DNA of 64,000 nt from Saccoglossus kowalevskii. Lineage: Eukaryota > Hemichordata > Enteropneusta > Harrimaniidae. Every line of letters begins with the position of its first letter. Positions within the stretch are counted from its first letter, which is position 1. Where the stretch lies: positions 223,205 to 287,204 of the forward strand of contig NW_003123420.1 of the NCBI RefSeq assembly GCF_000003605.2. Reading direction: 5' to 3'. The position numbers and the translations under genes are program-made. The notes under the pieces are model-generated. The model did not search any database and had not been told where the DNA came from. It worked only from the letters and a program-made list of their open reading frames with translations. Shown here in pieces: positions 1 to 64,000 of the stretch.

Positions 1-354
1 CCTTTGTCTGTACACAGTAATTTTATAATACAAAATAACAACCGTCTGTTAAGCAATTATCATGTCCGTTAGTGTTCGTTTCGTTAATTCATAATAAGAA
101 TGTTCATAAATAACATATAATGATCGTGATAATTTTATCCTACATGGCAGTGCACTGAACATGTATGCCATGAAAGTAATGACTATACTAATTCAGAAAT
201 TCAATATTTTATTATTAAGTTTATCTACTGAATATGTAACATACATTACAAAATATATGTAACGTACATTTCAAAAGTTAGGGCCAATAAACTTGTTCTA
301 TTTGAGAGCAAATAAATGACACAGTGCTATCATCAATATGATATAAAGAATAAT
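1..354. other. gene-free AT-rich stretch
   Basis: I see no coding exon, RNA gene or clear repeat in this stretch. Every frame is broken by frequent stops and the base composition is uniformly AT-rich. Confidence 0.5.
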
Positions 355-627
355 GTGCATACTTAAGGCTAGTTTTTTTGTCCATGACCAGATTCTGAAT
401 ATTGCCATTGGGCTAAACCTCCTATTAAGCGTATAGATTGCATTGTCTGTTTTCAAACGTGTTCCAATCTGCTCATTAATTTCGTACTTACTGGGGGCAA
501 GCCTGCATTAGGGATGAAAAATGTTGTAATTTTCTTAGTTGTATAAAATAAACCATACCTTAATATTATTATATATTGGCTTACCGTCAACGATATATAT
601 CCATACATAATCAATAATAATTACTTC
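355..627 (+). repeat. dispersed repeat R1, copy 1 (non-microsatellite part)
   Basis: This stretch matches, in inverted orientation, the sequence at about 7549-7850. Shared landmarks in order are TAGTTTTTTTG, CATGACCAGATTCTG, AGATTGCAT, CGTGTTCCAATCTGCTCATT, AAGCCTGCATTA and TTACCGTCAACG, followed in both by an (AAAT)n tail. A body ending in a simple 3' tail suggests retrotransposition of a SINE or a 5'-truncated element, or genomic duplication of a gene 3' end. This copy lacks the eL41 codons found in copy 2; a different stretch of about 29 bases occupies that place. Confidence 0.75.
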
Positions 628-777
<150 letters not shown>

Positions 778-803
778 GCCTGGATAGATGGATGGATGGA
801 TGA

Positions 804-3289
804 ACGTAATGCACAAGTCACTACAAATTCTCTATATTTTATTTTTATATCTATACAATTTTAGTTAAAGGTTGATGTTAATTAAAGATTGTGAAATCAA
901 TTGATAGTTAAGTATATAACAAGTCAATTCTCAGACCTTCAGATTGTTTCACTACTCAACCTAAACTAGCGTAATTATGGACAGTTTGTAAAATAAAATA
1001 GCTAAATTTAGATGTCTTCGTTAAATGTAAGGCGACATGAAATTCGTAGTAAGCTTAAAACAAAATAATTGCTCTATTTTGTCCCGCTCCGCTATCACGG
1101 AATGTACATTTTCCACAAATATTGCGCTCAATAGCCAACAAAATATGTGGCAAAATTTGCTTTTTGTGAACATTATATTTGTAAAGTATCGTACATTTCA
1201 CCAACAAAATTACCCACCCAGTCGGATCAATCGGTTTTATTCGGTATAATAATACAAATATTGACCCCAGCTCCGGTCGATATACAGATTTGAGAGGCTA
1301 TCTATCAATAATGCTCTCGTCGGGTCGACAAATCTGTATATCAACCTTGGCCCGGGTCAATATTTCTTTAGTATAGTAATATATAACATCATTTCGATAA
1401 AATATACAAGCCATGCTTATAGTGGACAAAATATAATTGTCTACTTTTTTTCCAAAGTAATTGACACTACATGACCACAAGAAGGGTTAACTACTGTACC
1501 TCGCTACTTCACAATCATTACGGATAATGATAGAATTAACTCAGTTACTCTTCCTTTTATTTTCGGATTTTTTGATCTGATCTTCCTTTCGAATCCAGAG
1601 CTTTCCTGCTCGGAAGTGCGCATTCAAGTCGTTGTCGCCAATCAAGTTTAAGTACCGAGCAATAAGGTGAACCCAATTCATGTAGAAGGTCAATCTGCCG
1701 TGTGACGCGGATTCACGGTCACTATACATGTGTCAGATTGAAATGTCGACTGAAACGATGGTTCCATACAAACCCCCTGCCGATCTGAAGCAGTTACGCG
1801 TCTGATATCTCAGTGCGAGTTTGCAGACCCTCACCAATGGGTATGAAAAAATGTTTTAAACAAGTTCTCAATAATTATTGTATAAACACTCTCTGAAACG
1901 CTATTTTAACATTTTGTCACCTTCACTGCTTTTACTGACACAGAGAATAAGTTCTGCAAATACCCGCCTTATATCCTCGAGTTATGACAAATACATTGTG
2001 TATATGCACGTTTAGTGTCGCAATAAAACACATTGCATAAAACACAGTCTTTCTACAGAGCGACATGAATCACGAACATTAAACAAATTCGTACTTTTAC
2101 CATGTTCAGATTTTCACATTTTCAATAAAATCGCACGCCTGACATTTAAGTTATAATTTATTTGCACGGCTGGAATCTTTCTAGCTGCTGTATGATATGC
2201 ACGTTTTACATTTTAATACGGAATTTAGGTTTCGATGCCCTCATGTCTGATACTTTTATATTGTTGAATGACACGTAGTTTTTTCAAATTTATAGTACTG
2301 CTTCAAATGTGTGTATAGCATTATCCCTCCACAGAGAATGTCTAATTTGAATGACATTTCATTTAGTATGTATCATTTAGAGATCAAAAATAAATCTTTC
2401 TGATTGAATTTTTTATTGGCAATGTAGAATATGCGTAGCATTGACAGCAGCAATCTATGATTGGGAAGACACTGAGCGAGTACTTGTAATCAGCTTTCAG
2501 ATTATCCCAACTGTTCATGAAGAGCAACGGTGCTAAATTAAATCTTCGACAACACAACTTCTTAAAGAAAATTTGGAATTGAACCATTGCTACAGTTACT
2601 GTAGTTTGCAGACATAATATTTATTTGATATACCTTATTTCATGGAATTGTGCTAGTTTGTGAGATTGCGTTTTCGTTCAATGTAGCAGTATGAATAAAA
2701 TCCTGTTTAATATCAATTAATAAACAATTTCTACATACATACACGGAAAAATATACTTTACATAGTCGTTATAGTGCCAGAAATACAAACTCCACACTTT
2801 GAGTTGTTTTCAAAAAAATTTCCATTCTGAAGGCAACTGCAATATTTCGTCATATTCAGATTCAAACTCACTCATAAGACACTGGAATTTGACAATAGAC
2901 TGAATACCGTGTAGTCTGGCTAGCAATATATTTTGATTGAACGCCGCTATTTTCGTATCCAACATGTACTCAGAATAATCGACAGCAACGATAACTTGCC
3001 CGATAACAACGCAACATACTGTTCATCCAGAATACAATATAATGAAAATGTGAGATTTTATCTTGATTGATCTACATTGACTAGAGTCACCGCTAGTTAA
3101 TTGCGCCATAATTCTACATTTAATACATTTACTGCTGTATTTCGACACGAGTAAACATACTGTTGTATGTAGTTAACATCCGCACACTTCGGCTGACACT
3201 CTCTACATTATCGACATTCCGACACAAATGATTTGATTCATGTCAGTGACACGATTGACTAAATGCTGCGTCGACTGCTGTTCTGCATG
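804..3289. other. gene-free stretch with one foldback element
   Basis: Apart from the inverted repeat at 1256-1365, I see no exon with plausible codon use, no RNA gene and no recognisable mobile element. Open frames are short and scattered over both strands. Confidence 0.4.
1256..1365. repeat. foldback inverted repeat (MITE-like), 37-bp arms
   Basis: The left arm 1256-1292 and right arm 1329-1365 are imperfect reverse complements. Both start with AAATATTGACCC and end with GATATACAGATTTG. The loop is 36 bases. The arms would form a long hairpin in DNA or RNA. Size and structure fit a small foldback or MITE-type element; no transposase is encoded. Confidence 0.8.
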
Positions 3290-4480
3290 GCAAGTAATCT
3301 ATGTTGGCTCGTTACCTTGCAACTTAAGTTGAGCAGTTCAATGACATTAACCCCCTGTGGGCAGTGGTTTACTGTCAGTTACCAAGATAAATTTTCGTCC
3401 ATCTAAGTAGTTGTGGAACCTTTTCAAACCAAATATTATCATCCAAAACTTCAGGTTCGATTTGAGCATAATTTCTTTTACTAGCCAACAATGTTCGTCA
3501 CGGTAAAGCGTAGGCAAGTAGCCGCTACAATTAGTCTTCCATCAGATGCGCAATGACTGACCAAACCCCATGGGATGATGCAATGCAATCACAATACAAT
3601 TTAACTGTTAACTTAATGAACTACATTTAGTCATTGCTGCTTCACTGCTCTGAATCCAGTTCCATATAACCTCTTTATGTAATAAATTGTTTAATGGGGT
3701 CAACATGGAAGACAGAAAGAAACGCGAATCAAACTGGATCCTTTCTAAATAAACTCGCAATTCACTTTGATTTGTTGGGTTTGGTGATCTAATACCACAT
3801 TGATCTAACCAATGTCCAAGAAATTTAAACTAGGTACACAATATTTGCACTTGGATACATTCATATTTACATTATATTTCTCCAAACGTTGGAGTACTTG
3901 ATACAATATACCCCTGGTAGTACCATGTCAAACATTCCTGGATCTAGCTCCAGTTGTGCACATGCTTGTTCTAAATCCAATTTGGTAAATATTGATTGTG
4001 AAAAACAATATCCAGTGAAGGAAGGTGATACTGATCTACCTCTATTACTATTTGACTTGTGTACATTTTCAGTAGGACTGACCAAATTACTGTAAAATAC
4101 GTTGTATATTTTGCCTTCTGTACCTAAGCGATCTAGTCCTTTTTCAATTGCATCCTTTCAATGTATAAGGAACAGATCGTGCTTTTACTTTAATAGAAGC
4201 AGAACTATCTTCTTTTTTAAACCAAATGCCTGAGTTTATTCCCTCTTAATACTTAATGTGAAAAAGCAGCCAATTCTGAATAAGTACAGTTATCACTACT
4301 TGAATTAGTTTTTTTTTACTAGGCACTAGACCTTAAATAGTTTATGCCAGTTCAGTCAAATTACTTCAAGTCAAATCCTACCTAGCAAAAGTGGTCTGCG
4401 TACATGTTTCAGCAGCAACAGTCTGTTTGAGATACTAAAACCACAAACTAATCCACCTGATTTAAGGGTATTCCGAATTG
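3290..4480 (-). pseudogene. decayed Ty3/gypsy-type pol fragment (RT and RNase H)
   Basis: Read on the minus strand with several frameshifts and stops, the order matches gypsy pol. A connection segment before RT comes first (about 4240-4150, with VPYTLK). Next is an RT core with FTKLDLEQACAQLELDP near 3970-4020, then a region like the post-RT segment (KCKYCVP near 3830, LRVYLERI near 3740). Last is an RNase H-like stretch near 3570-3360 containing VTNIV. In the family the RT core reads SKLDL-QAY-QL. No LTRs, gag or integrase were found, and no frame is intact over more than about 70 codons. It is a dead, truncated retroelement. Inference: old insertion, not expressed as a protein. Confidence 0.75.
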
Positions 4481-5641
4481 ACATTTTCAAACTGTTCAAG
4501 GACTACCACATAACCGACAATTGACTAACCCGCCTTCTTACCAATGGTTCTGTAGAAATTTTTAGAAATAAATTTAACGCCCCAGTAAGCTATCCATACA
4601 TTTGTTTAATTGGGTTTTACTGAAGTATACTATAACTCTTCGCTACAGAACAACTGAGTAAGACCGACCGCCCTGTCTTCCTCGGTAACTTCGTTGACTA
4701 CATAACACTGCTATAGTTGTTCGAAGTAACACTTGAAACATTCGATAATATCATCACAATTTCTGCACAGTCTCTGTCAGTTTCTGAGTCAGTGTCCCAA
4801 TGTTATGAACCCCAAACTCATGGACAAATGTAATGTAATGTATTGCACCCAGTCTAGGACAGTAATAATGATACATGAACACTATGGAGCTGCCAAATTA
4901 AACTCATAATGCAGGCGTGCAATAAACAAACAAAAGTCTGTTTTTAGACTATATTCGCTCACAATTGCAGTCACATCTAATACAATGATATCCATCTTAG
5001 TTTGAAATTTAATATTCCCCTCCCCCCCAAAAAAAACAAACTGTTCACGATAAAGGACTGTCAACCTGAGCATTTGATAAATTCAAATTCTGTTCACTCA
5101 CTTATTCCATATTATTAATTAGTACATTCTTAATAAGCACATGAGCCGAAGGGTCTGTGTGACATCCACACATTGCAATACATGATAGTTTTGTGTTTGT
5201 ACATCCACATTGTGTTGATACAGGATACTCATACATGAAAAGCCAATCAGATTGGATACGTATAGATGATAATAGATGATTCTATTATTACATGACTTTT
5301 AATATGATGTTCTGTATTAGATGGGTAATAATACCAGTATCACCTGTGATATTTTTTTTGCAATTATTGCATTCAAGAACTAATACTGCCTGTCCTACAA
5401 TATTACAATGTTGCTCTTTAAGAAAGAGAAGTTAAAATGTCCTGCAATATATTGCATCATTACTTCGCCATAACTTAGCTCTACATAAATATTGATACTT
5501 CAGTAATAATAAACTTGATTATGCGTAGACTGCAGTTTATATAAATTACCACCTATGTGTTTTCCTCTTATTTCTGTGCCATGTTACCTATTTCAAATAT
5601 TTTGCATCTGTGAGCATATCTGTGCTACTTATTTCTTTATA

Positions 5642-5753
5642 TTAAAGCGGGGAGTCGTCCACTGCGCACGCGCGGAAATTGAGTCCCAGGCGATGATAAC
5701 AACACACGCTAAAACGCAAAGGCTCATGGGTAGACGCTTGTTTGTAAACAATG
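5642..5753 (+). repeat. dispersed repeat R2, copy 1 (CpG-rich core)
   Basis: This segment is the reverse complement of 59426-59548, with shared landmarks TTAAAGCGGG, GCGCACGCGCGG, GAGTCCCAGG/AAGCGATGATAAC, ACACACGCTAA and AGACGCTTGTTT. Homology stops abruptly on the AAAGCGG side. The core is CpG-rich against an AT-rich background. It is a non-coding interspersed repeat of about 110 bp, probably a MITE or part of a larger element. Confidence 0.8.
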
Positions 5754-6751
5754 CATATCAATTACATTGATTGCTTGCACATGGGTTAGCACCTGTCCCC
5801 ACACCAATGGTTAAAAATGCAGGAGACCATAAATACATCACAAAATATAAAATGTAGTGTATTCGAAATGTACTATTGGTACAAATGAGAACTCTTTTAA
5901 TATTGTTCATAATCTCAGAGTCTATAATGAGATGAAAACAAAGATGTTAATTATCATCAGTATACAGTTATCGACACACAGAGCAAAACTGATCGAACTA
6001 CAGATATACAATGTATCTCTAGTTTGCACGCACGTCGTCTTCTACATAAGGACATTGACAGAGTTTTTTTTTTAAATTGGAGACAGGTATTTGAGATAAT
6101 CTGCAGTACATTAATCGAAGATAAGATCAAACGTTACACTCGTAAGCACAATCTTGCCATTACAGGAAGTAATAATATCCTTTAGAGATAAGTCATGGAG
6201 GAATAGTGTGCTCAAATATCAGCATATCTCAAAGATTAAATCATTTTGTTACAAACAGTAATGTACTGGAATTGAGATATGGCAGATGATAATGTGATTG
6301 ATGTATTCAACACTATGTATTTGCATGCTTGTGTGTGGAAACGTATGTTGGTGCATGATTCACTGCGACTACATCTAATTACGCGATGGTGTGGCGATTG
6401 TCCCTACATAAATATTCAATCTGATTTGTCGTTCAAGTGATAGTATCCTGTATCAACGTGGCATTGATGTTCAAGTACAAAACTACCATGTATTGTTTTA
6501 TATTGATGAATTCAATGTCCAATAATTATACAATGATGACCGTTAATATAATTTATGCTAATAGTAAATATGAACATTGATACTATTAAGGTTCCAAATC
6601 TGCTATTATTTTCGCCATATTAAAACCAAATAAATATAAAATCAAGCAGGAATTGAAAATACAAGTAACAGCAAAGCCTCCCAGTATCTAAAAATTACTA
6701 TTCTAACTTTCAAACATCATACAAGTCTCGTAGAGCAACCAACAGTATACT

Positions 6752-6948
6752 ACTATGGCGGCCATCTTGAATTTATGCAAATAAATTGTATTCGTGAAAA
6801 TATGGAATGTTCAAATGATCACATAATTGGTTCAAATGACATTTTAGTACTCAAAATAAGAATGTTGCATTTTAAATCACTAAAAATGTTGGAGGTGGAG
6901 ATATGCGATTCCGTGGTACTATGGCGGTCATTTTGAATTTATGTAAAT
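6752..6948 (+). repeat. two copies of a 31-bp motif, 166 bp apart
   Basis: The sequence ACTATGGCGGCCATCTTGAA and its ATTTATG continuation occur at 6752-6782 and, slightly changed (GGTCATTTTGAATT), at 6918-6948. The flanks differ, so this is a short repeated motif and not a long tandem array. AAGATGGCGGCC-type cores (its reverse complement) resemble the YY1 binding site; any regulatory role is inference. Confidence 0.6.
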
Positions 6949-7411
6949 TAGATATATTTTATATCATTTGCATGCAAACAAATAATATGCAAAAAATAAC
7001 GATTGGAGTGACATTCTATTTTTGTCGAAGGTAAATCATTATGTAAAGACACACTTATATTTGTCATCATTTGCAATATTGGTCAATGTCCGAGACACAA
7101 GTAGGTAAAACTCAATTGCGAATGTATATAGAATATTCCTTCTTAATCGAATACAGCTTAAAATACTTATCAACTGTACGTAAACAATACACATTGAATT
7201 GATCTAATTATAATCTGACTCTCGCTGACTGTAAAATTCATGACGTGTTCAAATGTAATTACAGGCAAACGAGCATACATACCATACATACACTACACTA
7301 AACACACTCGATTCTAGCACGTAATTACGGCGAATGCCTTGTCAGTCTAGACAGACATTCTCGTTATCATGCTATAATTACTGTCCAAAAGAACAGCCTC
7401 AAATAGCATGT

Positions 7412-7414
7412 CAT

Positions 7415-7513
<99 letters not shown>

Positions 7514-7548
7514 TTTGTTTGTTTGTTTATTTATTTATTATTATTATT
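7412..7548 (+). repeat. (TTTA)n microsatellite
   Basis: About 137 bases of TTTA repeat, interrupted near its right end by GTTT units and then ATT units. On the minus strand it is the (AAAT)n tail of repeat R1 copy 2. YLFI-type ORFs through it are artefacts. Confidence 0.98.
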
Positions 7549-7850
7549 ACTACTATTATTAATTACTATCTATGGATATATAACGTTGACGGTAAGCTAA
7601 TATATAATAATATAATAACATTTATCATTCTTAATGCAGGCTTGACCCCAGTGAGTACAAAATGAATGAGCAGATTGGAACACGTTTGAAAAAAATGCAA
7701 TCTACGCTTGTTATATTCCATGCGGTCTACTTCGACCTTGTCCTCATCTTTCTCCTTTTGCGCTTCAGTCCTCGCATACGTTTCTACAGAATCTGGTCAT
7801 GCACAAAAAAACTAGTTTATATTTATTTATAGAAGTGCACATACAGTAAT
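7549..7850 (-). repeat. dispersed repeat R1, copy 2
   Basis: Minus-strand copy of the repeat at 355-627, running from about 7850 down to the (AAAT)n tail. It shares both flanks with copy 1, but between CATGACCAGATTCTG and AGATTGCAT it carries about 77 bases that encode the eL41 C-terminus (7727-7783). The pair is therefore inverted, about 7 kb apart, and could form a hairpin or recombine. Confidence 0.75.
7727..7783 (-). pseudogene. RPL41: ribosomal protein eL41 C-terminal codons (fragment)
   Basis: Minus-strand codons read KRMRGLKRKRRKMRTRSK followed by TAG. eL41 is a 25-residue, almost invariant Arg/Lys peptide of the large ribosomal subunit, and this equals its last 18 residues except for Gly at a conserved Arg position and Thr at a variable position. 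Just before the Lys codon the strand reads TTCTGTAG, which could be a 3' splice site (AG at 7785-7784), so this might be a last exon. I found no matching first exon for the MRAKWRK part on this strand within the window. The Arg-to-Gly change and the position inside a dispersed repeat favour a pseudogene or captured exon. The identity is firm; functional status is not. Confidence 0.7.
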
Positions 7851-10800
7851 TAGGAACAGCAACACACAGGTGTGAAAGTAACAACGCATACACATACAAC
7901 TTTTTACTCCAACTGTGTCAATGAGGAATTGTTTAAAATTGTTATTCTGACCGCAATGGTTTTTTTTCTTGGCAAATATTTATACAGGCTACGTCTATAA
8001 ATAATGCATTAGAGAATGCTATCACCATTCGTTCACTCATTGTATATGAACTAAATCTCTGTCTGTTAGTGTATGTAATGATGTACATCGTTGTGTTCCT
8101 GGAATTTGAAAATATCCATATCCATGGTCGTCGTAGCGCGTTGTGTTCGATATTCAAACACACACTGCGTGACGAGCGCCGCCCTTTATTTAACCTACAG
8201 TAATGAATGAATACAAGTAGAAAATGAGTACATTTGAATATATCACCGTTGTTCGGTTATATAGTATGACACATTCTATTTAATGTTATTTCAGTATGTT
8301 TTTATTTATCCATTCGTTAATTAGATGAACGGCTGGAACAGATCAGAACAGAATGCAGAATGCACTAAAGCGAAACACATTCATATCGACATGCATTAAG
8401 GGTGCTTTCAAAAAAAAAGTTTAGGGAGAGTGTGGATTGTGGCGTGGTATCTGAGTAATTTATCATTACAACAATTTTAGTACCAGTGTAGAGTAAAACA
8501 GAATATAATACAAAAGAGTAAAACTAGTGTACAATCACAAAACATATTATAGGTTCTGTCGATCCGTCCGTCTGCCCGTCCATCCTTTTTGACTTCAATT
8601 CTCGTGTATAAATTTGGTATTTATTAATACATTGGCTTGGTTCGTGATTAATTTTAAAAATGGCCAATTGGCAACATTTTTTTCAGTTTCTCGGATACTT
8701 CTTTACAGATTTTGTTTGAATTGGGCACTTCAGTTTGTGTAGTGACTGTGGTCATGTTTATTTTGTTTGCATGTTTTCAAAAGTACAAAAACAAGACATT
8801 TTCATATACATATTCGTTTCAACTAATCATCAATAGTTTTCCAGGTGTACTTTCAGTTTCATTCAAATTTGGATTTTTTTTCTCATTTTCCATGATGCTA
8901 CACTCTCATAGGTTTTATTCAAAACTTGTAAAAATATATTGAATAGTTTTTTTTCTGTATTAGCAACCGACTCTACATACGGCCTTAGAAAGTTAAATAT
9001 GAAGTGCAGTGACACTGTGTAAGACAAATAATCGCTGTTATTCAGTTATTTCCTGGTACAGGGCATTAGTATTCAATCGTGAAATGTCTATGACAAATTC
9101 AATGTTGCTCAGTGTAGTGCAGTGACCTGTCTGAAATAGGAACTAGAAATACAAGCTTACAGGCTCTGAATATACAAGAGTATGATAAGCGAAAACGAAA
9201 TTCACTCGTATATTGTATCAACCCTTGATTAGATGTGCTTTGTATTTTTTTGTGAGACTGAAAAGGGGTGAGAATAATGAAAAAAATATTAAATAAATAA
9301 TGGCAAGTTGATGGACCAACCTAAAAATGTAAGTATATATAATGTCTTTGCTATACTCTTGTAAAACATTAATATTGAGCAACACACGCAAAATAAAATG
9401 CATTGAATATATCGGATGGATATTTACAGAATACATAGTTTCCATTTTCCTGCATTAAGAATTTAATATCTTCTTAAATGTTGATGTTGGAGGGGGTATC
9501 TGAAACTGTGTGATACTAGTCATGGTATTTTTTGAAATAGGGATGGGGGAACCAAAAATATTCAGACCAAAATATCCCAAATCACTCCTAAATATTTTAT
9601 TTGAAAGCACCCAAATGGCCACAGCCTTTTACATTACGTCATTACGACATGTTGGTTACATATGTACCACGCAATATTTCTTCCATATGCGTTGTTATTT
9701 ACACATTATCTGTGTTTGGTATACTATGAGTGTATCATAAATCGTAAATAGCCTCGTTGAAGATTATGAGGTTATTATGAGGATACCGAAAAGTATGCAC
9801 GAAGACAGTACAGCAGTAGTATCGCCCGACGCGCAGTGGAGGTCGATGCGACGGCGTACTTTCTGAGTGCATACTTTGCGATATCCTTGCATGACTCTTA
9901 TTATTATTATACATCTTTTCCTCCCAATGATACATCATGGAAAAGCCGAAAATCCAAAAAGTTTAGGACAGAATCGGCGAACTTCTTTGTGTGGAGTCCG
10001 GTCAAACCCTGGTGGCAGCCATGTTTGTTTTTATTATTAGAGGACGCTTAAGTGCGTAATCATTCTATATTTTGAATTAGCATTTCCTAATATGGAAGAT
10101 CAAAATACCCCGTAAAATACCGCAAAAGTACGGCACGCTGTAACTTAGTGTTACAATGACAGATGTATAATAATGATTTTTATGTTGAGGGCAGTCAACC
10201 GGGTTGTGACATTAACTTTTTTCTCATACATCTGTTATAATGTTCACCAGTTAAAACTAATTAAAATTTCCAACGCATTCAGCCAGTTAGAAGCAATTTC
10301 GTAAATCTGGGGAACGGTTAGGCACATCGCCATTAAACAGTAGGGCATTACTCAAATTGTGCTGCATAGTGGTGCAAATTTAGAATAGCGTTAAGAAATT
10401 GTTAATTCTATATTATAGCGCCACCTTGTGGTGTAGGCCGTTTTTAATATTATAACAAATGTTATAAATGAGGAGGTTACTGAGAATGTTAATAATTTTA
10501 CAATTTGTAGCTAAAAATATAACTCATCTTCCTGATTTGAAATACTCTGGGGACTGACTGTATATACTAATGCATTGACAACTTCGCATCACTAATGTCT
10601 AATGTACAACTAAACTCTTTCTGGCTTCCTGGAATGTTTTCGCAAAAGTTTTACTCACTTGAGCTTAGTGATTGTGGCAACATATCAAATAAAATCCTTT
10701 GGAATACAAGTATGCCATGTCTTTCAATACGTTCTTGAATATTAAGGAAATTACATTTGTGGGTGCCCATGTGACCCTACACCTTGATACAAATAGTAAT

Positions 10801-13057
10801 TGGAGTAAATAACTTACAGGCAAATATACCAATCATTGCGATGACCAGTTTCAATGGTAAACAACAAATTGATTGAGCCCCGGACGAACGTTAGGAACAC
10901 AAATCGAACCAACTAACCAATCTGAACTAACGAATAAATGTTATAATAACATAGTGTTCCTTTACCGTATGTAATTCCTGGAAAGAATAGAAAAAAATAT
11001 TTGATTACTTTATTCTGTGTTCCTGGACATGTTAATGTCCCACATACGGCTTGTGTAATAGAATTTATAATTCGGGTATGTACTTTCTACTTTATTTAAG
11101 TCAGTAGCAATTTTAAAAAAACATGTTGCAGTGACTAATAATAATATATTTCAGTTTGTCAGCAAAAACCGATTACAAATCGATAAAAAAAATATTTTCT
11201 GCGTGAAATAGAATGACTTGTTCCTGGAGTAAATGTTAGACAATTTTTTTTTCATTTCTTTCATGAAATGGTCACGTATTAAACAACACGACAGCAAGAT
11301 GTTTGTTTGAGAGTTGTGTTTAATAAACATGTCATTGTATAACCTTCACCTATATGTCCCAGATAAAGGAACATTAGTTTACTATTTTACTCCATGAATC
11401 CTATTTTGCATATTGTAATTTATGTGTGTTTGTAATTATATTAGTTATATCTAGGATGTCTTTGCTGTGGGACAGAATTCGCCTTGAGGGCACTCGTAAC
11501 TACGTAGGTTCATCCTAAACCATGACGCACATGGTCCCTTATATATACGTAGATATTTCTACATTTCGTTAGTCTTGTCCGTGAGTGGTGTGATAAGTAG
11601 AGTGTATTCCTGCAATGGTATGACGATTTAATTTGTTTGTGTGTTCGTGTGTCCTTATCTCGCAGTGCATGTGTATAACAAGCATACATGCAATAAATGA
11701 TCAAACCGTGAATGTAATTACAATTTGATCAGAACTGTAATACTGTATTTAATTAAGGGTTCATTATGGTTGATAAAGATATTGAAAAAGATATTGCCTA
11801 ATCAGCACTTTTAGTCAAAAGTATTTTAACATAAAATACCCTGAACATGTTTTATTTGTTGTTATACGCTGTTATTTAAAATATTTTTTGCATTAAAATT
11901 AAAAAAAAATAAGGAAAACATTTATAGGATATTCGGATGTTTTGTGTAGTTTATATGCTCATCATGTATATATTGCCTGTTAAAGGGGATCTAGGGGATA
12001 ATTAGGTTAAGATAGCAACCAATATCAGTATGCTAATCTAACTCACATCAATTGCATAATGGCGAGGCGCTTCAGATGTTACGGTGCTTGGGGGAGAAAC
12101 GGTGACTCCTAACATGCCTCGGTTGAACCATGTCTGTGTACGCTAACGATTTCATTTGTTTCTTGTGGACGTTTGATTTTTATGTGGTTTTTACGGTCAA
12201 CACGAACCATTACACATGGAACTTTCTGGTTAAAAAAATGACGCTTAGTGTATTCAAAATGCAGTATATTGACGTTTGTCTGATCAATGGTAACATTAGC
12301 ATAATGATGTGCGAAGGAAAACAACATATAAACTGATTCATGTCTTCTGAACATCACATCTGTACAGGTGTTTTTTTCTTCATATATAAAATCATATTTT
12401 CAGCATCCGGTACGATATTGTATCAGATTAATATTAAAGTCTGGGTTTAGTAGTTAGTCAACACTTATTTCAATTCATTTCGATCAGTGTCAGTTTTTGT
12501 CAACCCATGTTTATTTTACGCAATTAGTTTCATACCCAAACTCCGAAGTGTTTGTGAATATTTTACCTATTTGTATATTTTGTTGACATAACAAACAAAA
12601 AAATACACGTGTCGTTTGACCAAATGACGCAGGTTCTTTTGTTTATAGATCGTATTTATATCAGCATCATTGAAATTGTGAACTTTTCAAATGAAGTTTA
12701 TATTATAATCATCTTCTTTACGCCAGATTTGCCACACACTAAATGTCTCTAAAATTCACTTTTTTGCTGGCTAGTGGATTTAGTGAAACCTTTACTCAAA
12801 GTATAAATGCGGGTTCGTGCGCGTTCGCAGCCCTAAACAGGAGTCAACCTTTGCTTCACATTGTTAGAAAAAAAGTTTTCAAAATACCACAAAAAGTGCA
12901 AAAATGCTTTTTTTACACTCCATGTGTTATGTAGTTTATTATTTTATATAATGTATGTCCCTTCATTGACTAGTCGTTTGAACAAAACAACATTCTTCCA
13001 TTTGTTAGACGTTAACGAATTAACATATTTTATTCATATAACCATAATGTGAATACT
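7851..13057. other. gene-free stretch
   Basis: Over 5 kb without a supported exon. It contains a CCGT-rich run at 8560-8586, a strong inverted repeat at 9781-9886 and poly-A/T runs. The open frames present are short, on both strands and without family resemblance. Confidence 0.45.
9781..9886. repeat. inverted repeat, 34-bp arms
   Basis: Arms 9781-9814 and 9853-9886 pair at about 27 of 34 positions (GGATACCGAAAAGTATGCAC against GTGCATACTTTGCGATATCC at the outer ends). The 38-base loop is CpG-rich. It could be a MITE-like foldback or a hairpin precursor. No coding content. Confidence 0.75.
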
Positions 13058-13114
13058 ATTGATGATATATCTTCAGTTGTAACTTTATCTCGTCTGGCAA
13101 CTTCCGCGAATATT
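13058..13114 (+). repeat. repeat of the GPCR upstream segment
   Basis: GATGATATATCTTCAGTTGT, then a short spacer, then GGCAACTTCCGCGAATAT. The same two blocks in the same order occur at 15566-15650, just upstream of the GPCR gene, where the spacer is longer. It may mark a third, mostly erased copy of the GPCR locus or a short interspersed repeat. Confidence 0.65.
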
Positions 13115-14114
13115 ATATATTTCTGAACCGAAATTAACAGACAACGAAACAACGTACCGTTTTAATTTTTAAAAAGCATGTTTTATCAATATTCGGAGTA
13201 CATTTGATCGTGTTTTGTGTCACGTTTCGGGTTGTGGGTTATTTATGAAATGAGAATCATTAATTAAGAAGGCCCACATCTAAACCTCCAGTATCACTTA
13301 ATTGTATCGTATATTGCCTTCTTGTGGGCATATATTATTATCTAGGGGTATATACAATTAGGTATGTGTGTGTTGCGGGGGCTTTAAAGTAATCATACAT
13401 ATATCTGTCTATATTTCTGCTTTCTATATTTCAAAATGACGAGTATGGTTTTAGTGTTTCAAACTTCTTATCTGAAAAAATATTTAGATGAATTACATAA
13501 CTCAGAGAGAATTATTGCACAGTTAAACAAGAGTTGCAATTAATAAACACATGCGAAATGGAGCACGATCATTGTGTGCTTATTTGTAGTGACATATTCG
13601 TCTGTTGATAAATCGTGTTTAATCTTGAATAAGTGTTCTAGTGTAAAGCTTAGGTAGTTATGACTATAGCATAGACAAATGCCTCCTGGTGCTGGTGTGT
13701 TGCAAACATTTCGTATCCAGCAGACGACTCGTATTTTTAGGTGCGTTCCATTTAAAATGCATCAACTTCAGTACTGAACTTTCTTCACATCGAGACCAAC
13801 CTTCTACAAAGTCTATTTTGCTGCAGGTACCCAAGTTTGTTCCGTGAATGGCAAAGCAAATATAGTACCATGTGGGGCGAGATCCTCTCTTGGGGTAGCA
13901 CAAAGGATACGACGACTCTGATTATCTGTACAGTTTACTGCTCCTTGGGTACCAGGAGTACGTGCATACCTTCGCCCGAAATGTCCCTGCACTTCTTCAC
14001 AAATCGTTGTTGTCTGTTCTGAACAAAATATGTGTGACGCTAAGGCATCGATATACAACCTCTCAACACTGTCGATGCGTCACTTTGACAACCTTATTAG
14101 CTTATCTGATGTGG

Positions 14115-14116
<2 letters not shown>
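13115..14116. other. intergenic stretch, no supported gene
   Basis: Region 13664-14058 has above-average GC and overlapping open frames of about 80 codons on the minus strand. I could not match any of them to a family, they disagree in frame, and none has clear splice sites. A decayed transposon or lost exon is possible. Confidence 0.35.

Positions 14117-14180
<64 letters not shown>
14117..14180. repeat. (TA)n microsatellite
   Basis: About 64 bases of uninterrupted TA dinucleotide repeat. Confidence 0.98.
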
Positions 14181-14188
<8 letters not shown>

Positions 14189-15565
14189 CTGTCAAAATAG
14201 CAGCCACTCATCAATTTGCTGCCAACATACAGGGTATCATTACTTAAAGAACGTTCGAGAAAACTCAAGATTATGTCAACCTTGTATCATTTTCATGCAA
14301 AGACAACACAAATATGTCATGGCATTGCCAATCTGATGCAAAAACAATATAAAAATGTCAACCTAATTTTAATATACAGAATAAACCACTATAAATAATA
14401 AATTTTATGCAAATAAATATAATTTTGACCCCATAGAATTGTCTCTAAACAGACTCATAATGAATGAATTTATAAGGGATTTTCAAAAATAGTGTATGGG
14501 AATTATAACGCAAGGACGACGATTATGCAAATTAGCAAATATTCCATTTTTTCTTAGAAATTAAATTGAAAAAAAAAAAAACTTCAATATCTCATTGTCA
14601 ATTTTTTTAAATTCCTGAATGCTATATCTCCTTGTATCTCAAAACAGTGTCTGTGTTTTAATTTTACAGAACAATAAGAATGAACGTAAAACACACAAAT
14701 CTGTAGTTTATGCGAATATTTTGATCGATTGTTGTTTCAAAACAACGGCGAATACAGACTTACTCTCACACCGTTTGAGTGACATCAGTAAGCACAATAT
14801 TTATTTTTATGATTTTGGCCAACAGTCAAGTCCATTCGTGTAATCGTTGATAACCTTCGAATACGAAGCATATTTACTCGACAGAACTCGATACATCGAA
14901 TAAAAAATGTCAACAAACAAGCTGTGTTCTGATTGGTCTGACTGTTACGTGTATCGGTCTGGTAGCCAATCAGGCACAATCTTGTAAGCAACTTTGCATT
15001 GACTCACGACGTGTCTTGAATATTATCTTCATCATCTATCAGTTCATTACAAAGCGCCGTGTAAAATGTGCATCTCGCACTTAAGACGCTTGTCAAGATT
15101 GTGAGTTTGAATTTCATGTTCCAAGTCGTAACTTATGTGTGCCCGTAATTAATTTATAATAATAAATTCAGTTAACGAGACATTCATTTCAAATGCGGTT
15201 AATGCTATAAAAAAGCTCGTATAACAATCACATCATCTCATTTTACATATTACATATTTAAATCTATTCAACATTAATAGTTTGCCATTATCATATGTCT
15301 TCTCTGTATGATACTGATGTCACATGTTTGAAACTCAATTAAAAAGATTAAACAAACCAGTCCCATATAACGCAACATTGCTGTTAATTAACTCCAGTTT
15401 CTGAATAATTCGCGTTACGTGCTCCAAGTGTGACACTGAAATGTAGTCACATGATGATTGTCGTACATCACAAAAGATGTCGAAATGGGATCGTCCACGT
15501 ATAAATATATTATGTTGTTGGATATTCTGAGACTATAGAAGAGAGGCTATTCATAAGTGCCTGGC
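14181..15565. other. gene-free stretch upstream of the GPCR
   Basis: No exon seen. Two inverted CCAAT-type motifs (GATTGGTC near 14933 and CCAATCA near 14966) lie about 800 bp upstream of the receptor start. They may be part of a promoter, but nothing proves it. Confidence 0.35.
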
Positions 15566-15650
15566 ATCGATGATATATCTTCAGTTGTTCGTTCGACACA
15601 ATAACTTGATGCGTTGCGTTCATCTCGACTAGCAACTTCCGCGAATATCA
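15566..15650 (+). repeat. GPCR-proximal repeat block
   Basis: Contains the two blocks also found at 13058-13114 (GATGATATATCTTCAGTTGT and AGCAACTTCCGCGAATAT), separated here by about 40 bases instead of about 14. It ends about 110 bp before the receptor ATG, so it is likely 5' UTR or core promoter sequence. Confidence 0.6.
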
Positions 15651-15757
15651 TTAATCGATGTATAAAGCTTCAAGACGTTCTTGCGTGCATACTGCGACGC
15701 CTTTAACCGATGCTTGCTTCGCAATTCCAAAAATAATTCGCTGTATATAAAACAACG

Positions 15758-16792
15758 ATGGCTGATAATATGAATAACACTGCTGCTGTCGGACAAGCCT
15801 CGCACATCGCGACCGTTATTCACTGCACCATACTTTCAACATTACTCGTCTTGATAATTGCTGGTAATGGTTTGATGATCTACGCCATTCTATCGACCTC
15901 TAGACTACGAATTACAACGAACTATTTCATAGTTAGCTTGGCCATCAGCGACATGCTTGTCGGACTGGTTGTAATTCCGATTAACTTTGCTTTCCCGACA
16001 GCTTTATTGAAAGGCTACACCACTTGTTTACAGGTGGCTTGTTTCACAGTCGTCGTGTGCACAAGCTCTATAACCAACATTGTCGCTGTCACGATTGATC
16101 GCTACCTGGCTATCACCTCGCCATTGAAATATCACGCAATAATGACATCCAGGCGTGCAATTGTGACTATATCATTAGTATGGGTGTATGCTTTCACCAT
16201 TGGTTTCCTCCCAGTCATGGGATGGCGAGAGAAGGCCAGTACCTGTCAGCGAGGTGAAGTTTACGCACCGGGCTATGCTGTCTTTCTCTTCATAACCGGA
16301 CTCGTATTCCCGGTCGCAATTTCCACAGTGCTTTACTGCCGAATACTGAAGGAAGCAAATCGACAGACGATGCGAATACAACAGATTGAATGTAGGGTTT
16401 CCCAGGTGATCACGGCAAATGAACATAACCATAACAGGCAAGAAATATGCCCATGTGAAGTTCAAGAAAATGGCAGTAACCATGATAAACACAATCCCCA
16501 CAGCGAACATTGCAATTTTAACAGGAAGGCATTTCGTACAGTGATGTATATCTTAATGTATTTTGAGTTGTCCTGGATACCCTTGTTTGTCACTTTATTA
16601 ATCGATGCTTTCGTTTCCCCTCTCGTAATTCACCTAGAGGTACGGACTTTCACCAGTTTACTGGCGCTTGGCAACTCCGTAATGGATCCAATAATCTACG
16701 GTTATTTCAACCGAGATCTGAGGAATCGATTGAAAGAGATTGTATCAAAAATGTGTCGGTGTTTTCACCGCGCAGACTTAATGCAAACTTAA
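15758..16792 (+). CDS. class A (rhodopsin-type) GPCR, single exon, intact
   Basis: A 344-residue seven-helix receptor of the plasma membrane. Hallmarks: N-glycosylation sequon at residues 6-8; Asn37 in TM1 (AGNG); LAISD with Asp65 in TM2; Cys90 at the top of TM3 with Cys163 as its probable disulfide partner; DRY at 114-116; Trp142 in TM4; Pro185 and Tyr193 in TM5; SWIP (Trp273, Pro275) in TM6; DPIIY at 310-314 in TM7; Cys333 and Cys335 as possible palmitoylation sites. Loop 3 (about 205-258) is long and His/Asn-rich. The TM4 end and loop 2 (PVMGW) recall adenosine receptors. Thr97 stands at position 3.32, so it lacks the Asp of amine receptors, and Leu280 replaces the adenosine-binding Asn at 6.55. 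The ligand is therefore unknown. The start is the first ATG of the frame. The 3' end is duplicated as a fragment at 24.04 kb. Confidence 0.93.
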   Translation: MADNMNNTAAVGQASHIATVIHCTILSTLLVLIIAGNGLMIYAILSTSRLRITTNYFIVSLAISDMLVGLVVIPINFAFPTALLKGYTTCLQVACFTVVVCTSSITNIVAVTIDRYLAITSPLKYHAIMTSRRAIVTISLVWVYAFTIGFLPVMGWREKASTCQRGEVYAPGYAVFLFITGLVFPVAISTVLYCRILKEANRQTMRIQQIECRVSQVITANEHNHNRQEICPCEVQENGSNHDKHNPHSEHCNFNRKAFRTVMYILMYFELSWIPLFVTLLIDAFVSPLVIHLEVRTFTSLLALGNSVMDPIIYGYFNRDLRNRLKEIVSKMCRCFHRADLMQT

Positions 16793-17015
16793 TGACATGC
16801 ACCTAATTATTTACTAAAGCGTGTCCGCTGAATGTACTTTTTATTGTATGTTCTGAATTTTCCATGAGTTGATCGGAATACACTTTGTGTTGAACTGAAA
16901 CCCATATGCCCAGATTGCCAAGTACGCATAATCAGTATTAAGAATGCATTTGTATGGCTTTGCTATTTTGGTGTTGAGAATTCTGTTGGCTAATTTATGT
17001 CTTAATATCTTTGAA
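16712..17015 (+). repeat. tandem duplication block 1, copy A (GPCR 3' end and UTR)
   Basis: Starts in the receptor C-terminal codons (CGAGATCTGAGGAATCGATT) and runs into the 3' flank. It is colinear with 24037-24340 at a nearly constant offset of about 7.33 kb. Landmarks: GAACTGAA, GAATTCTGTT.CTAAT.TA.GTCT. Establishes that the GPCR lay inside an old tandem duplication. Confidence 0.75.
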
Positions 17016-18163
17016 AATGGGTTTATGAATGGCCTCAACGATTGTTTTATAAATATATATTTGTTGTTTTTTTGTATATGGAAGAATAGTTACTTGGCAC
17101 AGTAATCACGAAGTAACAATACAAAATCGTACTATGAAACAACAACATGTTTTCAAATTGTTGAAGCTGATAGTAGAACAAGAGTACTAGAAAAATTGTT
17201 TAAACTAAAATAACGAATTTTACTATAATAGTTATGTTATTGTGACCTTATAGTAACCATGTATATCATATATGTTGGATCTTGACAAATATTTGTTTTA
17301 GGATGGGTGAATCGTGTATTTTTGTATTTAACAACTTTAGCCTAGAAGAGTTCATTGTGTATCACATATAACATTGTTTTGCGATACTAAAATAAAACGC
17401 TGAAAGTTATGACGACATTTTCCATGCACCTTCTATCCGTGAAACATAGTAGTATTTCAAACATCACGGTCTTCAGACCCGGAACCACGTCCTGCATAAA
17501 CACATCAGCAAAGAATACATTGAATTTGTACTAGCTAGTTACATTTCATATACTCGTCGTCATTTCCTCGAAGAAATATTACACTACTCCTGCGACTAAG
17601 CAATACATTTAATATAAATGCGTTTCATATTCTGAATGCGTTTTCACAATAAAAATACAAAGAACGTTGCGCAGAAATATCTAGCATGGATCATAAGACA
17701 AGATCATTAATTACTATTTTCAGTTTCCTGCAGAAAACCTTGCGTAGAAGTGTGCACTGAAATGAATGTCATTATGTCTGTTAAGCTTTCGTCCGTGTTT
17801 AGGCAATTGTAATGTCGCTGATCTTTGTGATCATATCCACATGTTGGGAGGCTGTAGATATGGGTCGACGCGATCGTTTATTTTTCTGTTTCGTTTATAA
17901 TTAACAAAACTGGGCACCCCAAAATTCACTTGTATACAATGTTGAATAATGTCGCTTACGGAAAATAGTCTAGTGATGTGTTTTTTTGCGAAGTTAATCG
18001 CTGTAGTTCAAGGTAATGAATGCCCAGATCACATACGTCCGCTAGGATGTCGGCTGACGTCATCTATGATGGACGTGACATTTACTTACAGAACAAAGAT
18101 CACTATAATACCTAAAGGCAATGATAGCAATATTGATAATGTTTCTGTTTAACACGTCATATA
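16793..18163. other. GPCR 3' flank and intergenic DNA
   Basis: Contains the end of duplication block 1 and a candidate poly(A) signal at 17391. Small ORFs here (for example 17949-18152) show no family resemblance and I do not call them genes. Confidence 0.4.
17391..17396 (+). terminator. candidate poly(A) signal AATAAA for the GPCR
   Basis: AATAAA about 600 bp after the receptor stop codon, in an AT-rich 3' flank. Such hexamers are common in AT-rich DNA, so the assignment is tentative. Confidence 0.3.
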
Positions 18164-18283
18164 CCAATTACTAAGGTATATCACATTCCAACGTACAATT
18201 GGGTTTGATATTCTGAATCGGTTGCAGGACGTATGTATAACTTATATATCAAACATGATAGCCATAAGCATAAACAAAATGAA
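18164..18283 (+). repeat. tandem duplication block 2, copy A
   Basis: Matches 27075-27198 in the same orientation: CCAATTA.TA.GG, ATTCCAAC.TACA.TTGGGTTTGA, ATGAATC/CTGAATC, ACGTA..TAACTTA, ATAAGCATAAACAAAATG against AGTAAGCAAAACAAAATG. Non-coding. Confidence 0.75.
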
Positions 18284-20247
18284 CTCATTCGAATTATACT
18301 ATGTTAAACGCAATTACAGACTCCGAAAACACAAGACAATATAGGTTGTCGCACTGTGAAGTCATGTCTGATAATGAACGTCGCTCACCGATACACCAGC
18401 TCACGATGTGCGGTGCCAACGTTGCAAATAAACTCATTTTTTTCATTATTATGGACATATATGGATGTTTTATAACGGAAGTAACGAGCTACGCCATTAT
18501 CGTGTGAACGGGGTGTGAACAACCAGTTCTTGCCAATCAGTCAATGCGCACGCGCACTTGCGCAAAACAAATGCGACAAAATATACATGACAATTGATTT
18601 TCACAATTAAACAAACACATTTGAGATATTTTATCTGTTATATATAACATAAATGTGAACGATTTTCATATCATTTCTTTAAAAACACTTTTCTTAAAAT
18701 GTTGCCATTTTCTATCAAGTACGTTCACGAAACATGAGAAGGGTCATCGAACTAACCCATAAATGGTGACTGTTGTGAAATCTGTTATAATAGAATCGTT
18801 GATGTGGCACTTAATTTTGTTTGGTAATTTCAAGAAAAAGTGTTATGTATTGTATTGTATAGATGGTTAATTTAACATGCAAATCAAATAGTTTGTCGTT
18901 GCCGAAAAAATGATTTGATACAGCGCGCGCGTCAGTTCAAAGGAGGCCGCTCATGACCTTTTACTTTTTCTTCCCAACATTAATGAACACCTTCAATAAC
19001 ACATTTTCAAAAGTGATTGACATTTGTCGATAATGACAATTTCTATAAATATTGAAAAAAAGAAATAAATCGCATACCCTGTTGTTCTGAATGCACGATT
19101 TCGTTCTTTAACACAAACGATATACAAGTAAAAAGGGGTATATAGTACTGACATTGGTCCATGGACAAAATGTACAAGTGTAAATAATAATCTTACGACA
19201 GGGAAATGACAAGGACGGGGATGTGAACGAACATCTCCGTTTAGATCCTGCTATTTAAACAACTTTGTATCCTCCCATAACGCTATATTGGATGAGAAGA
19301 ATGGTCTAAAGCAAAATAATGTGTGAGGCTAAGTCGAATGTAGACCGTTCTTTGAATCTGGGAGGGATTTATTATTGTTGTCATAAATCACCACAATCAG
19401 AATTAAGCACATTAAGTTTGGATAATTCTTCTTGAAATGGAAAGATTGATTAACAGTCCCATGCCTATATATTGTGATAATGTGAAGCTATGACGTCATG
19501 AGCATTGACAGTGGTGATTTTACAAATAAAACATGTCCTATCCGCTTTAAAAAGCATTGATACTGTATCTCACACTTTTCGTTCAGAATGTGTGCTATAA
19601 TAGGTTTTGAGTTCAAAAAACGCACATTTATATGGTCGAATTATTATTTAACTATTTAATTATTTTATAAAGTCCAAGTGTCGAGGCCGCAGGTGAGCGT
19701 TGATTTCGGAACTTGTGGTCATTGACTTCATGCAATTTCCATATTCTTCATTACGTAAAATAACTTCACACTATGAACAACATACTGAAGTAAACATAGC
19801 GGAATTGTTGCCGCAATAGAACATTCTAATTATTAAATAATCGATTTTATTATATTGCACTAGTCTTCAAAGGTCATCAATGTATCAGCAAGTATTTCGA
19901 ACCATTTTCTGTGGATTATATCTCGTTGTCTGATTGTTTACAGCTAATTGAAATTATCGTCGTGAAAAGAACTGTGGTGAAATCTAGCGCTCTATAAATA
20001 GGTAGTTGTATAAACACGTGTGTGAGTAATACTCGTGAACACCGAAGCGTTGAAAGTAATCCAAATATGGTAAATACATTCTCTACTTTGTTGAGGATAT
20101 GAATGCCTGCTGTTTGCAGTACAAAACACTGTGAACGGCAGGTCTGGGGAACATTCTGGAATCATTTTCAGAATAGCAGCCACGTACAAAGAACGTTCTG
20201 TCAAGCAAGATATAAAATAATTAGATATAGTTCAAATTATATCATTT
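18284..20247. other. about 2 kb present only in duplication copy A
   Basis: Between blocks 2 and 3 copy A has about 1.96 kb but copy B only about 100 bp. This is either an insertion here or a deletion in copy B. I see no exon or transposon signature inside, apart from a CpG-rich run near 18544-18570. Confidence 0.4.
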
Positions 20248-20300
20248 GTAGTATTTAATATCCTTCAATTTACCAACAAATTTGTGATATCTTAAACATT
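20248..20300 (+). repeat. tandem duplication block 3, copy A
   Basis: AGTATTTAATATCCTTCAAT and following bases match 27302-27355 (AATATTCAATATCTTTCAAT), including the AACAAAT..TGATATCTT end. Short, but in the expected order. Confidence 0.6.
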
Positions 20301-20589
20301 TATACTTTATAACCCATGGATATATCTCTGTAACTCTGTAGTAACTACACGATTCGTTGAAATGATGAACATATTAACTGATAGCCCCAACCAAATCTCA
20401 GCACAGATCACAAGATGGTGAATTTGGAAAGTGAACAATTTCCAAATGGAGCAGGTAATTCAATGGATTTGTGGAACTAATAGCATCAAATGACCTTGCC
20501 AGAAGCTATATCGATGCGTCATGAAGAACATACACTAGATAAATGATAAAAGTTCGGTGACCATATTGCTGAATATTAAGCGTTGCAGA

Positions 20590-20790
20590 AAAAAAATGTT
20601 ATAATGCTCGGTTTCTCCGGAGGCACGTAATTGTCAATCACTTTCATGTTACACTAATGTGTATTATGGTTCCACTCAGTCACGACTGGCCCATCTAATG
20701 TAACTTGCATTCACTTGCTAGACGACGCTTTTTGCCAGAAAGAAGATATTGAACTGTTTCTATAATACACAGTATGAGTGGATTGATATT
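20590..20790 (+). repeat. tandem duplication block 4, copy A
   Basis: About 200 bp matching 27738-27940: ATAATGCT, GAGGCACG.AATTGT.AA.CACTTTCA, ACTAATGTGT, TATTATGGTT, GAACTGTTTCTATAATACAC against GAGCTGTTTCTACAATACAC. Non-coding. Confidence 0.8.
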
Positions 20791-22780
20791 GTCAGCAATC
20801 CCTTTAAATGCTTTTCAAGACATTTGCACATTGGTCATATTTTGTAGCCTCGAGTAACATTTTCAATAGAACAGAAAGTAAGTTATATGTATTTCAAGGT
20901 CATTTATGAATTGGCATGAGAGATCACATGCAGTATATTACCTACAAAGTGCCTCACTTTCTGATCTCTTTTCCATGGAGTCACTGAATACAACTTACTG
21001 GTAATCAATATTTACATACTTTCTCAATCCCTACTCCATGTATGTTAATCAGCACCCGCCACACACTCGTCTCATCTTTAGCTAAATTCTCGTCTTTAAA
21101 ATGCAAATGGTGTCGAAACAGATTTCATTTATATAATGGTATGTGATGTAGTTGTGTTTGTCAGTAACTGCTATCTTATTGCCTATTACTTTCAGTCCGT
21201 CTATGCGTTGAGCATTGCGAGCAAGTGTGATGATTATTCGTAGTTTAGCGAAGTTGTGCACGCTATTTCATTCCCGACATATTGTCGATGTATTTGTACG
21301 CTGATATGTCGGTTTTGTCACATGTTTCCTGTGCCATGTTTTCTTTTATATTTCCCTGGCGAAATATCTGCACACATTGTATATGAAAGCTCAGTCGAAT
21401 TGTTAGCAAACGTTTTGAATCGTGAGATTATATTATTCAATTACTCACAGTAGAGTCCATCCATAGTAACTTTTATATGCCCTTACCATTCTATGGATTC
21501 TAAGGATTCCGATTTATATGAGATTGATAAAACTAGACTGTAATTAACTAGTACTTATTCTACAATGATTTGATGGAGACTGACTAAATCCATGACATTT
21601 AATTGACATATTCTTAGTTAGGGATCGACCATTTGAAATCAGGAGGTGTACTGATCATGCTCTTCCACCCGCCCCCATGTTTTCAAATGTTTGACCCTTT
21701 ATTCGTCTTATTAAAATAACACATCTAGTATATTGTGTATAATCCATCAAATGACGTGCTTAATACACCAAGATGAAGCTTCGGGTGTAGGCGAGTAGTA
21801 TCGTCTTCATATTCAATGAAATAAATAGTGCAAGAGCTTGTGTTGTAAAAGTTAGGACGACATGAACATTGAGTGATCAATCAATCAGTTTTTTACAGCG
21901 AGTGTTTCGTTGTCACCATCAACAAAAATCGAAATTAAATTATGTAAATAGCGTCACTACTAAAATGTCTTATTATACTTATATTGTTCTTAAATGTTTC
22001 ATATGATTAACAATATAGTAACCATTGACTATATAATTCATATATTATCTCATACGCTGGCCATTTAGTGTATAGTTCAAGGAAAGCCTCGCAAATCTAA
22101 ACATTTCATCCGTCTATTTACAATTTCATTAATATTTACGTGTTCAAAAAATACTGTAATTTTTTTCTATCAGCCCACATATTCATGTATGATCCTCTAC
22201 TTTCTGTACATGTTTCCATTGGCGGATACTATCACTGTCATTTCACCCATTTGTTCAACTTTGTAATCCAGGTAGAAAAGTGGAGATATTTTAAATTAAT
22301 TTATGCACATGTTCATATACTCATGCGATGAATACATAATCTCTGCTTGCTGCTGACGCAAATGATAAAACGTATAAAAAACTTACTAGGTTTACCATAT
22401 CCACAGCATACAGGCTATTCCCCCAAGCATGCACATTCAGTTGTACCAGCCGTCACAACAGGGGATCCGGAGACGGTGATTCTTGATGAGGAAAACTACA
22501 ACAAAGAACTCGCGCAGCATTGAGTGCATGCGCCTTCCTTAGTCAAAGCGTGACAAAGATCGTTGAATAAACGTTTCACTCGTTTTACTATACTCCCAGC
22601 GCAACAAAGGCATTATCTTAATCTTTACAAATATTTATAAATTTCACAATTCAAACTGAGACGAGTGGTTTCTATTAGCTTTATAGTGACATGTTTGGAC
22701 CATTGAATGATTTTCACTATTTTTTGCTGCTTCCTACATTTGCACTGGCATATTTCTACGATTTTCTTTGAATTGCCCCC
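20791..22780. other. intergenic DNA with duplication block 5, copy A
   Basis: About 21150-21190 and 21470-21900 match 34020-34470 on the same strand. Landmarks: GT.A.TAACTGC.AT.CTAT, GAT.GATAA.ACTAGACT, GTATATTGTGTATAATCCATCA against ATATATTGCGTTTAATCCATCA, GACGTGC.TAATACA.CA. No exon seen. The rest (21900-22780) shows nothing I can name. Confidence 0.6.
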
Positions 22781-22900
22781 GCAGTGTAAATATTTACACC
22801 TCGGTGAAAATATTTGAACCGTGATGAGAATATTTTCTCTGCGATGTGAATATATACACCTCGGTGGATATATTTAAACCGCGGTGAGAATATTTTTTTT
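22781..22900. repeat. 2 x 60-bp tandem repeat with inner 20-bp periodicity
   Basis: Two 60-bp units start at 22781 (GCAGTGTAAATATTTACACC) and 22841 (GCGATGTGAATATATACACC). Each contains three related 20-bp subunits of the form [C/G]GNGGTGNNAATATTT, for example CTCGGTGAAAATATTTGAAC. The centre of each subunit is the palindrome AATATT or close to it. Six spaced sites on a 20-bp pitch make a compact array that could bind proteins cooperatively. Confidence 0.85.
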
Positions 22901-24036
22901 TACCTCAGACGAATCATCTTCGAGGATTCCATTTGTCATGATACCAGGGGTGTCAGATGGCGATCAAACTATTAATTTTTGAATTTAACTGAATTTTGCA
23001 GTGTTCCGCATGCAAACGAAACCTTTATTTTGAACAAGTATTGTTTCACTGGGATAGATAACAATTGGTGTCGTGCAGGAATTATGCAATGGCATATTAC
23101 AATGCAATGCCCACTCACTCACACGCGGAGTTTCCAGTTAATACCAGCATGTAAATAAGGACCTCGTACAACTGGTGTATTTTCCGTAACCATGCTGGTG
23201 TCACACAGTTTATTTAATTAAAATGTGATTAATGTGACGCTTATACTGTATATGTCATATTTAACCTTGCAATTTGTATACATTATAATGTCCTGTTTTT
23301 CATTCAATATAATCGCAGTAAAATCACTAGATCAATTACCTGTGGGCTATTATAATTAGACTGTTGTTTTGCACAACCAAAGCCTGTAAATGACTGTCTG
23401 GCCGTCAGCCCTTCTACAATCACCTATCAGCCACAGTAGCGACTATTTCCGATTCACCTGGATAGATTGTACTTGTCAACAGGCAGATGATGCCCAAATT
23501 GTTCCCAAACTTGGTAACGAACAGCACACAATGCTAATTGCTAATTGATTATGTGCAATTTAGGCTATATGAGTTTTATCACTTAACTCACTTTGGTACT
23601 ATAAATTTAAATAGTAATATATATATTTTTCATCGTATATGTTACTTTGTGTCTAGTCATTTCATTTCAATATAGTGGCCGTACTGCATTTCTTCATCAA
23701 TTTGCACAGTAAGTTTGCTCAACACCGGGAATTTCATTGTTTTATAATAATTTTTTTACTAATACGAATGAATTCTTAAAAACTCGGGGATTTACGCGAA
23801 ATTGTAGTGATTTTGCAATTTCTATTTTTTAACAGGAATTATCATATAAAACGTTAAGATTGCCCCCAATTAGACCAGACTTGACAGTTATGTTCGTTGA
23901 TTTATTTCATCTGGCATATATATATGTACAAGATTTAGGAACATAAGTTTGATTGTTTACGTCGCTTTAATAAGTTATTTCATGAATCACGTTTTGCACG
24001 TTTTTATTCATGTGCGTTTGTAATTATTGCTTTAAT
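22901..24036. other. gene-free stretch upstream of the GPCR pseudogene
   Basis: By position this should hold the 5' part of the second GPCR copy. I cannot find its helices in any frame, so that part is deleted or decayed beyond recognition by eye. Confidence 0.4.
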
Positions 24037-24110
24037 CGAGGTCTTAGGAATCGATTGAACAAAATATATATCGAAAATGAGTCGGGGTTTGCCGTCACAC
24101 AAACGTGTGA
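24037..24110 (+). pseudogene. GPCR pseudogene scrap (C-terminal codons of copy B)
   Basis: CGAGGTCTTAGGAATCGATT and the following bases align with the GPCR C-terminal codons at 16712 onward. Translation gives RGLRNRLNKIYIENES against RDLRNRLKEIVSKMCR. The helix VIII start (LRNRL) is kept, but the palmitoylation cysteines are lost. Upstream TM7 can be traced only weakly. Homology continues into the 3' flank to about 24340, which proves a DNA-level duplication and not a retrocopy. Non-functional. Confidence 0.7.
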
Positions 24111-24340
24111 TGCAAAAACCTCAAAATGCGTGCTCGACATATTCCGATAGTCATTGTTCTGTGTTCGATATATTTGATTTTTCCTTTGGTTGAATGAACG
24201 TCTTCTTCTGAACTGAATTCCCTTTGAGCAAAATGTGCTTTTATACAAATTGGAAAAAGTGTATACGCAGTATGTGTGCATTTACATTACTTTTTTGGTG
24301 ATACGAATTCTGTTCACTAATCTAAGTCTAAGTGTTTGAA
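24037..24340 (+). repeat. tandem duplication block 1, copy B
   Basis: Colinear with 16712-17015, with almost no indels over 300 bp but many substitutions. The GPCR codons are not better preserved than the flank, as expected for a pseudogene. Confidence 0.7.
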
Positions 24341-24384
24341 TTCAAAATAACCTTTCAAACGAAATTCCGCGAAACGATTGCAGA

Positions 24385-24560
24385 ACGAATAAGTTGGCAA
24401 CAGACAAAAATAATGTAGTCCGTTAGCGTATTTGTGTTTTGTTAACGCCACAGTGACGGTTGAATTATATATATATATATATATATATTGAAGAAATAAT
24501 AAGTTGGCATAAGACAGTACTAGGTAGTCATCTAGCGTATTTCTGTTTTGTTAGGCTTTA
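24385..24560 (+). repeat. direct repeat around a (TA)n tract
   Basis: GAATAAGTTGGCAACAGACA...GCGTATTTGTGTTTTGTTA at about 24388-24445 recurs as AATAAGTTGGCATAAGACA...GCGTATTTCTGTTTTGTTA at about 24498-24552. A (TA)n run at 24466-24489 lies between. It looks like a local tandem duplication of about 105 bp. Confidence 0.8.
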
Positions 24561-24796
24561 TATATAAGCTTTATTTTGAAAAAAATATTTAGTCGTCGTA
24601 CTTACTTGATATAGTAGTCATATGGCGAAAATAGAGCTAGGGATCTTTCCCAGGCCTATTTCCATGGTGACTATTTCAAAATGTACGAACATCGTAGAAA
24701 CAGCCATATTGTCCTGCGTTTCGACGCAAGAGAAACAAGTATTACCGGTACATAAAAATAATCTAGACGGATCTGCGCATTTATATTTGATCATGA

Positions 24797-25090
24797 TATG
24801 ACAATTACCTAATTTGCATATTTATCAATTTCCACGACGTTATATTTTCCCTCATCAAAGAATTGATCATTCTATAAAATAAATGAAAATAAATAACCCA
24901 CTTTATGTTTTCATAGTGATAATCTGTTAACTACCAAAAACATGAATTATGTTGTTTATAAATAATGCATTGCATGAAGTATAACCAGGGGATTATTATT
25001 ATACCCTAATTACCTAATTTGCATATTGGTTTATTTCTGCCCATGAGGATGAACTTATCCCTCATTGAAAAAGTATCGATTTATAATAAA
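24797..25090 (+). repeat. pair of about 85-bp direct repeats
   Basis: AATTACCTAATTTGCATAT opens related stretches at about 24800 and 25010. Both continue with a CC(A/C).GA pattern, then TCCCTCAT and an AT-rich end (TATAAAATAAA / TATAATAAA). Spacing is about 210 bp. Non-coding. Confidence 0.65.
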
Positions 25091-25396
25091 AGTCCAATAA
25101 AGTGACAATAACCTAGAAAGATGTGAAGTGAATTGTGACCAAAAACTTGAGATTGTGTTTCCATGTTTACAAATTGATGTGATATCTTCAATAATATCTG
25201 TATTCACCTTACCTTACACATATCTAATTAAATAATTGACGTGGAATATTTATGTGGTAAGCAATGTTTTACTGCATAATTGTTTATAAATGACGACTGT
25301 ATGTGTATATGATGGAACATATGTGTATACATTAAACATTTATAAATAGTATATGTTGTGTATAAATAGAAATGTACTTGAATGGTCTGAACTGAC

Positions 25397-25445
25397 AATT
25401 TTTTAGATTCGAACCCACGACACCCAGATCGACGGTTAGAGTCAG
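25397..25445 (-). repeat. tRNA-like SINE fragment (B box only)
   Basis: The minus strand reads GTCGTGGGTTCGAATC, a perfect Pol III B box with T-arm context, after ACTCTAACCGTCGATCTGGG, which resembles a decayed anticodon region. No A box or acceptor stem is recognisable, so this is a truncated tRNA-derived SINE and not a tRNA gene. Confidence 0.5.
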
Positions 25446-25714
25446 TTTTGAGTAGAATGGATGATAAAACTTTTCTATTGCTTTATTTCAAACTTTACGA
25501 CGAGATCCGAGCTAACGCAGTACCCCTGTTTGAACCCTGTGATATAATATTTAAGTAATGACAAATACGGGTGTACATTGCATTCATACTTGCGAGGTTC
25601 ATCTCATTTCAATACAGGGTAATCGTTCTTTTGTCCAGCAATTAAGCAATATGTTTCAAATTTTAAATGCATATTTACAATGACAATGCAAACGTATCGT
25701 TGATTTCTGTGGTT

Positions 25715-25732
25715 TGATTTGATTTGATTTGA
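25715..25732 (+). repeat. (GATTT)n short tandem repeat
   Basis: Between three and four GATTT pentamers just 5' of the LINE fossil at 25.9 kb. Such pentamer runs often mark LINE 3' ends. Confidence 0.8.
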
Positions 25733-25904
25733 TCTTATCTGCCTCCGATCAATATGTGTGTGTGTCAGTCGATGTTATAGTTTATTTTGATCAAAGTGGA
25801 GATAGCATTGATCTATTAACAAAAGTCGTACAGGGGAATTTACAAGTCCAAGAACGTAAAACGACGGACAACAATTGAGAAAATAATTGATAAAAATCGG
25901 TAAA

Positions 25905-26575
25905 AGAAAGATATATGGACCTATTACCTTTGGTATCTTTATCGACCTCCATAAAGCATTTGGCATAATTAATCACGATATTGATCATTATGGTGTCAGA
26001 TGTAATTGGTTTAGACAATATTTATTAAACCGGGAGCAGAATATTTGTCACCATGAATAGGCTTCCCGCAATGAAATACCATTCGGCGTTTCACCGGTGT
26101 TGGCCTACCCTATTATAATATATTATCACTGACATCTTCAATTTTAGATTTTTTGCAGATAACACAATTCCTCAAACATAACAGTGTCAAAAAATAAAAA
26201 TTAATATTGACAAAATTAACTACATGATAATAATTGCACCAAGTAAAGTTGTTTAGTTGGAGGGCAGGGCATCTGAGCATTGATAGATGTGATAGAAGGT
26301 GTGCTATTGCGTGACCTTTGACAATCGCTTAAATTGGAAATCCCACATTGAGAAAGTTCGCAAAATCATTGGTCCCAAAATTGGAAATGTTTCTTATGTT
26401 CGACATTATGTCCCTAAATTCCCTTTTGTTATACAATTTTTTAATCTTACCACATATTATGTTCTGTATTGGAATTCTCTTCTCTACAACAACAAAAATA
26501 GACCGTCTTATGTATTCTTAACACTAGCCTTTACACTTTTTAATCCAATAAATAATAAATATTATTATTATTACT
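25905..26575 (+). pseudogene. decayed non-LTR retrotransposon (LINE) RT fragment
   Basis: With frame changes the plus strand reads TFGIFIDLHKAFGIINHD (RT motif A, catalytic Asp context) at 25926-25979. It continues with YGVRCNWFRQYLLNR, then FFADNTIPQ near 26145 (motif C with the second catalytic Asp changed to Asn), INIDKINYMII near 26200, and from 26299 CVTFDNRLNWKSHIEKVRK and following. The order and spacing match the LINE at 39.5 kb. It ends in an AATAAATAATAAATATTATT-type tail near 26555. It has internal deletions and stops and is dead. Confidence 0.85.
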
Positions 26576-26599
26576 TGAAATGTAGTTCAATTTACTTTT

Positions 26600-27074
26600 G
26601 ACCTGGTGAATAAATATCTAACACAGAGGTGATGTCAAGTGTGTTGGAAAACGTGATCAAATCCTGCTCCACATGTGGTACCTGCTTTAAATATTCTGTG
26701 TCATAATCAAATGGTTTCTTTATGAAATTTGAGGTCAATATCGCTGTGTTTCGTTCATCTAGCTGGGTGCTCGTAGAAATGTAAATACCGGTAAATAAGT
26801 AAATATGTAACCTGAATCAACGAATGAAGTTATGATATTTTACTAAAGTAAAAATGTCGTCTATTGCAAGGTTCATGTCATTCACTGTAATTGACATTTT
26901 TTAATAATTTTCAGTTCAGACAGTGCCAGTGTCTGACAGCATGTGAGAGAAAATGACAGCTATGCTAGACATGGTGTTTAATAACAGTCGAAATATCACG
27001 AAAATACCCGGGGCAATGACGGGGTTCATCGGATACGGATACAAATCTTGCTAATGACACTGTAAATCACGGAA
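26600..27074. other. intergenic stretch, nothing recognised
   Basis: No exon, repeat or RNA gene seen. Confidence 0.4.
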
Positions 27075-27198
27075 TGGCCAATTAGTAGGGCGAACCATAT
27101 TCCAACTTACAGTTGGGTTTGACAATATGAATCAGTGACAAGACTGGAACGTAAATAACTTAAAGTTATATCGTCTTCAGTAAGCAAAACAAAATGCA
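27075..27198 (+). repeat. tandem duplication block 2, copy B
   Basis: Counterpart of 18164-18283, same orientation, about 8.9 kb downstream. Confidence 0.75.
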
Positions 27199-27301
27199 AA
27201 TTTAAATCTAAATTATCAGCTGAAAATCAATTTAACATTTTAGAATAAGAATAAGAAAAGTAATATGTAAAACAATTTAAGTGTAATAGTAAGTGTAATT
27301 T

Positions 27302-27355
27302 TATTTGAATATTCAATATCTTTCAATTTAACAACAAATAGCTGATATCTTGAGA
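27302..27355 (+). repeat. tandem duplication block 3, copy B
   Basis: Counterpart of 20248-20300. Confidence 0.6.
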
Positions 27356-27737
27356 GAACTGAGGCAAATCCAAAATATAGTACAATGTCACATATGCATA
27401 TGAAGAGCGGACTGATGACTGCTTAAAACACACTTTGTCAGATGAATGAAGAGCATTATAGTCTGCGTTTGATTCAGTTTCAGTTCGAAGACGAGACTGA
27501 CATAAATGAAAACACAAATACGCTTGGTGATTAAATCAACATTCCTTCCTTTTGGAGGGGGCATCATAAGGACATTCTTCGATAGTTCATTTCCCGGTCG
27601 AGGCTGAAATCTTCAAATGAAAATAGAAGTGAATGTTTTTTTTTTAAATTGAGCTGAAAAATCATCATGGAGTTGTGAGAGCAATTGTAGCAAATGATAA
27701 TACCGGGGAAAATCAGTGTTAACCACTGCACATACAT

Positions 27738-27940
27738 GAAATAATGCTATCTTCTCCCCAGAGGCACGCAATTGTTAAGCACTTTCACGTCAGACTAATG
27801 TGTCTATTATGGTTTTCTTTTGTCATGACTCACTTATCTAATTGCATGTAATTCTAGCTCGTATTCATTCTGTAGATATAATATCATCACGGGAAGCAAA
27901 CATTGAGCTGTTTCTACAATACACGGTAATTAAATGTCCA
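27738..27940 (+). repeat. tandem duplication block 4, copy B
   Basis: Counterpart of 20590-20790. Confidence 0.8.
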
Positions 27941-29479
27941 GGTATAAATGACTGATTCCCGGACAAAATTTGAAGATATAGATAGCAGACACTGATACTA
28001 TACAAAGAAAATGAGGATATTTGCTGTGTAAGCTATGGTGTAATACCTGTATTTTATAATTGCTTTACTAGTAACTTAATTTGTAACAATGCAATATAAT
28101 TGTATAACCCAATTTTGACATAGATTCGTAAGCAACGGTTCAAAAAATATCATATATCTGTCTAAACATTTCATTTCTGGTATTTTAGGGGCAATGAAAT
28201 TGTTTGATTTTAAGTTGATTTTAGGAGTAAAAACATTGTGTGAATATTGGAAAAACAGCAATGTATACTCCCTTTAAATAAAAACATGAAAATGGTAACC
28301 TTCAGCTTATATACTGTATGAAGCGTTGATCTGATCTGTGTTATTAGACATCATCATCATTCAAGTACAAGAGTTACAATTGATGCGAGGCCCTTCGCAA
28401 AATACAAGACATTTGTCGGCATCAGTAACATGTTCAAAAAACTGAAAGTAAGGGATGTGAACTTTATAACATCATTGACACCAATTAACAGTGAACTAGC
28501 TCAAGGAATTGCAAGTAATTCTATATCCAAAAGGATCCGCCAGTTCCTTTTATCATATTACATGTAACTCGAATAAACATTATAGTAAACACGCGTTTTC
28601 TCATTCCTTCATAACATATCAAGTTATCTGTATTCGCGCACCCATTAGTTAACGGTTTGAGGATGTGATGCGTAGACCATGCAGGGACACGAGTGGGATT
28701 TTAATGACAGTGTTATTTTATCTAAGGAACGTTGTAATTATTATTGCATGGTTCATTAAGACACATATCTACAATGGTATTATATCAACATAAAAATGTA
28801 TTCAGCAATATGGCCTCGGGCCTATGATACAACAAAAAAGAAAAAGTTTGCTCATACTTGAAGGAAAATATTTTGAATGTCTCAAAAATTACATCTGTTA
28901 AATCAGTAATATTCTGCGCTGAAAAGTATACAAAACAATTTTTGTGATTTATCAATATGCATGAGACCAGTATGAATGGTCATCATGGAAAGATACAGGT
29001 AGGTATTTTTTCTCTAGGATCGTGATATCGTGGACGTAAGAGACAAAAGTCAGTGCTCGACCACGCCCAGATTAGAAATTTTACAAATACTCTTCTCGGG
29101 ATACTATTTTCTTCGGGATATAAAATTTCCGATCAGAGTCAACCCGTAGGCTGAGTTTTAAAGTTTGTTTTGTTGCCACGTTTTGGGTAATTTTGAATAC
29201 CTGATGTTGTAAATTACCTGCTTGAAAAGTGGCAAAAATTACCTCACATCGGCAACGTGATTTAACCAAACAAACTCAAAGCATAAAAAACAACAGCTCT
29301 TTGATTTGAGATCCCAACATTTGTTTTCTAACAGCATCTTTATATTGGTACTGATAACACTGGTATAAATAAGGATTTGGGTCCAGTTTTAAAACTTTCA
29401 ACTATAACTTAGTAATACTATAAATACATTAATGGAAGTCCACCCAATTCACAATATATAACAGGGTTTCGTGTATTAA
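27941..29479. other. intergenic DNA inside the split copy B
   Basis: Copy B is interrupted between about 28 and 34 kb relative to copy A. I see no gene in this first part of the extra DNA. Confidence 0.35.
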
Positions 29480-30175
29480 CAAACAAACACAAATTCACTA
29501 TATGTCATTTCGAAATTGTCTCCGTTATCAAAACCCCAAACATCACTTCCATACATTAGTAATGGTAAAATCTTACGATCAAAAACTATATTTAGAGAAT
29601 GCGTGTTTGTTCTGCAAATAAGCCATAAACCAACGGCCACTACAGGAGATTGTGATACACAAGTACGTAAATGAAGATACGACTTAAAATTTAACATATA
29701 ATATGTTAATGCGATCGAAAGATTTTTCAAAATCTACAAAAATCGTATCTAATAAAAATATGTAATCAATTGTACTGTATGATTTAAGGAACCCAGCTTG
29801 ATTTTCATTTAAAAAATATTTTTTCAGGACCCGTTTGTTTAATCTGTTGTAAATAAAAGAAACATTATAATAATGTTTTAACTAGCAGTTACAATAATGT
29901 AATTCCCTATAATAATTGATATCATATCAAGCTCCCTTCTTATGAAGGGATACCCAACACAAGCGACGAGTAATTTATTATAAAATGTCACTAATATTTT
30001 AAGGAGTTAGCGTGGGCAACTCTTCAACAAATCTCCTGAAATATCCTGGAGCCTTTCCATTTTTCAAATCACGTATAGTTTTCACGACTTCCGCATTTGT
30101 AATTTGAGTTTCTAGTTGAACACAGTCGATGTGGGTACAATCGTTAACAATATCGCTGGAATTAAAATTATCAAC
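29480..30175 (-). pseudogene. decayed LINE reverse transcriptase fragment
   Basis: Minus-strand translation with frameshifts gives RT landmarks in order. ITNAEVVKTIRDLKNGKAPG is near 30090 (motif 0/1). ENQAGFLKSYSTIDYIF lies near 29800 (motif 2 region), then FVDFEKSF near 29735 (motif A). KNLSIALTYYMLNFKSYLHL and FDRKILPLLMYGSDVWGFDN lie between about 29730 and 29510 (post-RT thumb). The region between motif A and the thumb, with the catalytic ADD, is missing. Its motifs differ from the 39.5 kb LINE, so it belongs to another family. Confidence 0.75.
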
Positions 30176-30179
30176 ATCT

Positions 30180-31635
30180 TTTTAGCTTCAGTATAAAACG
30201 GAACTTCCTCAAGGACCCATCAAGAAAGTAAATCAATTTTGTAAATAAGCAAACCATTTGTGGCTTGGAATATGTGATGATAAACCTGTTTAGACAGTTC
30301 TGAGAAGCGAGCCAAGTGTATTCGAATGAGGCTGTCTGAATGCTCAAACTTTTTGTTTTTCTGATTTTCGTGTAGTTATATATATACGATATACTCTCTT
30401 GTACTGCCTGAAGACGACCAGCGACGCTTAGTTCTGTTTCTTATAAATGCAATTAGTGCTCTATTCTTTTCTATCACCTATATGTTAATTTGCAAGTGAT
30501 TTCGTGATTGTTTAATTACAAAGTAAATAATCAACAACATTGCAACACCACTGGCTTTCAAAGATGTGAAATATGAACTACCGAGTGAAAAGCACCAATT
30601 CTTGATGCGTAGACCAGACGTTTTATATATATAGACGACGATGTCCATAATGGGGTGTTTCTAATTAACACGATATTCTAGGCGGCAAGTACACGTCAGT
30701 ATTAATTGCATCATCACATGGTACAAACAAATTAGTTAATGGTCATCAAGGTTTGTAGATATTGCGTTTAAATCGCCGCATCTTAAATATTGGTAATCTG
30801 TATACATTTGTGGATAATTTGTGTATTCATTCTTTACTACAGATTCGTGGAAATATGACGACGATCCCTCTGGTGATAAATATATCAAACCAATTATGAA
30901 TACAAAGCCATTCAAGGTTTCAATATTCAATCACATTATATCATCTAATTGCTGTATATCTTTCATGATGATTTATTACGATCTGATTTACACAACAGTG
31001 GAAATCCACTAGAAACCTGCGACGCTTAGATTGATTGCTACACACACTGATTTATAAACATCTAAGAAAAATAGAGAACAGTGTGTAACTAAATTCTCTG
31101 AAATTGGTGGCAAATTGGAACTAGATTCTGGAATATTGTTCATCCACATCAATCTAAAAATTTAGATTATATATAAACGTGTCTGGTGCTGCTAGTAATT
31201 GCTGAGCTCCACAACTAATCAACATTACCAGGTAGATATGGGTGAATGTGTAAAATGACAGACATGCAGTCTTGTACGTCTGTGCTATTGACGCCAGCAG
31301 GTGCAACTTTTGAGGTTGAAAATATGAAAGTGAGTCTGCAATATTATTCTAGAACGTTGTGAGCTAACCACAACAAAGTGGTGCTGCATTGCTTTAAATT
31401 GTATATGCCGCATTAACTAGTTATGACACAGTCTAGAGGTTCTACCTTTCCTTATAATGTGAACACTTATCGCAGCAGAAACAAATGCGTTGCCATGACC
31501 ACTATGCTACCCCATAACCATGCTACAACAGCCATTGAGTGCAATTCTAAAAACCATATAAAACTCATCCCCTTTGCCTCTATGTAGCTTGAATGATCCT
31601 AACCCTGAAAGAAAGGGCTTTCTAACAAAATTGAA
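30180..31635. other. intergenic stretch, nothing recognised
   Basis: Short ORFs on both strands (for example around 30740-31010) show no family resemblance or consistent frame. Confidence 0.4.
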
Positions 31636-31639
31636 ATTT

Positions 31640-32115
31640 GCAATTTAAATTTGATAAATATTTATGTAGTAAGGTACGTGTGCATTGTAGTATTTCATGT
31701 TATCCTATTTATTGCAAACTTTTTAACATTCCTCTTTTATCTTTTTTTAGGCGAAATATTCTTGATCTTCTCTTTTTATATAAAATTGTTAATTCTTCGT
31801 ATGACTGCCCTGTTATTCTTGCCAATATTGACTTTCATGTTCCAAACAGGTGTCTGAGACGCAAAAAACCTGACTATGGATCAGTCAACTGCAGGAAGCA
31901 TTCATCACTTTTAAGGTGTATGACATTATTTAATGACATTTCATTTAAATGTATTATTGATATTTCTCATCTTTATATAGTTTTAATTCTGTAATTTGTT
32001 ATTTTGTCTTTTTGATGTTTGTCTGCTTATTTTTGTATTTGTACGTGTTTTCTTTATGTATTGTTTATTTTTCCATTTCTTTTATTGTTTTTTCCCGTTG
32101 AACTGTGAAATAAAT
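31640..32115 (+). pseudogene. 5'-truncated LINE 3' end (RT C-terminal domain and 3' UTR)
   Basis: The frame at 31638-31994 contains RRNILDLLFLYKIVNSSYDC, then DFHVPNRCLRRKKP and SLLRCMTLFNDI. This is the usual C-terminal pattern of LINE ORF2 products (LRDL-FLYK, INFHVP, RMCRTFN). It is followed by a T-rich 3' UTR and a GAAATAAATA end near 32108-32117. The 5' part is absent, as is typical of truncated reverse transcription. Confidence 0.75.
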
Positions 32116-32119
32116 ATGC

Positions 32120-34019
32120 ATCTGTAAAAATGTTCATGAGATGTAGGAAGAAATGCGCTTCATTCTAGGATTCAAAAAAAACTATATAAGGCAGTTATGA
32201 TTCAGAGTTATATGGAAAAAATTGTTGAAAGTGGCAACATGAGGGGGATAAACAATCTCCTAGGACAATCTGGCTGCTAAATTTAGATGGCCTAACAAAG
32301 ATAGAATGTCTCATTTAGTTGTCGTTTTCGAGAAATAACATCCAAAATATTATTAATAATACCAGTTTTCTTTACAGCTGATAGCAATGCTCATATTCCA
32401 AGAATTAAATATTATGCCTATACTATTTCAATTTTTGTACTGGGCCCCAAGTTTTATGTGTATACAGAGGAACCTTACACAAATTATAGACATAATAACC
32501 ATTGATTATAAAGCAGAGCAGTCACAACCGCTGAATGTACAGTAAAAAACATTATCAGGTAAATGTAAGTTGAATTTCAACTGGACAATCTAGCAAATTG
32601 CTATGAAAAGCATGTCAAACATCTTGGGGCTGGATATGCAGCAAAAACAAACAAAATAATAGCCCTTCCACTTAATACCATGCAAATTGGCATACCTAAT
32701 ATCACATTTACACTTGTGGGAAGTAGTGCCTACTGGCTTCAACTCTCTATTAAAATATAAGATAAAGAAAACTAGTCAATATCAATAAGGTCATTCATGC
32801 TGAACACCTCAGTTTGATTTTGTTATGCAGACATAACAACTACTGCTATACCTAAAGCAGATAAATTATTTTTACATTCAGGTAGGAACATAGTCAATTC
32901 CTGTTTAAACCCTCCTTTTAGGCCGGGCTCTGAGTTCAAAAGTTAATTGGAGTGTTAGATGGTCTTGGTAGTCCTTGTGAACAGGCAACCTGTTCACCGA
33001 TGGTTTGGTATTTGTTACTGGAAGGATTTGCAGGAAAGGACAGACATCCTCTATCGGCGTTAAAGACCTTTCCTGTTGAAAAACATCATTGGCATTTCTT
33101 TGTTATCATGGATACCTGTGTCTGTACTTGGAAATCATAACCGTGCACAACGTGCTGCCACATATGGTATGAAGCTACTTTGTGCGAAGCAATAATTTGA
33201 ATAAACAAATCATTGTCCTGTTGATTGTACGCTGAGTTTTCTACGAAATGAACATGGTAGTCGTATAAGTTCTTCACTTCTCTAGGGGGAAACCTCAAAA
33301 ATGACATTATTGCTTCCTAGTCCATATAGTTTTATTAATTAATATCTACTTGTAGTTCTATATTTTACAATGATGACCTTAACATTTTAACTTGTCTACA
33401 CCATCTACGTCGACGCGTCGCCTGCATAATAAATGTGATCTGTATTCAGAATTATTGTATTGAAATAAGAAAAAATGTATATGTGAATAATATTGAGTCT
33501 ATTTATTAAACATATCATAGATCAGTTATCGTGTCTCCACTTTCACGCAAATGTGATCAGAATAGGTACATCCGGGATATCTTGCGCTTCTTTGAAGCGT
33601 TATTTTTACGCAGCCACTTTTTATGGATAATTGCTACACAGAAGTCCTAACCTCATGAAGTCGGGCAATTGATCTTAATCAATTGATCATCTGTTTATTT
33701 TTTCATTTATGGCGATAATATATCAGAGTGTTGTACCAAACCATTTTTACGGCGCGTTTAGTCTAAATACGCATTTGGTATGTTTCGTACAACCCACAAT
33801 TCACTGAGTACATGCAAAAAATATTGAATGTTATCAAGAATAGAAAACACTTTGGCCATCATTATAAAAAAACTCGCCCTCGCTAATTCCTAACACAGGT
33901 TGGTACACCCGGGTGCGCCGTATCGCCTTCTTTATGGGATCATCTTTAAAGTTATATATATACCTGAAAAACAACATTGATATGTTCGATTTTCCGTCGA
34001 TGGGTGTGCAATACAGTTG
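32120..34019. other. intergenic stretch, nothing firmly recognised
   Basis: A slightly GC-richer patch near 32930-33310 has overlapping ORFs on both strands, but neither matches a family I know. It could be a decayed insertion. Confidence 0.35.
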
Positions 34020-34470
34020 CATTTGTCAATAACTGCGATACTATCACTGACATTTAGTCAATCCACTCATAACTATGATTATTGTTACACGTCTAAATCA
34101 CTCACAGAGGAGTGCAGACACTGTGCTTGTTGCATTCCCTTATCTATATAATTTTATGCATACATTTCTTTGAGATGGATAAGACTAGACTATGATTAAC
34201 AGGTCCTAATTCTAAACTGATTTGACAGAGAGTGAATAATGTTGTTGTCATATATAATAAAAATATTCTTAATTATTCGTGTAATTAAAAAACATTAAAA
34301 AAAACATAGTATTTTTATGGTAATGCAATATATTGCGTTTAATCCATCACGAGACGTGCATAATACATCAGGATTAGCTTCTGAGATTGGTTTAATTCGT
34401 TGAAACAAATATTGCAATGACTTATGATCTAAAAGTTGGGCATTCCGTGGCTTTGAGTGGCAAGACTGTT
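34020..34470 (+). repeat. tandem duplication block 5, copy B
   Basis: Counterpart of 21150-21190 plus 21470-21900: GATGGATAAGACTAGACTAT, ATATATTGCGTTTAATCCAT, GACGTGCATAATACATCA. It reappears after the extra DNA at 28-34 kb, in the expected order and orientation. Confidence 0.75.
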
Positions 34471-34723
34471 TTATTACAAAACTAATTATGTTAGTTTACA
34501 TTACGGCTTAAACGAAAAATAGATTATTACATGAGAAAATCATGATGCGAATTAATACATGTATACAATGTGTGTAAATATTGGTATGCTTGTACTGATG
34601 TTTTAGTTTTATGACATGCACATCCAAATGTAAACTATTATCGTATTGTGATGTTAACAACGCCTGGAGATTGTTACGCAGGCATTTTCATATGCACAAA
34701 ATAATTGCAAACTTCTGCCCTCA

Positions 34724-35025
34724 TTAGAGAGGTTATACTCAATCGAGCAAAACTTTAATTTCAAAGCCTAAAACAAATGTTTTAGGCAATAAATACTCAA
34801 CTAAACTAAAACATACAACATCAAGTGAGTATCAACAGATCGCATTTTTTGGCGGATTAAATGAGAGGAATGGACCTCTTAAAACATTAAATTAGGTCAT
34901 AGGTATAATTTGAGCATATCCATATTACAATAAATGCAATCGTCATTAGAGAAGTTATACTTAATTTTGCAAAACACTCCTACAGGTAAACTTTGATTTT
35001 AAAGCCTGAAACGTTTTAATAAATT
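34724..35025 (+). repeat. direct repeat pair, about 219 bp apart
   Basis: CATTAGAGAGGTTATACTCAAT (34728) and CATTAGAGAAGTTATACTTAAT (34947 region) open two related stretches. Each continues with GCAAAAC, TTTGATTT/TTTAATTTCAAAGCCT and a TTTTA-rich end. Local tandem duplication, non-coding. Confidence 0.7.
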
Positions 35026-35029
35026 ACGA

Positions 35030-38000
35030 ATTTTTTTTCCAGATGTCATAGGAGGAAATAAATAGGCCATATCGACAATCTACCCAGAAAAGGGCCTCCT
35101 ACAAAACAAAACTGTCTATCTTCCATGAATTGAATATTTCAATATAAAAAACTAGTCAGAAGTAATGTCAGATAAAACATTAAACTAGTTTTTATCGGCA
35201 TTTACGGAGCATGTATGTAGTCACAGTTATATACCCACACAACATACCCCATAGAGACTGTGCCAATGCTTATATTTCCTTAGTCATGCATGAAAATGAA
35301 ATCAAAGACGTCAAATATAAAACTAACAGTCTCGTGCGTTGTAAACAGAAGACCCATAAACAAAGAAAACTATCTTCCCCCAGGAGTAGAAACACCACAA
35401 TATCAATCTATGTGGGTTTGATATAGCGTATATAATCTCTTCAAAGCGAAGTGGGCCAAGGTGAGTACGCAAAATAAGGGCAAGTTGACAGAGAACTACG
35501 CGGCCTGTTTTTGTTGTCGTATTGAAGTACCGAATATTGAGAAGAGAGTTCCTATAGTTATAAAACGTAAAACTGTTGACTAGACCATCCATCTTGAATT
35601 TCATGTGGTCAACCATGTAGCCCATAAAAACAACATGAACTATACTGTTGCAATCCTGAATAAGTTTCTTGTTACTAAACAAAATGAACAAAATGAAAAG
35701 GCACGCTAAATTTCGTGTCATATAGTCACGAAAACATCTTCAATTTTATTTTTTGGATTAAAATGTCGCTATCCAAAAATTAAAACGCTAAATTCTTGTT
35801 CGATATGGAACTCTTATCGACGTATATTTATTGAAATGTATTGAACTATGTATCCTCGTTGGGGTTTTGACAATGAATGGAAATAAAGAAATAAAGGGAA
35901 CATCGCGACAGAACAAAAAAAAAACAATTTTGAATTAGAATTAGCTAAATTATGCTTGCTATGTAGCTAGTTATTTGTGGGAGGCGGAAGACATCTTTTT
36001 CGAAAAATGTTATTTTAAATTGTAAAACAAGCGCGCCATATTCTGTTGCTTCAAAATTAAGCTTCGTCGCAAAATGCAACAGCCATTTCATCGCAAATTA
36101 CTCCCACAATTTTACACTTCCCTGACTCGTTGGTAAGACACGCGTTTGCTCAGCTCGGGGACAGCGCAAATATATCCCGGTACATGCAATATGCCACGGT
36201 AGGTTAAGAAAAAAATGATGTTCAAGTACGTCGGGAAGATACAGATGAATTAAATGTATTTGTAGTACGTTACAAATTGTCGACACGAGTACAAAAATTT
36301 GCTGGAAAGGAACAAAGTTTCGAAAAAAGTAAAGATTGTATTCGATGAAATGTGTAATACTATAGTATTGATAATAATTTGACAACCTATACATGATCAT
36401 GAATACCCATAGACCCATCTTAAAATATATTATTTATAGACGATGAACATCATGTTCGTATAACTGACAAAAGCTGATTATTTGTAATATCCTAATTAGG
36501 AGAGACATTTACCGAAGGAGTAAACGGGTGCGTATTGATATTTGTTTTACCGATGTTCAATGCGCTCAAAAGAATGTGTTACGCAAGGTTTGGTCTTAAC
36601 TATTTGCGATTTGTATGAGAAGGTTGCGATTGTTTGCAAATTTTTAGATAAATTAGTCACATACATTGTAAAGCCGTGTATTGATTGTATGGTAGTTTGC
36701 GGGCATTCGACCCAAATTTCTTATAATTTGTTTTGTTTCGACATTTCCATATAAGTTACTGACTTTGACACATGTTTTTGTGCGAAAAGTAGCTGGGTGT
36801 AAAAACTAGTTTTATTTGGATTGTCTGAACAACAGCAAAAAATAAATCAATGTTTTAAAAGTCAATAAAACCTGATTATCTGTTTTAACTGTAGCCAAAT
36901 ACCTTATCATTAATGTATTATAAATATAGGGTATTCCTATTGAATTAACGGATCTGTCACCCAAACTAGAATCATGTTGAATACTCAGCTCTCGCGGTGC
37001 TGCTTTCGTTTACAAAACATACTATTCATAGAATATTACATTACCAACCAGATGGTCGTCGGGATTTAATGCATTGATTACAATCTCCGACAAAATGTAT
37101 TGAATATAATGCAGAAAAAAAAAACATTTCATCGCACGCATCTCATCCATCAATATATGTCTAGATGGCACAGTAAATACATAATTTAAAAATTCTGTGA
37201 ATGTGGTCTAATTTACCCCACCCCAAGGGTTGTATATTTTCAAATAAGTCAATGAACAATAAAGTGGCAATTCGTGCCTGGTGTGGAATCAATACAGTCA
37301 CTCTACTTAACAACAATAGTCGACCTACTTTGCTGACACATATTTAGTGTCTATATAGTGTGTTGTACTAAAACATGTCAACACGGTTATTGAACTGACC
37401 ACTCAACACGCAGAGATGTGTTAAATCATGCTCGAATAACAGCTCCTAGTAGCGGCATTCAAATGAGAACTGGTTTTCTCTTTTACTGAAAATGATGGTT
37501 ATTAATTTCTTATTTAGACAATGATTATTATGGTCTAAACAGCATTGGTCATCCTACAAAATCTTTATCGCTGAATAGTGCTCTTCGAATTTAACAATAC
37601 CTGGACAATTCACATTACTGGTCGAAATAAATTATAATTTATCACGTACGGCTCGCTTCATGTATAAATTCAATATATAAACTCAGTACTTTCAGGACAA
37701 CCTGAATGAATTCAACACAGTACTGGGAGCATAATTTAACTATTAAACTTACTATATTGGTTAATGGGTTCATTACAGGAAGAACATCGTCATATCGCAA
37801 GTGACGAGTTGATTGTAGTCGTAAGGAGGTAATATCCCACTGGTAATAGACAACACCTTTTAACGTTTTTCGCATCAATGACTGACAACGCGCATGAATA
37901 ATTATTAGCTGTATTGCGGGAAATCCCATCAGTTTTCACTGGAACCTGGAACCCGGAGGTCCGGATTTACTTTAATTTTCAAAGAAATATTAATCAATAA

Positions 38001-39348
38001 CAAGTAATTTGTCGAATGTAAATAAAAAAAATATTACGTTCCGCTGTTAAAAAGGGCAAGTAACTCCCCAAAACATTGTTTTGGGTGGCAGCACTTACGA
38101 GCAGCGAACCATTTAATATACTTATATAATACAATCTGCGGTGATAAGTTTATTGCATTTATTATATTACACATTTTACACAACAAAAGTATGGTCAGAC
38201 ACAAAATGTGACAAATTACACTACAGACCCACATCATTGTTGTTTATTTACGATATCTATTTACTTGCTCGATAATTTCAAGGTCGTTTGAATTTCAGTT
38301 TTTCAGTGTATTAGTTTCATGAGTGTAGTATTATTTAATATATAGTAAAAATCAAAAAAGGGAATACAAAACGTTGTTTCCGTTTTGACAATCCGTTGAT
38401 GAAGCCACATAAATTGTGCAAGTTGATTTTACCAACATCTCCCGAGTCCTCCCGACCGTGCGCCGGCGTCTGCATGTATAACAGGACGCGATGTACAATA
38501 TTCATGTATCTAGCTTACAGTGATTTAGGTTTCATGATTTGATACTCACATTTTTTTATTGAACTCGGTAAGTACAGGGTACTACAATAGTTCGGAAACT
38601 GGCATGACTTAAGCATTTTTATTTGGGTCGGGCATTCTTGGGGCTGACATGCGGCGGGCACAGTGGAGGCGCCTAAGCCGTAGTCTCGGTCACGTCAGTA
38701 GATGTTTATTCGTGGAAAATCACACTGCGCCAAGTTCTGGCACTCATATTAACTGTCTGACGACTTGACTCTACAAATCTGCGCGTTACTAATATTTTTT
38801 TATAAAGAGTAGATTTTCAGAGTGGTTTCAATTACGACGCAATTTTCCACATCCCATCAACTGATGGCGCTCGTCTGGATGCAAAAACTTAGACCATTTG
38901 CAAAAATGCACGTTATACATCTTCTTCATGTGTAGTAGATTCAAATACGAAGGAAAATTATATGTAAATATTGAATAATGTACGAGACTGTGACGCATGG
39001 TTTATGTTTGCTGTCAAATATTACATTACATTACGTGAATAAAGCATAGTGCTTTAAACTCTAGTTCAGCGTAAATTGCCTGTCACCGTTATAGTATATC
39101 AGAAACGTAAACGATGAGAAATGTGTTCACATTGCGCTTTAATTAAAGAAACCATTAAGCAGTACAGATTACGATATCCTAAACTAAGAATCTTTGACAA
39201 CGATCTCTTGTACACTGAGAGCAATCATAATAACATGGCATTTACCTCGTTTTGACATTCAGTACCACACACACTAATACGTGTTCGTTTAAGTTTTTCT
39301 AGTAAATTGGATATATAGGTGGCTTTTGTTATAAATACATAAACGTCG
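35030..39348. other. gene-poor stretch up to the assembly gap
   Basis: The longest open frames are 35323-35721 (minus, 132 codons, hydrophobic N-terminus), 36098-36418 (minus) and 37642-37929 (minus). The last of these could be read as an exon ending at a strong GTAAGT donor near 37760. None matches a family and I do not call them genes. Confidence 0.35.
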
Positions 39349-39550
39349 NNNNNNNNNNNNNNNNNNNNNNNNNNNNNNNNNNNNNNNNNNNNNNNNNNNN
39401 NNNNNNNNNNNNNNNNNNNNNNNNNNNNNNNNNNNNNNNNNNNNNNNNNNNNNNNNNNNNNNNNNNNNNNNNNNNNNNNNNNNNNNNNNNNNNNNNNNNN
39501 NNNNNNNNNNNNNNNNNNNNNNNNNNNNNNNNNNNNNNNNNNNNNNNNNN
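39349..39550. other. assembly gap (202 N)
   Basis: A run of N. The LINE to its right is already in its ORF at base 39551, so the element's 5' boundary lies in or left of the gap. No LINE sequence is visible left of the gap, which suggests a 5' truncation point inside it. Confidence 0.99.
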
Positions 39551-41192
39551 AACTGTGAAAGCTGCCAAAAAGTCGTATTTTCGTGACAGACTTTGCACCT
39601 CCGCTGGCAATAATAATAAAACATGGCAGGCCATTAATGAAATAATGAATGGAAACATGTGCAAAGCTGGGACCCCTCAAAAATTAAAATCAACCACCAA
39701 ACCAGATGAATTTGTTACAAACAGTAAGGATATTGCACATTTGTTCAATTCTTATTTTGTTAACATTAGCCCAAAGCTTGCTTCGGAGATTACCTGTAAC
39801 ACCAATTTTAATGACTACCTTGGCTACAGACAATCAGAGTCATTTTTCTTTCGCCCTGTCTATGCACACGATGTCTTAAATGAAATTGACAAATTTGACA
39901 TTCGTAAATCCGTTGGTTATGACGGTATTCACCCAAAACTTGTGAAAGTGGCTGCTGAATATATTGCCGAACCAATCGCCTATATTATAAATTGTTCCTT
40001 GTCGAAAGGCGTTGATCACAGTATTTTGCTAGCTAAACTACAACAATATGGGATTAGAGGGTCAACTTTGAACTGGTTTAAAACTTTTTTGGACGGTCGG
40101 CAACAATATGTCAGTACTAAAAACAATGATTCTGACTGTGAAACTATTTCCACAGGGGTACCACAAGGGTCAATCCTAGGCCCTCTTCTTTTTTTAGTTT
40201 ATATTAATGACATTTCTCGATCATCCCCCCTTTTTTCATTCAGACTATTTGCTGATGACACCAGTCTATTTTATTCCGTAAAAGACCGTTCTGTAAACCT
40301 TCACACACTTAATATTGAATTAAATAAAGTTGCTACCTGGTGTAAATCAAATAAATTAACTATAAACATTGACAAAACAAATTTCATGATTTTTCAGACA
40401 GCTCAAAGAAAAACAACTATTGAGGGCGTATTATCAATTGATGATTTGTCATTAAGAATGGTGTCGTCAGCTGTTTATTTAGGTGTCACGCTTGACTCAA
40501 CACTTTGTTGGAGACCCCATATCGATAACATTGTTAAAAAAATCAGTAAAACAATTGGGATAATCTCATACTTGAGGCATTATTTACCAAAATCCATTAT
40601 GATATTACTTTACAACTCGTTGATTCTCCCACACATTGCTTATTGTATAGAAATATGGGGACACACTTTTAGCACATATATTGATCCAATTTTTAAATTA
40701 CAAAAAAAGTTTGTCAGATTAATTTCTTTCTCTCATTTTCGAGCAAGTACCACACCACTTTTCCTGCAACTTGGCATTCTTGATGTGTATAAATTATGTA
40801 AGTACAATACATGTTTATTTGCATACGATTTGAAAAATGGCCGCCATGCACACTCTCTGGATCATTACGCCTTATCAATATCACATCCATACCATACACG
40901 ATCAGTAACCTCTGAGAAACTTGCCACACCACAAATTAATTTAAGTTCAACTAAGAAAAGTCTGACATTTTCTCTTGTAAAACATTGGAATGAGCTCCCA
41001 ACTTCGTTAAAAACATTAACTTTACGAAACTCGTTCAAAACGGCATTAAAAAAATATCTTTTAAAGGGGAACCGCTCAATCCCATGGATTGCACCAAAGA
41101 ATCATGGGACACTATTGTTTATGTTGTTTACAATGTTAATCTATCTTTTGTTATCCATTGTTATTTTAATCCAGAAAGTAAATTTGTTGTAA
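39551..41192 (+). pseudogene. LINE ORF2 fragment with internal in-frame RT deletion
   Basis: The frame is open from the gap to a TAA at 41190-41192 (about 546 codons, no true start visible). It contains the pre-RT region, RT motif 1 (KSVGYDGIHPKLVK, near 39910), VPQGSILGPLLFLVYINDI (motif B, near 40160), FADDTSLF (motif C, 40248-40271), LGVTLDS and the C-terminal thumb and tail (AYCIEIWGH, FVRLISF, WNELPTSLK). Near 40010 the text jumps from INCSLSKG to VDHSILLAKLQQYGI. Related RTs have roughly a hundred more residues there, including the motif A Asp of the catalytic triad (F-DL-KAFD). The reading frame is preserved. Without motif A the enzyme cannot polymerise. Confidence 0.88.
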
Positions 41193-41423
41193 AATTAATC
41201 TTAACTGGAAGGTGCACCTAATGTATAAATATTTGCATTATTGTAGTATATGTATTAGTATTGTCTATTTTTGTTTTCTTCATTATTATTGATTATGAGA
41301 GTTTGTAGTCTCTTTACTTACTTAATTATGTATTTATTTATTTATTTTTAACTTAACAATATAATTTTTTTTGTGTATCACTATTCACAACAACGTATAT
41401 TTTTAACAGTTGAGTATGGTTTT

Positions 41424-41471
41424 GGGGCCAGGGACTAGATTAGTTCTGCTAGAACTACCTCTCTGGTCCCC
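41424..41471 (+). repeat. stem-loop in the LINE 3' UTR
   Basis: GGGGCCAG pairs with CTGGTCCCC at the base, and TAGTTCT with AGAACTA forms an upper stem. In CR1/L2-type LINEs such 3' stem-loops are the docking site of the encoded RT. It lies about 80 bp before the (ATTCT)n tail. Confidence 0.75.
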
Positions 41472-41552
41472 ACCAGGAATAATATATATATTATTATTAT
41501 TCTTTCAAATAAAGTTCCCTGTACAATTGTCTCTTTTTTCTGGTGGAATAAA

Positions 41553-41577
41553 TCTATTCTATTCTATTCTATTCTAT
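41553..41577 (+). repeat. (ATTCT)n tail of the LINE
   Basis: Four to five ATTCT units at the 3' boundary of the LINE, marking its insertion junction. Confidence 0.9.
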
Positions 41578-41849
41578 GGAGGGCTTATCAGGAGCATTCA
41601 GTAATTGGATAGTATTGCACTCTTTACCCTCTTCAAATAGATTCGTTTTACGTTCTCGATAAAATAAACGTAAGAGCAGTACGCCCTCAGCGACGCCCTA
41701 TTACCTGACTATATAATTTAATTTCAAAATTACACTTTATATTTATTTGATTTATTTTTAATTCGTGTGCCCGTCGTAGAGGGCAGTGTCTAAATTCACC
41801 GTAGACGTGAATAGCACAGCAGCATGATGCGCGATCACCGCCGCAGAGA

Positions 41850-41950
41850 TCAGTACGATGCATAGTCGTCGTCATGGAGAGCAGTGTCCTGCGTGACCGG
41901 CCTCATGCGCAGTACACTGCGTAGCCGTTATTGTTTCCGACAAAGAAGAG
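41850..41950 (+). promoter_or_regulatory. candidate promoter / non-coding first exon with strong donor
   Basis: CpG-rich DNA (GTAGCCGTTATTGTTTCCGA and neighbours) ends in GAAGAG followed by GTAAGTATAA at 41951, a consensus 5' splice site. There is no long ORF, so it would be a 5' UTR exon of a plus-strand gene. No partner exon was identified. Confidence 0.3.
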
Positions 41951-42065
41951 GTAAGTATAATTTTGTCGCCATTGATACAGATTTGTAGGCTCTTAGAGCG
42001 AAAACAACATTCTTTTGGTTTTTAAATTGAAGGTCACTGAAAAAATGACTATAAATACAGAAGAA

Positions 42066-42107
42066 AAGGTAAAACCAAACTGAGACAAGGTAAAACGGAA
42101 CTGAGAC
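42066..42107. repeat. two tandem 21-bp units
   Basis: AAGGTAAAACCAAACTGAGA and AAGGTAAAACGGAACTGAGA, each followed by C, lie head to tail with two mismatches. Confidence 0.9.
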
Positions 42108-44943
42108 AGCTCTGTCCAGCGAATAAGTCTTGCTCGCCGCTCATTGGGTAATAGGAACCAGTCCGACGTGTCGGGCGTCATCTCAAAGTTAAACGAACGT
42201 ATTTATAAGATCGTTACATTTTGTATGATGAATTATTTGATTTTTAATTGCCGCAACATTAAGGTTAGAACACATTTATTCGTTTTTATATTCTCGAAAT
42301 TTGCCCCCCAAAAATAATAGTTAATTGAAAAGCATGAATATTGTATTGAACGTAGTAGCCATTTACATAAATCTTCCCTTTTCATGGCCCCGTTTTGGTT
42401 AAACGACGGTTAACTGCGGGGATTTGTCTCATTGTCTACAAATCATTCTCACCGATGGGTGGTACCAATGAACCAAGGATGTTGTTCAGTTTTTCGATGC
42501 ATAGCGATTGGAAATATATCATATAACTTATGTTTAGCTTTGAACACAAAATACGGAGACGGAGTCACGTTGACCCATTAATATCTTTGTTGACATGGAT
42601 TATTTAGGAATATGATAGTACTAAATCAACAGGTAATAATAAAGTATTTAGTAATAATGTGAGTTCTGTACATACTGGATTTATACTGCAAAAAGTATGT
42701 GTTTTTCAAAATATAATATTACAACAACAACACCTTGTCCGAGTGTGCTGTATTGTATGACGTATACATTTGAAATAAACATACCCCACACCATCTATCC
42801 ATTATATTTAGTGAATTGTCGTCATAACAATCTCTTTTCAATCCAAGATTGATCTATACAGTCACAAGCCTGCCTGTGACCTTGGATCTCGACTGATGCG
42901 TCTGTATTCAACAAATCAAGCACTGATCACTGGGGTTACTTCAGTTGCCGTGTCCTGGCTGCATAATTATTCAGTGCTAAAAAAAATTAAAAAAGAGTTT
43001 CATACATATATTTTGTTTATGGTACAGTACATGAATTTGAAATAAAATGAACATCTTGCTTTTGCCTAATTATTGACAGCGCATGTAGCCAATCAGCGAC
43101 CGCGTTGCAGCTGGTGATTTTTTGAATGAATGAAAACAAAAACATGGTGTCCTCACTGAATACTTAAAGACAACTGGTCTGAATGTTTATGTGTGTTGTT
43201 GAGCGGGTGGGATCACTTTAAGCACTCAAGTCGTAAAGCGGGTGTTGTCCAGGAATTGAGTGGTCAGTGACAAGAGATGATGAAATGTTGTTGACCTTAG
43301 TACTTCGAATTAAATTAAAGCAGCTAGTATATAAGTAGCTAACATCACGGTATATCACGGAAGTAGTTTTGGGCTATGCCCTCACATCAACCCTCTATCC
43401 TGTGGTGTTTCCTACACATAATAATACACGTCATGCTATTTTCAATTTTAAAATCTCTGCTCGCCTTCTAAGAAACACACCGCTGCAACAGAAAATTCAT
43501 AGCAAATTTTGGGAATGGTCCACTCCTTAATGCATCATACTTATTGTCATAGCAACATTATCTCACTAATTATTGTGAATAAAACTAGTAATTTGTTTGC
43601 TGTATTGATACTAGCGGACTTATTGAGATATGGGTAATGCATATGGGTAATGCGAATAAACAGAGTCTTGGAAGCAAAAATATTGGATGTCATTTTTGAT
43701 AACAAGCCAAACTTAGTAAGTTTATAGATTATTTTTGCCAGGCGAATATATGGAGAACTTGGCCTTGGTGCGAAATGTTTGAGTAATTGAAATAGTTTTG
43801 AGATGTATTGATTTAGCCTGCAAATCAGTAAATGACCTGACCCACCCCCAAAAAAAATATGCCTGCTGCAATTTACCAGTATCATTAGACAAAGCAGACA
43901 AATTTGAAGTTACGTAACAAGCAACACCCACCAATTAAGACTATCGCTAAGATGAACAATTTTAAATCCTAAATCCAACTGAGCCATTTTCTGTGGATTT
44001 CTGTTTCCGACCTATAAAAAAACAGTTTTGATTAGCTGTACGCGTCGGCAGTTATACATTTCATTCATTCAATTCACTCGGTATATATTTATAACTACTC
44101 TCTAGAAAAATCAGATCTTCCATGCACATGTATACTGAGTTTCCTTTCAAGCTGATTACGTAAACTATATGATTTGAAACATGGCCGCTGTTTGGTCAAC
44201 TGACATCAAAACCCAAGCCTCGCTCGTGGTCACTCCTGCTGCTTCCCCTAACGAGTTGTCTCGTATATTTTAAACATCTTTTAATTAAACATAAACTATT
44301 TTAAACATCATTAATTAACAACTGAAGCATCGCGACATGACGGTGGGTGCCGGCGATGCTGTATGAGTTAGTTTTTCAGGTTGATTTATCTCAAAGGTAG
44401 ACCAATCTGATTAACATTCAGTGTATAGGATCTAATTTGTTTTTTTAATATTTGAATTTGTTATCGCCTTAACTAATTTAGGCGACCGCGATACGACAAA
44501 CTAAAAATGAGAATACTAGTATATTGAAATTAAAAAAAAAGAATGGAGCCTATCGTGCATCGTATTTTAATCATTTGCATCATACCTATTCATAAAGTTC
44601 GGATTCTTTATGGATAGATTTCTTATTGTTATACAATATTTAATTACGCAGTTAGTTAATACACGGAACTTTATGTGAGATTTTAGCATATTTTTAGCAT
44701 ATATAACAAATTGAATAATTCAATAAACAAGTCACTATTTCCGTAGCGATATATAATTATTTTGCCACCAAGCGCTCTACGATGAGGTCGGCAATGCCAG
44801 ATCATGATAAAAAGGTTCACCAAATCTCGACTGACAAAACGGTCCAGGTAATCCGATAAGCTGAATTCCATCAAGAGCAGTCATCAACAGAACTCATCGC
44901 AACTGATTGGCAATCATGATGTATACGCATAACATTATTGTGT

Positions 44944-45000
44944 ATACTTCCGTTATATCCCATGTTAACGTTGTTAGCGTCACAGTGTATAACGGAAGTC
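44944..45000. repeat. inverted repeat with ACTTCCG arms
   Basis: ACTTCCGTTATA near 44947 and TATAACGGAAGT near 44987 are perfect 12-bp inverted copies, about 28 bases apart. Each arm contains an ETS-type CGGAAGT core. It lies about 150 bp upstream of the CpG-rich AAGATGGCG site at 45149. Confidence 0.75.
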
Positions 45001-45099
45001 CTGGAAATAATGACGGTACCTTTGGCTTTGTTAATTGTCAGAAGGGCGTTCACGTGCAGAGCACTGCTGTAAACATTGCCATGCTGTTTTAAAAGAACG

Positions 45100-45223
45100 G
45101 TAGTCGTCGCGCAGCGCATACGCGAGATATACGGGTCTCATATAAACAAAGATGGCGACTTTGACTGTTGCGCAGATCAACGAGTACGAAATGAGAAGTT
45201 ACCAAGCTTTAATTAGGTATTAG
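45100..45223 (+). promoter_or_regulatory. candidate promoter with short ORF or first exon
   Basis: CpG-rich sequence leads into AAAGATGGCG at 45148, which is both a strong translation start context and a YY1-like core promoter motif. The ORF from 45152 encodes MATLTVAQINEYEMRSYQAL and three more residues to a TAG at 45221-45223. It could be read as the first coding exon ending at AG-GTATTA near 45215, a weak donor. No downstream exon was identified. Confidence 0.3.
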
Positions 45224-45813
45224 TGCAAGTCGCGCCCAGGGTAAACCTCATACTTGTGATTTTCATTAGAAGAGCGCATTGGATTGTGGGAAAACCAATG
45301 TTTATCTACCTAAATGTCGCACATGCGCAGCGCGACGACCACCGCCCTTTAAACTGTAGTTCTAATTCAGTGTTTCATTTATCTCACTTTTCACACAATG
45401 AAAATTATGTGGTCGCAATTTCAAATTTCGTTCAATAAATCACGTTTTCCAAAGGGAAACAGAACACAATTAAAACATGGATGTGCATGAAATTGCGTCA
45501 TTGGGCATTCAATCGTCAACATGAATATCCATCAGGTCAGCCAAGAATCCACGCCTTTCTGTCAATTTTATTTTGAATCAAACATATCAGAAACGGGATA
45601 GGAAACTGTTTTTGTGGTTATTCTAAACTGACAACGTGTATCATCCGTACTATATGTACTAAGCGAGTAAATATTGTGACAATCATATTCGGTGAATTAT
45701 AAATTACATATTTATTTACAGGAATAAGCTATATATATTATTAACAACGAGGTTACTTGTATAATCATTTAAGGAGATCGCAACAATCAGAGAGAAATTG
45801 ATCACCATGGCAA
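45224..45813. other. intergenic stretch
   Basis: No exon supported. A CpG-containing patch near 45320-45350 continues the GC-richer island. Confidence 0.35.
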
Positions 45814-46017
45814 CTATCTTCTTCCTTGTCGAATTGTGTAGATGAGTTTTTCGCCAGAAATAGCTCCTTCGGTAGTTGAATCGATGTAAGCACCGTTTGC
45901 CGCAAAACTCCAATTTAAAAACTGTGAGCGTAGTGTGACGTGAGTTTTCCCCGGAGTTTGGGAATAACGAACACTTACCGTGTCGCCCCTCCAGACATAG
46001 TCTGTCACATGAGCCAT
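45814..46017 (-). CDS. possible two-exon small protein, minus strand
   Basis: From ATG at 46017 the codons read MAHVTDYVWRGDT and stop exactly at a consensus GTAAGT donor (45978-45973). A TAG lies in frame just upstream. An acceptor CTCACAG near 45920 would join in the same phase to FLNWSFAANGAYIDSTTEG and a further 15 codons ending in TAG at about 45814, about 47 residues in total. I do not recognise it. It overlaps the end of the ORF at 46005-46259 in another frame, so at most one is likely to be real. Splicing is inferred from motifs only. Confidence 0.25.
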   Translation of the reverse strand: MAHVTDYVWRGDTVSVRYSQTPGKTHVTLRSQFLNWSFAANGAYIDSTTEGAISGEKLIYTIRQGRR

Positions 46018-46259
46018 TCGTTGAAACTAATCAGACCGAGTATACCGACTCCCATCTTAGCTGCACGGTCACGTCTTCTCAATACATGGACTGATTGTAT
46101 TACTTGATTAGAACCATCGCCAGGTTGGAGAATCAGTGAGATCATATCGTAGAAAAGAGCCCATGTCACTCGTTCTCTACAGCCGGCTCTGGGTATATAT
46201 CCGAATCCTAAGTTGAACTCAACCGCCAATCTCTTTCTTTTCAGGTACTGAACATTCAT
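46005..46259 (-). CDS. hypothetical small ORF, 84 codons, minus strand
   Basis: Starts at ATG 46259 (MNVQYLKRKRLAVEF), has a mixed hydrophobic and basic composition (WALFYDMISLILQ, VLRRRDRAAK) and ends ISFNEWLM-stop. GC content is higher than the surroundings and codon use is not random-looking. The start lies about 100 bp from the divergent start of the membrane protein ORF at 46358, which would suit a shared promoter. No family is recognised. It could also be antisense or untranslated sequence. Confidence 0.3.
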   Translation of the reverse strand: MNVQYLKRKRLAVEFNLGFGYIPRAGCRERVTWALFYDMISLILQPGDGSNQVIQSVHVLRRRDRAAKMGVGILGLISFNEWLM

Positions 46260-46357
46260 CCGTATAATGTGAATCCATCTGATGCAGAGTTGATACGAAG
46301 CGTCAAATACTGACAATTCAGAAAGAAAGTGGATCTATGCTACACTGAATATTCGAG

Positions 46358-46645
46358 ATGGTACGTGCCTATAGTACTTGTACCTACGGTGCGTTGGTTG
46401 TTTGTTTCCTGATGCACGCGTTTCAAAGCACTGGAGAAATGAACAAAACAAGTGACCCAAACCCGACCGTTACCGAATTGTTGATTTCCCCTGCATCGTC
46501 TAACGAGGGCCACCGAACTGAATTTGCAACCGGTTTGCCTAGGTCCGTTTACGTCATTATTGTCTTGGGATTGCTGGTTTTGGGCGCCATGGCGCTTCTT
46601 GCCTGCCGTCTTTTTATCCGAAGCGAAGCCATAAGAAGAACGTGA
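46358..46645 (+). CDS. small single-exon type I membrane protein (unknown family)
   Basis: A 95-residue ORF starts at ATG 46358, with a TGA in frame 12 bases upstream, so the start is fixed. Residues about 1-27 form a signal peptide (hydrophobic YGALVVCFLMHAF, then QSTGE as a likely cleavage site). About 28-65 is a short, hydrophilic, Ser/Thr/Pro-rich ectodomain with a sequon (NKT at about residue 29). About 67-88 is a transmembrane helix (VYVIIVLGLLVLGAMALLAC). The tail is short and basic (RLFIRSEAIRRT). GC is near 50 per cent against an AT-rich background. The antisense frame is also open but lacks such organisation. Family and function are unknown; a small signalling or accessory subunit is only a guess. 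Confidence 0.55.
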   Translation: MVRAYSTCTYGALVVCFLMHAFQSTGEMNKTSDPNPTVTELLISPASSNEGHRTEFATGLPRSVYVIIVLGLLVLGAMALLACRLFIRSEAIRRT

Positions 46646-46714
46646 TTCGGGATCGCTTGCAATGAAAGATCGGATACTCGTTGATGGAATAAACAGTGTG
46701 TGATAAAATGACAA

Positions 46715-49357
46715 ACATATTTATAAACTACGCCACCCGTCACGTAGGACATATGACGTAACAATGCCGTGGACTACCTGGATATAATATCACACAGGAA
46801 TACAACCATGGCAACGGGCAACTATGGGAAATCGTTGTATTTTAGGACGCATCGGTTGTCATCTTGGGATAGAGGGAATTCAGACTATCATAACAGCTGA
46901 TATTAGGTCCAAAGCTCATATGTTATTTGCACAGCAGAAAATATAGACTGACTGGTCATTGAGCAGTGACTGACATTTATGTAAATTTTCTCTATATGAA
47001 GTATCGCCGAGTATGTCGTCTATTTTTTAAATTTATTTATAGCACGTTCAAATATTTCCGATTTAAGGTGGGTTCGGAAGATGTTAGGGTCACGGTGTAT
47101 CTGTATGATATAGTTTGTATTCGAACCCGACGTCACTAACTACGATGACTGATTATATCAGACGTTCAGATACAAGCACACCTGTCGTCCTAGCAACAGA
47201 TATCCATGTGCCATAGCAGCAATCTCTTCGGGCATTGGTTGCCACATATTTAGTCATACGAACTAAAATTGCAACAATTGCATAATAATATTCTATTGCT
47301 AAATAAAACTGGTATTGAGAATTTCAACAAAATTATATACTGTATTTTGCAAAACTTTATTATGAAAAACCGAGGGTAAACGATTTGCTAACAGTGTTCA
47401 AGCACTCAATTAAAACCTACTGTCGAACCAGGTACTTCCCGATCTGAAACAATTTAAACATTTTTTCCAACCACAATCTAAATGTGTAGAACTTTTAAAT
47501 TGGAATTAATAACCCCTTGCCATTAAATTGTCAAATTATTAACACATCACAAAAAGACACGTTATATTTGTAACTATTTGTTTTGTTATGCTTTCACACT
47601 TTACAAATATCATCCCTAAAACAAGCCAAACACATTAAATGTGAGAACATGATGTTGTTTTTGTTAAAAATATTAAATATCAAGTAGATATCCTGAGTTG
47701 GTATACTGTAGATTATAGTCCTTAAGGCAAGCATACTTATAATGTAACCGATCTCCAAAGACACTGACTAACTGAGCGAGTGTCTATTATTTACACATCT
47801 AACTTAATTTAAGTGATTTTTTTAAATTTAAATTCATCAGTTAATTTCCCAATTACTCATGCACAGTCTGAAAATTTTTTGTTGTACATTAGTCGGGAAA
47901 ATGTATCACCTTTTCTTTTTAGTTTTGCTCAATTTCTTATGTTATTCAAAATCAGCAAGAAGGCTGGGAGGTACGCTGTGCGAGAGGGAGTGGTTGGAAT
48001 AGGGATGTTATTGACGCGACTGATAGGCTGGGAGGGGCTGGAATCAATTCAATTAAGGATTCCCATTAAAAAATCACATATATTTACTGACAAATTACAA
48101 AAAGTATATAAGCACGGTCGAACTCACGACCACGGCAAGGGGCATTGCTACAATGTAAGCAGACGTGCAGATCAGTAGGCTACCGACTCAAACAAGTCGA
48201 CTCCAAACAACTATCATATCCCTGATAGAATGGAAGAAGATAGTGAAGGCAGTGAAGAGACTGAAAATATACTTGACATGTTTTGCATACTTGGTTACAA
48301 ACGCCAGTCAAAATATATTTTCTCAACAAATATGCGGAATATTTGTTCTTTACTGCTCTGCAAATAACATTTGGTTTCTTGTCAACGCCTATTGAAGAAC
48401 GTGTGTTGTGTTTCAAATTGACTATTTTGCTCTGTTTTACGAGCGACCTTATAGGGAACTTATTAACCTGTTGAGTTAACCCCACAGATCTTGTCAAACA
48501 AGCCATCAAAATAAATCAATATCTACAGATCATACATATATATGTATTTTTATTATTTTATTTTAAATTGACGTTTCATAATCGTTTCGTTTTTAATTTT
48601 GATACCAGTACTATATGGTCTTTATTCACAGTAAAAGAGTGTATATTAAATGTAATAAAACGAGATCTAGTAAAAATAGAGCCAATACTCAATGGTTTTA
48701 TGAATGTGAAATGAAACCTAACAATATCTACTTGTTATTCTTAATGTAATAAAACCATTTACTTTAGATGATATTATGTCGCATTAGTGACAGTGTTTGA
48801 TTTCGAACGCAATTACCTAATTTGAAATTATACATGTTGTTAATTGCACGTTTGGCAATAAAATATGATTTGCAATATTGCTAAAAACAACTGTTCCTAA
48901 GGAGTGATTTATGTTTATCAGGTTTATCTTCTAAATTCAAAGCTCTGCGCGACATGAGGAATACCGTTCACCAGAGTCAACAGAATGTTGTCGTTTTAGA
49001 AACAAATGCATCCATTTAACGGTTTCTCAATTTTTTATATATTGAATACATTTTAGAAAATGATGAGTAATTATACTATATTTTCTTCAATATTTTGCCG
49101 TAAGATTCAACTTGGCATCAATCATAAGTTTATAAGGCAAACGACATAATTTATCCCAATTAAATGATACATTTGGAAACAGTTTTTAAAAAAATACCCT
49201 CACTTTTAGGTGGAGACAATTTTTCGAAATTAATAGCTGAGTGAATATTTTATTAACCGTCTTGAAATAGTAGGCAAATTTCCATCAATGATGGGATTAA
49301 CTGCAGGAGAAGTCCTAATCATACCTACACGTTCAATTTGCCATTCGTTTGGAATTT
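46715..49357. other. intergenic stretch with a SINE head
   Basis: No exon supported. The ORF at 47813-48178 runs antisense through the tRNA-like SINE head at 48116-48190 and is probably not coding. Confidence 0.4.
48116..48190 (-). repeat. tRNA-derived SINE head
   Basis: The minus strand reads GAGTCGGTAGCCTACTGATC, an A-box-like segment (tRNA consensus GGTAGCCTAGTGG). About 45 bases later comes GGTCGTGAGTTCGACC, a B box in T-arm context. The 75-base span equals a tRNA, but the acceptor stem and anticodon loop do not fold cleanly. The SINE body would extend towards lower coordinates, up to a few hundred bases. Confidence 0.55.
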
Positions 49358-49567
49358 CCGGAACGAGTGAAATGTGGGGTCAAGTTACTCCGTCTCGAAG
49401 TCGGGTATGTCCAAAGATAACAACGAGACTGAAATGAACTAATCAATAATTGACATCGAGAACCATACCATACGAACTAGGGTGTGGCATCAGATACATG
49501 TGCATAGTAATTACATGGCGTGTTTGTTTAGCCTCGATGCATGATACATCGGATCAGAGATAAATAG
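49358..49567 (+). repeat. duplicated block D, copy 1
   Basis: About 210 bp repeated at 52163-52392: GTGGGGTCAAGTTACTCCGT, GATAACAACGAGAC, AACTAGGGTGTGGCA, TTACATGGCGTGTTTG.TTAG, GATGCATGATACATC. It lies upstream of exon 1 of the first Pro-rich gene, whereas copy 2 is inside intron 1. Confidence 0.85.
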
Positions 49568-50161
49568 TTCAATCCAATATGCACGCTTAATTTGAAGTTC
49601 TCAAGGAATTACATCGAGAACACCAGGTCATCTTAAAAAGTTAGATGTCTTTCTCGACATATCTGCCCCTTTCTGCCATGATAACAATCGGAAACATAAA
49701 CAATATCAATTTCATCAAATTTTCTAAAAAAATAATATCATTGTGATTACTTCAAATGATTTCGCTAACAATTTCGTGGCAACCGATTGAAAGGTGTATC
49801 TATCATTAAAGTTGAATATGAAAGCCTCAATACACTGCATATAAGATTGGCATTTATTTTAATTGGTATATTGGTGTTCATTGTGAAATGAACACAGTTT
49901 TTAACTTGTTTGTTGGTTTTGTAAATAACTTTCGGCTTACCACATAATAAGCTTTAATTAATGAAAACGTCAATTGACATGGATGAAACAGAATAGTGTA
50001 TTTTTCAAGTTGGCATGAGGTAAATACAATTCTTTTATCAAACGTACCCTTGAACTATTGTGAAAGCTTTCTCCGTGCAAGTGTATAAAGGTGTCATTTT
50101 CATCAGTTTAGTATTCTTTTTATCACTATCATATTGTAAACAAGCAGCCTATCGGCTGAGA

Positions 50162-51008
50162 TAGCTCCGCTGTTAGCAATGCACATTTTAATTAAAGAAC
50201 TGAAGACATCATTAGAAAATGAACAATATGTATAGTATCAAAGCAATCGAACTTACAGTTTTTAACAAGAAGTCGAAAATATCACTTTCTATCAAAAATG
50301 ACCAAAATATTCACCAAAATTAGAGAATTGAAGATATCATCACGAAATGAACAAATCTGAGAAAGGTTTACATGTAGTATCTATATGTGTAATATGAAAG
50401 CAATTGAACTTTTGGTTTTTAACAAGAAGTCGAAAATATCACTTTTTACCAAAAATTACAAAAATATTCACCAAAATTAGAGAATTGAAGATATCATCAC
50501 GAAATGAAAAAATCTGAGAGAGGTCTACATGTAGCACCTATATATGTAATATCAAAGCAATCGGACTATTGGTTTTTTACAAGAAGTCGAAAATATCACT
50601 TTTTACCAAAATGACAAAAATATTCACCAAAATTAGAGAATTAAAGATATCATTACAAAATGAACAAATCTGAGAGAGGTCCACATGTAATACCTATATA
50701 TGTAATATCAAAGCAATTGCACTTGCATTTTTTAACAAGAAGTCGAAAATATCACTTTTTACCAAAAATGACAAAAATATTCACCAAAATTAGAGAATTG
50801 AAGATATCAACATGAAATAAATAAACCTAAGAGAGGTCTACCCAAGGTACATATACACCAAGTATCAAAGCATTCAGGCTTGTAGTTTTCAAGAAGAAGT
50901 CGAAAAAGTAAAACATTGACACGGACGACGGACGACGGACGACGACGGACGACGACGGACAATCACTCATATGATAAGCTCCGCTCGACAAAGTCGACAG
51001 CGGAGCTA
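50162..51008. mobile_element. non-autonomous TIR element with internal 157-bp repeats
   Basis: Bounded by TAGCTCCGCTGT (50162-50173) and its exact reverse complement ACAGCGGAGCTA (50997-51008), so TA may be the target duplication as in Tc1/mariner-like MITEs. Inside are four and a fraction tandem 157-bp units (phase marker AGTCGAAAAT or AGTCGAAAAA at 50271, 50428, 50585, 50741 and 50898). A GACGGACGAC run follows (50927-50960), then a terminal hairpin (AGCTCCGCT...AGCGGAGCT, 50977-51007). No transposase is encoded. The 847-bp length comes mostly from the tandem array. Confidence 0.8.
50200..50905 (+). repeat. 157-bp tandem repeat array (about 4.5 units)
   Basis: Units share ACAAGAAGTCGAAAATATCA, AAAATATTCACCAAAATTAG, AGAATTGAAGATATCAT and a CTACATGTAG-type segment. 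The spacing is 157, 157, 156 and 157 bp. Divergence between units is modest, so expansion is more recent than most repeats here. Confidence 0.95.
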
Positions 51009-51735
51009 AAAAGCGTACCGTAAATTGATATGTTATCATTGTGATCATAAATTAAGTTATTTTGCTAAGAACCTTATTACTGTGTATCCTTACTTCTACG
51101 TATCATTCTAATGCGGTCTGATTATTTGTACCATTCCAGAAATTGGACGGCTGATGTCATCAACTTGTTAATCGGCAAGAACATAATTTTACCAACGAAA
51201 TACATTTGACTTTTTACTGTGAATACTATGTGAGGCACAACACATTTCCTAAAACTAATACTGTTACATTGAACACATTGAGAACTAAGAAATAGTATGG
51301 AATAACAAAACGATGTTAGAATTATTTATGAAGATAATATAAAATAATAAAAAATAATATGTAACAGGACAGTCAGATATACCTTTATGATTATACATGG
51401 AATTTATTTGATAACATTTTCCATTCACGCCGTATTAGCATACTTATAATGTACGTCAAATGTCGTATAATTAATCATTATATAATTATGTGAATATTAT
51501 CGATCACAGGTGAGGGAAATGTATGTATCAAGCGCCCTCCGCGAATCATATAACAAATGACCTTACGTTTTTGTTTGAACTCTGCTTCAAAGATTAACTC
51601 ATTCTAATCATTGACTCATACCGGGTGTGGACGGAAAATTAGAATCATTCAATTTTACGTCTCCCTGTCACCCTCGCACACAAAAGTCTTACAACCGTAC
51701 GTAATTATTATCTCGTCGTATTTCGCCACAATAAG
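51009..51735. other. upstream region of the first Pro-rich gene
   Basis: Should contain its promoter. I see no TATA box or other motif at a convincing distance. AT-rich, with a CTCCGCGAATCATAT patch near 51537. Confidence 0.35.
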
Positions 51736-54700
51736 ATGCGCCGAGGACGAAGATTCGGACCGGGACCCGGGCCCGGGCCGGGACCGAGACCAGGACCAGG
51801 ACCTGTAAGTATATGACCATGTTTTGTATTGAAAGACTATTATGTAAAAAAGTAAAAAAAAACAAAAAAAAACGTGTGCTATTCATGCACGTAAATTGTA
51901 TACCCGAGTTAAAAATACCCTGAAACGATTGACAAACGATCGACATTCACAACAACAACAACAAACAAACTTGGTCATATCAACGAGAGCACGATAAGAA
52001 ATCGATAAGTATTATACAAAATAAGAATTCTAAAACGCATTACGTATACAATTAATAAATGTGCAGACAGTTGAGCACTTGTAGGTCGTCACATCTCTTT
52101 GCCAATGATCCGTGTTTCAAATGTCCGCTTCAATTGAAATGATGATTTGTTTGCCATGGATTGCCGGAGCGAGTTAAATATGGGGTCAAGTAACTCCGTC
52201 TCGGAGTCGGGTATGTATAGGCCACCCCTGATGCGACCACAGATAACAACGAGACAGAAATGAACTACTCAATAATTGACAGCAACAACCATGCCAAACG
52301 AACTAGGGTGTGGCAGCAAACACGTGTTGCACATTAATTACATGGCGTGTTTGCTTAGCCTCGGTGCATGATACATCATGACATAGATAAGTAATCCCAA
52401 ATAGGCTATGTTCCGCTTCGGTCGAGATCTCGCGAGGTCGTAAAATTTTCCTAGATAGAATTATACACAATTCGACACTTCACATCTATTTATGTTTATA
52501 TACAATAGATCACCGGCTCAAATGTATACATAACTGCAGCGTAATTTGAAAATAGAAATGATGTTACAAAATAAAGATTTCTTCTAATTAACAAAAACAA
52601 TGTTAATACTTCTACATGCTGTCAGCTTTACACGCATTTTAACTGATTTCATTTTCCGCATGTTTTTTATAGAAAGGTCGATATATATTTATTATATATA
52701 AATTGACGAATTTTAATTATTTTTTGGCTAAGTAGTCTAAGACGGACAGAGCACGTTTGTTTGCAGTATGCCTGTTATAGCTATATCATATAGTGCATTT
52801 AAACTGACACTGCAGTGTACGGATAAGAACATGTTCCAGGAAGAACAGTTATGTACGCCGGTTAGCTATTTAGGATATAATACTCAGATATATAACAAGT
52901 GTTCGTATATGTTTCACCATGTTGTTTTTCCACGGTAACTGTACACTACCACCCTCCTAAGCGTTTGTAAATGCCGTGACAACACCTTTTCTTGCTATGT
53001 TCCACGAAGTCGACGTCTCTTGGCGCGCGACTGTACGCCCGGGTATGCATCAGTGAGCATTTTTAATAATTCACACCGAAAAAGTGCGGCCCAAAAATTA
53101 TATATACCAGTCTGCTGCCTTCATCTTGCCAGTGGTTCATGTGACGTCATTGCCGGATGTGATGTGTCTTCCGTTTCCATGGCGACTCTTAAAATGATGA
53201 GTTCTATTGAACCAACAGCGGTTAAGCATCAATAATATATGACCGTGACAGGCACGGTTCAATTTAAAAAGAAAAAAAAGGACATGTATTCTCTATTGCC
53301 TCCAGCGAAACGTTCAGAAAACTAGGAAATGTGTAATCGTCACGCCGATTTATTCTCACCAGCCTCTAACTCCAACTTTGTTTTCACTGCAGTCGACTAC
53401 TCAACCGTAAAGTAAGGTGAAACGTTTGGCTTTCAATCTGATTAAACTATTATTTATGTATTGAATCAGTTAGATATCCACCGCAGCTGGGGTGCCTTCT
53501 TCAACTATGAGTTGAATAATGATTCGCTTGGAGGGATGGATTGTAACCAAATTAGAATTAGTATTTATTTATTAGTTTACTTTTTCTCACGTTTTTTTTT
53601 TTTTTTTTAATTTTCATTTATAGTTACGAGTGCGCACAACCCACAACTGATCAATCGGCTGCCCATGCGTTGTCTGATTGGGTTGACAGTACTAGTATGC
53701 GTTTCGAAAACATGTAGTTCTGTGCACTGCGAGATCCCGCGTTATGCGTGAAATCGAACGTAAAAACGGGACAAACAAAGGTCATAGCGTCGTAGTGGCG
53801 ACAAACATCGCGTGGGATTCGACAAACGCGAAAGTATTTTGAGGTATATTTCTACGCGTAATAATGTGCTGAACACATTTGATGATTGTCAATTTCGATG
53901 AAGTAATGGTATTCAAACGCAATATTCTCCTATCAAAGATTGGCCTTCGAATGTGAGCTACGAATTAATGAAATTCGAGTTCAAAATCAAATCGTTCGAT
54001 TATTGGGCAGACGTTCTTTCACGCAACTCGCGAGATCTCGCAGTTTACTGGAAAATCACCTATTAGTTTATTTTATATGCATATCTGACACTTGTCTTCT
54101 TATGTGTGTCATATAGAGACGTGGTCCTAGGCACCCAGTGGCAACGGGGCTCGTGGTGGGAGCAGCTGCAGGGGCAGTCGCATCGAGTTCGAAGAAGAGG
54201 TCTGAGCCCGAGACAACGACCATAATAACCACAGTCCCTGCCCCAGAACAACCACCGCCACCACAACCACAGCCGACAACAACCACCAATGTTATAATTA
54301 TAAAGGTGCGTTCAAGTTTGTACTAATACCTAGAAATACTAATTTACTTTAATGCAAAGACATTTTGTAACCCCGTTGAAGGATTGCACTATTTTAGAAA
54401 GCGATTTCTCATGACAAAACACCACAGTGGTGTTGTATACGCAAAATGACTGAATCCTTAAAGGTGCTTTTTTTATACATTGAAAGAGCTAGAATATAGT
54501 GTATCAGTTTTTGAGAATAACTTTGTATGATTTATAGTCAAACAATTATGTTTTAGTAGCGCTTGGCCCGGACGCGTACATTTTAAGCACATGCGCATTA
54601 GAGTTTTGAGTATTGCTTCGAGTATTACTAGGGAAAAAATCAAGGATTTTATTTTACGATATTTTTAATTAAGATGCATTTTTAAATAATATTGGAAGAC

Positions 54701-55604
54701 CACAAGGTTCTCAAATTTTCTTGAAAGCATGTGATGAGTGTAAATATCATGGAATGCGTTTCAAAACTTATTAATTTAAAAAAAAAAATACAAACATATA
54801 TTCATATATTCATATATATATACATGTACTAAAGTCTCTGCGATACATCCCCCGTATCTAAGCCGACGTATAGGAACTGAATGATTATGTCGCCAACTTT
54901 GTTTACTCTGGATACTTTAAACGTGTTTTTATCATAATTTTAGGAAAAAAAGAGCGATGAAAGCAGCAGTAGTAGCAGCAGTGATGATGAAGGTAATAAC
55001 ATTTCGCGCTGCACATATTCGGTGTTTTTTCGACTCGCTTCTTTGAAAATTGGGTTTCTAGAATTCCCTCAAACCCATGATTATACTGCATAACTCAGCA
55101 TATTCAATGTTTTACATTACAGACCACAAGAAGGATAAAACAACAAAGGCAACAGCAGCTGCTGCAACAAACCCACCACCACCGCAACAACAACCTGTTG
55201 GCGCACCGCCGGCGGGATACTATTATCCGCCACCACCAAATCAACCATACGCGGGATACCAACAACCACCCCAGCAAGGTTATGGTCAGCCATATTATCC
55301 GTATGGTTATCCTCCCCCTCCACAACAACCAGGGGCACCCCCTCAGCAACAACCTGGTGTATACCCACCACCACAACCCGGGGTGCCTCCGCCAGGAACA
55401 GGAAGCGTTACAACCGCAAATCAACAGCAGCCTCAACCCAGTTACCCAGCGTATCCCCAGTACCCTTATCAGCATCCACAGGGACAATACCCACCACCAC
55501 CAGCGGCTCCACCAGGGTACCAGTATCAACCACCGCCACCACAGACGAACACCACATCGTCAGTGGCAACAGCATACCCAATTTCATCAGAAAGACGGTC
55601 GTAA
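51736..55604 (+). CDS. four-exon glycine-zipper / Pro-rich protein, paralogue A
   Basis: Exons: 51736-51804, 54117-54305, 54944-54992, 55123-55604; all introns are GT-AG, phases 0, 0, 1. The predicted product has 262 residues. Residues 1-23 are basic then GP-repeats (MRRGRRFGPGPGP). Residues 24-86 include RRGPRHPVATGLVVGAAAGA, with a GxxxGxxxG zipper at Gly34, Gly38 and Gly42, then Pro/Thr-rich sequence. Residues 87-103 are an acidic Ser run (SSSSSSSDDED). Residues 104-262 are Pro/Gln/Tyr-rich with YYYPPPP, YGQPYYPYGYPPPP and a PPGY (PPxY, 55509-55520). The start is chosen by paralogy with gene B. Glycine zippers usually pack in membranes and PPxY motifs bind WW domains; a membrane-linked adaptor is inferred. 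I do not recognise the family. Intron 1 is 2.3 kb and contains block D copy 2. Confidence 0.8.
52163..52392 (+). repeat. duplicated block D, copy 2 (in intron 1 of paralogue A)
   Basis: Second copy of the 49358-49567 block, same orientation, with a 20-base extra stretch (GGCCACCCCTGATGCGACCA) after the GTCGGGTATGT part. Confidence 0.85.
52423..52436. promoter_or_regulatory. TCTCGCGAG motif (and inverted copy at 54027)
   Basis: CGAGATCTCGCGAG here is the exact reverse complement of CTCGCGAGATCTCG at 54027-54040, both in intron 1 of paralogue A. TCTCGCGAGA is a known promoter motif in vertebrates; its role in this organism is unknown. Confidence 0.35.
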
Positions 55605-55751
55605 ATTATTATCGAATTTCAGGTTATCACGTTTATAATAACAGATCTATCATTATCATTAATATTTTTCATGGGACTGTCGCTATGTACTCATACTACG
55701 CGTTTCTATGCGACCTCAATGAAATTAATATGTACAACCAGAAAAAAATGC

Positions 55752-55757
55752 AATAAA
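55752..55757 (+). terminator. probable poly(A) signal of paralogue A
   Basis: AATAAA 148 bp after the stop codon, in an AT-rich 3' flank. Confidence 0.55.
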
Positions 55758-58018
55758 CTATGATTAATGTATTATTTCTGTCACAATCATTCTCACTACT
55801 AAATTAAAAGGCATTATTTTTTCCATATTTTAATAAAATACTGAGCCAACATAACCGTCATTAAAATGTTATTGTTACGCATAACAATATTACTTGCATT
55901 TATGCCATGTTATATGACCCATCACTTCGTGTGTCCATTTAATATCATAAACATAATTTGGGTTATATATTAAATAGATTAAAAAGGCCGCTCGTGGCGT
56001 TTTAACCTCCAGACATATCAGCAAGATGAGATTTAAAATATTAGCGTTATCGTCACTGATCTGAAAATAGATGATATTCCCGGAACGACAAATTTGAAAA
56101 AGCATTTTATATTTATATGACGTAAAAACATCATTATATGTGAATTATAATTTCTGCTGTATGTGTAATTGTTGGTGTAGTAGTCGTTTAGTAATTATGT
56201 TACATTGGTATATATAAGATTGAAGTCCGTGCATATTAATTACCTATTTGATATAATAAATTAGCTCATACTGCGCTTTGAAATTAACCACTAACTTGGC
56301 TACTATAGGGCTGTATAGTCCGTAAATATTAATTACCCAGTTTGCATAATAGTTAGCCAATCGTAGACGTCGTCATTGATGTCTGGCGAATCATTTAACA
56401 TATTTACAAATCTAATTTGGTACACTAACAATGCTGTTGCTCTGGTATAAACCGTGTCCCACTGATGTCACTGGTATTTTTCAATCACCTATATTTTCTG
56501 ATAACACCATTATGTTAAAGAAAATATCAATCTTGAAATTCATAAGAAAAAAAACGAAGAAATTCAAAAGATTACTGGTTGGTAGTATAACAGTGATATA
56601 AATATATGTGTAGAGAATGTAAAAGAATTTGACTATAAGGCGAATGATTGGTGCATTTCATACAAGACGGACCAACACCCATGTGTTTCGCCCCAACATG
56701 CAACAATTATGCTATTACACCCCAAGTGGGAGATGTTGAAGTTACAGATCAATTCCAACGGTATATATGTTCAGTGTAGTTACACCCATATATTCTCCAA
56801 CGTTAATTCTCATAAACTACACTGTAAACGCATAGTTTTGGTGGGTATTGTATCATATTTGTCATTGAGATATAAACATAATGACAATGAAGTACATTTT
56901 GCTTGTCGATGTCTATTTTTGTCTTGTGTGGATTTAGTTCTAAAGAAAACGAAGCTATATAGGCTATCATGTTGCTTGAATATTTTGGTAAAACAATGTT
57001 TTGTTCTTCTTGAAAGTCATCAATCCAATTGCTTTTTATAGTTTGTATGTAGGCATCCTAAGTTAGTTCCTATACTTTGTGTGACAATACCTTCAAATGA
57101 GAACGTGGACATCACTGCACAGGCTCAAATAAAACCTATTTTGTTGTCAAAGTTGAGAACTCAAACTTTGCTTGTCAAAAGTATTATATATTATTTCAGA
57201 ACATCCTGAACCTGATGTTGCCCCTGGGGATATCCTTGTTTTTGTGTAGATGTATAAACTATACCATCACTGCCTTTAACACCAATACCAGCTTTGACGT
57301 TTATTTATGAATTTGATAATCCACAGTACAAGTTATCTAATATAATTTTGCCAGTAATGATATTTAAAAAAAGGATATTTTCTATGGTATCCCCAATTTT
57401 TAATTAGAAAAGTTATAAAAGTTGAACTGAAAGTACAATAATTTAAATATTGATAATATTCCTTTACATGGCTGATTTACAGTGATTACAACTTTCCCAA
57501 TTTTATTTGTACTGTATTTCTTGTCACATTGGGCGAACAATACCTAGGCATGCATTGGTGCAGTCATACATATAGTTGGATTTTCTTGTTTATTGGACCT
57601 GAATAATGTATGGTTATCTCGTTGATATGCATGGATACCTTAAAGCTTAAATAGTCCCAATGCTGTGTAAGAACACCGGAAGCAATTGTCAGATTCCAAG
57701 CTACCAGTTCTTGGTTCTTGGCTGAAATGAACATTAATTAAATCATTTCTCAAAGTAATTCTCATGACCCAAGTTGTCACGAACCTTTGAATTTCGCATG
57801 CATTACAATGTATATATACAATTGTTATACCACTACACACAGCCATTAAGTATACACTTGTTTGAAAAAAAGAATACATAGACATAATGATATAAATAAA
57901 GTTTCAAATAAATTGTACTTCTTGAGAATAAAACTGTAAAATAAGGAAGGTCTCGTATGAACCTACCATTATAATGACGGTTTATTAATTTGCACTAACA
58001 TAGCTGTAAGTTGGTCCA
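55758..58018. other. intergenic stretch between the two paralogues
   Basis: Contains a direct repeat at 56226-56355. From 56500 to 57250 there is a patch that might be decayed retroelement sequence (SDNTIM and similar), but the frame cannot be followed. No exon supported. Confidence 0.35.
56226..56355 (+). repeat. direct repeat pair, 95 bp apart
   Basis: AGTCCGTGCATATTAATTAC near 56225 and AGTCCGTAAATATTAATTAC near 56318 open related stretches that continue with C.ATTTG.ATA and TTAGC. Confidence 0.75.
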
Positions 58019-58019
58019 T

Positions 58020-58278
58020 AGCTCTTCTTGTGTCGGTCTTTAGTCTTTGTGATGGTATTTAACCATTTCGGTTACATTTGGTGCCATTAAATTTGCTAAT
58101 TTCAGACATTAGGATTTCTAGGACAAAGAAGAACCATGGCTCCTTCCATAGACTTGCCTAACACAACGCAAATACGCAAATGACGCAAATAAAAGTCTGG
58201 AAATAACAAATTTAATGACACGAAATGTATCAGAAATTTCTAAAATATCACCACAAAGACCGACACAAGAAGAGATAT
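58020..58278. mobile_element. foldback MITE-like element, about 90-bp arms
   Basis: The outer 20 bp, CTCTTCTTGTGTCGGTCTTT (58022), and AAAGACCGACACAAGAAGAG at the right end are exact inverted copies. Pairing continues inward imperfectly (GGTGCCATTAAATTTGCTAA against AACAAATTTAATGACACGAA). The central unpaired part is about 75 bases. No coding content. The structure is that of a MITE able to form a long hairpin. Confidence 0.85.
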
Positions 58279-59198
58279 GAACCCACGGCTAGTACTAGCA
58301 GTGATTCGCTGATTTTTATTAAACGTTTGAGTTAATAATATTTTAGAATAATATGAAACTAAATCTTCAAACCCAACTGTATGGGGGCGTTCGGGTCTTA
58401 TCTTTCGGCCCCTAATGTTTACGCCAGATTCAGGAAAAGGTTTCGTGTGGGATGTAAAGTGGAATCTTGCAATTAAGTATAAGACTAACTCAAAATTGGA
58501 AAACTTGGACCCGAAGACTTGTGCTTAGCTTGCACGCAACATATACTGCCTACTCTGGGGTAAATATGCCAAGCAGAAATATACGCGAACGTGAAGGTCG
58601 GGCAGTGCTATATTTGAAAACATATATGGCGCCGACTCTACGAGTGAAAGTGCCATGACGTAGCCAAGCAGTGATGATGTCATGGTCACGAGAGACATTA
58701 TTGAAGCTCACGTGTTTTGAAAGAAAAAAAAAATGGTTGGGTGACGTTTAAGGAAGTCAGAAACAAGCGATAGTAAGAATTATTGGAACAGTACAAATGC
58801 GACATTGGAAGGCTTGGTCAGGTCAATGTAGGTAACATGAAATAGAGACAGACGTCTCGAAGAAGGACTAGTACGACACCTGCAAGAACGAGCTGAGGCG
58901 TTGACGGATGAAATCACATAGTAAAAACAGAGAACGTTAAATTGCAACTGTATAGCCGTGAGTCTGAGTACAATTTACGTTTCAGGGGAATCTAAAGGAG
59001 AATATTGCGTTAAAATCGTAAATGGTCTGATTCGGGGAAAATTCGAAATGCCGCTCAAGATGAAATCGCCCACCACCTGGGATGGGAATCAAAGCTCAGG
59101 CACTAATGATTTTTTTTCCCGCGACCAGCAATAATGTTACGTTGTTTCGAGCGCATTGGACAGTTTTAAAAGACGATAGTTTGTGTAAGCTTGTAACA

Positions 59199-59339
59199 AT
59201 GGCCGGCCGTCTGCACGGAAGATTAAAAGAAAAAAGTGTCGTTCGAGAAATCATGAAAAGGGCCTATAAAAAGAAACCATCGTTTAGAAAAGGGAACTTG
59301 TACCTTATTGGTGAAATATACAGATCTCCACATCTGTGA
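59199..59339 (+). CDS. hypothetical 46-residue basic ORF
   Basis: Starts in a very good context (ACAATGGCC) and reads MAGRLHGRLKEKSVVREIMK, then basic RAYKKKPSFRKGN and a hydrophobic end (LYLIGEIY) before TGA. No family is recognised and no splice partner is clear. It could be a small mitochondrial-type peptide, a first exon or chance. Confidence 0.2.
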   Translation: MAGRLHGRLKEKSVVREIMKRAYKKKPSFRKGNLYLIGEIYRSPHL

Positions 59340-59425
59340 TTGAGATTGTGAGTAGGATATAGGTTCATTATAATTTCAAGCGGGAGTGTCGCCACCTACG
59401 CATGCGTCAGGTGGCCATAGCGTGT

Positions 59426-59548
59426 CATTGTTTTCAAACAAGCGTCTACACATAAGCCTTTGCGCTCTTAGCGTGTGTTGTTATCATCGCTTGGGACTCA
59501 ATTCCCGCGCGTGCGCAGGTGACGCCCCCCCCCCCGTTCCCGCTTTAA
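59426..59548 (-). repeat. dispersed repeat R2, copy 2 (inverted)
   Basis: Reverse complement of 5642-5753. Landmarks: AAACAAGCGTCTAC, AGCGTGTGTTGTTATCATCG, GGGACTCAATTCCCGCGCGT. It has a run of 11 C absent from copy 1. Confidence 0.8.
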
Positions 59549-60748
59549 CCATTAGCTTGGCGGGTATTAGTTTAGCACTATATAATCAAAATACATTCAT
59601 AAGCAGTTCTACGTGTATTTTATCAAAACTACCATGTATTTCAATTTGTTGTTGTAAAGCAAGTTGTTCAATTCTTAAATTTGCGGAATATATCATGTGG
59701 AGGGAGAAGCCAACAATCAAGTAACAAATGGGCTTGACGTTCTCCGTTTTTACTAATCCCGTTGGAAGGAGTCACTAGCAAGAACAACGGGTGTTTCATA
59801 TTGGGTGGCTGAGGGGTACTTTTTTCCATGATTAAACTGGTTGACCGTAAATTATTACTATATAATACGTGTCAAATTAAATATACTAATCACTTTGTTA
59901 TATAACATGGTGTTTTTGTTTCTTTAAAATTTGGATCGAGGTGTAGAGGTGTTTTCATCAAAAGCTGCATATCCGTATGTAATTGAATAGAACAATAAAC
60001 AAGGCTTGCCGAAAGATGTTCTCTCCCAAGCTGATTAACGCGCAGTTGAGGTTTGGTTTCACTGAAGTTCTGTATGAAATTACTATGTTAGCTGCAGGTA
60101 GTATGGACGCCTATAACCGCTGACAAACACTAGTTATACAAACATTGTGCACTATTGTGAATAAGGCGCAGTGCTTATCGGGGAGAAATATTATTATTAC
60201 TTTACACTCACCGTAACCGTCATTAGTGACTACGCTGAGTGGTCGCTTCGCTTAGGCGTAAGAAACTAGATTTACTTAAAAATAAAATTAATAAACAATA
60301 TTATACCAAGCATAACTCGGTATCCAAATGATGAAATCATTTTTAGAGGTGGCATGTTCTCATTGCGATTTTGTATGAAGACGGACAAACAAGAGTTGCC
60401 TCTTCCCTGCTGATATACAGTTTGTATGATCAACTTGGTTTTTTAGAACGGAGAACAGGTTTTGTTTCTTTCACACAGGGCCTTATTGATCTTGACATAC
60501 ACTTCACTGAGTGCGTTGCCCCGTGACGTTTGTGTTGTCTCTGGATCATGTGACAATCAAAGTTATACATTAACCACAATCAAATCTATTTCTGTGTGTA
60601 CATTGAACGGAGTATCAGGCCAGTAATTTGTCGATGTTATGCATTAACTGTTACATTTGAAGGACGGTGACGAGTGTTTATAGGACGCAGCAGGCAGACA
60701 TTTACTGTACACTCATATCGCTAAGTTTGGTGGTTTTAAGACAGCATC

Positions 60749-63700
60749 ATGTTCCGTGGCCCAAGAAGGGTGAGTATACATTATTTCCACAATGTTTCAG
60801 AGTTCGTGAAGTATGTTGATGACATATTTTTTTTTAAATTAGCTGATCTCTTATTAACCGTACCGCCGTCACTACTGACATGCTCATCTCTGAATCGAGA
60901 TGACACGGAATTTAAACTTGATTACGCAACAAAACACGTCCTATTTAGTCTGTTTTGGGAATAAACGAATCACCCGACACACGCATATACATACATATAT
61001 ATATATAAATAGGTCATAATAATTTACTGTCAATAATTTACCATAATCAGCATGTAATTATCTATCATTATAGCGATTCGCCGTCCACAGGGTATATTTG
61101 ATAACAAATAAATGACGTCACACTTGTACCTTTCAGGTCCTCGTACGGAGTCTAGACAATGTGAATTGGTTCAGTTTAATATTGACATTTTGTTTAAAAG
61201 AATCATTAACTTCCACTGCTTCAGTATACTCTGTTTGATGTCGTCATGTTTGCATGCCATACACGGAATAACCGCGTGTCGTAAAAAGCACCGGCTTGTC
61301 CACCCAGTAGAGGAAATCAGCACGCCCTCTGTAGTCAATAATCTCTTGTTATTTTGTTACGAATATAGCGACCGTGGTGCCTTTGTTGACTTCAAACACC
61401 TTAACTTCCTGATATTGTAAAACAAATGGAAACAGCACATATAATTCAGTGGTTTGGTTGGTTCAATTTTAAAATCTTATGTCACACCAAGTAATAGAAC
61501 CGGCATTCTGACTAGTCAATCAAGTTATCGTGGCTGACCTATTTGATAACAATCGAAATAAAAACATGAGAATACATACAGAAATATGCATATACAAACA
61601 TTTCTTTTAGCAGTGTGGAAGGACTGCAATCCTAACCACACTCCGTTGCATCTTTCGTGCTATATTTTGTTCATAATTATATTCAAATTCACCAGATCTC
61701 GCTTGTGTGTGTTGTGTTTTATTGTATCCTGTTGCGTATTGTGAAGTAGTGTTGCGTTGCGGCATTTTGTGTTGTATTTCACTTTGTCGAGCTGCGCTGT
61801 ATTGCATTGTGTTGTTTTGTGTTAAATGTCATTGTATTTTGCTGTGTTGTGTTGCCAAGTGCTGTCTTGTCACGTCTTTTATAGTGGCGTTGGGTTGAGT
61901 ATTGTAGTGTGTTTCGTTTCGTTGTATGCTGTATTGTGTTGCGTAATGTTGTATCACGTTGCGTTGCGTTGAGTTGTGTTGCGTTGTGCTGTATAATGTA
62001 GTGGAATGTTGCGTTGAGTTGTGTTGCGTTGTGTTGTGTAGTGTAATGTAGTGGAGTGTTGCGTTGCGTTGAGTTGTATTGTGTTGCGTTGCGTTGCTTT
62101 GCATTTTGTAGTGTATAGTTGTTGTGTGCCGTTGCGTTGTGTGGTGCTGCGTTGCGGTGCGTAATGTTGCGTTGTGTTGTGGTGTTTTCAACACTACGAT
62201 AAATACTTTCCGTTTTCGACATTGTGAAGTTCTTTCGTTATTTGGGAGAAAAAAAAACCCTGATTTTGACAAGATAATTCAGAAATTAATAATAAGAATA
62301 ATTCATAACGTATGTATTCCATACAAGAATATTACAGAAACAAAATTTGCTATATTCTCTATATTTTTGCCTTTCATTTGTCTTGAATTATGACTGTTCA
62401 ACAACTTATGAACAATAACTTTAATGAACATGATATACTTGGTAAAATTACTGTATTTTTCTGCATAAAAAGGGAAGAATTTCACAATGTCGAAAACGGA
62501 AAAACTTTATCGCAATGGTTTTGTGTGGTGTTGTATTATTTGCGATATTTTCTTACCATATAGACTGATTAGATATCTGACTTTTTTAACAGGGTCCAAT
62601 GCGAGGTCCCATGCGTGGTCCAATGCGTGGTCCAATGCGTCGCCGTCCATTGGCAACGGCAGTAGTGGTCGGAGCTGCCGCAGGTGCAGTTTCTCGGTCT
62701 GGAAAATCGTCTTCAAGCAAAACCACCGTCGTCCAACATAGTCAACCGCAACCAACTTATTACTATGTCCAACAGCCGCCGCCAAATCAGCAGCATTATC
62801 CCACACCGGTCCCTCAACAGTATCAGCCACATGCGCAGCCACCACCATATCAGCCGCCGCAAGCACAGCAACCACCACCACTACCTCAATCAGCGACAAC
62901 CAACGTTTACAATGTTACTATACAGGTATCAACAGTATGTTCAAGCGCCCTCTAGAGACCAACATCAATATTTGGTTCGAACCGAGGGAAAAGATATTTG
63001 TTCGTTTGAACCGCATTGTAGTCTTTCGTCGCTTGAGGGCGCTACTTGAAGGATCGTTGTATGCTTAACTATATTATTATTACTACTTGTTCTCGGTACG
63101 ATACATACATCGATATGACTGACATATTAAGATCGGCAATCCTGAATTTGTAAAATTTGAATGAATGTCTAACTAGTTCATCGCATAAAGGGGAGTTATA
63201 TAATAATAAACATCGTTATGATGTTTGTCATCGAGATACCATCTTATTTCGAGATTCCACAGAAACTTTTTGTTATGAAAAGTAATATTAGTATATGATC
63301 ACGCAATGAACATAAATAGTATAAAAACAAATGCACCTGTTGACGTATAAGTCCTCGCTGGTGAATTCTGGATATTCATATTTTTTTTAGTAGATCTTAA
63401 GACTTTAACATATAGTATAATTGTACTGGCGAGTTAATTTCGTAACCTGATTGATCGGGATTGGATTTATTGCCCAGATCATGTGATCACTACTTACTAT
63501 TGCTATTTTACTCCACAGGAGAAAGACTCGAAAGGTAGGTTACTGTTAGGTTACGCGTTTTAAAGCTTCACAATATGCCATCCCACCGTTCGGTAAAAGT
63601 GTACAAGTGCGAAGTTCGTGACATATTTAAACTGTAAATGTAAATAATTAATGTCAATGTGTTTTAATTTGAAGGAAAAACAGAAAAAGACGTAGATCTG

Positions 63701-63937
63701 ATTAATTTCGGTGACGGCGCCACATCGAACCAACCATCTGCACCTGCAGCTGCATCCTCATCGTCCTTGCCGTACCCGGCACAACATCCCGTGGGTATGC
63801 CGGTGCCTCAACCATACGGATACGCAACACCACAGCAGGCCGGGGATTTGCTGCGTAATCCACATCCAGGCGGAGCACAGCCATCACACAATGTTACGCC
63901 AAACCAACAAACTCAAACCCCGCCTTATCCCATATAA
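60749..63937 (+). CDS. four-exon glycine-zipper / Pro-rich protein, paralogue B
   Basis: Exons: 60749-60769, 62593-62925, 63519-63534 (16-nt microexon), 63675-63937; GT-AG introns with phases 0, 0, 1, identical to paralogue A. The predicted product has 210 residues. It begins MFRGPRR, then four GPMR repeats (8-23), then RRRPLATAVVVGAAAGAVSR with an AxxxGxxxG zipper at Ala30, Gly34 and Gly38. A Ser/Lys stretch follows, then a Gln/Pro/Tyr-rich region with PPPY (62839-62850). Exon 3 encodes EKDSK and the first base of a Gly codon. Exon 4 contains DLINFGD, PSAP (63734-63745) and a Pro/Gln-rich end stopping at TAA 63935-63937. PPxY and PSAP can recruit NEDD4-type ligases and TSG101; this is motif-level inference. 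Intron 1 carries a GTTGY minisatellite and a MITE. Confidence 0.78.
61695..62190. repeat. degenerate (GTTGY)n minisatellite in intron 1 of paralogue B
   Basis: About 500 bases dominated by GTTGT, GTTGC and related pentamers with frequent variation. On the opposite strand it gives meaningless open frames rich in Asn, Thr and Gln. It abuts the left arm of the MITE at 62194. Confidence 0.95.
62194..62515. mobile_element. MITE-like element with 41-bp terminal inverted repeats
   Basis: The left arm 62194-62234 (CGATAAATACTTTCCGTTTT onward) and right arm 62475-62515 (ending GGAAAAACTTTATCG) are inverted copies sharing CCGTTTTCGACATTGTGAA. About 240 AT-rich bases lie between them, without an ORF of note. 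It sits in intron 1, 77 bp before exon 2. Confidence 0.85.
62941..63050. repeat. small inverted repeat in intron 2 of paralogue B
   Basis: TCAAGCGCCCTC (62941) and GAGGGCGCTACTTGA (63035) are inverted copies with a small indel. They enclose about 80 bases that include TTCGAACC palindromes. It begins only 15 bp after the exon 2 donor. Confidence 0.65.
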
Positions 63938-64000
63938 CTGCAACAGGAGGAATGCACGATCGTAAATACTGTAAAATACTATTTTAGCTGTTCGTTGAAA

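Follow-up and report, generated by a model that had tools for sequence, protein, structure and literature searches.

Two adjacent predicted genes, G1 (51736-55604) and G2 (60749-63937), lie in the analysed window, which is the whole stretch of 64,000 nucleotides. On the evidence of their sequences, G1 and G2 are protein-coding paralogues that arose by an old local duplication, and they appear to fit no catalogued family among those searched. The encoded proteins may be soluble or loosely membrane-attached disordered scaffolds, a function that is suggested by amino acid composition alone and to which a probability of about one in three is given.

Structure of the two genes

Both genes are located on the same strand and consist of four exons each, and the predicted products comprise 262 (G1) and 210 (G2) amino acids. 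The intron phases are 0, 0 and 1 in both. The initial annotation had described this arrangement, which was confirmed from the sequence, and the intron lengths were found to pair one by one as well (2312, 638 and 130 bp in G1; 1823, 593 and 140 bp in G2). The exon boundaries were set by hand at GT and AG, with the stop codon included in the last exons, and the GT-AG borders at 6 of 6 introns are therefore partly the result of construction. The open reading frame across all joined exons of both genes and the matching phases and intron lengths are independent of the choice of boundaries. The donors of the six introns fitted MAG/GTRAGT at 6 to 8 of 9 positions, while the acceptors contained 6 to 9 pyrimidines per 12. 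The G+C content was 0.43-0.72 in the exons compared with 0.31-0.38 in the introns. Judged by these features, G1 and G2 look real as genes and look like a gene pair of an ordinary kind.

Exon 1 of G1 (51736..51804, +) starts with ATG, encodes the basic Gly/Pro-rich N-terminus MRRGRRF(GP)n and ends at the donor GTAAGT in phase 0. Exon 2 (54117..54305, +) follows an AG acceptor and encodes the core RHPVATGLVVGAAAGAV, a Pro/Thr-rich stretch and TTTTNVIIIK up to a GTGCGT donor (phase 0). Exon 3 (54944..54992, +), with an AG acceptor and a GTAATA donor (phase 1), encodes the acidic serine stretch EKKSDES(S)nDDE, and exon 4 (55123..55604, +) encodes the Pro/Gln/Tyr-rich tail, in which the frame is open from the AG acceptor to the stop codon TAA. 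A candidate polyadenylation signal of G1, AATAAA, is located 148 bases past the stop (55752..55757, +) and is a consensus match only. A 157-bp tandem repeat of 3.9 copies occupies positions 50226-50841 of the window, about 0.9 kb upstream of G1.

In G2, exon 1 (60749..60769, +) encodes MFRGPRR from the ATG to a GTGAGT donor in phase 0. Exon 2 (62593..62925, +), bordered by an AG acceptor and a GTATCA donor (phase 0), encodes GPMR repeats, the core RRPLATAVVVGAAAGAV, a Pro/Gln/Tyr-rich stretch and ATTNVYNVTIQ, and it contains a 12-bp tandem repeat at 62593-62640. The short exon 3 (63519..63534, +) encodes EKDSK between an AG acceptor and a GTAGGT donor (phase 1). Exon 4 (63675..63937, +) encodes a Pro/Gln/Ala/Ser-rich tail with an open frame from the AG acceptor to TAA, and its 3' end is repeated beyond a scaffold gap. 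Repeat tracts of the GTTGT type are present in intron 1 of G2 (window 61903-62185).

Conserved core, paralogy and copy number

G1 and G2 have the core RxPxATxxVVGAAAGAV in common, and the shared motif of the initial annotation, RRxx..P[VL]AT..VVGAAAGAV, was found in both. The core, which was picked for being conserved, scored 72 compared with 23 for shuffled sequences, and its score was reached by 0 of 10,000 shuffles. The local alignment score was 196 for the full-length proteins (shuffled mean 99, sd 12.5) and 107 for exon 2 (shuffled 39.5), and neither value was reached by any of 1000 shuffles. The match at the junction of exons 2 and 3 (TTNV..I../EKxS) was weaker, and 67 of 10,000 shuffles reached its score. 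When exon 2 of G1 was used as a tblastn query against the window and the 52 kb that follow it, exon 2 of G2 was matched at E = 1.3e-9; this value is optimistic because the low-complexity and composition corrections were off. A position matrix made from both cores scored 92.5 and 90.5 on its own exons, which is circular, and its best other match scored 20.0 in 633,798 frame positions.

The G1 and G2 regions were also compared by blastn with low-complexity masking, which left 44 nt of the core (80%, E 7e-5) as the sole match below E 0.01. As only this part of the gene regions aligns, the duplication was not recent. The earlier description of the zipper core as the best conserved part, with N-termini and tails that have diverged, was supported. 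The 17 codons of the core, a small stretch that was chosen for its conservation, differ by 9 synonymous and 5 non-synonymous changes (dS 1.0, dN 0.16), and on this selected sample the core looks constrained.

Copy number was assessed in the 572 Mb assembly, which consists of 4830 pieces and in which the window occupies C1608:223205-287204, on a scaffold of 339 kb. Whole-assembly protein searches with the exon 2 pieces returned the loci of G1 and G2 only. With exon 2 of G2 as query G1 was matched at E = 0.0036, and with exon 2 of G1 as query G2 was not returned even at E 10. Because the G1 query missed G2, the sensitivity of these searches is low and diverged copies elsewhere could escape. A third copy was not found in 314 of the 339 kb of the scaffold, about 23% of it N; the stretches comprised 20 upstream (200,000 letters, 64,317 of them N) and six downstream (6,898 N in all). 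An apparent third tandem copy past the window (L002:1824-2066) was rejected, because its 243 nt are identical to the end of G2 and lie across a gap of 1323 N from it. The two copies of this sequence, L002:258-500 and L002:1824-2066, flank the gap and most likely stem from overlapping contigs that the assembly failed to merge. Two upstream frames with VVGGGS were also dismissed as relatives, since the likeness goes no further.

Several other features were observed on the scaffold. Two frames for rhodopsin-type G protein-coupled receptors (PF00001, E 8e-49 and 3e-54), at 15737-16789 (+) of the window and L010:1674-2762 (+), are about 24 kb apart and form a second neighbouring pair on the scaffold of G1 and G2. 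The best PDB sequence matches of the frame inside the window were 5-HT1A receptors (E 1.5e-37). A reverse transcriptase frame of a LINE-like element (PF00078, E 9.7e-17) adjoins a run of N at 39555-41189 (+). A frame of 98 amino acids at 46349-46642 (+), which by eye resembles a small protein with a signal peptide and a single transmembrane segment, gave no Pfam match at E 0.001, and an open frame of 418 amino acids downstream on the scaffold (L007:1093-2346, -) gave none at E 0.01.

Mitochondrial DNA was present on C4830 (L030); one of its strands encodes COX1 and the other ND1 and COX2. Its frames fit TGA as Trp, ATA as Ile and AAA as Lys, and a tRNA-Lys with the anticodon TTT is present. 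ND1 uses AAA for all 8 of its Lys codons, and about five of these fall at positions where Lys is presumably conserved. The ATA codons of COX1 occur in 9 of 9 cases at sites that are presumably Ile in most homologues, a tally that covers COX1 alone; ND1 contains another 15 cases and COX2 another 10. This combination is presumably that of enteropneust hemichordates and speaks against echinoderms, in which AAA encodes Asn, and the mitochondrial code thus looks hemichordate-like.

Comparison with known families

In Pfam, neither full protein was matched at E values up to 1, nor either exon 2 piece at values up to 10, and no PDB sequence matched full-length G1 to E 1. The NCBIfam matches of the exon 2 pieces remained under the cut-offs. 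MTB12 (E 0.0012) reached 18.9 bits compared with a cut-off of 125, LppK, SiiEA, formate_TAT and GltJ were far under theirs, and all were taken as chance, as was mS119, a PDB match of the core profile at E 1.5. These results are in keeping with the earlier view of an unrecognised family. A collection of bacterial and archaeal genomes was scanned with two peptide patterns, a search that could reveal only relatives bearing one of the two; the 523 pattern matches included no relative at E 1e-3, and a bacterial origin of G1 and G2 is accordingly unsupported. No described glycine-zipper or proline-rich animal family was among the matches listed from the open-licence literature.

Three named systems were considered for their likeness to G1 and G2. 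CHCHD2 and CHCHD10 presumably have a comparable build, in which a basic, Pro-rich N-terminus is followed by a glycine zipper, but G1 and G2 lack the twin CX9C CHCH domain (Pfam) and contain 0 Cys. The composition of the tails is similar to what we take to be the Pro/Tyr/Gln-rich disordered regions of annexin A7/A11 and LITAF. Composition by itself is a convergent trait, and in contrast to these proteins no annexin or LITAF domain was found in G1 or G2 (Pfam). A resemblance is also presumed to SHOCT-containing proteins (PF09851) with an N-terminus of the RRPL..VVG type, and includes the basic start, the short Gly/Val/Ala stretch and the Pro/Gln/Tyr linker. Unlike these proteins, neither G1 nor G2 has a C-terminal SHOCT domain (Pfam, full proteins, to E 1). 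SHOCT membership had been a lead (PMC3581485) and gained no support from the Pfam search.

Possible functions of the encoded proteins

Both proteins begin with a basic N-terminus rich in Gly, Pro and Arg, continue with a single short apolar segment of Gly, Ala and Val that is conserved, and end in a long tail of Pro, Gln and Tyr. The region before the core has 30 amino acids with 8 R/K in G1 and 26 with 9 R/K in G2, and D/E are absent from both. The N-terminal repeats are GP in G1 and GPMR in G2, and past the core 48% of the residues of G1 and 42% of those of G2 are Pro, Gln or Tyr; repeats and tails thus correspond to the initial annotation. Cys and Trp are absent from G1 and G2. As judged by composition, the proteins are probably disordered. 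An AlphaFold2 model of exon 2 of G2, with exon 2 of G1 as sole companion, reached a mean pLDDT of 55.4 and a pTM of 0.14 and was too poor to judge, and DSSP made no assignment on it, which is uninformative for or against a helix.

Two further readings, secreted proteins and membrane adaptors, follow close behind that of disordered scaffolds. It is possible, if doubtful, that the products are secreted structural or mucus-type proteins. The basic N-terminus would then be the long n-region of a signal peptide that includes AVVVGAAAGAV, and the mature extracellular product would be the Pro/Gln/Tyr tail. The n-region is basic and acid-free, the apolar stretch has about 15 residues, and AVA followed by SS in G1 fits the -3/-1 rule for signal peptide cleavage. 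The weak NCBIfam matches of the exon 2 pieces also include bacterial exported or Tat-like proteins, although these are likely chance. However, with 26-30 residues the n-regions would be unusually extended, and they are proline-rich; the core is without the usual leucines and is the best conserved part, which is odd for a signal peptide. G2 has two N-x-S/T sites, but the counts are at shuffle level. A mitochondrial location in the manner of CHCHD2/CHCHD10, with a basic presequence before the glycine zipper, is very improbable. The basic, acid-free N-terminus does precede a Gly/Ala/Val stretch, but the CHCH domain and cysteine are both missing, and no amphipathic presequence helix would arise from Gly/Pro repeats. 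That the genes are non-functional, as chance open frames or decaying copies, is hardly credible: the tails are of low complexity, but exons, phases and intron lengths correspond in two copies and the change in the core is mostly synonymous.

The initial annotation had proposed membrane-associated adaptors, in which the Gly/Ala zipper would insert in or pack on the membrane and the tail would recruit WW, SH3 or similar domains. This is unlikely, although GxxxG and small-xxx-small spacing is found within the core (GLVVGAAAG and AVVVGAAAG) and positive residues flank it on both sides. GxxxG occurs 8 times in G1 (reached by 0 of 500 shuffles) and 5 times in G2 (1 of 500), but chiefly in the N-terminal repeats, which hold 6 of the 8 copies in G1 and 4 of the 5 in G2, and not in the core. 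The apolar stretch of about 15 residues is short for a transmembrane helix, and hydropathy is weak at 17-19 residues. The best 19-residue Kyte-Doolittle windows of 1.34 and 1.15 are below the usual transmembrane range, and the summed insertion values (a flat sum) are unfavourable at +6.4 and +8.1. Membrane association thus gained no positive support; the best 15-residue windows, 1.97 and 1.94, leave room for a short or shallow insertion. The proposed WW-domain ligand PPxY occurs once per protein, which is chance level (shuffle means 1.21 in G1 and 0.37 in G2). A single PSAP, the only P[ST]AP, is found in G2 and was reached by 46 of 500 shuffles, and G1 has none.

The disordered scaffold is favoured since the proteins show no known domain and neither the transmembrane nor the WW-ligand reading found support. 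Gene structure, paralogy, constraint on the core, composition and the weakly hydrophobic 19-residue windows are in line with it, as is PPPPQ in G1 (4 copies, reached by 1 of 500 shuffles), although 12 motifs were examined for each protein. Against it, the enrichment of PPPPQ is confined to G1, with 0 copies in G2, and the 15-residue windows are not low. Self-association of such a scaffold would be the role of the apolar core, which might become helical on meeting a partner, and the multivalent proline/tyrosine tail might promote condensation or bind domains that read poly-proline. Differences between the two copies in their N-termini and tails could tune the choice of partners.

The G1/G2 pair alone settles no open question. 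It is conceivable, but a long shot, that G1 and G2 represent a new animal family in which the 17-residue Arg-Pro-Gly/Ala core is a portable self-assembly module and fast-evolving flanks give lineage-specific scaffolds or secreted materials. If confirmed, the pair would be a clean case of a young or fast-diverging family that kept one short motif while its surroundings drifted, and the core would give a precise query for related animals.
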